Below are positions 1 through 38,328 of a DNA stretch of 38,328 nucleotides, one piece after another. The DNA is from a virus: IMG/VR virus record IMGVR_UViG_3300028550_002804, positions 1 to 38,328 of that record; one strand, written 5' to 3'. The translations under genes were made by a program, and so were the position numbers. Numbering within the stretch: the stretch's first letter is position 1; the number at the start of each line of letters is the position of its first letter. The notes under the pieces are model-generated. The model saw only the letters and a program-made list of their open reading frames with translations. It did not search any database and was not told the origin of the DNA.

Positions 1-39
1 AGAGTTAAAAAAGCCAAAGAGGGACAGAAGAATGCGTAG
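1..39 (+). CDS. 3' end of an upstream gene (partial)
   Basis: Frame 1 stays open from the window edge to a TAG at 37-39 and ends with residues RVKKAKEGQKNA. It overlaps the start of the next gene by 8 bases, which matches the tight packing seen throughout the window. Only 12 residues are visible, so no function can be given. It could be chance, but a start-stop overlap of this kind is the rule here. Confidence 0.4.
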   Translation, partial: RVKKAKEGQKNA

Positions 40-1873
40 ATTTAGAGATTTAATGGAAGCCCCAGATACCATTGTATTTGCATTTGGTCGTTTTAATCCA
101 CCCACAACTGGACATGAGAAACTTATTAAAAAGGTTGCATCTGTTGCTGGTTCAAATCCATATCGCATTTATCCTTCCTTCACACAAAATCCTAAAAAAG
201 ACCCTCTTCCTCACGCATTAAAAGTTGCGTATATGAGAAAGATGTTTAAGAAGTATGCAAAAAATATTATTGCAGACAAGAATGCAATAACATCAATACA
301 CATTGCAGTAAAGTTGTATGATGAAGGATTTAAGAATTTGGTTATGGTTGCTGGTTCGGATAGACTAAAAGAGTTTGATACTCTACTCAATACTTACAAT
401 GGAGTAGAAGGTAAGAGACATGGGTATTATAAATTTGATTCTATTGACATTGTGTCTGCCGGAGAACGTGATCCTGATGCCGAGGGTGTAGAAGGTATGT
501 CTGCATCCAAAATGAGAGCTGCTGCTTCTAATGGAGATATGGATTCATTTTTACAGGGTGTTCCTTCTGGATTTTCTGATGGTAAGAAACTTTACAGAGA
601 TGTTCGCAAGTATATGGGTGTTCGTGAAGAACGAGACATGGGAGATATGACAGATTTTGAAACATTGCGTGATGCATATCTTACAGGTAAAATCTGGAAT
701 GTAGGTGATGTTGTAGAAGCTAATGATGCTGTCGGTGAGATTGTTCGTAAGGGCACAAACTATCTCTCATTTGTGACTGAGGACGGTAAGGTTCATAAGG
801 CATGGTTGCATGATATTCTGGTAGAGGAAATTACCAAGAAAGACTTAGACCAAATAGAGAAATTTGCAGATAGATTGTTCGCAAAGGTTGGTATTGATGT
901 AGAGTTTACAAAACACTTCCTTGACCGTGTGAATGATGCTCGTAATAAGAAAGATATTACCACTTCTGAGTTGACTCGCTTGTTCAAACAGTCATATGCC
1001 AAGTTTGGTAAGAAGATTGCTCAACTTGGTCCTGATGCTGAAGCAGTTATTAACGATATGAAGACAGACGTAAATATGCCTTTCGTTCTCAACCTCAAAG
1101 GTCAAGAACTTGAATTGGTCGCAAAGACAGTGATGCGTAAGAAAGACTTCAAGACTAGCGATCCTAAGTTGTCATTTGAAGAGGCTGAACTTGATGAAAG
1201 AAATTATGCAAAGGAATATGCGAATTATCAAGGCACACCAGAACAGATTGCAAGACGCTCTTCAAGGAATAAAGCTCGTAGGATTATGGGTGACAAGACC
1301 AAAATTGGAATGGATGTAGGCCATAAAGACAATAATCCTATGAACAATGACCCTAGTAATCTACGCAATGAAGACCCATCCAAGAATCGTAGAGAGCCAA
1401 GATTGCGTGGTAAAGGACTTGATGAGGAATGGTGGAATAAGGTATTTGCAAAAATTAGTCAGATGAGTCATCCCAAATCTTATGGAGTAATGATACAAGA
1501 TTATGCTGAACTAATGAAACAAGACAAATATATAAAACATCCAAATATAGCTGCTGATAAAATTGCTCGTGAATATAGTGGAGTTGGTGCCAGAGAATTT
1601 ATTAAGTATATTAATAAATTGGTTGCTAAGAAGATACTTCCTCAAGAGCTGAAGGCCGAGTATATTAAAGAAGAATGGTCATTCAAAGATTTTGTGAATC
1701 AAATACAAAAAAGCCCGGTTAATGAAGTTCTTGCTAAAGATGCAGATATGGGAGAATATATTGATGATTTCGTTAAATCTGATGCATCCCAATTCAAAGG
1801 CAAGTCAAAAGAAAAACGCAAAGAGATGGCCATTGCTGCTTACTATGCAAAGAATGGAAGTTCAAAACCCTAA
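32..1873 (+). CDS. Nucleotidylyltransferase-domain phage protein (multidomain)
   Basis: The first ~200 residues form a cytidylyl/adenylyltransferase-like Rossmann domain. The nucleotide-binding signature GRFNPPTTGHEKL (residues 19-31) carries the T-x-G-H form of the HxGH motif, and a later GMSASKMRAA segment resembles the ISST-type motif. Family members transfer NMP to phosphorylated substrates (NMNAT or CTP transferases), but the substrate here is unknown. A middle segment (about residues 430-450, DVGHKDNNPMNNDPSNL) resembles an HNH/AP2-type DNA-binding loop. The C-terminus ends in a lysine-rich helix with MAIAAYYAKNG, common in marine T4-like phage proteins. Several L-x-E motifs (AELDE, GLDEE) match the T4 prohead-protease site rule, so the protein may be capsid-associated. 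GAGG upstream supports the ATG. Confidence 0.7.
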   Translation: MRRFRDLMEAPDTIVFAFGRFNPPTTGHEKLIKKVASVAGSNPYRIYPSFTQNPKKDPLPHALKVAYMRKMFKKYAKNIIADKNAITSIHIAVKLYDEGFKNLVMVAGSDRLKEFDTLLNTYNGVEGKRHGYYKFDSIDIVSAGERDPDAEGVEGMSASKMRAAASNGDMDSFLQGVPSGFSDGKKLYRDVRKYMGVREERDMGDMTDFETLRDAYLTGKIWNVGDVVEANDAVGEIVRKGTNYLSFVTEDGKVHKAWLHDILVEEITKKDLDQIEKFADRLFAKVGIDVEFTKHFLDRVNDARNKKDITTSELTRLFKQSYAKFGKKIAQLGPDAEAVINDMKTDVNMPFVLNLKGQELELVAKTVMRKKDFKTSDPKLSFEEAELDERNYAKEYANYQGTPEQIARRSSRNKARRIMGDKTKIGMDVGHKDNNPMNNDPSNLRNEDPSKNRREPRLRGKGLDEEWWNKVFAKISQMSHPKSYGVMIQDYAELMKQDKYIKHPNIAADKIAREYSGVGAREFIKYINKLVAKKILPQELKAEYIKEEWSFKDFVNQIQKSPVNEVLAKDADMGEYIDDFVKSDASQFKGKSKEKRKEMAIAAYYAKNGSSKP

Positions 1874-1896
1874 ATACTAATAGAGGAGCTATAACA

Positions 1897-3816
1897 ATGA
1901 CTGTATATACAAAAACAATGGCGGAAGCACTAGCAGAAGTGCGTTATCTTCTTGAAGATAATATGGACTTGATGCGTAAAGCAGTCACTGGCTCTATGCA
2001 AACTCTTAAAATGAAAGATGGCAAGTTGAAAATGGATAAGGTTACTGCTTCTGCCATCATGCAAATACTTGATAAAGTAAATCCTGCCAATAAGAAGAAA
2101 ATGGAAAAAATGATTAATGATGGTAGTAAATCAGGAATCATAAAATTGTCGGATTTTGCTATGTCTAAAGTTACTGGCTTCAAGAGTGAAGAAGCTGAAC
2201 TTGATGAGCATAAGGGCACTAAACCTCATAAACATCCACATCCTCCTTTAGACGAAATTGAGGAAAAGGAAGTTTGGGATGAACCTATGCCTGAAGATGA
2301 AAAGGAAGGTAAACTTACCCCTACACAGAAAGCAAAAGCAGAGGCTCGTGCAAAGGCTGCTGGTAGAAAATATCCTAATATGGTTGATAATATGTGGGCA
2401 TCAAATGAAGAATTTGAACTTGATGAAAAAACAAAATGGAAAATGGGCGATGGTCGGCCAAGAGGTGGGGCATATATTGAAAACGAAAGATTCTGGGACT
2501 TGGATATTGATGCACTGAAATACATCATGAAAGATGCTGATACAGCAATGAAAGCAAATCCTACTGGACGTAAAGCTGGTAAGTATGCAGATGAAGTAAA
2601 TGATGCTCATACTGTTATTGGATGGAGAAAGAAGAACGGCATCAAAGAAGAAGTTGATCTAAGAAAATTGCCTGATATGAAAGATGCTCTTATGCAAGTC
2701 AGGACAGGAAAACCAGTAAATGAACCAGTAAATGAACCAGTAGATGAAAAAATTGACCTTGATGAAGGTAAGATTTTAGTTGCTGATCCAAAAACTCAAA
2801 AAGTTATAAAGATTGATGAAAAAGACTGGCCGAAGTATGAGAAAAAAGGTTATGTTCAGGCTGAAGAAGCTGACCTTGATGAAGAAGTTGCAGAACAACT
2901 TTCCAAAATTAAAGGTAATACTCCTGCTGATCAGGGTCGCCGTGCAGCAGTTGAAGATGATATTGAACGTGCTAAAAAGAAGGGTGATAAGAAAGAGGTT
3001 ACAAAGCTCAAAGAAGATGAGGAACTTGATGAAGGTAAAATGAAAGAACTTCACGGTTATATTGAAGATGGTAAATCTGCTGAGTGGATTGCAAAGAAAA
3101 TGGGAGTTGACGTTAAAACCATTAAAGCACTTATGAGCGAAGCATATGAACTTGGCACGAATGAGTATCGGGAGTATATTGAAAAATTGACGCCAGGTGA
3201 AACAGAGGAAGTTGATGAAGCCTCTGCCCGTGCTGATGCAAAAAGGTCAATGAAATCAGACCCATCTATGAGTCAAGACCCATTTTCGAAAGATGACGCT
3301 GCAACAGATGATGATGTCAAAGGTGCTTCCAAGAACATCATTATGCAAATGCGTAAAGCAGTGTCTATGCGAGGAGATTTCAAAGTTGAATTTGGTGATG
3401 GTAAGAAGGTAAAAATTCCTGCTAAGGTTGGTCAAGCAGTTCAAGACAAATTTAACTCTATTAAGAAACCAGCAGACAAAGAGAAGTTTCAGGTACAAGT
3501 TGCGAAGTCTTATAAGGATATGCTGAAAGTATTAAAGGCTGGTTATATGATGAAGGCTGGTTATATGATGAAGGCTGCATATGAAGAAGTTGAGATTGAT
3601 GAAGCAACTCCCGACTACCATGTTAAGTACGCAAAGTCGAAGAAGGGGCCGTTTAAAGTCACAAAATTTATGACTCTCGACCAAGCAAAGGAATTCCTTG
3701 CTGATGTTAAAAAAGATGGAATGAATGGGATTATTTCCAAGGGTGGAAAACCTGTAAAAGAAGAAACAATTCTAGCTAGAATTGATAGAAAACTCAAGGA
3801 GAGGAAAAATGGGTAA
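1897..3816 (+). CDS. Large acidic LxE-rich protein, candidate prohead core/internal protein
   Basis: A 639-residue low-complexity protein rich in Lys and Glu, with no recognised enzyme domain. The short motif (A/F/D/E)(L/I)DE recurs at least six times (AELDE, FELDE, DLDE, EELDE, EIDE), separating lysine-rich modules; one holds TPTQKAKAEARAKAAGRKYPN, a motif I associate with marine T4-like phages. L/I-x-E is the known T4 gp21 prohead-protease cleavage rule, so I infer a scaffold or encapsidated protein processed at maturation. Two in-frame tandem repeats are present (2713-2748 and 3538-3573). GAGGAG precedes the ATG. The stop overlaps the next start. The product could instead be a tail or neck protein. 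Confidence 0.55.
   Translation: MTVYTKTMAEALAEVRYLLEDNMDLMRKAVTGSMQTLKMKDGKLKMDKVTASAIMQILDKVNPANKKKMEKMINDGSKSGIIKLSDFAMSKVTGFKSEEAELDEHKGTKPHKHPHPPLDEIEEKEVWDEPMPEDEKEGKLTPTQKAKAEARAKAAGRKYPNMVDNMWASNEEFELDEKTKWKMGDGRPRGGAYIENERFWDLDIDALKYIMKDADTAMKANPTGRKAGKYADEVNDAHTVIGWRKKNGIKEEVDLRKLPDMKDALMQVRTGKPVNEPVNEPVDEKIDLDEGKILVADPKTQKVIKIDEKDWPKYEKKGYVQAEEADLDEEVAEQLSKIKGNTPADQGRRAAVEDDIERAKKKGDKKEVTKLKEDEELDEGKMKELHGYIEDGKSAEWIAKKMGVDVKTIKALMSEAYELGTNEYREYIEKLTPGETEEVDEASARADAKRSMKSDPSMSQDPFSKDDAATDDDVKGASKNIIMQMRKAVSMRGDFKVEFGDGKKVKIPAKVGQAVQDKFNSIKKPADKEKFQVQVAKSYKDMLKVLKAGYMMKAGYMMKAAYEEVEIDEATPDYHVKYAKSKKGPFKVTKFMTLDQAKEFLADVKKDGMNGIISKGGKPVKEETILARIDRKLKERKNG
2713..2748 (+). repeat. 12-bp in-frame tandem repeat, three units
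   Basis: Unit CCAGTAAATGAA occurs twice, followed by CCAGTAGATGAA with one change. It encodes PVNE-PVNE-PVDE just before the LDE-type motif KIDLDE. It sits in a low-complexity linker of the acidic protein and probably varies in copy number by slippage. Confidence 0.85.
3538..3573 (+). repeat. 18-bp perfect tandem duplication
   Basis: GCTGGTTATATGATGAAG occurs twice in tandem, then a diverged third start (GCTGCATAT). It encodes AGYMMK twice followed by AAYEEV. An identical in-frame copy suggests a recent slippage duplication. Confidence 0.85.
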
Positions 3817-4561
3817 TAAATATTTGGATACTAAGAAAGACAGTCTTGAGTCTTCCGTTCTAGGAGTGTGGAAGGCTGCGATTGAAGAGGGCTATGCTCG
3901 TGAATCTATTGAAGAAATGCATTCTTTGACTGATGAAGAGCTAGATCAAATGACTAATGAAGAAATTGATCTCTTTGAATTAGATGATGAAATGTTTGAA
4001 GCTGCAATGAAGAAGAAATCGGCCGGTGACAGAAAAGCTGCTGCAAAGAAAAAAGCTAAATGGGCTAAAACTTCTGGTGGTAAAAAGGCAGCGCTCAAAT
4101 CTAAAAAACGTGCTGCTAAAGTTCGATCCGGTGCTGTGAAAGTTGATAAGTCAAAATCAAAAGTTGCCAAGAAAAGAGCTAAATTGTATTCTGCAAATGA
4201 AGTTGAGATTTCAGAAGCCTCTGGTGACAAAGAAGCATACAAGAAATTCTTTGATGCTGCATTGAAGAAGTTCAAAGTTACTTCTCCTGCTGAACTAGAG
4301 GGTGATCAGAAAAAGAAATTCTTTGATTATGTTGATAAGAATTGGGAAGGCGATGATGAGAAAGCAGAAGCTGCTATGTCTCAGGTCAGAGAGTTCAAAA
4401 TTCAATCTATGAAAGCTGCTCTTGCACAAATCTGGGGTATGGAAGAAGGTAAAAATCCTTTTAAGAAGGAAGATGATGAAAAAGAAATGAAAAAGAAGGT
4501 AAAAACTGAAACTGGCAAGAAAGTTGCTGCAATTGATATTAATCCTAAAATTGAAGACTAA
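3809..4561 (+). CDS. Basic Lys/Ala-rich protein, candidate capsid-internal DNA-binding protein
   Basis: The start is taken at ATG 3809, 4 bases after AAGGAGAGG-type bases and giving MGNKYLDTK; an upstream TTG in frame has no such support. Residues ~1-65 are acidic, residues ~65-130 are a histone-H1-like stretch of Lys/Ala (for example KAAAKKKAKWAK), and the C-terminal third has an AYKKFFDAALKKF...FFDYVDKNW segment familiar from T4-like marine phages. The basic core suggests DNA or scaffold contact inside the head. It overlaps the preceding gene by 8 bases, so both are probably translated together. No enzymatic domain is visible. Confidence 0.6.
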   Translation: MGNKYLDTKKDSLESSVLGVWKAAIEEGYARESIEEMHSLTDEELDQMTNEEIDLFELDDEMFEAAMKKKSAGDRKAAAKKKAKWAKTSGGKKAALKSKKRAAKVRSGAVKVDKSKSKVAKKRAKLYSANEVEISEASGDKEAYKKFFDAALKKFKVTSPAELEGDQKKKFFDYVDKNWEGDDEKAEAAMSQVREFKIQSMKAALAQIWGMEEGKNPFKKEDDEKEMKKKVKTETGKKVAAIDINPKIED

Positions 4562-4567
4562 TGATTT

Positions 4568-5083
4568 ATGAAAAAACTAATAGAATTGATAGAGGTATCC
4601 AATGAGGATTTGCCGGAGATTTACTGTGACTTAGATGAAGTTCTAGTAGATTTTATGCGTGGGGCAAATGCAGCTGTTGGGGGTAATTTTGTTAAAATGG
4701 ATGCAGATGAGAGGTGGAATAGAATAAATCAAACCAAAGGTTTCTGGGCAAATCTTGGTTGGAAACCAAATGCAAAGAAATTGCATGATTTCATTATTCG
4801 CTATAATCCTCATGTTTTGTCAGCACATACTGGCCGTGATCCTACTTCTAAAGTTGGTAAGATGAAATGGTTGAATAAAAATACATCGTTCAAAAGAGCA
4901 AATATTCATTTGGTATTGCGATCCCAGAAAAAAAGTTATGCAACAACGGATGAAAAACCAAATGTATTGATAGATGATTATGATAAAAATATACGAGAGT
5001 GGGAAGCAGCTGGCGGAATTGGAATACACCACACTGATGTTGGTAAAACCATAAGCGAACTGAAACGTCTAGGGTTCAAATAA
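4568..5083 (+). CDS. HAD-family 5'-nucleotidase / deoxyribonucleotidase-like
   Basis: The N-terminus carries YCDLDEVLVDF, the DxD motif I of haloacid dehalogenase-fold phosphatases; the two Asp are nucleophile and acid/base. Later pieces fit motif II (VLSAHTGRD) and motif IV (VLIDDYDKNI). The length of 171 residues and the DxDxVLxDF form resemble the 5'(3')-deoxyribonucleotidase (NT5C) family, which dephosphorylates nucleoside monophosphates. In phage this would tune dNMP pools or salvage host nucleotides. It follows the core-protein genes by 6 bases. The exact substrate cannot be read from the sequence. Confidence 0.7.
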   Translation: MKKLIELIEVSNEDLPEIYCDLDEVLVDFMRGANAAVGGNFVKMDADERWNRINQTKGFWANLGWKPNAKKLHDFIIRYNPHVLSAHTGRDPTSKVGKMKWLNKNTSFKRANIHLVLRSQKKSYATTDEKPNVLIDDYDKNIREWEAAGGIGIHHTDVGKTISELKRLGFK

Positions 5084-5091
5084 GATAAATA
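5084..5091 (+). promoter_or_regulatory. Candidate T4-like late promoter (GATAAATA)
   Basis: GATAAATA lies 38 bases before a structural-protein start, in a short intergenic gap. It fits the NATAAATA late-promoter form known for T4-like marine phages (T4 consensus TATAAATA, no -35 needed). Placement before a virion gene supports it; the motif is short and AT-rich, so chance is possible. Confidence 0.45.
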
Positions 5092-5129
5092 GAAGGAAAC
5101 ATATTCTTAAAGAATAAAGGAGAAAAATA

Positions 5130-6098
5130 ATGTCCTTATGGGGAAAAGACACAGACGCAGAAAGTCGTCCAAAGTTTCTACCAATTGATTCCAATGCTCA
5201 GGGATCAAGTGGTTCAAGGCAAGATGCCATTGTTGTTGCTGGTGGTTGGGGATTGGCACCTGGCTTCGGAAACTCTGGTAATGATAATAAAGCTGCACAA
5301 CCAGAAGTTCTGGTTTGTATTCGTAATTTAGTAGAAGTTTTTGGTTCTGCTACACCAGTTTCAATCGGGTGGACAGAAGCCGCAGTTGCCGATACTGGAA
5401 CATTCGATATTACTGTCACGTTTGATGAGGCGGTTGATGTAACATCTGCTGCTTGGTCTGCCAATCAGACTGTTACTAACAAGGCATATATTTTACTGTC
5501 TCGTTTGGGTTCAACTGATCTGGTTGAAGATAGTACTATGGCTTGTATGTATTACTCTGGTACGGGTTCTAACCAAATTGTGTTTAGAGGTACAGCCGCA
5601 ACTTCGACAGCTGGTTTCCTTGGATTTAACGGTTCTGGTGTTGGTGATGCGGCATCTGAGGGTAGAACCGCAATTATCTTTCACGGTACTGCTGATATCG
5701 CAGAAGAGGATGGTGGATCAATTCTTGGACTGATGCAAGAATCAGGTACAAGAGACACGCATGGTGATAAGATTATTCTGAACGCATCAGATGGTTCTGC
5801 AACAGATGCTGGTGATGAGATACATATGGAAGGTGTTGACTTCACAGTTGCTGGTGTAACAGGAACAGCAGATATCACTGATGTTGTAATGACAGGTGGC
5901 GATGATGATGTTAATATTGCTCTTGAGGGCGACACAGATGATCATCAGGGCGGTAGACTTGTACAAGATACAGCCGCACATGTTAATGATCGATTCGATG
6001 TGGAAGATTATACCAGTGACATTGCTGTATACACACAAGCTGGTTCGTCTACGGGTTCTGCTTCTGTATTAAATGGAGTTACCGTTACAGCTGCTTAA
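5130..6098 (+). CDS. Phage structural protein (MSLWGKD family)
   Basis: A 322-residue Gly/Ser/Thr/Asp-rich protein beginning MSLWGKDTDAESRPKFLP, a start I recognise from a conserved virion-associated protein in marine T4-like phages. Most of the chain has beta-rich composition with domains such as TFDITVTFDEAVDVTSAAWS, typical of immunoglobulin-like or decoration-type folds. No catalytic motif is visible. AAAGGAG precedes the ATG at good distance, and a late-type GATAAATA lies upstream. I infer a capsid, neck or tail surface protein; the specific position in the virion is unknown. Confidence 0.6.
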   Translation: MSLWGKDTDAESRPKFLPIDSNAQGSSGSRQDAIVVAGGWGLAPGFGNSGNDNKAAQPEVLVCIRNLVEVFGSATPVSIGWTEAAVADTGTFDITVTFDEAVDVTSAAWSANQTVTNKAYILLSRLGSTDLVEDSTMACMYYSGTGSNQIVFRGTAATSTAGFLGFNGSGVGDAASEGRTAIIFHGTADIAEEDGGSILGLMQESGTRDTHGDKIILNASDGSATDAGDEIHMEGVDFTVAGVTGTADITDVVMTGGDDDVNIALEGDTDDHQGGRLVQDTAAHVNDRFDVEDYTSDIAVYTQAGSSTGSASVLNGVTVTAA

Positions 6099-6106
6099 TA
6101 AAGTGT

Positions 6107-6114
6107 TATAAATA
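6107..6114 (+). promoter_or_regulatory. Candidate late promoter TATAAATA
   Basis: An exact TATAAATA lies between a structural gene and a small acidic gene starting 35 bases downstream. It matches the T4 late promoter recognised through gp55/gp33; a gp33-like gene is present at 33989-34216. Confidence 0.6.
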
Positions 6115-6148
6115 AGATTACAATAACATTAAATATAGTGAGGTGAAA

Positions 6149-6376
6149 ATGTCTATTACAAAAGAAAATATTGAAGAACGTAAGAATGTTCTTATGAATG
6201 ATATGAATTCTGCTAAACAACGTATGGCAGAGCATGATAAAAGTAAACAGGAAGATATTGCATTACTGAATGCACTTACAGGAGCATTTCAGCAGTGTGA
6301 AAACTTCCTTCAAGAGTTAGATAATGAAGAGCCAGAAATGGCTAGTGATGATGGGAATGACGAAGAAGAAGAGTAG
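6149..6376 (+). CDS. Small acidic helical protein
   Basis: The start at ATG 6149 (MSITKENIEERK) is preferred over the in-frame GTG 6 bases upstream because GTGAGGTG sits just before it. The 75-residue product is an amphipathic helix rich in Glu, Lys and Gln, followed by a very acidic tail (DDGNDEEEE). It may be a small chaperone or scaffolding partner for the neighbouring structural proteins. A terminator follows at once. No family is identified. Confidence 0.65.
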   Translation: MSITKENIEERKNVLMNDMNSAKQRMAEHDKSKQEDIALLNALTGAFQQCENFLQELDNEEPEMASDDGNDEEEE

Positions 6377-6396
6377 TCAATACCATCAGTAGGATT

Positions 6397-6429
6397 CCCC
6401 CCAAAGGGCAATTAAGTCTGGGGGTTTTT
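6397..6429 (+). terminator. Rho-independent terminator
   Basis: CCCCCA at 6398-6403 pairs with TGGGGG at 6419-6424 around a 15-base loop, followed by TTTTT. It lies between the small acidic gene and the next structural gene, whose ribosome site follows directly. Confidence 0.75.
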
Positions 6430-6445
6430 ACAAGGAGATGCCAAA

Positions 6446-6925
6446 ATGGCTGACAAGAAAATTACAGCGCTTACCGACCTTTCGACGGGTGTGGCCGGTG
6501 CTGACTTGCTACATGTGATTGATGACCCCACGGGTACACCAATCAATAAGAAGATTTCGGTTACTGATCTAGTCAATAACCTTCCTTCTTTCATCGGATT
6601 TTCGAATTCGGTTGAGAACATCACTGACGGCATTCAAACCGCTATTGGTATTACAACTGCGTTGACTCTACTTGCAACCAGTGGTACCAATGTTGCCTCA
6701 ACTCTTGCTGATGGCACCGTTATTGGTCAGCTCAAGATTATCATCAATGATATTGATGGTGGTAACGGCATTCTCGCCGTGACTGATGCTCTTGGTTTTG
6801 CTGATCTTGACTTCGTTGACGATGGCGACACCGCTATGTTGATGTGGTCGGGCGCTACTGGTTGGGCCCTTCTGTCTCAGCAGTCTGTTTCGGCTGATGT
6901 TGGTCTTATTGACCTTGCTAACTAA
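6446..6925 (+). CDS. Virion structural protein (MADKKITALTDL family)
   Basis: A 159-residue protein starting MADKKITALTDLSTGVAGADLLHVIDDPTGTPINKKI. I recognise this start from N-terminal domains of marine phage minor structural or tail-fibre proteins. The rest is beta-rich with little charge. The gene uses visibly more G and C than its neighbours, which may reflect separate ancestry. AAGGAG precedes the ATG. Terminators on both sides make it a one-gene transcription unit if transcribed on its own, in keeping with high expression of a virion component. The precise virion position is unknown. Confidence 0.55.
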   Translation: MADKKITALTDLSTGVAGADLLHVIDDPTGTPINKKISVTDLVNNLPSFIGFSNSVENITDGIQTAIGITTALTLLATSGTNVASTLADGTVIGQLKIIINDIDGGNGILAVTDALGFADLDFVDDGDTAMLMWSGATGWALLSQQSVSADVGLIDLAN

Positions 6926-6948
6926 TTTTAGTTAGTTTGTATCTATAT

Positions 6949-6984
6949 GGGGGGAGGGGGAACTTCCTTCTCCCCCTATTTTAT
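6949..6984 (+). terminator. Rho-independent terminator
   Basis: GGGGGAG at 6950-6956 pairs with CTCCCCC at 6970-6976. The loop contains a small inner palindrome (GGAACTTCC), and TATTTTAT follows. It closes the structural gene ending at 6925. Confidence 0.8.
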
Positions 6985-6995
6985 AGGAGATTAAA

Positions 6996-7154
6996 ATGGT
7001 AGAGGTTCTTTCAGAAGTTAATTGGGGCGATTGGGTTGGCCAACCTATTGATAAAATACTTAAAAAGAAGAAGCCAGGAATGTTGGAAGAACAAATTAGA
7101 GATTTGGTTCCATGTGACTTAGAATTAGAGGAAGAAAAAAATGAAGAATTTTAA
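6996..7154 (+). CDS. Small hypothetical protein (52 aa)
   Basis: ATG at 6996 follows TAGGAGAT at good spacing. The product starts MVEVLSEVNWGDWVG and ends with an acidic stretch; it overlaps the next gene by 14 bases, as other neighbours do. It has no recognised domain. The ribosome site and overlap are the main evidence that it is real. Confidence 0.6.
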   Translation: MVEVLSEVNWGDWVGQPIDKILKKKKPGMLEEQIRDLVPCDLELEEEKNEEF

Positions 7155-7563
7155 ATCATTCATTAATGAAGTACATACCTCGCATCAAAATCAGGCTATA
7201 GATAACAATATGAACATGAGTGTTTATAGTGATCCAGTTGTTGTTAAAAAGCTCAATGCTTGGGTGGGAACAATTGCTGGTAGTTATGTATTACCAGAAG
7301 ATGCTGTTAGTAATTTGAGGAGCTCATTATCTAAAATTGGATTGTCGTTTGATGAAGTTTCTATGATGGAAGGTGAAAGTGGTTCTGTTGAATTGCCCCT
7401 AACTTCGTTTGGTGGCCGATTTGGTAAAGGTTTAACCACTCCACATGATGAGTTTGAAGTAGATGACGGTATTTCACATCAGGTGGAAGGTGGACTTACA
7501 CTAGTGATTGGTTATGAAATGCAAGAGGACAATTCATGCAAGTTATCTGCTCGAATTGAATAA
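7141..7563 (+). CDS. Conserved marine T4-like phage protein, possibly capsid-targeted
   Basis: A 140-residue protein whose N-terminus MKNFKSFINEV resembles the capsid-targeting leader of T4 internal proteins (MKTYQEFIAEA). The remainder (for example DDGISHQVEGGLTLVIGYE) belongs to a conserved marine-phage family of unknown role. GGAAG lies close upstream, inside the end of the preceding small gene. It ends directly against the next start. I infer a head-associated role from the leader only; it could instead be a soluble assembly factor. Confidence 0.55.
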   Translation: MKNFKSFINEVHTSHQNQAIDNNMNMSVYSDPVVVKKLNAWVGTIAGSYVLPEDAVSNLRSSLSKIGLSFDEVSMMEGESGSVELPLTSFGGRFGKGLTTPHDEFEVDDGISHQVEGGLTLVIGYEMQEDNSCKLSARIE

Positions 7564-7926
7564 ATGTATGAAAAAATAACTACTGATAATGTCATAATGT
7601 TTGCAATTAAGCATTATGATAATCCCCAATGTGAAGGGGAAAAAGAATTTTATGATGATATGAAGAGGTTTAAGTATATTAAACGTCTTTTGAGAAAGCA
7701 TAAAGATACAAACATTCTTAAAGAAAGATTGCTTTTGAATCATATAATCGTATTGAATAATTTGTTTGGTGCTGAGGCTTGCGTGACCCTCCTACTCTTC
7801 AAAATACAAAGAGAGTATTGGGAAACACTCAAGTCTTTTTTATTATTCCTAAATATACTGAGGGATGATGAGTTAACAAACGTAATAGAGAACAAAAATG
7901 TTCTAGAAATTTTAGGAAAACTATAA
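7564..7926 (+). CDS. Conserved T4-like phage protein (MYEKIT family)
   Basis: A 120-residue, mostly helical protein with FYDDMKRFKYIKRLLRKH and LLLNHIIVLNNLFGAEA, recognisable as a conserved marine T4-like phage protein that normally sits beside the next two genes. No catalytic residues stand out. It abuts the previous stop and shares its last base with the next ATG, so translation is coupled. Position between structural genes suggests a morphogenesis role; this is inference. Confidence 0.6.
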   Translation: MYEKITTDNVIMFAIKHYDNPQCEGEKEFYDDMKRFKYIKRLLRKHKDTNILKERLLLNHIIVLNNLFGAEACVTLLLFKIQREYWETLKSFLLFLNILRDDELTNVIENKNVLEILGKL

Positions 7927-8552
7927 TGGGCAGAGCGATAGATTTATTTGTTACATATAGATTCATAAAGTTGTTGGTTACGCCTTTTGAAAAAACAAAG
8001 GCGTTCGAGCTCGGCATTATTGATAAAACTGGTAATCGTATAAGGCCAGGCCGTGATCCAAAAACTAATGTTCGTCCTGCTATGGAGCCTTTAAGAACAT
8101 CAGAAGAAAAAAACTCATACACAATTCTTCATAAACTTATATTTAATATCAAGAAAATATTTGAAAAGGTGCCTGGACTTAGAACTAAGTTAGGAACCTA
8201 TGCTGCAGCATTATTTCTTCTCAAGGACACTTTCAAGGAATCAGTAGATGACCCTGATATGTTTGAAAAGGAATTTATGAAATATCTTAAAGAACAGGGC
8301 TATGAAATTGATGATAGCATTTCAGAGGAAGTTATTGGATTTGGCGAAGTTCTTCCAAAGGGAGAATATGTTCTAGTCAATGATATTTTAAATAAAGAGG
8401 AAGAAGAACTTACTGCTAAAGAAGGAGATAAGGTTGTTGCATTCGAAGATGAATCTCCTGTAGATACAATATTGGGAATTGAAATCTTTCCTGTTATACA
8501 TATGAAAACAAAAGAGAAAATTTATGTTAGTTTGGAGGACATTAAAGAATGA
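7926..8552 (+). CDS. Conserved T4-like phage protein (head-region neighbour)
   Basis: A 208-residue protein with MGRAIDLFVTYRFIKLLVTPFEKTKAF and KLGTYAAALFLLKDTF, motifs I recognise as conserved in marine T4-like phages. A hydrophobic helix near residues 95-105 could be buried or membrane-touching. The C-terminus is a small beta domain (GEYVLVNDIL...EGDKVVAFEDESPV). It overlaps both neighbours by a few bases and belongs to a fixed three-gene block. Function unknown; a capsid or neck assembly role is possible. Confidence 0.55.
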   Translation: MGRAIDLFVTYRFIKLLVTPFEKTKAFELGIIDKTGNRIRPGRDPKTNVRPAMEPLRTSEEKNSYTILHKLIFNIKKIFEKVPGLRTKLGTYAAALFLLKDTFKESVDDPDMFEKEFMKYLKEQGYEIDDSISEEVIGFGEVLPKGEYVLVNDILNKEEEELTAKEGDKVVAFEDESPVDTILGIEIFPVIHMKTKEKIYVSLEDIKE

Positions 8553-8869
8553 AAACCATATGGAAAACAGTATCTCCTTATACTGGAATAGAAGAAGACG
8601 CACCAGCAAATAATGCTGGAAGTGGTAATGTATCAATGCCACCTGATGCTGTCAAAAAGAAAAAGAAACAAACTCTTATTGACCGTAACGGTAAGATTGA
8701 TGGTCGTTCAAAATCATATAGAGAGCATCGTGCAAAATTGGAAGCATCAAGAAATAAACGTCTGGAACGTAAAAATTCTGCTGGTAGTAAATTTATTGAG
8801 AATATTAAAAAGAAAACTTCCGAAATGGCATATGGTCATGGTTTTGATACTATGAAACCTAATGATTAA
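8549..8869 (+). CDS. Conserved basic phage protein (NNAGSG motif)
   Basis: A 106-residue basic protein with the motif NNAGSGNVSMPPDA near residue 21, then a Lys/Arg-rich helix (IDGRSKSYREHRAKLEASRNKR). The same architecture recurs in marine T4-like phages. The basic helix could bind nucleic acid or a protein partner. It overlaps the preceding gene by 4 bases and the i-spanin gene by 8. No function is established. Confidence 0.55.
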   Translation: MKTIWKTVSPYTGIEEDAPANNAGSGNVSMPPDAVKKKKKQTLIDRNGKIDGRSKSYREHRAKLEASRNKRLERKNSAGSKFIENIKKKTSEMAYGHGFDTMKPND

Positions 8870-9341
8870 AGTTTATCTATTCCTAATTATTATGGGTGTG
8901 ATTGGTGCTGTAGGTTATGGTGGATACTTATATTATAAGGACACACAGCAGCGTATTGCTACGCTAACTGAAAACAATGCTAAGCTTGAAACTGCTATAC
9001 AGATTAGTGAGGAAAGTGTTGCAACCCTACAAAATGATATTGCAAAAAACGCAGAACTAAATAGAGAATTGCAAAAGGAATTGCAGACAGCAGAGAAATA
9101 TGGAGATCAACTCCGTGCTACTCTACAGAAACATAACCTAACACATCTGGCAAATAAGAAGCCGGGCTTGATACAGAGGAAGATGCAAAATGCGACCAAT
9201 CGTTTATGGGATGATCTTGCTGACATCACTAACCCTAATGGGGTGCAGTCTGATACCGGAACCAAAAGTGGTGATGGTGACAAAGACAGTAAAGACGGAA
9301 GTCCCGATAGTAGCAAGACCAAAACAAGTCCAGCTCAATGA
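8862..9341 (+). CDS. i-spanin (Rz-like inner-membrane lysis protein)
   Basis: Residues ~4-25 form one N-terminal membrane anchor (VYLFLIIMGVIGAVGYGGYLYY). It is followed by a long periplasmic coiled coil (~30-95) and then a segment with LQKHNLTHLANKKPGLIQ and a Gly/Ser/Asp-rich tail. This is the layout of Rz i-spanins, which pair with an outer-membrane lipoprotein to fuse the two membranes in the last step of lysis. The second spanin gene begins inside it in another frame, the classic Rz/Rz1 arrangement. Sequence identity to any named Rz was not tested. Confidence 0.8.
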   Translation: MIKVYLFLIIMGVIGAVGYGGYLYYKDTQQRIATLTENNAKLETAIQISEESVATLQNDIAKNAELNRELQKELQTAEKYGDQLRATLQKHNLTHLANKKPGLIQRKMQNATNRLWDDLADITNPNGVQSDTGTKSGDGDKDSKDGSPDSSKTKTSPAQ

Positions 9342-9567
9342 TGTAAAAATCTATGTAGTTTCGAAAGTTAACTACGAAAATTTTATCAAAGAATATGAAA
9401 AGAAAAATGGTGCTGACTCGTATATTGCTTTATCAGTCAAGGACTATGAGAACCTTAGTTTAAACTTTGCAGAACTAAGACGGTATATAGAACAACAAAA
9501 ACAAATTATTGTATATTATGAAAACGCCGTCGGGCCTGAACCAAAAGTAGAAAAGGATAAAAAGTGA
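9190..9567 (+). CDS. o-spanin (Rz1-like lipoprotein)
   Basis: The N-terminus MRPIVYGMILLTSLTLMGCS is a lipoprotein signal peptide with lipobox LMGC, making Cys19 the lipidated residue. The mature part begins with proline-rich bases of the Rz1 kind (SLIPEP) and continues with helical segments. The gene starts 152 bases before the end of the i-spanin gene in a different frame and extends past it. At about 107 mature residues it is longer than lambda Rz1. Together the two proteins would span the periplasm and fuse inner and outer membranes after peptidoglycan is cut. Confidence 0.8.
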   Translation: MRPIVYGMILLTSLTLMGCSLIPEPKVVMVTKTVKTEVPIVARPKQVQLNDVKIYVVSKVNYENFIKEYEKKNGADSYIALSVKDYENLSLNFAELRRYIEQQKQIIVYYENAVGPEPKVEKDKK

Positions 9568-10040
9568 TGGGTACGTTTAACGACAAAATAGAAGCAGAGT
9601 TTGACCCTCCTCGTAAATGGATTTTGTCTCGAGCATTAACATATACAAATCCAGATATAGATGAAGATGCATTAGAGCTTGTTGGTGTGCCTCCCGTAAC
9701 AGATTCTACGATTACTGTAGGAAAAGATTTTGTTACTGACCTTGCATCTGTTCCTCGTATGTGCTGGGCATTTATGGCACCTTGGGATGTTGCTCGTGCT
9801 GCAATTATTCATGACCTTCTTTATAAACGTATTCGTCAATATCGTAAAGCACATCGTAAATCTTTAAAGTGTTCTGAAGACCCAAAAGTTATTGGTGATG
9901 CAAAGAAAGCATCTGATGATGTATTTCATATGGCTATGAAAGATGCAAACCCATCTGTTGCAGGGTGGAAGATTGCTGCAGCGTATTATTCAGTAAAAAT
10001 GTTTGGGAGATGGTCTATAATTCCCAGAAAGGAGGATTGA
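9567..10040 (+). CDS. DUF1353-like protein in lysis cassette
   Basis: The start is ATG 9567, whose A is the last base of the o-spanin TGA. The 157-residue protein carries FVTDLASVPR and AIIHDLLYKR, the hallmark motifs of the DUF1353 family found in many phage genomes close to lysis or tail genes. Conserved Asp and His residues suggest metal binding, but no activity has been assigned. Its coupling to the spanin genes suggests a lysis-related or envelope-related role. The family call is firm; the role is not. Confidence 0.75.
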   Translation: MGTFNDKIEAEFDPPRKWILSRALTYTNPDIDEDALELVGVPPVTDSTITVGKDFVTDLASVPRMCWAFMAPWDVARAAIIHDLLYKRIRQYRKAHRKSLKCSEDPKVIGDAKKASDDVFHMAMKDANPSVAGWKIAAAYYSVKMFGRWSIIPRKED

Positions 10041-10180
10041 TGTCTACATGTAACAATTGTGGTCTTGCATCTCACTGTAAGATTTCACTAAAAAAAGAAA
10101 TGTTAGATGGAGATAGAAATCCAATAGTAGTAGTATGTAATAAGTGCCGGTGTGAAAAATGCTGGCGCCCAGACTGGTAG
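10040..10180 (+). CDS. Small zinc-ribbon protein (46 aa)
   Basis: ATG 10040 shares a base with the previous TGA and follows GGAGG at 10031-10035. The product begins MSTCNNCGLASHC and ends CNKCRCEKCWRPDW. The CxxC knuckles at both ends fit a small zinc ribbon, with extra Cys near the C-terminus. It may bind nucleic acid or protein. Too short for a family assignment. Confidence 0.7.
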   Translation: MSTCNNCGLASHCKISLKKEMLDGDRNPIVVVCNKCRCEKCWRPDW

Positions 10181-10189
10181 GAGGAAAAA

Positions 10190-10306
10190 ATGGCTGGAAT
10201 AGATTGTATCAACGAAGATTGTAAAAACCCCCTATGTGATTGTGATCCTTGTGATTGTTCACAGGAAAATCCTTGCACCTGTTGTTTGGTGTGGGATGGG
10301 GAGTAA
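10190..10306 (+). CDS. Cysteine-rich miniprotein (38 aa)
   Basis: ATG 10190 follows AGGAGG with ideal spacing. Nine of 38 residues are Cys, in the pattern DC-EDC-LCDCDPCDC-PCTCC. No signal peptide is visible, so this is more likely a metal-binding (zinc or iron) cytoplasmic peptide than a disulphide toxin. Its stop overlaps the next ATG by one base, and it lies directly after another Cys-rich gene. No known family is recognised. Confidence 0.6.
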   Translation: MAGIDCINEDCKNPLCDCDPCDCSQENPCTCCLVWDGE

Positions 10307-10554
10307 TGTGGTTTTTTATAATTAGCAGTATTGCGGGATCAATTCTTGGGAATGCAGCCGATAGTTGGTTTGCAGACACTAAACTAGGAATTTGGACCTA
10401 CAATAAAGTTGATGATGTTTCGACATGGGCTTCAAAAAAGTTGGGGTTGAAGATTTTAAAGGATGAAAACAATTGGAAGACAAAGTATCCAAATGTCGCC
10501 ATGAAAATCGAAAAACTTGAAGCCAGATTAAAGAAACTAGAAAAGGAGAATTAA
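10306..10554 (+). CDS. Small membrane protein with C-terminal coiled coil
   Basis: ATG 10306 overlaps the preceding TAA, giving MWFFIISSIAGSILGNAA; a longer reading from further upstream would overlap the Cys-rich gene fully and is less likely. An N-terminal hydrophobic helix is followed by LGIWTYNKVDDVSTWASKKLG and a charged C-terminal helix (IEKLEARLKKLEKEN). Related small proteins occur in marine T4-like phages. Its place after the spanins suggests an envelope or lysis-timing role, which is inference. Confidence 0.6.
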   Translation: MWFFIISSIAGSILGNAADSWFADTKLGIWTYNKVDDVSTWASKKLGLKILKDENNWKTKYPNVAMKIEKLEARLKKLEKEN

Positions 10555-10926
10555 ATGAAAGTATTTTTATTGGTGGCAACTATTGCCTCGCTCATGACAG
10601 GTGCAGCTTTTGCTCAAGACGCAGAAAAAGTAAATCCTTTGAGCTTAATTGATACGTCAATTGTTACTGACACTTCATATAATAATGATACAGGGCAAGC
10701 TGCTACTGAGTTTGGTGCGATTGTAGGATTTCAAAAAATAGAAATGTCTTTGTTACCCACATATAATTGGGAAACTAAAAAGATTACTGATATTGAAATT
10801 GCTGCATCATATACTGTCAACGTGATGGATAATATTTCTGTAACTCCCTATGGCGAATTGCATTATGATGACGATTTGAAACGGGGCGCAGAAATCGTTG
10901 GTGTTAAAACCAAATTTAACTTTTAA
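10555..10926 (+). CDS. Secreted protein with signal peptide
   Basis: The first ~20 residues (MKVFLLVATIASLMTGAAFA) are a clear Sec signal peptide with an AFA cleavage site before QDAEK. The mature ~100 residues alternate polar and hydrophobic residues (IEMSLLPTYNWET, SVTPYGELHYDD), consistent with beta strands of a small periplasmic or outer-membrane protein. It follows the previous gene without a gap; GGAG precedes the ATG. Function unknown; envelope modification or superinfection exclusion are possible. Confidence 0.65.
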   Translation: MKVFLLVATIASLMTGAAFAQDAEKVNPLSLIDTSIVTDTSYNNDTGQAATEFGAIVGFQKIEMSLLPTYNWETKKITDIEIAASYTVNVMDNISVTPYGELHYDDDLKRGAEIVGVKTKFNF

Positions 10927-10936
10927 GGAGAATTAA

Positions 10937-11101
10937 ATGAGTAATTTTATTTCAGATAGAATAAGTGAAGGTTCATCCCATCAAGGCGTAATTGTTGCAG
11001 CAGCTGCTGTAGCAGTATTATTCTTTGCTGTACCTTTGACTAAAGTTGTTTTATGGGGTGCCCTCGCTTGGGGCGTGTGGTCTATGTTGAAGAAAGATTA
11101 G
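10937..11101 (+). CDS. Small one-pass membrane protein (54 aa)
   Basis: ATG 10937 follows TAAGGAGAA. The product starts MSNFISDRISEGSSHQG, then has a hydrophobic stretch from about residue 18 to 48 (IVAAAAVAVLFFAVPL then VVLWGALAWGVW) and ends LKKD. This could be one long or two short membrane passes. Near spanins, a holin-like role is possible, but nothing in the sequence proves it. Confidence 0.6.
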   Translation: MSNFISDRISEGSSHQGVIVAAAAVAVLFFAVPLTKVVLWGALAWGVWSMLKKD

Positions 11102-11103
11102 TT

Positions 11104-11538
11104 ATGACAGAGTTGGAAACGGAGGTTAAACTTCTTAAAAAAGAGTTGCAAGATCAAGCAAAAATACATGGTCGTTTGGATATTGCAATTGAGAAGTTGA
11201 CTGACGTTTCCAACTCTATTCATCGCATGTTAGCTGTGCATGAAGAGAAGATTTCTCGACAAGAAGAATCTATTATTGAAGCAGAACAGAAGTTAGAGGT
11301 TCGCCGGACTGAACTATCCGTAAAAATAGATGAATTACATTCTCGTATTACCACAAATACAAAAGAGATCATGGCTGCTGCATCAACACAGCATCAACAA
11401 CAAAATAAAGAAATACAGAAAATAAGAGATGAACTTATTACCAGAGTAGGTGTTCTGGAAAAATGGCGCCATGTTCTTATAGGAAGCTCTATTGTAGCAG
11501 GATTTATATTACACAAATTTGTTGATTTTAGTCCTTGA
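11104..11538 (+). CDS. Coiled-coil protein with C-terminal membrane anchor
   Basis: The start at ATG 11104 (MTELETEVKLLKKEL), 2 bases after the preceding stop, gives a fully helical protein; an upstream in-frame ATG at 11053 would overlap the small membrane gene. Residues ~1-115 form long coiled coils (LTDVSNSIHRMLAVHEEKI is a conserved piece in marine T4-like phages). Residues ~123-139 (HVLIGSSIVAGFILHKF) are a tail anchor. The topology suits a membrane-bound oligomer. It is the last gene before an early-type promoter. Confidence 0.6.
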   Translation: MTELETEVKLLKKELQDQAKIHGRLDIAIEKLTDVSNSIHRMLAVHEEKISRQEESIIEAEQKLEVRRTELSVKIDELHSRITTNTKEIMAAASTQHQQQNKEIQKIRDELITRVGVLEKWRHVLIGSSIVAGFILHKFVDFSP

Positions 11539-11563
11539 CATTATAACAATTATCATGTATTAT
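11535..11563 (+). promoter_or_regulatory. Sigma70-type promoter for primase gene
   Basis: TTGACA (11535-11540), a 17-base spacer and TATTAT (11558-11563). The expected start of transcription lies within about 5 bases of the primase ATG at 11575. There is no ribosome-binding site, so the message would be leaderless or nearly so. Confidence 0.75.
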
Positions 11564-11574
11564 ATATTAATATT

Positions 11575-12618
11575 ATGTCTTATATTGATTCAAAATACCT
11601 AAACATTATTGGCCCCCAACTTCTCAAATTCAAGAAGAAGGGGGATTTTTTATGGAATTTTAGGTGCCCGTATTGTGGAGATTCACAGAAGTCTCGTTCC
11701 AAGGCAAGAGGATTTGTCTATCGCAAGAAAAATGACCTATTCTATAAGTGTCATAATTGTGGTACAGGATCAACTCTTGGTAATCTCATCAAGTATGTAG
11801 ACTCTAAAATCCACAAAGACTATATAATGGAACGATATAAAAATGGGGTTAAGACCAACAACCCAGAGCCGGAGTTTAATTTTGATGTTCCTGTCTTTCG
11901 CAAAAAGGGTGTTCTTAAAAATCTCAAACCTATTTCAGATTTATCCACAGACCACCCGGCACGAAAGATTATTGAGAAAAGACTTATACCATCTAAATCA
12001 CTCTGCGATCTATATCTATGCCAGTCATTTTTTAAATTCACGAACACATTAATACCAAATAAATTTCCTTCCTTGGATGGTGATCACCCAAGGTTGTTGA
12101 TACCGTTTAGGAATGAGAAAGGAGAAATATTTGCATATCAAGGAAGAGCTTTTGGGAAAGAAAACCCCAAGTATCTAACTATCAAATTAGAAGAACGAGA
12201 TAAGATTTTTGGATTAGATAGGGTTGATAAAAGCCAACATGTTTATATAGTTGAGGGCCCGCTTGATAGTTTGTTTTTAGATAATTGCATCGCCGCTGCA
12301 GGAGCAGATATTCCTTCAATGGATTGTGACTTTACTGTAATTTTTGACAATGAACCTAGAAATAGAGAATTGTTAAAACAGATTGAAAAAGAAATTAAAA
12401 AAGGACATAGAGTTGTATTGTGGCCCGACAGTATGAAACATAAAGATATTAACGATATGATTATTGCCGGATATACGAAAGAGCAGATACAGGAAATTAT
12501 AGATGATAATACATTTTCTGGTGTAGCTGCACAATTGAGATTTGCAGAATGGAAGAAAATAGATGAAGGAAATATGGGAAAAACAGTACGAAGAAAAAAA
12601 ACCACCTTGGAACTATGA
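11575..12618 (+). CDS. 61: DNA primase (T4 gp61-like)
   Basis: An N-terminal zinc finger (CPYCGD at ~31-36 and CHNCG at ~60-64) is followed by a Toprim-type catalytic core with VYIVEGPLDSLF, the Asp-containing TVIFDNEPRN and a DINDMI segment. At 347 residues it matches T4 gp61 (342). It makes RNA primers for lagging-strand synthesis together with the replicative helicase, which lies outside this window. A strong sigma70-type promoter stands immediately upstream. The downstream methyltransferase gene overlaps its end by 56 bases. Confidence 0.9.
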   Translation: MSYIDSKYLNIIGPQLLKFKKKGDFLWNFRCPYCGDSQKSRSKARGFVYRKKNDLFYKCHNCGTGSTLGNLIKYVDSKIHKDYIMERYKNGVKTNNPEPEFNFDVPVFRKKGVLKNLKPISDLSTDHPARKIIEKRLIPSKSLCDLYLCQSFFKFTNTLIPNKFPSLDGDHPRLLIPFRNEKGEIFAYQGRAFGKENPKYLTIKLEERDKIFGLDRVDKSQHVYIVEGPLDSLFLDNCIAAAGADIPSMDCDFTVIFDNEPRNRELLKQIEKEIKKGHRVVLWPDSMKHKDINDMIIAGYTKEQIQEIIDDNTFSGVAAQLRFAEWKKIDEGNMGKTVRRKKTTLEL

Positions 12619-13174
12619 TTTATTTGATGATGATTTATCGTATTTTTTTAGAGTTAGAGTTTATGATAATAAAAAGTTTTCAGTTATAGATTTAGGTTGT
12701 GGGAATGGTTCTCAAGCATATTACATAGAAAATCAATTTGGTAATGAAAATAATAATATATTTGATGTAACTGCTACGGATATAGTAAATGCTTTAGAAT
12801 ATGATGTTAGTAATTTTATTATAGATGATGCGTTGAATTCTAAGTTAACTAAGAAATACGATATTATTTTAGATAGAGGATTGATACACAATCTTTTTCA
12901 TTTAAAGAATAAAAGACACAAATATTTTGAGATGATTGGAAATATAACTCATGATGACAGTTATATTGTTCTCAAAGTATTAAGTCCGTATGAGACAAGG
13001 TTTAATCCAGCAACTCACTCTGGGCCTTATCGTTTTAATGAAAAACAATTGATGGAGTTTTTCTCTGGATTTGGTTTTACATGTATTCAATTAAAGGATA
13101 CATTTTTTTACAGCAACATAGAGCCTCCCCTTAGAGGCTATTTCAGCGTATATAAGAAAGAAGGAAATAAATAA
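12563..13174 (+). CDS. SAM-dependent methyltransferase (class I)
   Basis: The N-terminus MKEIWEKQYEEKKPPWNYD resembles the start of thiopurine/TehB-type methyltransferases, and FSVIDLGCGNGSQAYYIE is motif I of the Rossmann SAM-binding fold. DVTATDIV gives the acidic residue that holds the SAM ribose. The substrate is unknown; small molecules, modified bases or proteins are all possible. The gene overlaps primase by 56 bases and is even richer in A and T than its neighbours, a hint of separate acquisition. Confidence 0.75.
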   Translation: MKEIWEKQYEEKKPPWNYDLFDDDLSYFFRVRVYDNKKFSVIDLGCGNGSQAYYIENQFGNENNNIFDVTATDIVNALEYDVSNFIIDDALNSKLTKKYDIILDRGLIHNLFHLKNKRHKYFEMIGNITHDDSYIVLKVLSPYETRFNPATHSGPYRFNEKQLMEFFSGFGFTCIQLKDTFFYSNIEPPLRGYFSVYKKEGNK

Positions 13175-15100
13175 ATGTCTAACAACTATCTCCCCACAAC
13201 CTATCAAGAGTTCATTCATTTATCTAGATATTCCAGATGGTTGCCAGAAAAAGAGCGTAGAGAAACGTGGGCTGAAACAGTTGCAAGATATTTTGATTTC
13301 TTTACTGAACATCTGAATGATTTGCATGATTACAAACTAACAAAAGCCCTAAGAGAAGAATTAGAAGAAGCAGTATTGTCTTTAAAAGTAATGCCTTCAA
13401 TGCGTTGTCTTATGACTGCTGGAGAAGCACTTAAACGAGAAAATATTGCAGGGTATAATTGTTCTTATGTTGCTATAGATCGACCACAGGCCTTTGATGA
13501 AATCCTTTATGTATTGATGAATGGAACTGGTGTAGGATTTAGTGTTGAGCGCCAATATGTTTCTCAGTTGCCTACTATTGCAGATGAGTTTCATATTTCT
13601 GATACAACGATAACTGTTGCAGATTCTAAAATGGGCTGGGCAAAAGCTTTTAAGGAATTGGTTGGTATGTTGTATATAGGACAAATTCCATGTTGGGATT
13701 TAGCTAAAATACGTCCAGCAGGCGCTCCTTTGAAAACTTTTGGTGGTCGTGCATCAGGCCCAGAACCATTAGAAGCCTTATTTAATTTTGCAATCACCGT
13801 ATTTAAAAATGCAAATGGTCGTAAGTTGTCTTCAATTGAGTGCCATGATATTGTTTGCAAGATTGCAGAGGTTGTAGTTGTTGGTGGTGTTCGTAGGTCT
13901 GCTCTTATTAGTTTATCAAATTTATCTGATGACCGTATGAGAGCTGCAAAGCATGGCCAGTGGTGGACTACTGAACCTCAACGATCTCTTGCAAATAATT
14001 CTGCATGTTATACAGAGAAGCCAGATATCGGTGTATTCATGGATGAGTGGAAAGCTCTTTATGAATCCAAGTCTGGTGAACGTGGTATTTTTAATCGTGA
14101 AAGTGCGGTGAAGATATCAGAGCAAAATGGTAGACGTAATACTACAGATTTTGATTTTGGTACAAATCCATGCTCAGAAATTATTTTGCGTAATCGTGAG
14201 TTCTGCAATCTGTCAGAAGTTGTAGTTCGTCCAACTGATACACGGGAGTCTCTTTTGGCAAAGGTGCGTCTTGCAACGATTCTGGGTACATTCCAAACCA
14301 CACTTGTCAACTTCAAATATGTTTCATCTGCATGGAGAAAAAATTGTGAAGAGGAAAGGCTTCTTGGTGTTTCTCTTACTGGCATCATGGATAGCAAACT
14401 TCTTAACGGTAAATCACCACGCCAGGTATTACCAGCGTTATTACAAGATTTGAAAAACGAAGCAATCAGAACCAATGCAGAGTTTGCAAAAAAGATAGGT
14501 ATCAACCAAAGTGTCGCTGTAACGTGCGTCAAACCCTCTGGGACCGTCTCTCAGTTGGTTGATGCAGCATCTGGTATCCATGCTCGTCATAATCCTTACT
14601 ATATTCGTACGGTGCGTGGAGATAAGAAAGACCCTCTTACAAGAATGATGGCTGATGCTGGATTTCCTATAGAAGATGATGCAATGAATCCAAGCAATAC
14701 ATCTGTGTTTTCTTTTCCTATGAAAGTAGATGATGGTGCTGTATTTCGTACAGACATGTCTGCTATTGAGCAGTTGGAGTTGTGGTTAACATATCAAAAA
14801 TATTGGTGTGAACACAAACCATCTGTTACTATTTCTGTTAAGGAGGATGAATGGTTGGAAGTTGGTGCATGGGTCTTTAAACATTTTGATTTTATGAGTG
14901 GTGTCAGTTTCCTTCCATTTGCAGAACATACATATAAACAAGCACCATATCAAGATATCAAAAAAGAAGAGTATGAAATTCTTCTTGATAAAATGCCTAA
15001 GGAAGTGGAGTGGAGTAAATTGTCAGAGTATGAAAAAACAGATATGACTATTGGATCACAGGAGTTGGCATGTGCTGCGGGTGGTTGTGAAATTCAATGA
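13175..15100 (+). CDS. nrdJ: Adenosylcobalamin-dependent class II ribonucleotide reductase
   Basis: This enzyme reduces ribonucleotides to deoxyribonucleotides using a B12-derived radical. Visible signatures are the first redox Cys in YNCSYVAIDRP (C96), the thiyl-radical motif NPCSEI (N331, C333, E335), CVKPSGTVSQL, and the C-terminal shuttle pair CAAGGC (C633, C638). The sequence follows the monomeric triphosphate-reductase (Lactobacillus type) pattern, but at 641 residues it is shorter than that enzyme (~739). T4 itself uses class I NrdAB. Paired with ThyX at 35941-36558, it supplies dNTPs independently of oxygen but needs cobalamin from the host or seawater. Confidence 0.9.
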   Translation: MSNNYLPTTYQEFIHLSRYSRWLPEKERRETWAETVARYFDFFTEHLNDLHDYKLTKALREELEEAVLSLKVMPSMRCLMTAGEALKRENIAGYNCSYVAIDRPQAFDEILYVLMNGTGVGFSVERQYVSQLPTIADEFHISDTTITVADSKMGWAKAFKELVGMLYIGQIPCWDLAKIRPAGAPLKTFGGRASGPEPLEALFNFAITVFKNANGRKLSSIECHDIVCKIAEVVVVGGVRRSALISLSNLSDDRMRAAKHGQWWTTEPQRSLANNSACYTEKPDIGVFMDEWKALYESKSGERGIFNRESAVKISEQNGRRNTTDFDFGTNPCSEIILRNREFCNLSEVVVRPTDTRESLLAKVRLATILGTFQTTLVNFKYVSSAWRKNCEEERLLGVSLTGIMDSKLLNGKSPRQVLPALLQDLKNEAIRTNAEFAKKIGINQSVAVTCVKPSGTVSQLVDAASGIHARHNPYYIRTVRGDKKDPLTRMMADAGFPIEDDAMNPSNTSVFSFPMKVDDGAVFRTDMSAIEQLELWLTYQKYWCEHKPSVTISVKEDEWLEVGAWVFKHFDFMSGVSFLPFAEHTYKQAPYQDIKKEEYEILLDKMPKEVEWSKLSEYEKTDMTIGSQELACAAGGCEIQ

Positions 15101-15252
15101 AATTAATAGTATGTGAGAAATGTGAAGCTGAGTTCTCTATAAGACATTCTATGAATGATAGATATTATATAATTTCTCATTGTATATTTTGTGGGTCAGA
15201 ATTATCAGATGAGCTTGAAGATGAAATAGAGTGGGAAGATGAAGACGAGTAG
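15097..15252 (+). CDS. Small zinc-ribbon protein (51 aa)
   Basis: ATG 15097 overlaps the reductase TGA (ATGA). The product MKLIVCEKCEAEFSIRHS with a second pair CIFCGSEL forms a CxxC...CxxC zinc ribbon, then a strongly acidic tail (DELEDEIEWEDEDE). It overlaps the next gene by 14 bases. Such proteins are common next to nucleases and reductases in marine phages; the role is unknown. Confidence 0.7.
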   Translation: MKLIVCEKCEAEFSIRHSMNDRYYIISHCIFCGSELSDELEDEIEWEDEDE

Positions 15253-15580
15253 TGCTAAAGCTAAAGGTCGTAGATTCCAACAGTGGGTTCGTGACCAACT
15301 AATTGAAACATTGAATGTACATCCAGAAGATATAGAATCTCGTAGTATGGGTGCTGGTGGTGAAGACCTAATCATGGCCCGTGCTGCAAGAGAGAAGTTT
15401 CCATTTTCAATTGAGTGCAAAAACCAAGAAGCATTAAACGTGTGGAAGTCATACGAACAGGCAGAGGCAAACTCTGGTGATTATGAACCTATCGTTTTTA
15501 TCAAGAGAAACAATCAAAAACCTTTAGTGGTTGTTGATGCAGAATATTTCATTAGGATACACAATGAACGAGTGGATTGA
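15239..15580 (+). CDS. PD-(D/E)XK nuclease, Holliday-junction-resolvase-like
   Basis: A 113-residue protein with KAKGRRFQQWVRDQL, SRSMGAGGEDLIMA and FSIECKNQEALNVW. The Asp of GGEDL and the E-C-K triad make up the metal-binding PD-(D/E)XK core seen in archaeal Hjc-type resolvases and related small nucleases. It would cut branched or single-strand recombination intermediates. It overlaps both neighbours. The nuclease fold is clear; whether it resolves junctions is inference. Confidence 0.75.
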   Translation: MKTSSAKAKGRRFQQWVRDQLIETLNVHPEDIESRSMGAGGEDLIMARAAREKFPFSIECKNQEALNVWKSYEQAEANSGDYEPIVFIKRNNQKPLVVVDAEYFIRIHNERVD

Positions 15581-16130
15581 ACAATATAAACAATATCATG
15601 CAGAACACACAGAATATGGTAATGGTGGTGGTTTAAAGTTTTATCTACAACACATAATAGATTTAGTACAAGATACAAAATCAGAATCTTTATTAGATTA
15701 TGGTTGTGGTAAAGCTGAAGGATATTTAGAATATAATCATCACGAAATGTGGGGAGGTATAATGCCATCATTATATGATCCAGCAATTCCAGAATATGAA
15801 AATGTCCCAGCTGGAACATTTGACGGAGTTATGTCATTTGATGTATTAGAACATATTCCAGAGATACAAATCCCAGAAACAATATATCAGATTACTAAAG
15901 TTGCAAACAAATTTGTGTTTCTTGGTATTGCAACAGACCCAGCTAGCACAGTACTACCAAACGGAGATAATGCACATTGTACATTAAAACCTATAGAGTG
16001 GTGGGTAGAGATGATAGAGAAATATGCTCCAAATCGTGTGTATACGCACATAAAAACTCATGGAAATTGCAACAATTATTCCATTCTAAATGAAGACCTA
16101 TACTTAGACTGGATGTTAGAACAAGTCTAA
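15564..16130 (+). CDS. SAM-dependent methyltransferase-like protein
   Basis: The start at ATG 15564 (MNEWIEQYKQYH) is preferred to an in-frame ATG upstream that lies deeper in the nuclease gene. LLDYGCGKAEGY is motif I of a SAM methyltransferase and SFDVLEHIPE is a common post-motif II segment. DYGCGKA lacks the usual third Gly, so SAM binding may be weakened or altered. The substrate is unknown. The end of the gene forms the left arm of a terminator hairpin, so stop and terminator are interlocked. Confidence 0.7.
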   Translation: MNEWIEQYKQYHAEHTEYGNGGGLKFYLQHIIDLVQDTKSESLLDYGCGKAEGYLEYNHHEMWGGIMPSLYDPAIPEYENVPAGTFDGVMSFDVLEHIPEIQIPETIYQITKVANKFVFLGIATDPASTVLPNGDNAHCTLKPIEWWVEMIEKYAPNRVYTHIKTHGNCNNYSILNEDLYLDWMLEQV

Positions 16131-16140
16131 GTATAGGTTT
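16097..16140 (+). terminator. Strong terminator overlapping gene end
   Basis: A perfect 14-bp inverted repeat: CCTATACTTAGACT (16097-16110) and AGTCTAAGTATAGG (16124-16137) around a 13-base loop, followed by TTTCTT. The 5' arm encodes part of the methyltransferase C-terminus and the stop lies in the 3' arm. It separates the nucleotide-metabolism block from the curli-like block. Confidence 0.9.
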
Positions 16141-16153
16141 CTTACCCAAAACT

Positions 16154-16161
16154 TATAAATA
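16154..16161 (+). promoter_or_regulatory. Late promoter TATAAATA before curli-like operon
   Basis: Exact T4-type late motif TATAAATA, 49 bases upstream of the first gene of the curli-like block and just after the strong terminator. It indicates independent late transcription of the block. Confidence 0.65.
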
Positions 16162-16171
16162 GTATCAGTAA

Positions 16172-16195
16172 TATCGTGATCATATAATCACGATA
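16172..16195 (+). promoter_or_regulatory. Palindrome in leader of curli-like operon
   Basis: TATCGTGAT (16172-16180), a 6-base centre CATATA, and ATCACGATA (16187-16195): a perfect 9-bp inverted repeat beginning ~10 bases after the late motif. It can be an RNA hairpin or an operator. Its GTGA...TCAC arms resemble a CRP/FNR-family half-site pair with an 8-base instead of 6-base gap. The operon encodes a cAMP-forming enzyme, which makes this worth testing. Confidence 0.5.
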
Positions 16196-16210
16196 AAAAT
16201 GGAGTAGCTT

Positions 16211-16489
16211 ATGGAAGCATTTAGTTTAATTGCTGACCTAGGCTTTTCCATCGCAGCCGTAATTGGTGGCGGGTTTTTTATTATACTACTTTTGAAATAT
16301 ATTCTTGATTCTGTTGTTAGTAGGGCAGTTGGCCTTAATGGCATGATTGGTGCATTAGATAATCGTGTAAAAACTATTAATAATGAGATAGTAAGACTTG
16401 ATGCTCTCATATGTCATGCGTTAGGTGTTAAACCCGATACTCGCAGATTGTCTGCGGCCGATGGAAAAGAAGATACTAGGAAGGATTAA
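16211..16489 (+). CDS. Small membrane protein, paralogue 1
   Basis: ATG 16211 follows GGAG. Residues ~7-33 are a transmembrane helix (IADLGFSIAAVIGGGFFIILLLKYIL), followed by a cytoplasmic or periplasmic helix with LDNRVKTINNEIVRLDALI. The next gene has the same order of elements and the same L-x-x-RV-x-x-(I/L)(N/D)-x-(E/D)-(I/M)-(V/I)-RLD pattern, so the two are probably paralogues. They open the curli-like operon. They may assemble an inner-membrane platform for the secretion genes, but no known curli accessory protein is matched. Confidence 0.6.
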   Translation: MEAFSLIADLGFSIAAVIGGGFFIILLLKYILDSVVSRAVGLNGMIGALDNRVKTINNEIVRLDALICHALGVKPDTRRLSAADGKEDTRKD

Positions 16490-16491
16490 TT

Positions 16492-16851
16492 TTGGGAATT
16501 ACTACTATTGTTGATATGTTTAATCAGTATGGCGTTCCTACAGTGGTTGCTGTAGGGATGGCGTATTTTATATATTACGTCTGGAAATTTGTTACGCACA
16601 ATATTTTACCAAGTTTAGCTACAGCAAGTAGTACATTAGTGGGCTTGATTGACAGAGTGAGAATGTTAGATAATGACATGATTAGGTTGGATCAAAAGAT
16701 ACATACTATAATAGAAATACAAAATCAACAGATGGACCCTTTTGAAGCAGCTAATAAAAAAAGGATGGAAGTTAGACAAGCAGAATTGGATTATAATCAA
16801 GATAAAGAAATTACTGCAAATAAAAAAGAGATAGCAAAATTAAAAAAATGA
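16492..16851 (+). CDS. Small membrane protein, paralogue 2
   Basis: The likely start is TTG 16492, 6 bases after AAGGA; the in-frame ATG at 16516 has no ribosome site. A membrane helix (VPTVVAVGMAYFIYYVWKFV) is followed by LIDRVRMLDNDMIRLDQKI and a Lys/Glu-rich coiled tail. It resembles the protein encoded just upstream in order and pattern. Its stop overlaps the next start (ATGA). Possible roles are pore tethering or energising of secretion; nothing is proven. Confidence 0.6.
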   Translation: MGITTIVDMFNQYGVPTVVAVGMAYFIYYVWKFVTHNILPSLATASSTLVGLIDRVRMLDNDMIRLDQKIHTIIEIQNQQMDPFEAANKKRMEVRQAELDYNQDKEITANKKEIAKLKK

Positions 16852-17393
16852 AATATATATTTTACATACTTTGTTTTTCCGTTGCCATTACATCTAATGC
16901 ATTTGGTGGGGGTATGGTACATAAATGGAAATCACCTTCTTTTAGTGGAATAGGAGCAAGTGCCCATTTCTTGACTATTGAGAACCAAGAGTTTACTCGT
17001 AAGGCTGAAATTAGAGGAAAGAAAGATTCTGCTGCAGCTAAAAAAATATCAGCAGCAAAGAATACGAATTACGCAAAATTTTTAGATAATTTGGAGTCAA
17101 GAATATATGCAGAGTTTTCAAAACAGTTAACGGATAATTTGTTTGGCGAATCATGTGGAACAACTTATACAACTGGACCAGTTGATGGAGTAGTAATAAC
17201 ATCACAAAATACTTTGAATCCAGAAGCAGGAAACACTGATGGTGTTGGTAGTAACTGTACTGGAACATATACATTTAATGATACAACAGTTACATACACA
17301 AAGGATGTTGCAAACGATATAGTGATATTAGATATAGTAGGGCCAGATGGTAGTCAAGTCATTACATTGCCTCTTAACGATTTTCAGTTTTAG
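16848..17393 (+). CDS. csgF: CsgF-like curli assembly factor
   Basis: A signal peptide (MKYIFYILCFSVAITSNAFG) precedes a mature N-terminus GGGMVHKWKSPSFSGIG. This lines up with the CsgF start that inserts into the CsgG channel (E. coli TMTFQFRNPNFGG). Further matches are NLESRIYAEFSKQLTDNLFGE with the CsgF amphipathic helix, and a C-terminal beta part ending DGSQVITLPLNDFQF. In curli, CsgF forms a second constriction in the pore and presents the nucleator at the cell surface. At 181 residues it is longer than E. coli CsgF (138), with an inserted Thr/Gly-rich loop bearing two Cys. It overlaps csgG by 47 bases. Confidence 0.85.
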   Translation: MKYIFYILCFSVAITSNAFGGGMVHKWKSPSFSGIGASAHFLTIENQEFTRKAEIRGKKDSAAAKKISAAKNTNYAKFLDNLESRIYAEFSKQLTDNLFGESCGTTYTTGPVDGVVITSQNTLNPEAGNTDGVGSNCTGTYTFNDTTVTYTKDVANDIVILDIVGPDGSQVITLPLNDFQF

Positions 17394-18156
17394 TATACTG
17401 TTTGGATGTCAAACGGTTCCGTCTGATCCGCCTACATCAACAACTGAACTATTATATGAAAAACTAGAAGAGATTTCATCACCTGTACAGAAGGTTCCGA
17501 TAGCAGTCTATTCATTTACAGACATGACGGGACAAAGAAAACCAGGTGATGGTGTGGCATTGATAAGTATGGCAGTCACTCAAGGCGCTCATGTATGGCT
17601 TTTACATTCATTGAAACGTGCTGGTGGTGGTGAATGGTTCATGGTTATAGAACGTATTGGGTTAGATAATCTGTTGAAAGAAAGACAGATTATACGTCAA
17701 ACGAGAAAGACACACGGTGATAAAGACGATTTAAAACCTTTACTGTTTGCTGGAGTATTGATCGAAGGTGGTATTGTAGGATATGATACTAACACAATGA
17801 CAGGAGGAATTGGAGCTCGACTACTAGGAATTGGCGCACAAGAAGAATACAGAGAAGATAGCGTATCTGTTGGTATAAGATTAGTATCGGTTAGTACTGG
17901 TGAAATTTTATTAGCAGTTAGTAGTGAGAAGACCATATTAAGTACGAGACTATCTGCTACAGTGTTTAGATTCTTAGACTTAGGAACTAAACTACTAGAA
18001 GTGGAGGCTGGATATACAGAGAATGAATCTGTAACATATGCAGTAAGAAAAGCTATTGATAAAGTTATTGTTGATATGATCCACGAAGGAACTAAAAAAG
18101 GATTGTGGGAATTTAAGAAAGTAGAGGATGATCAAAAGAAGGAGGTAAAAAAATGA
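17347..18156 (+). CDS. csgG: CsgG-like curli secretion channel lipoprotein
   Basis: The lipobox LFGC puts the lipidated Cys at 21, and the 269-residue length matches E. coli CsgG (277). Conserved blocks are PIAVYSFTDMTGQRKP, IERIGLDNLLKERQIIR, VLIEGGIVGYDTNTMTGGIGARLLGIG, VSTGEILLAVSSEKTILS, VFRFLDLG and EAGYTENESVTYAVRKAI, in family order. CsgG forms a nine-subunit outer-membrane pore that exports curlin subunits. By eye the constriction loop (Y51, N55, F56 in E. coli) is replaced by GDGVALI, lacking the aromatic gate residues. It lies between the CsgF-like gene and a curlin-repeat gene. Confidence 0.92.
   Translation: MVVKSLHCLLTIFSFSILFGCQTVPSDPPTSTTELLYEKLEEISSPVQKVPIAVYSFTDMTGQRKPGDGVALISMAVTQGAHVWLLHSLKRAGGGEWFMVIERIGLDNLLKERQIIRQTRKTHGDKDDLKPLLFAGVLIEGGIVGYDTNTMTGGIGARLLGIGAQEEYREDSVSVGIRLVSVSTGEILLAVSSEKTILSTRLSATVFRFLDLGTKLLEVEAGYTENESVTYAVRKAIDKVIVDMIHEGTKKGLWEFKKVEDDQKKEVKK
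18139..18146 (+). promoter_or_regulatory. Consensus ribosome-binding site of curlin-repeat gene
   Basis: AAGGAGGT, a full match to the 16S anti-Shine-Dalgarno sequence, 6 bases before ATG 18153. Most neighbours have weak sites, so this predicts unusually strong translation, as expected for a fibre subunit. Confidence 0.7.
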
Positions 18157-18857
18157 AGAAAGTAATACTTGCATTTATAATGTTTTTTGCTATGACAAGT
18201 GCAAGTTTTGCAGACAGTAAAGTTTATATCACTCAGTCTGGTGCTAACTTAGACCTAGACATAACTATGGATGGAAACGGAAATCTTATTGGTGCAACAG
18301 GTGACAGAACATTACTTACTGGTGCTAACTTAGATGTTGACATTGATTTAATTGGTGCTTCTAATGTGATAACTGGTGATTTTATTGGTGCTGGTGAAGC
18401 AGGCGCAGACGATCTAAAAATAAGTCAAACAGGTAGTACTAATACTACTGCAATAAATGTTGGCGCATCGGCAGCAACGGATGATGTAAGAATCATAGAA
18501 ACTAGAGTAGGAAGTAGCGGTGAAACTTCATACACAATTGGTAATGCAGCTACAGTTCAAGATGTTAGTGTTACTGTGGATGTTGTCGGCGATGATATTG
18601 ATATAACACTTCTTGAAAATTCATCCAGTACTGGATCGGATAAAACAACCGATATTGATATTGCAACGGACAGTGATGATGTTGATATAATTATTACTCA
18701 TACTGGTGCAGGCGCACACAAAACAAAACTGTTATGTACGGGTTCTTGTGCCGGTAGTGATTTTACTATGTCACAAACTGGAGCAAATAGTACAGATGTT
18801 GATTTAACAGTAACTAATGCAACTAGCTCAGATGTTGATATCATTATTACGGACTAA
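18153..18857 (+). CDS. Curlin-repeat secreted protein (candidate fibre subunit or nucleator)
   Basis: A signal peptide (MKKVILAFIMFFAMTSASFA) is followed by ~215 residues of Gln-x-Gly-x-x-Asn-type strands: ITQSGANLDLDI, ISQTGSTNTTAINV and MSQTGANSTDVDLTV match the curlin repeat. Between them the repeats are degenerate and Asp-rich (DVDIDL, DDVDIIIT). A Cys pair (CTGSC) could form a disulphide. It is acidic, as secreted amyloid subunits often are. Placement directly after csgG with a consensus ribosome site suggests this is the main exported substrate. It overlaps the FecR gene by 41 bases. Confidence 0.75.
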   Translation: MKKVILAFIMFFAMTSASFADSKVYITQSGANLDLDITMDGNGNLIGATGDRTLLTGANLDVDIDLIGASNVITGDFIGAGEAGADDLKISQTGSTNTTAINVGASAATDDVRIIETRVGSSGETSYTIGNAATVQDVSVTVDVVGDDIDITLLENSSSTGSDKTTDIDIATDSDDVDIIITHTGAGAHKTKLLCTGSCAGSDFTMSQTGANSTDVDLTVTNATSSDVDIIITD

Positions 18858-19968
18858 CTTGAGATGGACACTAATAGCAATTTTGTTAGTATTATTGCCC
18901 CAGCTATCATATGCTGCAGCAATTGGTAATGTAGTACTTCAAGAAGGTGTTGCGTCTGTTGAGAGAAAAGGAACGGAATCTAACCTTAACCTAGATTCTG
19001 ACATTATGTTTATGGATAATGTCAAAACTGGTAAAGGGGAAATTGGTATCACATTTATAGATGATACCAATGTGGCCGTGAGTTCTCAAAGCTCTCTCAT
19101 CATAGATGATTTTGTTTATGACCCTAATAGTGCTGAAGGTTCTAAGTTAGTACTTAGAATAGCTCTTGGTACAGTACGGTATGCTAGTGGTAATATAGCA
19201 AAGCTAAACAAACAAAATGTTGACATTCGTACCCCGACCGCTAGAATAGGTGTTCGTGGTACTGCTTTTAGTATGACGGTGGATGAGATAGGCCAATCAC
19301 TTATTATATTGTTACCGAATGCTGATGGGACTGTAGGAGAGATATCAGTGGAGTCTGATATAGGTCAAGTGATATTAACGAGAGCGTTTCAAGCAACGTC
19401 GGTTAGATCAAGGGAGGCTTCTCCCACAAAACCCAAAATACTTGATCTAACAGAAAGTATGATTAATAATATGTTAATCATCAAACCACCTAAAGAGAAA
19501 GTAGATTTAGCATCTGCTACGATTGAAGAGAAAAAGAAAAAGAATCTAGGAAATTTCTTAGATGAAGAGAAAGAGATTGACAAAAATTGTTTAGAGGAAG
19601 AATGTGAAGGTCAAGAAGAAGAAGGTGGATTTACCAGCTTAGATATTAATCCTTTGGATGTTAATTTATTATTAAATGTACTAACGGAATTAAACAAAAA
19701 ATACAAAAAACCAAATACGATATTAACAAGAACAATATCTAATACAGATGGCAGAGTTGCTGGATATAATCCAGAGTCTCTAGTAACAACTCTTATAGAA
19801 GGTGACTCAGTTCAATTGATTCGAGAATTTGATAGCAGTATGATAGACATCACCTTAGATAGAGTGGATGGACATAAGATTAATATAGATCAAAAAGGTA
19901 GCGTTGCGCCGGAGATAAGGACAGATGAAGCGGGTTATACTTCTACTATTGATATTCATATTCAGTAG
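18817..19968 (+). CDS. FecR-domain secreted protein with curlin-like tail
   Basis: A signal or anchor segment (WTLIAILLVLLPQLSYA) precedes a FecR-type beta domain: VVLQEGVASVERKG, DNVKTGKGEIGITFIDDTNVAVSSQSSLIIDDF and DIRTPTARIGVRGTAF are its hallmark blocks. An acidic/lysine linker (~230-270) and a C-terminal INIDQKGSVAPEIRT reminiscent of a curlin repeat follow. FecR proteins sense or scaffold at the envelope and are known neighbours of CHASE2 cyclases in bacteria. ATG 18832 is an alternative start. It overlaps both neighbours. Confidence 0.8.
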   Translation: MQLAQMLISLLRTNLRWTLIAILLVLLPQLSYAAAIGNVVLQEGVASVERKGTESNLNLDSDIMFMDNVKTGKGEIGITFIDDTNVAVSSQSSLIIDDFVYDPNSAEGSKLVLRIALGTVRYASGNIAKLNKQNVDIRTPTARIGVRGTAFSMTVDEIGQSLIILLPNADGTVGEISVESDIGQVILTRAFQATSVRSREASPTKPKILDLTESMINNMLIIKPPKEKVDLASATIEEKKKKNLGNFLDEEKEIDKNCLEEECEGQEEEGGFTSLDINPLDVNLLLNVLTELNKKYKKPNTILTRTISNTDGRVAGYNPESLVTTLIEGDSVQLIREFDSSMIDITLDRVDGHKINIDQKGSVAPEIRTDEAGYTSTIDIHIQ

Positions 19969-21376
19969 TACTACTGTATATGCTGAAGATGTTTTTATTC
20001 TTCATCAGGGGTATGGCAACACTCATCAAAAATGGAAGAATAGACTAGAGGATGCTGGTCATACAGTTACTATGGGAAATTCTCTTCCTAGTGTTACGAC
20101 TAGTTATGAGCAAATATTTGATATAAGATATTCGTATAACTTATCCTCAGCAGAAGAAACAGCGTATAAAGCTCTGCTAGCAAGAGGAGGAACTTTGTAT
20201 CTTCAAGGTGAAAATCCTCACTCCACTCTTAATCCTCGTAACCAAAATATAACAGAATTTATTAAAGATGAATTGGGTGGAGGAAATGTAGTTTATAATA
20301 GTTCTACATATTCTGGTAATTCGATTACGACATTTAATACATCTCAATCTTATATTGCTAATCATAGTGGTAGTCTTACTTGGTCTGCCGGAGGAATTTT
20401 AACTTCGGTTGGTGATGGTACATGGTTGGCTAAAGATAGTAGCGGTAATATTGTTGTAGCAGTATGGTATGGTGAGAGTTTAAACAATGCGTATAGTGAT
20501 GGTATAGTTTTTGTATTCACAGATATTAACTATGCATCCCATAGTTCATACTATACAAATAACAACAAAGCATTTATGAATGCATTGCGTACTGCTATAG
20601 CAAGTACATTCAACCAACCGACTAGTGCTGTAACCATATCATCAGCACAAACTACAAAAAGAACTGCTGCAATAAATGCTAGTATAGAAAATGGTTGTAA
20701 TGTTTGTATAGTACAATCAGGTGACAACCCCACAATTAACATACGACAAGACGGTGATGATAATTTTATTGTAGATAAAGATTGGTCAGGGCCTGCTACT
20801 TTAACAGGAGACAATCTCGTATTAACTATAAAACAAGGCAATGTAACTACAACTGGCAGTAGTGATGAGAATGGAATAGGATTATATATAAATGGTAATA
20901 ACACAAATTTAACAATAAGTCAAGGGGATCATGCAAACGACCAAGGGGAGCATAAAGCAGTAATAGATATTAATGGAGCTTCTAATGTTATGAACCTTAC
21001 TCAATATGATGGTGGAACATTATCAAAACACTTTTTTGAGGCAGACGTAGATGGTGGTAGTAATAATTTGACTGTCACACAAAAAGACAATGGCCAGAAA
21101 ACAATGTTCTTAGATGTGAACGGAAATAGTAATGAAGGAACTTTTATTCAAGAAGACACTGGAACTCACTATCTTGACGTTACACTAGATGCAGACCATG
21201 AGGTAAATATTACTCAACGTGGCAGTGGTAATCATGGAGCAAGAGTTAACTTAGATGGTCACAGTACTGATTTTGATTTAATTCAACAAGGTAGCAGTGC
21301 TCAATATTATAATTTAGACAATACTTGTAGTAATGCTTTAGGTTGTACGATAAATACAACACAGGGAACACAATGA
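19925..21376 (+). CDS. Large curlin-repeat protein with N-terminal globular domain
   Basis: A signal peptide (MKRVILLLLIFIFSSTTVYA) is followed by a globular domain (~20-230) with FDIRYSYNLSSAEETAYKALLARGG and LYLQGENPH, which looks like a class I amidotransferase/ThuA-like Rossmann fold. From ~255 to the end there are eight or more Q-centred repeats (IVQSGDNPTI, IRQDGDDN, TISQGDHAN, NLTQYDGG, TVTQKDNG, FIQEDTG, NITQRGSGN, LIQQGSSA) alternating with N-G-N strands. I infer a fibre cap, nucleator or adhesin of the curli-like system. Cys pairs occur near 262 and at the C-terminus. It overlaps FecR by 44 bases. Confidence 0.75.
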   Translation: MKRVILLLLIFIFSSTTVYAEDVFILHQGYGNTHQKWKNRLEDAGHTVTMGNSLPSVTTSYEQIFDIRYSYNLSSAEETAYKALLARGGTLYLQGENPHSTLNPRNQNITEFIKDELGGGNVVYNSSTYSGNSITTFNTSQSYIANHSGSLTWSAGGILTSVGDGTWLAKDSSGNIVVAVWYGESLNNAYSDGIVFVFTDINYASHSSYYTNNNKAFMNALRTAIASTFNQPTSAVTISSAQTTKRTAAINASIENGCNVCIVQSGDNPTINIRQDGDDNFIVDKDWSGPATLTGDNLVLTIKQGNVTTTGSSDENGIGLYINGNNTNLTISQGDHANDQGEHKAVIDINGASNVMNLTQYDGGTLSKHFFEADVDGGSNNLTVTQKDNGQKTMFLDVNGNSNEGTFIQEDTGTHYLDVTLDADHEVNITQRGSGNHGARVNLDGHSTDFDLIQQGSSAQYYNLDNTCSNALGCTINTTQGTQ

Positions 21377-23430
21377 AAAAATGGATTATATCATTAATAG
21401 TAATTCTGGTTTTATGCGGAGTTCGCTTCACTGATCCTTGGTTTTTAGATATGGTGCGTATGAAAGCACTAGATCAGCATCAACGCAATCAAACCCAACA
21501 AAGTCTATCCAATCTTGTTACAATAGAAATCAATAACGGAACTCTCAAGAAAAAAGGTCAATGGCCTTGGGATAGAAATACTTTATCAAATGAGATTATA
21601 AAACTATATCAAGCGGGAGCTGCGTTAGTCGTACTTCCTATTCTATTTGCAGATGATGATAGGTTTGGTAAGGACAGAGCATTAGCAAGAGTTCTAAAGA
21701 AGACTCCCACTATTATAGGACAAATACCTACCAATGAGAAAGATAACAGCGGTGTTATAAGAGGAGTTTCAACAATAGGTAAACCGTGGAAAGGTTGGGT
21801 ATATCAATATCCAGGCGCCATTGGTCCAATACCCCTACTTGCAAGAAATGCTCATGCTGTTGGTATGATGATAATTGCACCAGAGAAGGATGGTGTGGTT
21901 AGGCGTATGCCTCTGGTGATTGCAGTGGGTGATAAATTATATCCATCTATGAGTATGGAAATTCTACGCATGGCCGCAGGAGACATATCATATCAGATGA
22001 AGACAGGTATTGCAGGGGTAGAGAAATTACGCATACCTAAATTTAAAATGATTGATACGGATGCTCATGGGAACATATGGCTTGACTTCAAATGGAAAAC
22101 GCCAACCTATGCATTGCACGAAAAATTACCAGACCTCAAAGGAAAAATTGTGATAGTGTCTATGACCGCCTCTGGTCTTGATAATCCCGTATCTACTCCT
22201 GTTGGTGTAATTCATTCGCATGATTTGATTGGTTCATCTCTTGCGACGATGATGACAGGAAGAAACATCACAAGACCATACTGGACAAATGTTGCTGAGC
22301 TGGGAGCATCTTTTGGTTTCGCACTTGCACTAATGGTTATCGTATTATTACTTCCTTGGTATTTTAGTGTTGCACTAATGCCTGCATCATTGTATGGATT
22401 GTTCTATGGCAGTTCATATCTCTTTACTAAACATGATTTGTTGGTAGATTGGAGCTATCCTGTACTCACAGTATTCATTGCTTGGGCTCTTGCAACATTC
22501 CTAAGATTTATGGAAGAACATAAATTACGAATGGAAATTAAGAAACAGTTTGAGCATTACCTTGCACCAGCAATGGTTAAAAAATTACAGAAGAATCCAT
22601 CTCTACTCAAATTGGGTGGTGAGACAAGAGAACTAACATTATTGTTTTGTGACATAAGAGGGTTCACACCAATCAGCGAACAATTCAAAACAGACCCACA
22701 AGGATTAACAAAACTAATCAATAGATTTTTAACACCAATGACAGATATTATTATGAAAAATGGTGGAACTATAGATAAATACATGGGTGACTGTATTATG
22801 GCATTTTGGAACGCACCTCTTGATGTTGAAGAACAAAGACAGTTGGCTCTAAGATCATCTCATGAAATGTTATATCATTTAAAAGTTTTGAATGCTGAAT
22901 TAGCTAAGGAAAAAGCTTTACCTATTAATGTTGGAATAGGTTTGAATACAGGAGAGGTAGTTGTGGGTAATATGGGAAGTGATCAGAGATTTGATTATAG
23001 TTGTCTTGGTGATGCAGTTAATCTTGCTGCAAGACTTGAAGGACAAAGTAAAGAATACGGCATGAAGATAATTCTTGGTGACGAAACATCTAAAGGAATG
23101 GAAGAAGAATTTGCAATTATTGAATTAGACAAGATTGCTGTCAAAGGTAAGACTGAAGGTGTAACCATTTTTACCTCTTTAGGTAGATACGAACAACTTC
23201 ATCAAGAAATGAATTACTATAGTACATGTATACAACAACATGATAAATTCTTAGTTTTGTACAGACAACAACATTGGGACTTGGCATTAAGATGGTTGAA
23301 TGATTTGAGAGATGAATTTAATGGTGTTATGGCAGATTATTATGCTATGATGGAAAAACGTATAGAGGTATTACGAGAAGAAGACCTCCCTCCTGATTGG
23401 GATGGCGTCTATAGAGCGACAACTAAATGA
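21373..23430 (+). CDS. CHASE2-domain class III adenylate cyclase
   Basis: ATG 21373 overlaps the preceding TGA and gives 685 residues; an in-frame ATG 30 bases earlier lies within the curlin gene. After an N-terminal membrane helix comes a periplasmic CHASE2 sensor (~25-300, for example GQWPWDRNTLSNEIIKLYQAGAALVVLPILF), then about three membrane helices and a cytoplasmic cyclase. Catalytic residues are intact: metal Asp D427 (LLFCDIRGF) and D473 (YMGDCIMAF), and transition-state N550 and R554 (GDAVNLAAR). It should make cAMP from ATP; guanylate specificity cannot be excluded. In bacteria CHASE2 cyclases often neighbour FecR genes. Confidence 0.9.
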   Translation: MKKWIISLIVILVLCGVRFTDPWFLDMVRMKALDQHQRNQTQQSLSNLVTIEINNGTLKKKGQWPWDRNTLSNEIIKLYQAGAALVVLPILFADDDRFGKDRALARVLKKTPTIIGQIPTNEKDNSGVIRGVSTIGKPWKGWVYQYPGAIGPIPLLARNAHAVGMMIIAPEKDGVVRRMPLVIAVGDKLYPSMSMEILRMAAGDISYQMKTGIAGVEKLRIPKFKMIDTDAHGNIWLDFKWKTPTYALHEKLPDLKGKIVIVSMTASGLDNPVSTPVGVIHSHDLIGSSLATMMTGRNITRPYWTNVAELGASFGFALALMVIVLLLPWYFSVALMPASLYGLFYGSSYLFTKHDLLVDWSYPVLTVFIAWALATFLRFMEEHKLRMEIKKQFEHYLAPAMVKKLQKNPSLLKLGGETRELTLLFCDIRGFTPISEQFKTDPQGLTKLINRFLTPMTDIIMKNGGTIDKYMGDCIMAFWNAPLDVEEQRQLALRSSHEMLYHLKVLNAELAKEKALPINVGIGLNTGEVVVGNMGSDQRFDYSCLGDAVNLAARLEGQSKEYGMKIILGDETSKGMEEEFAIIELDKIAVKGKTEGVTIFTSLGRYEQLHQEMNYYSTCIQQHDKFLVLYRQQHWDLALRWLNDLRDEFNGVMADYYAMMEKRIEVLREEDLPPDWDGVYRATTK

Positions 23431-23588
23431 AAAAAAACTTTTTTTCATCAAAAACAGGCCACGGGCCATCTGATGAATATTTTAAGAATTTAGCAGTTTG
23501 GCATGATATAGATATAGTAAAGTCGTGGGTGCTTGGATTTGTAACAGGCAGTATATTGACCGGACTATTAATAATATTATTTTCTTAA
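23427..23588 (+). CDS. Small tail-anchored membrane protein (53 aa)
   Basis: ATG 23427 overlaps the cyclase TGA (ATGA). The product starts MKKNFFSSKTGHGPSDEY and ends with a hydrophobic helix (SWVLGFVTGSILTGLLIILFS). It is the last gene of the curli-like operon and the next promoter follows at once. Translation coupling to the cyclase suggests a partner or regulator; no family is recognised. Confidence 0.6.
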   Translation: MKKNFFSSKTGHGPSDEYFKNLAVWHDIDIVKSWVLGFVTGSILTGLLIILFS

Positions 23589-23597
23589 AAATAGTTC

Positions 23598-23626
23598 TTG
23601 ACATTCTCTCATTTTTATTGTATAGT
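23598..23626 (+). promoter_or_regulatory. Sigma70-type promoter
   Basis: TTGACA (23598-23603), 17 bases, TATAGT (23621-23626). It lies in the gap after the curli-like block and would drive the gene at 23662 with a leader of about 28 bases. A GATAAATA at 23649-23656 lies in the leader and is probably incidental. Confidence 0.75.
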
Positions 23627-23661
23627 ATATATAGTGAAGAAAAAGAGAGATAAATATTGTC

Positions 23662-23904
23662 ATGGACCCGATACTACACACATTAATTGCAATAGGTTGC
23701 ATGGCCGGTTGTTATTATGCTGGACATTATTTGGCAACAAAAAAAATGTTTGAACCTATCATTTCAAAAATGCTAGATAAGCTGGAATCGGATGGTTTTA
23801 TCTATACCACCACCGACAAAGATGGTGAGAAAGAACTCATTCCTATTTCTGAAGTAATTGCTAAAACATTGCGAGATGCAATAAAATCTTCAAAATACCC
23901 TTGA
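23662..23904 (+). CDS. Small membrane protein with acidic C-terminus
   Basis: An 80-residue protein starting MDPILHTLIAIGCMAGCYYAG, with one N-terminal membrane helix and a cytoplasmic part (LESDGFIYTTTDKDGEKEL). Similar small proteins lie at the same spot in marine T4-like phages. It has its own early-type promoter and the next promoter begins in its last codons. Function unknown. Confidence 0.6.
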   Translation: MDPILHTLIAIGCMAGCYYAGHYLATKKMFEPIISKMLDKLESDGFIYTTTDKDGEKELIPISEVIAKTLRDAIKSSKYP

Positions 23905-23929
23905 CAATTTTAATATAATATGATATATT
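23901..23929 (+). promoter_or_regulatory. Sigma70-type promoter upstream of tRNA-containing gene
   Basis: TTGACA (23901-23906), 17 bases, TATATT (23924-23929). Transcription should begin at about 23936, at or next to ATG 23937, so the message would be leaderless. It would also transcribe tRNA-Arg, tRNA-Pro and the bS21 gene. Confidence 0.75.
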
Positions 23930-23936
23930 GATAATT

Positions 23937-24355
<419 letters not shown>

Positions 24356-24359
<4 letters not shown>

Positions 24360-24559
24360 GAGTTGATGTAAGAAATAATAATGTCGATCAGGCATTAAGG
24401 GTTCTAAAGAAAAAGTTGTTGTTGGATGGATTCTTTAATGAACTAAGAGAACGAGAAAGCTTTGTATCAAAGGGTGAAAAATATCGTCGGGCAAAGGCTT
24501 CTGGTATTCGTAGATTTAAAAAAGAACAGAAAAAACGTATGGAAGAATTGGGATATTAA
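24356..24559 (+). CDS. rpsU: Ribosomal protein bS21
   Basis: The 67-residue product MRVDVRNNNVDQALRVLKKK...LRERESFV...KYRRAKASGIRRFKKEQKKR has the bS21 layout: the VxxNNVDQALRxLKKK start, a Phe/Arg-rich middle and a basic C-terminal helix; E. coli bS21 is 71 residues. bS21 sits on the 30S platform near the anti-Shine-Dalgarno region and affects initiation. A phage copy could exchange into host ribosomes and bias them toward phage mRNAs. It lies between the tRNAs and a basic phage protein, so it is probably cotranscribed with them. Confidence 0.9.
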
Positions 24560-24560
24560 A

Positions 24561-25184
24561 ATGGTTAAAAAGAAGAAAATTGCTGTTAAGACTGATAATA
24601 GTAATTGGCAGGCCCCCAAGGTTCGTAAAAAACGTAAACCTATGAGTGAAGAACAACGGGTTGCAGCTGCAGCACGTTTAGAAAAAGCAAGAGAAAAACG
24701 CAAAGAGAAAAATCCTGATTATGGACAAAGTTCGCTTCCATTAGTTTTAAAAGATTTGCCAGAGGAACATCCAAGACATCCTAAAAAAATTAAGGAATGG
24801 ATTAAAACTCAAAAAGACCTTGCAAGTTCAGCACGAAGTGCTGTAAAACAAAAAATAAAGGGAGCAGAAGCACAATTAGCTAGCCATGAAGGATATATAA
24901 AGAATATGCATAGATATCTTCGGGATGGTGATTGGGTTGATGATTTTTATGGTGAGCATCAACAAAACAAAATTGGTTGGTATTGTGTTGCAATGGCATA
25001 TTATGATGATGGTACTCCTAAAAGGAATGTGGGTGTTTATTATCCAGATTTGGGTTGTGAATATACTAAAGAAATGTTTAACGAGGAGAGAGGTATTTCT
25101 AATGCCGGATCAGAAAAACGGAAACGTAAAGAAACCCGACAACGTAGTACAGGGCCCGTGGCCAAAGTCAAAAAGAAAGGTTAA
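24561..25184 (+). CDS. Conserved basic marine T4-like phage protein
   Basis: The start at ATG 24561 (MVKKKKIAVKTDNSNWQAPK) directly follows bS21. The N-terminal ~60 residues are Lys/Arg-rich (KKRKPMSEEQRVAAAARLEKAREKRKEKN), then KEWIKTQKDLASSARSAVKQKIKGAEAQLA and a globular end with HRYLRDGDWVDDFYGEHQ. I recognise this architecture from other marine T4-like phages; no activity is assigned. The basic head suggests RNA or DNA contact. It overlaps the next gene by 83 bases. Confidence 0.6.
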   Translation: MVKKKKIAVKTDNSNWQAPKVRKKRKPMSEEQRVAAAARLEKAREKRKEKNPDYGQSSLPLVLKDLPEEHPRHPKKIKEWIKTQKDLASSARSAVKQKIKGAEAQLASHEGYIKNMHRYLRDGDWVDDFYGEHQQNKIGWYCVAMAYYDDGTPKRNVGVYYPDLGCEYTKEMFNEERGISNAGSEKRKRKETRQRSTGPVAKVKKKG

Positions 25185-25539
25185 AGTTCCTGATGAAGAA
25201 ATTCTTGCATTAAGAGAAAATATGGAATTTGCTGAAGAGCTTAATCAAGACCTAATTATCCAAATGGTTCAAATGATGGGTGAAAATGGAGTTGGCGTTT
25301 CAGACCCATCTTTTATTCGTGATTTAGGATTGATAATTGAAATGACAAAAGGAAGTATATATAGAAGTATGGGAATTCCCCATCCAACACATGCATTTTT
25401 TGAAACTATTGTAGACATTGATGTTGATGAAGATGACAACACTATTCATAGTCATATTGATTTAAATATGTTAGAGAAATTTGTTGAGGATAATAAAGAT
25501 TTAGAGGATGATAATGACGACGATCCCGAAGTTTCATAA
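25102..25539 (+). CDS. Conserved acidic phage protein
   Basis: The start is ATG 25102 (MPDQKNGNVKKPD); the frame is open upstream but only in another gene's territory. The 145-residue protein has a short basic N-terminus, a helical core (EEILALRENMEFAEELNQDLIIQMVQMM) and GSIYRSMGIPHPTHAFFETIVDI, then an acidic C-terminus (DDNDDDPEVS). It is familiar from marine T4-like phages without known function. It overlaps both neighbours, which points to coupled translation. Confidence 0.6.
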   Translation: MPDQKNGNVKKPDNVVQGPWPKSKRKVKVPDEEILALRENMEFAEELNQDLIIQMVQMMGENGVGVSDPSFIRDLGLIIEMTKGSIYRSMGIPHPTHAFFETIVDIDVDEDDNTIHSHIDLNMLEKFVEDNKDLEDDNDDDPEVS

Positions 25540-26182
25540 ACCATTTAGTCCTATAATTATGGAAACAGAAGCACCAAAGGAGTTTGTTGATAAAATCAAC
25601 AGCACTGCTGATAAAGTGCTTGGTAGTGAAGCTGCAAGTGTGGAATGGGATTGGTCACACATGCTGGTTGGCAAAGTACATAAAGAAGTTCGAATCCCCA
25701 TAAAAGGTAAAGACGATAAAGAGTTTCTTTTAAATGTAATGAAGTCTGCATGTTTAGATTATCTAAAGGAATCTATAAATCAAGGCAATCATCATGCATG
25801 GAAGAAACTTGCTGGTGATGCAATTCCAACTTTGGCTAACATTCATCTAACTCATAGTTGGGTAGTCAGTCAATATGCCGGAGAATATAATCCTTGGCAT
25901 CATCATAATGGTGATTTCTCGGCAGTTATCTATCTTAAATTGCCACCCAATATGCACAAAGAAATAGAAGAAGATTATGAGGATCATTATCCAGCAAATG
26001 GATTGATAGAGTTTATGTTTGGTGAGAATCAAATATTTAGAAGCGACAATTTGAAGTTTAAACCAGTAGTAGGAAAGATGTTAGTATTCCCATCATGGTT
26101 GAAACATTTTGTATATCCCTTTAAGAGTGAAGGTGAGAGAAGGAGTATGAGCTTTAATGCTCATATGTTTGTGCCAGAATGA
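25508..26182 (+). CDS. 2OG-Fe(II) oxygenase-like protein
   Basis: The double-stranded beta-helix signature is visible: HSWVVSQYAGEYNPWHHHNGDFSAVIYLK supplies the H-x-D-type iron ligands, and MLVFPSWLKHFVYPFKSEGERRSMSFN supplies the distal His and the Arg that binds 2-oxoglutarate. Such phage enzymes hydroxylate unknown protein, sugar or base targets. ATG 25514 (MTTIPKFHKPF) is an equally good start. It overlaps the preceding gene by 32 bases and RNase H by 4. Confidence 0.75.
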   Translation: MIMTTIPKFHKPFSPIIMETEAPKEFVDKINSTADKVLGSEAASVEWDWSHMLVGKVHKEVRIPIKGKDDKEFLLNVMKSACLDYLKESINQGNHHAWKKLAGDAIPTLANIHLTHSWVVSQYAGEYNPWHHHNGDFSAVIYLKLPPNMHKEIEEDYEDHYPANGLIEFMFGENQIFRSDNLKFKPVVGKMLVFPSWLKHFVYPFKSEGERRSMSFNAHMFVPE

Positions 26183-27024
26183 TATTAGTTGATATGAATC
26201 AGATTTCTCTTGCAAGTATGATGATGCACTTGCATATGAGTAAGTCTAAAGAGATAGATGAAAATATGGTGCGGCATATGATTCTTAATTCGCTTCGTAT
26301 GTACCGTACCAAATATTCATCTGAATTTGGGGAATTGGTTTTGTGTTATGACTCTAAGCATTATTGGAGGCGTGATTACTTTCCAGAATATAAATTTAGC
26401 AGACGAAAGAGTAGAGAAAAATCCACACATGATTGGAATGCAATTTTTCTTTGTCTCAATGAGATAAAGGATGAGCTTAGGAATAATATGCCATATAAGT
26501 TTGTAGAAATATATGGCGCAGAAGCTGATGATATTATCGGTGTTCTTTGCTCCGAATATTCAGAAGAAATCATGATAATTTCTGGTGACAAAGATTTTAT
26601 TCAGCTCCAAAAATATCCTAATGTAAAACAATTCAGTCCGATTACTAAGAAAATAATAAGTGGTGAAAATTCTGGCACATATCTTAAAGAGCATATCTTT
26701 AAGGGTGACACTAGTGATGGAGTACCTAATGTTCTATCTCCTGACAATACATTTACTGATGGCTTACGACAAAAACCATTAAGTAAAAAGAAAATTGCTT
26801 CATGGGTGGAACATGATTTTGAAGATGTTGCTCCTAATGATGAAGTGAAAAGAAACTACCAAAGAAATCGCAAATTGATTGATTTGACATACACACCAGA
26901 AGAACTTTCTTCAGAGATAATTAATACATATAAGGAAGCTCCATATGGTGATCGCAGCAAACTACTAAATTACTTTATACAAAAGAGATTGAGAACTCTC
27001 ACAGAATCCATAGGAGAATTTTAA
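26179..27024 (+). CDS. rnh: RNase H / 5'-3' exonuclease (T4 Rnh-like)
   Basis: A FEN-1/T4 RNase H family nuclease of 281 residues (T4: 305). Metal-binding acidic residues lie in ILVDMNQ, CYDSKHYWRRDYFPEYK, YGAEADDIIGVL, IISGDKDFIQLQ and KGDTSDGVPNVLS, in the family order. It removes RNA primers and flaps from lagging strands, working with the gp32 protein whose gene begins at 38074. The ATG overlaps the oxygenase stop. Confidence 0.92.
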   Translation: MILVDMNQISLASMMMHLHMSKSKEIDENMVRHMILNSLRMYRTKYSSEFGELVLCYDSKHYWRRDYFPEYKFSRRKSREKSTHDWNAIFLCLNEIKDELRNNMPYKFVEIYGAEADDIIGVLCSEYSEEIMIISGDKDFIQLQKYPNVKQFSPITKKIISGENSGTYLKEHIFKGDTSDGVPNVLSPDNTFTDGLRQKPLSKKKIASWVEHDFEDVAPNDEVKRNYQRNRKLIDLTYTPEELSSEIINTYKEAPYGDRSKLLNYFIQKRLRTLTESIGEF

Positions 27025-27025
27025 A

Positions 27026-27505
27026 ATGAATTTATTAATTTCAGAAATTTTGGAAAAGGTTTCAAAAGTCAAGACTAAAAAGGATAAGGTTGATATCCTA
27101 AGAGAAAATGATCATCAATCTTTGAGAATGGTTATTAAGGCTTCCTTTGATCCAACTATTGAGTGGGCATTACCAGAAGGTGATGTTCCTTATACTCGCA
27201 ATGAGGCCCCAGAAGGAACAGAGCATTCTTCTCTGTCATACGAATCTCGTAAGTTGTATCATTTCATTCGTGGTGGTGATAATCAAATTAATCAGAACAA
27301 GCGAGAATCAATGTTCGTTCAACTATTAGAAGGTCTTCATGAGAGTGAAGCAGCACTTTTGGTGGCTGCAAAGGACAAGAAATTGCATCAAATGTATAAG
27401 GGTCTTTCTGCTCCTGTAGTCAAGGAAGCATTCAATTGGAATGATGAATATATGGTTGATGACCATCATGTTTATCCTCAAACACCCGGCCCAGCAAACG
27501 GGTAA
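27026..27505 (+). CDS. Conserved T4-like phage protein (DUF6433-like)
   Basis: A 159-residue protein with MNLLISEILEKVSKVKTKKDKVDILREN, SRKLYHFIRGGDNQINQNKRESMFVQLLEGLHESEA and LHQMYKGLSAPVVKEAFNW. These blocks recur in T4-like phages beside rnh; I believe this is the DUF6433 family, but the name is from memory. It is helical, with no catalytic motif. TAGGAG precedes the ATG. A short gap with a sigma70-type promoter follows it. Confidence 0.6.
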   Translation: MNLLISEILEKVSKVKTKKDKVDILRENDHQSLRMVIKASFDPTIEWALPEGDVPYTRNEAPEGTEHSSLSYESRKLYHFIRGGDNQINQNKRESMFVQLLEGLHESEAALLVAAKDKKLHQMYKGLSAPVVKEAFNWNDEYMVDDHHVYPQTPGPANG

Positions 27506-27570
27506 TGACAGATTATCGAACTTTTTTACAGAATCGTTTAGAATCAATGACTTAGGAGGTACGATTTCTC

Positions 27571-27599
27571 TTGACAAACCCTTCTGACTATGGTACTAT
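27571..27599 (+). promoter_or_regulatory. Sigma70-type promoter
   Basis: TTGACA (27571-27576), 17 bases, TACTAT (27594-27599). Transcription would start near 27606 and serve the gene at 27632, whose message has an AAGGA site. Confidence 0.7.
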
Positions 27600-27631
27600 T
27601 AGGTATAGTCAGAAATAAGGAAGACAGAGAC

Positions 27632-27985
27632 ATGAACAACGAAATGACTGCCCTGATTGAGAATATCAAAAAGGACTATTTTGAGTGGACTACGGGTTGT
27701 GCGGCCGCCGCTGGTCGGTGCATTCTGAGCGATACCAATAAGGAAATGATTGATAGGTTCAATGATAATCTGACCTACAAGACAGGTTCCAAATACATCA
27801 AGGTCTTCACAGAAGGCGGTAGTGTTTGGGGTTTTGTTGTCAATACATTCAAGGACAAGAAGTTTGCCAAAGGTGACATTCTGAAGGCTGCGGGCTATAA
27901 CGCTCCTGCTCGGAACGCTGCACGGGGAAACATCATTGACGGTGGTTACACCATCCGGTGGACCGGCCCCCTGTATCTGAAATAA
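27632..27985 (+). CDS. Conserved phage protein, promoter-proximal
   Basis: The start at ATG 27632 (MNNEMTALIENIKKDYFEW) lies inside the expected transcript; an ATG 42 bases earlier overlaps the promoter. The 117-residue protein ends ILKAAGYNAPARNAARGNI...YTIRWTGPLYLK, a motif I recognise from marine phages of several types. Its G+C content is clearly higher than its neighbours' (it even contains GCGGCCGC), which suggests constraint or transfer. Function unknown. Strong own promoter suggests early high expression. Confidence 0.65.
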   Translation: MNNEMTALIENIKKDYFEWTTGCAAAAGRCILSDTNKEMIDRFNDNLTYKTGSKYIKVFTEGGSVWGFVVNTFKDKKFAKGDILKAAGYNAPARNAARGNIIDGGYTIRWTGPLYLK

Positions 27986-27997
27986 TTTGAGGAAATT

Positions 27998-28477
27998 ATG
28001 ATACTTCACATTAAAGGTTCTAACAAAGCAGTTCGTAGATTGATCGAAACGGCTGCTTGGTTTTATGCTGAGAAATTGATGGGTAAAAGACTTATGGAAA
28101 GTCTGGAAATTACCATTAATCTCAAGAAAAATCTTCTTTCTAAGGAAGGCTTCGAAGGAACAGCGATGTGGGAAGATGACAGCTATCGGCCAAAAGAGTT
28201 CACTATCGAAATTGATACTACTGCAAAAATTCGGAATATTCTAATCACTCTTGCTCATGAAATGGTTCATGTTAAACAGTGGGCAAAAAATGAAATGTAT
28301 GAGTATATGAATGTGGCGGGGATGGTTCGATTTAAGGGTGAAAAAATCCATATGGAAATAACTGATTATTGGGATTATCCTTGGGAGATAGAAGCCTACG
28401 GTAAGCAGTTGGGTTTGTTTGTTCGGTTCTGCGAACATATGGGTTTTGAACGTGAAGATATGAAAGAGGAAGCATAA
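27998..28477 (+). CDS. Zinc metallopeptidase-like protein (HExxH)
   Basis: ILITLAHEMVHVKQWAKNE contains the HEMVH zinc-binding helix, and downstream YPWEIEAYG supplies a likely third ligand Glu. This is the gluzincin/SprT-like arrangement. The 159-residue protein has no signal peptide, so it would act in the cytoplasm, for example on host proteins or DNA-protein crosslinks. AGGAAAT precedes the ATG. Its stop overlaps the next ATG by one base. Confidence 0.75.
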   Translation: MILHIKGSNKAVRRLIETAAWFYAEKLMGKRLMESLEITINLKKNLLSKEGFEGTAMWEDDSYRPKEFTIEIDTTAKIRNILITLAHEMVHVKQWAKNEMYEYMNVAGMVRFKGEKIHMEITDYWDYPWEIEAYGKQLGLFVRFCEHMGFEREDMKEEA

Positions 28478-28671
28478 TGGGTAAGATGAAAAATTGGATG
28501 ATGGACATTGAAGAGTTTTGCGACGGATACGATTATGGTGAGGGGGTTGCCTTCGTCTACACCGACATCATTATCGATGAGATTGTTGAGGATGTTGGAA
28601 TGTACTTTAAGTCTAATGATGCAGGAAACTATGCCCGCCAGTATATCACTACACAAATGGGTGAGTTCTAA
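28477..28671 (+). CDS. Small acidic protein (64 aa)
   Basis: ATG 28477 overlaps the metallopeptidase TAA and follows AAAGAGGAA. The product (MGKMKNWMMDIEEFCDGYDYGEG) is acidic and has no membrane segment or known motif. It is squeezed between a peptidase and a wall hydrolase gene with shared end bases, which supports it being real. It could be an inhibitor or partner of either. Confidence 0.6.
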   Translation: MGKMKNWMMDIEEFCDGYDYGEGVAFVYTDIIIDEIVEDVGMYFKSNDAGNYARQYITTQMGEF

Positions 28672-29204
28672 TGAATCTTGCTGCAATTGTCTTGGCAGGG
28701 GTTGTTTCAACTGTTGCCATTCAAACGCAAGAGGTTCCAGATAGAGCTCCAGAGTGTCTTGCACTCAACATGTATTATGAAGCCAGAAGTCAAGGAACTG
28801 CTGGTCTTTTTGCTGTATCTGCGGTGGTACTAAATCGTGTCAATGATAAGCGATTTCCTAACAGTGTCTGTGAAGTTGTCGAGCAGGGCCCTATTAGAGA
28901 GAGTTGGAAAACTCGGCAACATAAACATTTATCATCAAGTGAACGAAAATATTACCCTATAAAAAATAGGTGTCAATTCTCATGGTATTGTGATGGGAAA
29001 AGTGATGTGCCTCGTAACAAAAAAAAGTATCAAGAGTTACTTGACTTATCCAAAGCAATTATGTATAATGAGATATCATTTGTAGATGTTACAGATGGTG
29101 CTTTGTTTTATCATGCAGATTATGTAACGCCTGGATGGGCAAAAACAAAACAGAAAACCGTAGAAATACAAGACCATATTTTTTATAGATGGGATACTAA
29201 ATGA
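28671..29204 (+). CDS. SleB-like cell-wall hydrolase (Hydrolase_2)
   Basis: A hydrophobic N-terminus (MNLAAIVLAGVVSTVAIQT) serves as signal or anchor, followed by CLALNMYYEARSQGTAGLFAVSAVVLNRV, SVCEVVEQ, CQFSWYCDGK and GALFYHADYV, the conserved blocks of the SleB/CwlJ hydrolase family. The Glu of YYEARSQG is the expected catalytic residue. The family cuts peptidoglycan; here it could be an endolysin of the signal-anchor type. A second, T4-type lysozyme is encoded 2.4 kb downstream. Four Cys may form disulphides in the periplasm. Confidence 0.82.
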   Translation: MNLAAIVLAGVVSTVAIQTQEVPDRAPECLALNMYYEARSQGTAGLFAVSAVVLNRVNDKRFPNSVCEVVEQGPIRESWKTRQHKHLSSSERKYYPIKNRCQFSWYCDGKSDVPRNKKKYQELLDLSKAIMYNEISFVDVTDGALFYHADYVTPGWAKTKQKTVEIQDHIFYRWDTK

Positions 29205-29509
29205 CATTTGATGAATACCAAGAATTTGCACGATCAACAGCAATCTATCCAGAAGACTGTAAGGTAACATATCCTACACTTGGTTTGTGTGGAGAGGCTG
29301 GTGAGGTTGCAGAGAAGGTAAAGAAGAATATTCGGGATGGTAAATCTCTGGATGGAGTTGGGCTAGAACTGGGTGATGTGCTTTGGTATATCTCTGCTCT
29401 TGCTGATGACCTTGGTGTAACACTAGAAGAGATTGCACAAGCTAATGTTAATAAGTTGCAATCAAGAAAAGATCGTGGTAAAATTGGTGGTAGTGGAGAT
29501 AACCGATGA
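29201..29509 (+). CDS. mazG: MazG-type nucleotide pyrophosphohydrolase
   Basis: A 102-residue protein with GLCGEAGEVAEKVKKNIRDGKSL and ELGDVLWYISALAD, the E-x-x-E and E-L-x-D metal-binding motifs of MazG. It hydrolyses NTPs or dNTPs (possibly ppGpp) to monophosphates and pyrophosphate, and is common in marine T4-like phages, where it may maintain nucleotide pools or blunt stringent signalling. ATGA overlap with the preceding gene; overlaps the next by 4 bases. Confidence 0.88.
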   Translation: MTFDEYQEFARSTAIYPEDCKVTYPTLGLCGEAGEVAEKVKKNIRDGKSLDGVGLELGDVLWYISALADDLGVTLEEIAQANVNKLQSRKDRGKIGGSGDNR

Positions 29510-30003
29510 ACATATTTTACCTAGACCGTGACCCTGAGATTGCTGCACAGATGATGTGTGACAAGCATGTGGTGAAGATGATACTGGAGAGCGCACAGAT
29601 GCTCTCTACCGCCCATCGTGTCCTTGATGGTGATGAACATGCCAATAATGCTGGTATGTACAAGATGGCTCACAAGAACCATCCAAGCACCATTTGGGTA
29701 AGGGCCAATTCAGAAAACTATGATTGGTTACAGCAACATATGGAAGCTCTGATGACAGAGTATACATATCGTTATGGTAAACATCATGCAACAGAAAGAT
29801 TAATTTATTCTCTGTGGGAACATCCTAAAAATATAACTAATGGTGATTTCACTGACCCTCCAATGTGTATGCCAGATCATTGTAAGGATGAGGATACTGT
29901 ATCTGCATATCATAAATACTATATAATGGAGAAGTCAAATTTTGCAACTTGGAAACGTAGAGATAAACCGGAGTGGTTTAATGAAGAAAGAAAGTTCGCT
30001 TAG
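29506..30003 (+). CDS. Conserved phage protein (MNIFYLDRDPEIAAQ family)
   Basis: A 165-residue protein with LDRDPEIAAQMMCDKHVVKMILESAQMLSTAHRVL, HPSTIWVRAN, YTYRYGKHHA and DPPMCMPDHCK. These His/Cys/Asp-rich blocks are well conserved across T4-like and other phages. I recall homologues labelled as pyrimidine-dimer glycosylase, but the T4 DenV pattern is not visible here. The conserved His and Asp suggest metal or nucleotide binding. It overlaps MazG and the next gene. Confidence 0.6.
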   Translation: MNIFYLDRDPEIAAQMMCDKHVVKMILESAQMLSTAHRVLDGDEHANNAGMYKMAHKNHPSTIWVRANSENYDWLQQHMEALMTEYTYRYGKHHATERLIYSLWEHPKNITNGDFTDPPMCMPDHCKDEDTVSAYHKYYIMEKSNFATWKRRDKPEWFNEERKFA

Positions 30004-30205
30004 AATGGATAGAAATTGGATGGTTGGTATGGGCGGTAAGCCTATCAATCGTTCAGATATTCTTATGAGAGAAGTTGCAGAGATGCAAAAAGCTTTACAT
30101 GTTTTGCAAATTAGACAAATGGAACTTGTTGAACTTGTAGACAAATTAAAAAATAAAATAACACTTTTAGGTGGTGATCCTGAACAATTGGAGATAAACT
30201 TTTAA
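29981..30205 (+). CDS. Small coiled-coil phage protein
   Basis: The start is uncertain: ATG 29981 (MKKESSLRMDRN) has GGAG 8 bases upstream but overlaps the previous gene by 23 bases; ATG 30005 (MDRNWMVGMGGKPINR) begins after its stop but lacks a ribosome site. The body is a Leu-rich coiled coil (EMQKALHVLQIRQMELVELVDKLKNKI). The last base is shared with the next ATG. No known function. Confidence 0.55.
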   Translation: MKKESSLRMDRNWMVGMGGKPINRSDILMREVAEMQKALHVLQIRQMELVELVDKLKNKITLLGGDPEQLEINF

Positions 30206-30513
30206 TGCCGACATATACATTTATGGATAATATTACAGGATTTGCTTTTGATGAATTTATGGGTATGAGTGAGAGAGAAACGTATCTAAAAGACAATCCT
30301 CATATTAGCCAAGTTCCAGTTATGTTTGCATATGTTGGTGATCATATTATGGGTGCTGGTCCAAAAACTGATGGTGGATTTAATGAACGTATGGAACAAA
30401 TTGCAAACTCCCATCCAGGCTCTCCTCTAGCAGATAGATATGGCGGTAGTAAAGCAAAATCCCATAAAGAAATTAAAACAAGAGATGTATTGAAAAAGCA
30501 TAAGGTAATATAA
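30205..30513 (+). CDS. Conserved T4-like phage protein (MPTYTF family)
   Basis: A 102-residue protein beginning MPTYTFMDNITGFAFDEFMGMSERETYLKDNP and ending SHKEIKTRDVLKKHKVI. This is a recognised small protein of T4-like marine phages lying next to phoH. It has the look of a zinc-ribbon fold (MPTYxF...G) whose Cys residues are absent. Function unknown. The stop is within a TATAAATA string that probably is not a promoter. Confidence 0.6.
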   Translation: MPTYTFMDNITGFAFDEFMGMSERETYLKDNPHISQVPVMFAYVGDHIMGAGPKTDGGFNERMEQIANSHPGSPLADRYGGSKAKSHKEIKTRDVLKKHKVI

Positions 30514-30519
30514 ATAAAA

Positions 30520-31230
30520 ATGGCCAGTAAAAAAAATAAAGAAATTAACCATAGTAATCTAGTAACTATTAAATCAATTACTGATAATCAAAAAGTAGTT
30601 TTTGACTCTTGGAAAAAGGATAAGAATCAATTTTTGTTTGGTGCTGCTGGAACAGGCAAAACTTTCATATCACTCTATCTTGCATTAAGAGATGTATTGG
30701 ATTTAAAGAAATCTTATGACAAAGTAGTGCTTGTTAGATCACTTATTCCTACCAGAGAGATTGGATTTCTCCCAGGCGATGAGGAAGATAAAGCTGCATT
30801 ATATCAAATACCATATCAGAACATGGTGCAGTTCATGTTTGAAATGCAGAACGAACAACAATTTAATAATCTATATGATAAACTGAAATTACAAGGTACA
30901 TTATACTTTTTATCAACTTCTTTTCTAAGGGGGTTGACATTTGATAATACAATCATTATAGTAGATGAATGTCAGAACATGAACTTTCATGAGCTTGACA
31001 CAATTATCACCAGAGTAGGGCAGGATTCGAAGATTGTATTTTGTGGAGATTTTGATCAAACAGATTTAGTGAGACAAAATGAGAGAAATGGATTACACGA
31101 CTTTTTACGAATTTTGACAGAAATGGAAGAATTTAATTGCACAGAATTTACTATTGGAGATATTGTTCGTAGTGGTTTTGTTCGCAGCTATCTTATTAAC
31201 AAAATTAAGCTTGGCATTGGTATTGAGTAA
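30520..31230 (+). CDS. phoH: PhoH-like P-loop ATPase
   Basis: A 236-residue ATPase with Walker A FLFGAAGTGKT, Walker B IIIVDECQNM and FCGDFDQTDL, the core of the PhoH family. It includes the conserved VRSLIPTREIGFLPGD segment. PhoH is widespread in marine phages and its role is unsettled (phosphate response, RNA handling). The start is ATG 30520, 6 bases after the preceding stop. A perfect sigma70-like sequence occurs inside the gene at 30934-30962. Confidence 0.92.
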   Translation: MASKKNKEINHSNLVTIKSITDNQKVVFDSWKKDKNQFLFGAAGTGKTFISLYLALRDVLDLKKSYDKVVLVRSLIPTREIGFLPGDEEDKAALYQIPYQNMVQFMFEMQNEQQFNNLYDKLKLQGTLYFLSTSFLRGLTFDNTIIIVDECQNMNFHELDTIITRVGQDSKIVFCGDFDQTDLVRQNERNGLHDFLRILTEMEEFNCTEFTIGDIVRSGFVRSYLINKIKLGIGIE

Positions 31231-31249
31231 TGTATATAGGAGAGAGTAA

Positions 31250-31549
31250 ATGAAATTCAAAGATTTTCTAGAGAATGCTAATGAGTGGGATGAGCTAGAG
31301 GAAGCATCAGAGTATCAGGGTAGGAAGGTTACATTAAATAAACCATTCTATACTCCCGATGGGCCCAAGAAATCTGCTGTTTATGTTACTGGGCCAAAAG
31401 GTGATACCGTTATTGTTCGATTTGGTGATCCGAATATGGAAATTAAAAGAGATAATCCCAAAAATAGAGCAAGTTTTAGAGCAAGACATAATTGCGATAG
31501 TCCAGGCCCCAAATGGAAGGCAAAATATTGGTCTTGCAAGGCATGGTAG
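31250..31549 (+). CDS. Conserved phage protein with RARHNC/YWSC C-terminus
   Basis: The N-terminus MKFKDFLENANEWDELEEA resembles a T4 capsid-targeting leader with an L-x-E-type site. The conserved body is EYQGRKVTLNKPF...VRFGDPNMEIKRDNPKNRASFRARHNCDSPGPKWKAKYWSCKAW, a domain I recognise from many tailed phages and some large viruses. Two Cys with His suggest metal binding. GGAGAG precedes the ATG. Given the leader, it may be packaged in the head; function unproven. Confidence 0.6.
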   Translation: MKFKDFLENANEWDELEEASEYQGRKVTLNKPFYTPDGPKKSAVYVTGPKGDTVIVRFGDPNMEIKRDNPKNRASFRARHNCDSPGPKWKAKYWSCKAW

Positions 31550-31571
31550 TTTATAAATGTGTATCAAATTT

Positions 31572-31595
31572 GTTGAGAGGATGAGAAATATATAA
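31572..31595 (+). repeat. Left direct repeat flanking lysozyme gene
   Basis: 24 bases (GTTGAGAGGATGAGAAATAT plus ATAA) that match 32014-32037 at 22 positions. In the matching frame it reads VERMRNI-stop, the same as the lysozyme C-terminus, so it looks like the end of an earlier lysozyme copy. Confidence 0.8.
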
Positions 31596-31596
31596 A

Positions 31597-32037
31597 ATGA
31601 ATATTGAAAAATTACAAAAAGAATTAGAAATTGATGAGGGGTGTAAATACGAAATATATCTTGATCACCTTGGTTATCCTACTTTTGGCGTGGGCCATTT
31701 GGTTCTTGAGTCTGATCCCGAATATGGGTGGGAAGTAGGAGCGTCCATTGATACTGTTAGAGTCAATGAAGCATTTGAAGATGATGTTGAGAGTGTACTG
31801 ACAGATTGTGAGAAATTATATGTACAGTGGGAACATTTGCCAGAAGAAGTAAAATTGATTGTTGCTAATATGATGTTCAATATGGGATATACTCGCTTGA
31901 GTAAATTTAAGGGTATGAAACGTGGCGTTGATGCAAGAGATTGGAATGCAGCAGCAGATGAGATGGTTGACAGTGTATGGTATCGTCAAGTAACCAATCG
32001 AGCAGATAGATTAGTTGAAAGAATGAGAAATATATAA
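31597..32037 (+). CDS. e: T4-type lysozyme (GH24 endolysin)
   Basis: A 146-residue GH24 lysozyme that cuts peptidoglycan glycan chains. The T4 catalytic triad aligns as Glu14 (IDEGCKYEIY), Asp23 (YLDHLGYP) and Thr29 (PTFGVGH). The C-terminal half retains NMMFNMGYTRLSKFKGM and YRQVTNRADRLVERMRNI. No signal peptide, so it needs a holin for access to the periplasm. T4 lysozyme has 164 residues. A direct repeat of its last 24 bases lies just upstream of the gene. Confidence 0.92.
   Translation: MNIEKLQKELEIDEGCKYEIYLDHLGYPTFGVGHLVLESDPEYGWEVGASIDTVRVNEAFEDDVESVLTDCEKLYVQWEHLPEEVKLIVANMMFNMGYTRLSKFKGMKRGVDARDWNAAADEMVDSVWYRQVTNRADRLVERMRNI
32014..32037 (+). repeat. Right direct repeat at lysozyme gene end
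   Basis: The last 24 bases of the lysozyme gene, including its TAA, match 31572-31595 with two G/A differences. The pair suggests duplication or replacement of the gene by recombination between repeats. Confidence 0.8.
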
Positions 32038-32039
32038 TA

Positions 32040-32756
32040 ATGACAAAATTTAATCATGTATCAGTGGAATTACCAGAACTAAAAACAACAACAATTGACC
32101 AGCAAAGATTCTATGTAACGCCGGATAATAATTATTACCCATCAATCACAACAGTTCTATCAATCCGAAGTAAACAGGGATTGATGGAATGGCGTAAGCG
32201 TGTAGGTAATGATGTGGCAAACTATGTTAGCAGAACTGCTGCTGCCAGAGGAACTAAAGTCCACCATATGTGCGAAGATTATCTTAATAATATGGAAAGT
32301 GACTGGCCTAATAAATGGAAAGATCATAAGAAAAACTTTCTTCCTTGGTGTCTATTTGGCCAATTAAAAGATAATGTGTTGGGTAATATTAGTGACATAT
32401 ATGCTCAAGAGTGTAGTTTGTATAGTGATAAATACAAGGTAGCGGGTAGGGTTGATTGTATTGCAAAGTACAATGGTGTTCTTTCAATCATTGATTTCAA
32501 GACATCAACAAAAGTACGATCTGATGATTGGAACGAAAATTACTATATTCAGGGTTCTGCATATGCAGAAATGTTTTCTGAAATGACAGGGATTGATACA
32601 AACCAAGTAGTAATTTTAGTTGTTACAGAAGACGGCACTGTTCAAGAATTCATCAAAGAAAAGGGTGATTATTTGGATGCTTTAGAATCCTCCGTTACAG
32701 AATGGGGAAAACGAAATGAAACAGATAGTAGGGGCCTGCCGATTATTTATCGCTAG
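32040..32756 (+). CDS. PD-(D/E)XK exonuclease (MGME1/RecB-like)
   Basis: A 238-residue protein with YYPSITTVLSIRSKQGLMEWRKRVG, AAARGTKVHHMCEDYL and AGRVDCIAKYNGVLSIIDFKTSTK. The His, Asp and D-F-K residues form the RecB-type nuclease core, and the order fits the mitochondrial-genome-maintenance exonuclease family common in T4-like marine phages. It probably trims single-stranded ends in replication or recombination, or degrades host DNA. It abuts the lysozyme gene (TAATAATG). Confidence 0.82.
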   Translation: MTKFNHVSVELPELKTTTIDQQRFYVTPDNNYYPSITTVLSIRSKQGLMEWRKRVGNDVANYVSRTAAARGTKVHHMCEDYLNNMESDWPNKWKDHKKNFLPWCLFGQLKDNVLGNISDIYAQECSLYSDKYKVAGRVDCIAKYNGVLSIIDFKTSTKVRSDDWNENYYIQGSAYAEMFSEMTGIDTNQVVILVVTEDGTVQEFIKEKGDYLDALESSVTEWGKRNETDSRGLPIIYR

Positions 32757-33078
32757 TGGCATAGTATTTTTAACATTGCTAACACCAATCATTTCAGCAG
32801 CTGCTGAAGAAATACCTTTGCAACAGACACAAAAACCTGTATATTGTGGTAATGCCACAAATTTGTTAAATTTTATTACTAAAAAACATAAAGAATCTCC
32901 TATTGTAATTTTTAGTGGAGGAAATGGTGTTGAACACCAAATTGTAGTTTTTGTAAATATAAACACTGGCACTGTTTCTGTAGTAGAAAATCGTTCTGGC
33001 GGAATTGGGTGTTTAATAGCATTTGGTACTGATGTAATGGTTGTTCCAGTAAAAGAAAAAGAAGGCTCCGGCTCTTGA
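32716..33078 (+). CDS. Secreted protein of unknown function
   Basis: The N-terminus (ACRLFIASGIVFLTLLTPIISAAA) is a Sec signal peptide with an AAA cleavage region. The mature ~90 residues contain PVYCGNATNLLNFITKKH, VIFSGGNGVEHQIVVFVNINTGTVSVVENRSGGIGC, with two Cys likely bonded in the periplasm. It overlaps the exonuclease gene by 41 bases in another frame. No family recognised; an envelope or superinfection-exclusion factor is possible. Confidence 0.6.
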   Translation: MKQIVGACRLFIASGIVFLTLLTPIISAAAEEIPLQQTQKPVYCGNATNLLNFITKKHKESPIVIFSGGNGVEHQIVVFVNINTGTVSVVENRSGGIGCLIAFGTDVMVVPVKEKEGSGS

Positions 33079-33096
33079 TTATTTTTTAAAAAGGTA

Positions 33097-33125
33097 TTGA
33101 CAAAATGCATATGATATGGTATAAA
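33097..33125 (+). promoter_or_regulatory. Sigma70-type promoter for permuted tmRNA
   Basis: TTGACA (33097-33102), 17 bases, TATAAA (33120-33125). Transcription would start around 33132, at the 5' edge of the tmRNA acceptor piece. The -10 overlaps a TATAAATA string, so late transcription is also possible. Confidence 0.78.
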
Positions 33126-33129
33126 TATA

Positions 33130-33195
33130 GTACAGTTTGATGATACGGACTGAAAGTTGTACAGGACTTGGGGGCAGTACCCAACGCCTCCACCA
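33130..33195 (+). ncRNA. ssrA: Acceptor piece of a permuted two-piece tmRNA
   Basis: The 3' acceptor strand CGCCTCC (33185-33191) followed by A and CCA (33193-33195) pairs with GGGGGCG at 33373-33379. The T-arm is TTGGG-GGCAGTA-CCCAA (33168-33184); the GGCAGT-type loop, in place of TTCGAAT, is a trait I associate with alphaproteobacterial permuted tmRNA. TTGTACA (33157-33163) can pair with TGTATAG (33399-33405) to form helix 2 with G-T pairs. The acceptor lies upstream of the coding piece, as in circularly permuted ssrA genes. The 5' end is approximate. Confidence 0.85.
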
Positions 33196-33208
33196 AAAGG
33201 AGATTGGT

Positions 33209-33286
33209 ATGATTGTATTAGTATTTAAATACCAAGGGGAGGGTCAAGATGAAGACCCAGACCCTGTTCGCAAAGGAAGCCGTTAA
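33209..33286 (+). CDS. Small ORF in tmRNA spacer (25 aa)
   Basis: ATG 33209 follows AAGGAGA with 5-6 bases spacing, immediately after the tmRNA CCA end. The product is MIVLVFKYQGEGQDEDPDPV plus RKGSR. It overlaps the 40-residue membrane ORF in another frame and may be its leader peptide. The good ribosome site is the main support. Confidence 0.4.
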   Translation: MIVLVFKYQGEGQDEDPDPVRKGSR

Positions 33287-33371
33287 GTGGATGTTTAAGG
33301 CTTATGTAGTTTGGAGTATTTGTGCAGATATATTTCTTCTTGGTGGAATTGCGTACCTAATCTTTTTTTGA
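33249..33371 (+). CDS. Small membrane protein in tmRNA spacer (40 aa)
   Basis: ATG 33249 follows GGGGAGGGTC. The product starts MKTQTLFAKEAVKWMFKAY and has a C-terminal membrane helix (ICADIFLLGGIAYLIFF). Its TGA ends 1 base before the tmRNA coding piece. It occupies the spacer that is normally discarded from permuted tmRNA precursors. No family recognised. Confidence 0.5.
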   Translation: MKTQTLFAKEAVKWMFKAYVVWSICADIFLLGGIAYLIFF

Positions 33372-33372
33372 T

Positions 33373-33550
33373 GGGGGCGAAATAGGATCGACTGGCAGTG
33401 TATAGGAAAGTGGAGAATTGTGGATTGACCGCCTTATAGGTCAAATTCGTAAATGCAAACGATAATATTGCATCTCAAGATTACGCTCTAGCAGCGTAGT
33501 TGGATAGGGTTTCGGTGGGTTTCCTAGTAACAGAATAACCCACCACTTTA
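33373..33550 (+). ncRNA. ssrA: Coding piece of permuted tmRNA (tag ANDNIASQDYALAA)
   Basis: It begins GGGGGCGAAATAGGATCGAC, the conserved tmRNA 5' segment (acceptor strand plus D-like loop). The resume codon GCA at 33455 opens the tag frame 33455-33499: ANDNIASQDYALAA then TAG. The AND start and ALAA end are standard tmRNA tag features that direct tagged proteins to ClpXP-type proteases. A hairpin GGTGGGTT/AACCCACC (33514-33521, 33537-33544) follows. The RNA rescues stalled ribosomes with SmpB. The 3' end is approximate. Confidence 0.88.
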
Positions 33551-33563
33551 TTGAAAAAAGGAG

Positions 33564-33592
33564 TTGACAAGTAGATATTATTATGTTATACT
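33564..33592 (+). promoter_or_regulatory. Sigma70-type promoter
   Basis: TTGACA (33564-33569), 17 bases, TATACT (33587-33592): near-consensus. It would drive the HTH gene at 33648 and perhaps gp33 and gp59 downstream. Confidence 0.78.
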
Positions 33593-33609
33593 CTATAAAC
33601 AATGTCACT

Positions 33610-33627
33610 GATGATATTGTTATCATC
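33610..33627 (+). promoter_or_regulatory. Palindrome downstream of promoter, candidate operator
   Basis: GATGATA-TTGT-TATCATC, a perfect 7-bp inverted repeat lying about 11 to 28 bases after the predicted transcription start and 20 bases before an HTH-protein start. It could be an autoregulatory operator or an mRNA hairpin near the ribosome site. Confidence 0.45.
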
Positions 33628-33647
33628 TTGAAAGGATGAATTATACT

Positions 33648-33908
33648 ATGGTTACTACTACTACTCAGACCGCTAAGGTCGCTAATGCACTAAAGAATGG
33701 TGCAGAACTTACCGCAAAACAGATTTCAGCACGTTATGGTGTTAAGAATGTTCGTGCGGTGATCAGTAAACTACGTTTAGAAGGTTATTCTATCTATCTG
33801 AATAAGCGTGTATCGTCTTTTGATGGTGAAACCTACATGAAGTATCGTTTGGGTACACCACGCCGTGCTGTTGTTGCAGCTGGTTATGCCGCTCTACGTT
33901 CTGCGTAA
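33648..33908 (+). CDS. Small helix-turn-helix DNA-binding protein
   Basis: The start at ATG 33648 (MVTTTTQTAKVANALKNG) fits this phage family; ATG 33636 in frame adds MNYT and has AAAGG too close. ELTAKQISARYGVKNVRAVISKLRLEGYSIYLNKR is a winged helix-turn-helix. The C-terminus (YRLGTPRRAVVAAGYAALRSA) is conserved in marine phages. It is likely an early transcription regulator or nucleoid protein. Strong promoter and palindrome lie upstream. Confidence 0.75.
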   Translation: MVTTTTQTAKVANALKNGAELTAKQISARYGVKNVRAVISKLRLEGYSIYLNKRVSSFDGETYMKYRLGTPRRAVVAAGYAALRSA

Positions 33909-33942
33909 ATAAGCATAACGGGTGATGCCGTAATACATCCGT

Positions 33943-33964
33943 GGGGGGCCATGGTTAGCCCCCC
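33943..33964 (+). terminator. Hairpin after HTH gene (possible terminator or attenuator)
   Basis: GGGGGGC (33943-33949) pairs with GCCCCCC (33958-33964) around CATGGTTA. There is no T run afterwards, so it may stabilise mRNA ends or partly terminate before gp33. Confidence 0.55.
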
Positions 33965-33988
33965 AACTTAATATAATGAAGGATACAA

Positions 33989-34216
33989 ATGATACCAATG
34001 GCTTTAATCACAACAAAAAATTTTACAATTGCAATTGAGAACATTGCAAAAGAGAAGCATATTACTCATATGGATGCTGTTTTACATTATTGCGAAAAAG
34101 AGGGTATTGAACCTGAGTCTGTCAGCTCTCTTATCTCAAAGGGTCTTAAAGAAAAGATCGAAGCAAATGCAAGAGACTTAAATTTCTTGCCGAGGCAAGC
34201 ACAATTACCAATCTAG
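33989..34216 (+). CDS. 33: gp33-like late-transcription coactivator
   Basis: A 75-residue protein: ITTKNFTIAIENIAKEKHITHMDAVLHYCEKEGIEPESVSSLISKGLKEKI...LNFLPRQAQLPI. The MDAVLHYCE/xxExE and C-terminal LP pattern fits the short gp33 homologues of marine T4-like phages. gp33 binds the RNA polymerase flap and links gp55-bound polymerase to the sliding clamp for late TATAAATA promoters. T4 gp33 is longer (112). AAGGA precedes the ATG by 5 bases. Lies before gp59, as expected for the 33-59-32 cluster. Confidence 0.72.
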   Translation: MIPMALITTKNFTIAIENIAKEKHITHMDAVLHYCEKEGIEPESVSSLISKGLKEKIEANARDLNFLPRQAQLPI

Positions 34217-34219
34217 ACA

Positions 34220-34807
34220 ATGGAACCGATTGACGTTTATTTAATGTATTGTGCTATGAAAGCACATTTTAGTAAGAATGATTATGACTTCTTAACTTAC
34301 AAAGGTAAGAGTCGTGTACCCAGAAATTCGTTCTATAAACGTAAGGACAGATTTTTCTTTGCCAGGCTTTCTAAAAAATATGAAGATCATGAGGACATTA
34401 AGAACTATCTAGTTGCTAATTTCATTGTGGATAAACAAGGCTATGTTGCAAATTTTAATGATAAAAATTACGAACAATGGAAAGAGAAAAGAAACAATTT
34501 CTATGACATATTCACCGAAGAAATTCGTCCATTTGTAAAGAATTTTAATCCAATATTTGAGGTAAAAAATTCTGAACATCCACTTATCCTAAAAGAATAT
34601 CTTGGCAAAAGAGTATCACTTGAAACTCTTATCATTCTAGATGAGCTCGTAGGATTTACTAAAACTTGGAACAGACGTTTAGCAGAGGATTATATATGGT
34701 ACGATCTTAAAAAATTAATGGAAAATTACAAAAGGTTCTTGACAATTGATAAGAATTGTTATAGAATACAATTATTGAAACTCATAGAGGAGTCTAGTGA
34801 TGAGTAG
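34220..34807 (+). CDS. 59: gp59-like helicase loader
   Basis: A 195-residue protein (T4 gp59: 217). VYLMYCAMKAHFSKNDYDFLTYKGKSRVPRNSFYKRKDRFFFARLSKKY matches the gp59 N-terminal domain (T4: RRDKYFFQKLSEKY), and SLETLIILDELVGF and YKRFLTIDKNCYR match the C-terminal domain. gp59 binds forked DNA and gp32 and loads the gp41 helicase. Position between gp33 and gp32 fits the T4 order with insertions. It overlaps the next gene by 8 bases. Confidence 0.85.
   Translation: MEPIDVYLMYCAMKAHFSKNDYDFLTYKGKSRVPRNSFYKRKDRFFFARLSKKYEDHEDIKNYLVANFIVDKQGYVANFNDKNYEQWKEKRNNFYDIFTEEIRPFVKNFNPIFEVKNSEHPLILKEYLGKRVSLETLIILDELVGFTKTWNRRLAEDYIWYDLKKLMENYKRFLTIDKNCYRIQLLKLIEESSDE
34739..34767 (+). promoter_or_regulatory. 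Possible sigma70-type promoter inside gp59 gene
   Basis: TTGACA (34739-34744), 17 bases, TAGAAT (34762-34767), in the last codons of gp59. It could feed the coiled-coil gene and tRNA-Thr. Coding constraint means chance cannot be excluded. Confidence 0.4.
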
Positions 34808-35009
34808 TAGTGAAGAACTTGAACGTAATAAAGCGTTCTTGGAAAATGAAGTTCAAGTGCTGACAAGTAGAGTAAAAACACTTGAGTGGGAGTGTACAGA
34901 GTTGCAGCAATCTAACTCTGAATTGTCAGAGCGAGTTCAAAAGCTAGCATCTCGGCAACCGGCGTGGCCAAAGGGATATCGTCCACAAAGGCGACACAAC
35001 TCAGCTTAA
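34800..35009 (+). CDS. Small coiled-coil protein (69 aa)
   Basis: The start at ATG 34800 follows GAGGAG at 7 bases; an in-frame GTG lies 3 bases earlier. The chain is one long coiled coil (LERNKAFLENEVQVLTSRVKTLEWECTELQQSNSELSERVQKL) ending in a basic tail (PKGYRPQRRHNSA). Probably a dimeric accessory factor. Unknown role; lies between gp59 and a tRNA. Confidence 0.6.
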   Translation: MSSSEELERNKAFLENEVQVLTSRVKTLEWECTELQQSNSELSERVQKLASRQPAWPKGYRPQRRHNSA

Positions 35010-35024
35010 GTTGATAAATGGTTT

Positions 35025-35101
35025 GCCGGAGTAGCTCAGTTGGTAGTAGCAGTTGCCTTGTAAGCATCAGGTCAGGAGTTCGAATCTTCTCTCCGGCACC
35101 A
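35025..35101 (+). tRNA. tRNA-Thr (anticodon TGT), somewhat degenerate
   Basis: Acceptor GCCGGAG/CTCCGGC pairs perfectly, followed by A and encoded CCA. The anticodon loop is CTTGTAA (TGT), reading ACA. Oddities: the D-stem is reduced to GCT/AGC with an enlarged loop, the anticodon stem GTTGC/GCATC has a T-T mismatch, and the T-stem AGGAG/CTTCT has one G-T. It may be functional with lower stability or be decaying. Confidence 0.85.
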
Positions 35102-35155
35102 TTTAATTAGAAGATTACATGAAAGAAGAAGTGAAGAGATATAGGTAGGTATGAA

Positions 35156-35845
35156 ATGAAAGCTAAAGATTACGTTATCGTCACAGCAATTTCATCGTAT
35201 CGTATGCGTTATGTAATGCACCGTGATGATCTACAGAAAAAAAATCCATTAGACCCTGTTAATGCTATTGAATGGGCTCACGATACGGTTATTATGGAAA
35301 GATGTGAAGAGTTCTCTCAAGAGCATATGGGAGAGTATATCATTGATACTATGGAAATGAATGAAGATGATATCGTTGAGCTTTTCGATAAAGAAAATGA
35401 TTATCTTAGTGAGTGGACAAGAGAACAAAAACTTAACTTGGTGAGGAAAAGCATTGATTCAGATGAACAGCTGTACCGTGCCGGAGATGGTGTTTCACAG
35501 GACGATAAGACTGCGGTGAAGTCGCCCAGACAATCTATTGCAGAAGCCATACTTGCTGCCGAACAGGGGAAATCCTCTGCCCAGTTCAATCTGGGTTTTA
35601 TGTATGAAAATGGAAAAGGTGTTGCGAAGAATTATAAAATTGCCCTGAAGTGGTACAGACTTGCTGCTGAACAGGGGGATGCCGATGCCCTGACCAATCT
35701 GGGTAATATGTACCACAACGGTTACGGTGTTCCCCAGGACGATAAGACTGCTGTTAAATGGTGGAAACTTGCTGCCGAACAGGGGGATGCCAAGTCCCAG
35801 TACAATCTGGATATCATACTCCGTAGAGGAGAATATGATGACTAA
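35156..35845 (+). CDS. Sel1-repeat protein with phage N-terminal domain
   Basis: The N-terminal ~105 residues (YVIVTAISSYRMRYVMHRDDLQ, VNAIEWAHDTVIMERCEEFSQEH) are a domain known from marine phages. Residues ~120-225 are Sel1-like repeats (SAQFNLGFMYENGKGVAKNYKIALKWYRLAAEQGDADALTNLGNMY). They mediate protein-protein contacts. The repeat half is visibly richer in G and C than the front half, and the 17-base string CAGGACGATAAGACTGC occurs twice, suggesting repeats acquired or expanded separately. Possibly an adaptor for a host complex. Confidence 0.8.
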   Translation: MKAKDYVIVTAISSYRMRYVMHRDDLQKKNPLDPVNAIEWAHDTVIMERCEEFSQEHMGEYIIDTMEMNEDDIVELFDKENDYLSEWTREQKLNLVRKSIDSDEQLYRAGDGVSQDDKTAVKSPRQSIAEAILAAEQGKSSAQFNLGFMYENGKGVAKNYKIALKWYRLAAEQGDADALTNLGNMYHNGYGVPQDDKTAVKWWKLAAEQGDAKSQYNLDIILRRGEYDD

Positions 35846-35975
35846 GTATATTGTATCTAACTCTTTGATATGTGGATATGATGTTGCTGGCCATGGGAAA
35901 GACTACTGTAATAAATGTGCAGAGAAGTTGGAGAAGGTAAATGGAAGTAAAACTAATAGATCGCATGGGAAATGA
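35838..35975 (+). CDS. Small putative zinc-binding protein (45 aa)
   Basis: ATG 35838 lies 6 bases after GAGGAG (ATG 35835 is an alternative). The product has LICGYDVAGHGKDYCNKCAEKLEK: Cys, His and a CxxC, enough for a small zinc site. It overlaps the Sel1 gene by 8 bases and the ThyX gene by 35 in another frame. Unknown role. Confidence 0.6.
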   Translation: MTKYIVSNSLICGYDVAGHGKDYCNKCAEKLEKVNGSKTNRSHGK

Positions 35976-36558
35976 TTTGTCGGTAGTAAATGCTGCTCGT
36001 GTTTCCTTCGCAAAAGTTCACGAACAATTTGATGAGAAGAATGATGTTGGACTTATCAATTATCTTGCAAAGCATAATCATTGGAGTCCCTTTGGTCATG
36101 CTTCCATGCAATTTCATATCAAGGCTCCCGTATTTGTCGCAAGACAATTAGTAAAGCATCAGATAGGATTGACATGGAATGAAGTGTCAAGACGATATGT
36201 AGATACAGAAGTTGAATTTTATGAACCTAAAGAATGGCGACTTGCAGCAGAGAATAAGAAGCAAGGTTCATCAGAGGAAACGGTAAAATATAGTATTTTT
36301 CCGGCACACAAATTTGCCAAACAATGCTATGAGAATATGTTGAATATGGGTATTGCACCAGAAATGGCTCGTATGGTTTTACCCCAATCAATGTATACAG
36401 AATGGTATTGGAGTGGCACATTATATGCGTTTGCTCGTGTATGTAATCTACGATGCAAACCTGATGCACAGAAGGAGACACAGAATGTTGGATGGGGCAT
36501 TGACAAGTATGCAAGGAAACTCTTTCCTGCCAGCTGGGCCGCATTACGAGATGCATAA
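35941..36558 (+). CDS. thyX: Flavin-dependent thymidylate synthase ThyX
   Basis: A 205-residue ThyX: LIDRMGNDLSVVNAARVSF, LAKHNHWSPFGHASMQFHIKAPVFVARQLVKHQIGLTWNEVSRRYVD and RCKPDAQKETQ are family blocks. The RHRx7S signature appears as KHQ-x7-S, a form I know from phage ThyX. It makes dTMP from dUMP with FAD and methylene-THF, without oxidising folate. With the class II RNR it completes deoxynucleotide synthesis. GAGAAGG precedes the ATG. Confidence 0.92.
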   Translation: MEVKLIDRMGNDLSVVNAARVSFAKVHEQFDEKNDVGLINYLAKHNHWSPFGHASMQFHIKAPVFVARQLVKHQIGLTWNEVSRRYVDTEVEFYEPKEWRLAAENKKQGSSEETVKYSIFPAHKFAKQCYENMLNMGIAPEMARMVLPQSMYTEWYWSGTLYAFARVCNLRCKPDAQKETQNVGWGIDKYARKLFPASWAALRDA

Positions 36559-37375
36559 AGCGCTTGTCATAGGTAATGGTGAATCACGATCATGGTTTAG
36601 ACCACATGGCCACTATAGTAGAATTTTTGATGAAGAGGTTGTGACATGGGGTTGTAATGCGATTTATCGTGATGGAGCTGTTCATAATCTTGTTGCGGCA
36701 GATTATGCCATGCAGCAAGAAATATATGATTCTGGTTATTGCTTAGACAATCCAGAGTATGGAGATATAAAGGTTATTCACTTTGCTAATTGGAGTCCAG
36801 TACCAGCTGATGTTGCAGAGGTGATGTTTATGGGATATGACATTCCAGAGGCTTTTATTCATAGAAGTAAGAATAGAACTGATCAATGTGTTATATCAGG
36901 AAAAGACCCTCTTACATTGCAAGAGAAAATTGAAAATGCTATTTCAATGAATCCAAACCTTGATATGAATGATCTAAAACTCAAGATGGAAAAGGATGTC
37001 GGAGTTTGGATTACCTATGTTGAACCGAATGATGATGTAGTTCCTATTGATTATCCTGTAGGCTGGTCTGCTGGTAATACCGCACTTTATCTTGCATGTC
37101 AGAACGGTGCTAAAAAAGTTTATGTTTTGGGATTTGATTTAAGCTCATATGATCAACCATTAAACAATATGTACAAAGGTACGAATAATTATTTGCCTCT
37201 TGATGCAAAAGGGTTTAATCCTGTGAATTGGTATAATCAGATGAAAGCAGTATTCAGAGAGTTTTCTTTATATGACACTAAATTTTATTTGGTAGATTCG
37301 ACTGCTAAGTTTAATGAGGATAATGTATCCTATATAACAAAGAATGAATTATGTGAGGAGTTAAAAATAGTATGA
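36551..37375 (+). CDS. Rossmann-like protein, DUF115/GT42-like
   Basis: The start at ATG 36551 (MHKALVIGNGESRSWFRPHG) overlaps the thyX end by 8 bases; upstream in-frame ATGs lie deep inside thyX. Blocks are ALVIGNGESRSWF, VVTWGCNAIYRDG, and GWSAGNTALYLACQNGAKKVYVLGFDLS. By eye this order (GNGxS, CNxIY, SxGxxALxxAxxxGxKxxYxxGxD) resembles bacterial sialyltransferases of the GT42 type and DUF115 proteins. I infer a nucleotide-sugar-binding enzyme. Related genes occur in marine T4-like phages. Substrate unknown. Confidence 0.6.
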   Translation: MHKALVIGNGESRSWFRPHGHYSRIFDEEVVTWGCNAIYRDGAVHNLVAADYAMQQEIYDSGYCLDNPEYGDIKVIHFANWSPVPADVAEVMFMGYDIPEAFIHRSKNRTDQCVISGKDPLTLQEKIENAISMNPNLDMNDLKLKMEKDVGVWITYVEPNDDVVPIDYPVGWSAGNTALYLACQNGAKKVYVLGFDLSSYDQPLNNMYKGTNNYLPLDAKGFNPVNWYNQMKAVFREFSLYDTKFYLVDSTAKFNEDNVSYITKNELCEELKIV

Positions 37376-38001
37376 CCGGCGTACCACTATTTCCAACAGG
37401 TCTGGTAAAGCAATACACAACACCTAAGACCTTTATGGACGACTTGGATTTGTCTAAATTCACATTTGAAAAATTCAAGGGACAAACTAAGCTTAGAACA
37501 GAGAAATTCAATAACATACTTCTTCAGCCTGAATTCAAAGAGATAAGGGTTTGGGTAGAATGGTGTGCTAAGAATTTTCTTGATAATGTGTTGGAGATGG
37601 AATATGAAGAGTTCTTTCTTACAGAGAGCTGGTTGAATATTAGTGGTAAGGGTGGATATCAGAAGGTACATAATCACTCCAATTCAATTATCAGTGGAGT
37701 GCTGTATCTAAAGTCTAAGCCTGAGCATCCGCCTCTAATATTCAAAAAACAGAAGATGGAGTTTGAACCTTTTATTTCACTAACAGAGCATTATAAAAAA
37801 GGTAATCCAAACACCGCACACACTTTATCATTTCCTTGCACAGAGAACACTATGCTTGTTTTCAACTCGCATCTGTATCATGGCCATGAAGCAAGTGAAC
37901 TAGAAGAAGAGCGCATTGGTATTGCATGGAATGGTCTAGTCAATTTTGTAGAGAAGGATAAAGACATATATAGGATACAGTTTGTTAAGAAAGATACTTG
38001 A
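37372..38001 (+). CDS. 2OG-Fe(II) oxygenase-like protein
   Basis: A 209-residue protein with GKGGYQKVHNHSNSIISGVLYLKSKPEHPPLIF and MLVFNSHLYHGHEASELEEERIGIAWN. These are the metal- and 2-oxoglutarate-binding blocks of the phage oxygenase group that also includes the protein at 25508-26182. The usual H-x-D appears as H-N-H-S, so the acidic iron ligand may be missing or supplied elsewhere. It would hydroxylate an unknown target. ATGA overlap with the preceding gene; the gp32 promoter begins in its last codons. Confidence 0.72.
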   Translation: MTGVPLFPTGLVKQYTTPKTFMDDLDLSKFTFEKFKGQTKLRTEKFNNILLQPEFKEIRVWVEWCAKNFLDNVLEMEYEEFFLTESWLNISGKGGYQKVHNHSNSIISGVLYLKSKPEHPPLIFKKQKMEFEPFISLTEHYKKGNPNTAHTLSFPCTENTMLVFNSHLYHGHEASELEEERIGIAWNGLVNFVEKDKDIYRIQFVKKDT

Positions 38002-38026
38002 CATTCTGTATAAAACAGTATACAAT
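37998..38026 (+). promoter_or_regulatory. Sigma70-type promoter for gp32
   Basis: TTGACA (37998-38003), 17 bases, TACAAT (38021-38026). It gives a leader of about 40 bases with AAGGA before ATG 38074. gp32 is needed in large amounts early, which fits a strong promoter. Confidence 0.8.
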
Positions 38027-38073
38027 ATAATAATCAACATACAATAACACACATTAACATAAGGAAATATAAA

Positions 38074-38328
38074 ATGTCGTTAGCTCAAATGAAGAAATCT
38101 AATTCTTTGGATCAACTGCTTGGTGCAGCACAGTCCGAGAATCAATCCCAAGAAAAGAAGTCCTATAAGGACGAGCGTTTGTGGAAGCCAGAACTTGATA
38201 AGACAGGTAATGGTTATGCAGTCCTTCGTTTTCTGCCTGCTGTAGAAGGTGAAAATATGCCATGGGCAAAGCTTTGGAATCACGCATTTCAGGGCCCAAC
38301 TGGTCAGTGGTATATTGAGAACTCTTTG
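38074..38328 (+). CDS. 32: gp32 single-stranded DNA-binding protein (5' part)
   Basis: The visible 85 residues start MSLAQMKKSNSLDQLLGAAQ and include KSYKDERLWKPELDKTGNGYAVLRFLPAVEGENMPWAKLWNHAFQGPTGQWYIENSL. These match the N-terminal cooperativity region and the start of the OB-fold core of T4-like gp32. It coats single-stranded DNA and coordinates primase, helicase loader and RNase H. The gene is cut by the window end. Confidence 0.92.
   Translation, partial: MSLAQMKKSNSLDQLLGAAQSENQSQEKKSYKDERLWKPELDKTGNGYAVLRFLPAVEGENMPWAKLWNHAFQGPTGQWYIENSL

Follow-up and report, generated by a model that had tools for sequence, protein, structure and literature searches.

The window, by which we mean the whole stretch of DNA analysed here, is the 38,328-base virus record IMGVR_UViG_3300028550_002804, from a marine phage. 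It carries a permuted tmRNA gene of the alphaproteobacterial type with two overlapping small reading frames, ORF1 and ORF2, between its two pieces. ARAGORN called a permuted tmRNA at 33103-33590 (+) with the tag ANDNIASQDYALAA*. The Rfam model RF01849 (alpha_tmRNA; gathering score 50 bits) matched 33093-33544 over its full length, positions 1-355, at 106.6 bits (E=2.6e-28), and RF04321 (tmRNA_permuted) matched at 104 bits (E=2.1e-19). The match is not due to chance. The original prediction that the phage has a permuted alpha-type tmRNA gene in two pieces is thus borne out by ARAGORN and by both models, and the covariance-model search that it proposed as a check found both pieces in permuted order. 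The acceptor pairing GGGGGCG/CGCCTCC, the GGCAGT-type T-loop, the CCA end at 33195 and the TTGACA-17-TATAAA promoter directly 5' of the acceptor piece were likewise present as claimed. A promoter scan did not list the last of these because its rule demands that the second hexamer end in T. The features of the locus are as follows.

33097..33125, plus strand: promoter-like TTGACA (33097-33102), 17 nt, TATAAA (33120-33125), adjoining the acceptor piece upstream (sequence)
33133..33195, plus strand: acceptor piece, 5' end approximate (RF01849, RF04321, covariation)
33194..33211, plus strand: predicted 5' arm of the helix extending the acceptor stem into the spacer; includes the ORF1 Shine-Dalgarno (fold, end-matching)
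33196..33372, plus strand: intervening sequence (spacer), 177 nt, holding ORF1 and ORF2 (bounds from acceptor-stem pairing and Rfam)
33209..33286, plus strand: ORF1, 25 aa, MIVLVFKYQGEGQDEDPDPVRKGSR, overlapping ORF2 (frame offset, Shine-Dalgarno)
33249..33371, plus strand: ORF2, 40 aa, MKTQTLFAKEAVKWMFKAYVVWSICADIFLLGGIAYLIFF (54 distinct spacers, pN/pS 0.19, stop position, hydropathy)
33352..33370, plus strand: predicted 3' arm of the helix extending the acceptor stem; coincides with the last ORF2 codons (fold, end-matching)
33373..33544, plus strand: coding piece, starting at G 33373, 3' end approximate (RF01849, ARAGORN)
33455..33499, plus strand: tag reading frame ANDNIASQDYALAA* (ARAGORN, sequence)

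The acceptor piece consists of a 5' hairpin, one strand of the helix that joins the pieces, a T-arm whose loop GGCAGTA resembles the GGCGGUA of the alpha model, and CGCCTCC-ACCA. The coding piece supplies the 5' acceptor strand GGGGGCG, the tag frame, which ends in a proteolysis-type tail, and a 3' pseudoknot region. Together they form an acceptor stem of seven pairs with G3.U70 and an encoded CCA. We removed the spacers from 70 related phage tmRNAs and aligned the rest; G3.U70 was kept in all 70. The acceptor and T-stem helices provide no independent evidence because the sequences were chosen by their pairing, but the inter-piece helix and the 5' hairpin, which were not used in the selection, do. 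The inter-piece helix covaries, with TA in 39, AT in 30 and CG in one of the 70 sequences at columns 31-84 and six pair types at columns 25-89; RNAcofold did not recover it from the window alone, and the alignment of 70 did. The spacer is absent from mature tmRNA in this family, and by analogy we infer that it is removed here and that two RNA pieces form.

A two-piece, alpha-type tmRNA (ssrA) has been published for the marine Methylophilales phage Melnitz, a myophage of OM43, and permuted tmRNAs for 17 of 47 related contigs (PMC9004378). The Melnitz gene (locus L001) resembles that of the window in its type, in an equal Rfam score and in its place, with the PhoH region upstream and ThyX downstream. 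The two differ in that the Melnitz spacer carries another Shine-Dalgarno-led frame, and in that a glutamine riboswitch aptamer (L001 3402-3450, 52.8 bits) lies directly behind the Melnitz tmRNA whereas the window has none at the gathering threshold. The available portion of the Melnitz report makes no mention of spacer ORFs (PMC9004378). The closest homologues of the CsgG protein of the window are in phages HTVC008M (52.6%) and Melnitz (44.7%), so the window belongs to this phage group; this fixes the group and not the host. The tmRNA type is no safe guide to the host either, although it had been put forward as a strong host marker: Melnitz has an alpha-type tmRNA and infects the OM43 lineage, which lies outside the Alphaproteobacteria (PMC9004378), and a beta-type tmRNA in another contig, L257, carries the same cargo as the alpha-type ones. 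The further suggestion that the phage reprograms ribosome rescue or proteolysis finds no support in the analysis. A permuted tmRNA in a phage is already known, and the new point, which the original prediction did not include, is the presence of selected small protein genes between its halves.

ORF2 is a conserved gene. Its product is probably a single-pass membrane protein with one transmembrane helix, the best 19-residue hydropathy average being 2.07, as in membrane helices. Homologues occur at the equivalent place in 54 distinct spacers of related loci, which were drawn from metagenomes and are partly redundant. Among 19 distinct members of 38 aa (171 pairs), pN/pS was 0.19, a value that, like the others given here, is a simple average over related sequences rather than a tree-based estimate and that indicates purifying selection on the frame; variation by codon position was 0.165/0.054/0.256. 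The family had no match among 50,697 phage records and nothing above the cut-off in PHROGs or Pfam. Its one match in bacterial and archaeal genomes was on L269, a contig that looks phage-like and belongs to a MAG labelled Rickettsiales; misbinning is possible. A single base separates the ORF2 TGA from the coding piece, and exactly this spacing was found in 100 of the 115 detections, which include redundant loci. We first took the position to be selected for ORF2, but the element TGAT precedes the coding piece in 122/163 distinct phage spacers, as against 3/62 bacterial ones, and pairs with ACCA save for one A.C mismatch. A structural cause is therefore equally likely, and the ORF2 stop may reuse a structural element.

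The ORF1 Shine-Dalgarno, AAAGGAG, directly follows the CCA and is nearly invariant among relatives; the frame begins at about spacer position +13. This Shine-Dalgarno and the frame offset between ORF1 and ORF2 are kept in 49/54 spacers, even though indels shift the distance between the two. In 30 aligned spacers no stop interrupts the ORF1 frame before the overlap (0/30); of the two alternative frames, one is interrupted in 30/30 and the other in 17/30. The codon-position analysis found that the first ORF1 codons vary in their amino acids without clear constraint, while the later ones overlap ORF2. Because the amino acids at its start vary in this way, we read ORF1 as a probable leader or coupling ORF. 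In mok/hok a short leader frame overlaps the start of a small membrane-protein frame; the overlap layout of ORF1 and ORF2 is alike, a likeness that we treat as a lead only, and here the pair lies inside a tmRNA gene.

The precursor is predicted to fold more stably than expected (z = -4.44), with the spacer ends lengthening the acceptor stem (33194-33211 with 33352-33370). In other phages, spacer ends paired with their own partner at -17.4 kcal/mol, compared with -8.8 (sd 0.37) when partners were swapped; in the ORF2 family the difference was small (-15.0 against -14.35, sd 0.27) because the spacer ends hardly vary there. Bacterial spacer ends follow the same trend (-13.5 with their own partner, -9.0 swapped), and the extended stem is therefore a general feature in whose loop the phage ORFs lie. 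In the family of the window, the ORF1 Shine-Dalgarno is predicted to pair with the last ORF2 codons, an arrangement that would hinder translation and that counts against a role for the spacer in delivering protein genes.

Homologues of ORF2 also exist outside tmRNA genes. In L079 and L160 the homologue lies directly upstream of the tmRNA, an ORF1-like frame could be read by eye ahead of it in both, and the L079 spacer is filled by another sequence. In L269 the distance from the homologue to a tmRNA is about 1 kb, and the spacer of that tmRNA holds a different ORF, shared with the spacer of L023. In L224 and L265 an extra ORF is stacked ahead of ORF2, and L265 also repeats CCAAAAGGAGATT. In the L257 contig the spacer that holds ORF1 and ORF2 belongs to a beta-type tmRNA (RF01850, 91.7 bits). 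Over 158 nt this spacer shares 83.5% identity with alpha-type spacers; the acceptor and coding pieces of L257 match no other compared locus, the neighbouring genes differ, and similarity switches at the CCA and at G1. L257 is a single metagenomic contig, and an exact-pattern search found no second case like it. Read by eye, a tag frame near GCAACCGCAAATAC in its tmRNA (L257 6121-6300) would encode about 28 aa, unusually many for a tag; ARAGORN gave the phage tmRNAs of L082 and L096 a 29-aa tag, ANDNALSNVTFVDFSAPVTAVNEDFALAA.

Other phages carry other cargo. A family of 62-aa proteins, unrelated to ORF2, was detected 14 times inside a spacer and 17 times upstream of a tmRNA, and Melnitz has a homologue (67%) upstream of its tmRNA. 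Its pN/pS was 0.277 in nested copies (13) and 0.279 elsewhere (22). Two further nested families, with pN/pS of 0.36 and 0.23 from four sequences each, end at a TAG inside the coding piece (GGGGGCGAAATAG). We drew an independent viral sample with a tmRNA pattern and obtained 103 distinct spacers, 24 of which contained a Shine-Dalgarno-led ORF filling at least 60% of the spacer. Outside the ORF2 family such an ORF was present in 19/49 long spacers, compared with a mean of 3.8 and a maximum of 8 in 40 shuffles; a qualifying ORF was lacking from about half of these long spacers and from most spacers below 90 nt.

The permuted ssrA genes of Alphaproteobacteria (RF01849) resemble the phage gene in the order of their pieces, the G3.U70 acceptor stem, the type of T-loop, a tag ending in ALAA and spacer ends that extend the acceptor stem. 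They differ in having short spacers, with a median of 31.5 nt where phages have 117, and in none of the 62 distinct examples examined, a set for which the longest matches were deliberately taken, did a Shine-Dalgarno-led ORF fill at least 60% of the spacer. The alphaproteobacterial tmRNAs L301, L302 and L304 have long spacers (333, 232 and 165 nt) with no large ORF of this kind.

Our findings demonstrate the order of genes at the locus and its structure, the constraint on the cargo ORFs and their presence both inside and outside tmRNA genes. We consider it likely, on the strength of these comparisons, that the locus is an alpha-type permuted tmRNA of a phage whose spacer has a second role, as a slot in which small protein genes can be exchanged. 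A single transcript from the promoter beside the acceptor piece would comprise the acceptor piece, the cargo and the coding piece, and the folding and end-matching results would place the cargo in the apical part of a long hairpin made by the extended acceptor stem. As in known permuted tmRNAs, tRNA-type processing at the CCA and at G1 of the coding piece would remove the cargo RNA, and the cargo could be translated from the precursor or from the excised RNA. In the window the cargo would be an overlapping pair, in which the short ORF1 would be a leader, probably for translational coupling, and ORF2 probably a single-pass membrane protein. Different phages would hold different cargo, and the genes appear to change places between the spacer and the tmRNA flank and, in one contig, to have passed into another tmRNA lineage; the conserved acceptor-stem sequences flanking the spacer could provide the short homology for recombination. 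The likely gain to the phage would be the expression of accessory small proteins off the tmRNA promoter with no separate transcription unit. The spacer is then most likely a tolerated, exchangeable site for small accessory proteins, whose peptides would have a function in the phage.

The reading that we find hardest to credit is that the reading frames of the spacer arose by chance or are decaying, in a loop rich in AT, and that the locus is merely another phage permuted tmRNA. Many phage spacers, and all of the bacterial spacers examined, do indeed lack a large Shine-Dalgarno-led ORF, but pN/pS values of 0.19-0.28 in the two larger families, the shuffle controls, the conservation of start, Shine-Dalgarno and stop, and the existence of homologues as separate genes outside the tmRNA all point the other way, and for ORF2 and the 62-aa family they largely refute it. 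It is very improbable that the cassettes are selfish mobile elements targeting tmRNA, in the manner of the endonuclease genes in tmRNA group I introns. The replacement between CCA and G1 in L257 and the stacked cassettes in L224 and L265 are what such elements might leave behind, but the cargos are many and unrelated, the ORFs tested (27-77 aa) matched no nuclease family above the cut-off in Pfam or PHROGs, and recombination in the conserved acceptor-stem sequences beside the spacer can explain the exchange. No group I intron was matched in the window.

Unlikely, though less so, is a role for the ORFs in cis, in which their translation would regulate the folding or maturation of the tmRNA by leader-peptide logic and the peptides would have little effect of their own. 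In its favour, the stop is so close to G1, one base away, that a terminating ribosome would sit over the RNase P site; the ORF1 Shine-Dalgarno is predicted to lie in the extended acceptor helix opposite the last ORF2 codons; and the ORF1 frame is kept while its amino acids vary. Against it, the amino-acid sequences of ORF2 and of the 62-aa protein are conserved outside the tmRNA too, at equal constraint, which argues that the peptides themselves matter, and with TGAT common before phage coding pieces (122/163) the stop could owe its place to a structural element. The positions of the Shine-Dalgarno and the stop are the sole ground for a possible regulatory link of cargo translation to the maturation of the tmRNA. 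In one version of this link, cargo translation and maturation would be competing states of one RNA, the helix hiding the Shine-Dalgarno against the last cargo codons and the terminating ribosome covering the RNase P site. We think this rather doubtful; if true, the phage would make either a small protein or a rescue RNA from each transcript, according to the availability of ribosomes in infection.

An exchangeable slot for small protein genes, the reading that we prefer, has partial precedents. Reports exist of intervening sequences of tmRNA genes that contain a tRNA-Ala or a repetitive element, which are isolated cases in permuted genes, and of group I introns of tmRNA genes that harbour homing endonuclease genes (PMC11915505). 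These are alike in that an extra gene or element lies within a part of the tmRNA gene that is removed; they differ from the phage permuted tmRNAs described here, which carry many small ORFs without similarity to nucleases. A search of the open-access literature gave no report of protein genes in the intervening sequences of permuted tmRNAs, sequences that have so far been treated as waste. The spacer genes represent a class that annotation skips, since the tmRNA feature covers them. If they are translated, one phage locus would yield a structured rescue RNA and small proteins from a single transcript, small accessory phage genes would have a defined site of exchange, and there would be a possible reason for the commonness of permuted tmRNAs in marine phages; a link between translation and tmRNA maturation would also be open to testing.

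Several other features of the window deserve mention. Behind the tmRNA, in the region 33564-33908, a strong promoter-like TTGACA-17-TATACT lies upstream of a small winged-helix protein (HTH_39) whose relatives are mostly located behind permuted tmRNAs. ARAGORN found genes for tRNA-Arg(TCT), tRNA-Pro(TGG) and tRNA-Thr(TGT) at 24058-24217 and 35025-35101. A curli-type cluster within 17347-23430 comprises CsgG (17347-18156), curlin-like repeat proteins and a FecR-domain protein (18817-19968), and it is followed by a protein with CHASE2 and adenylate/guanylate cyclase domains (21343-23430; Pfam E 1.4e-36 and 1.8e-20), an arrangement unusual in a phage.
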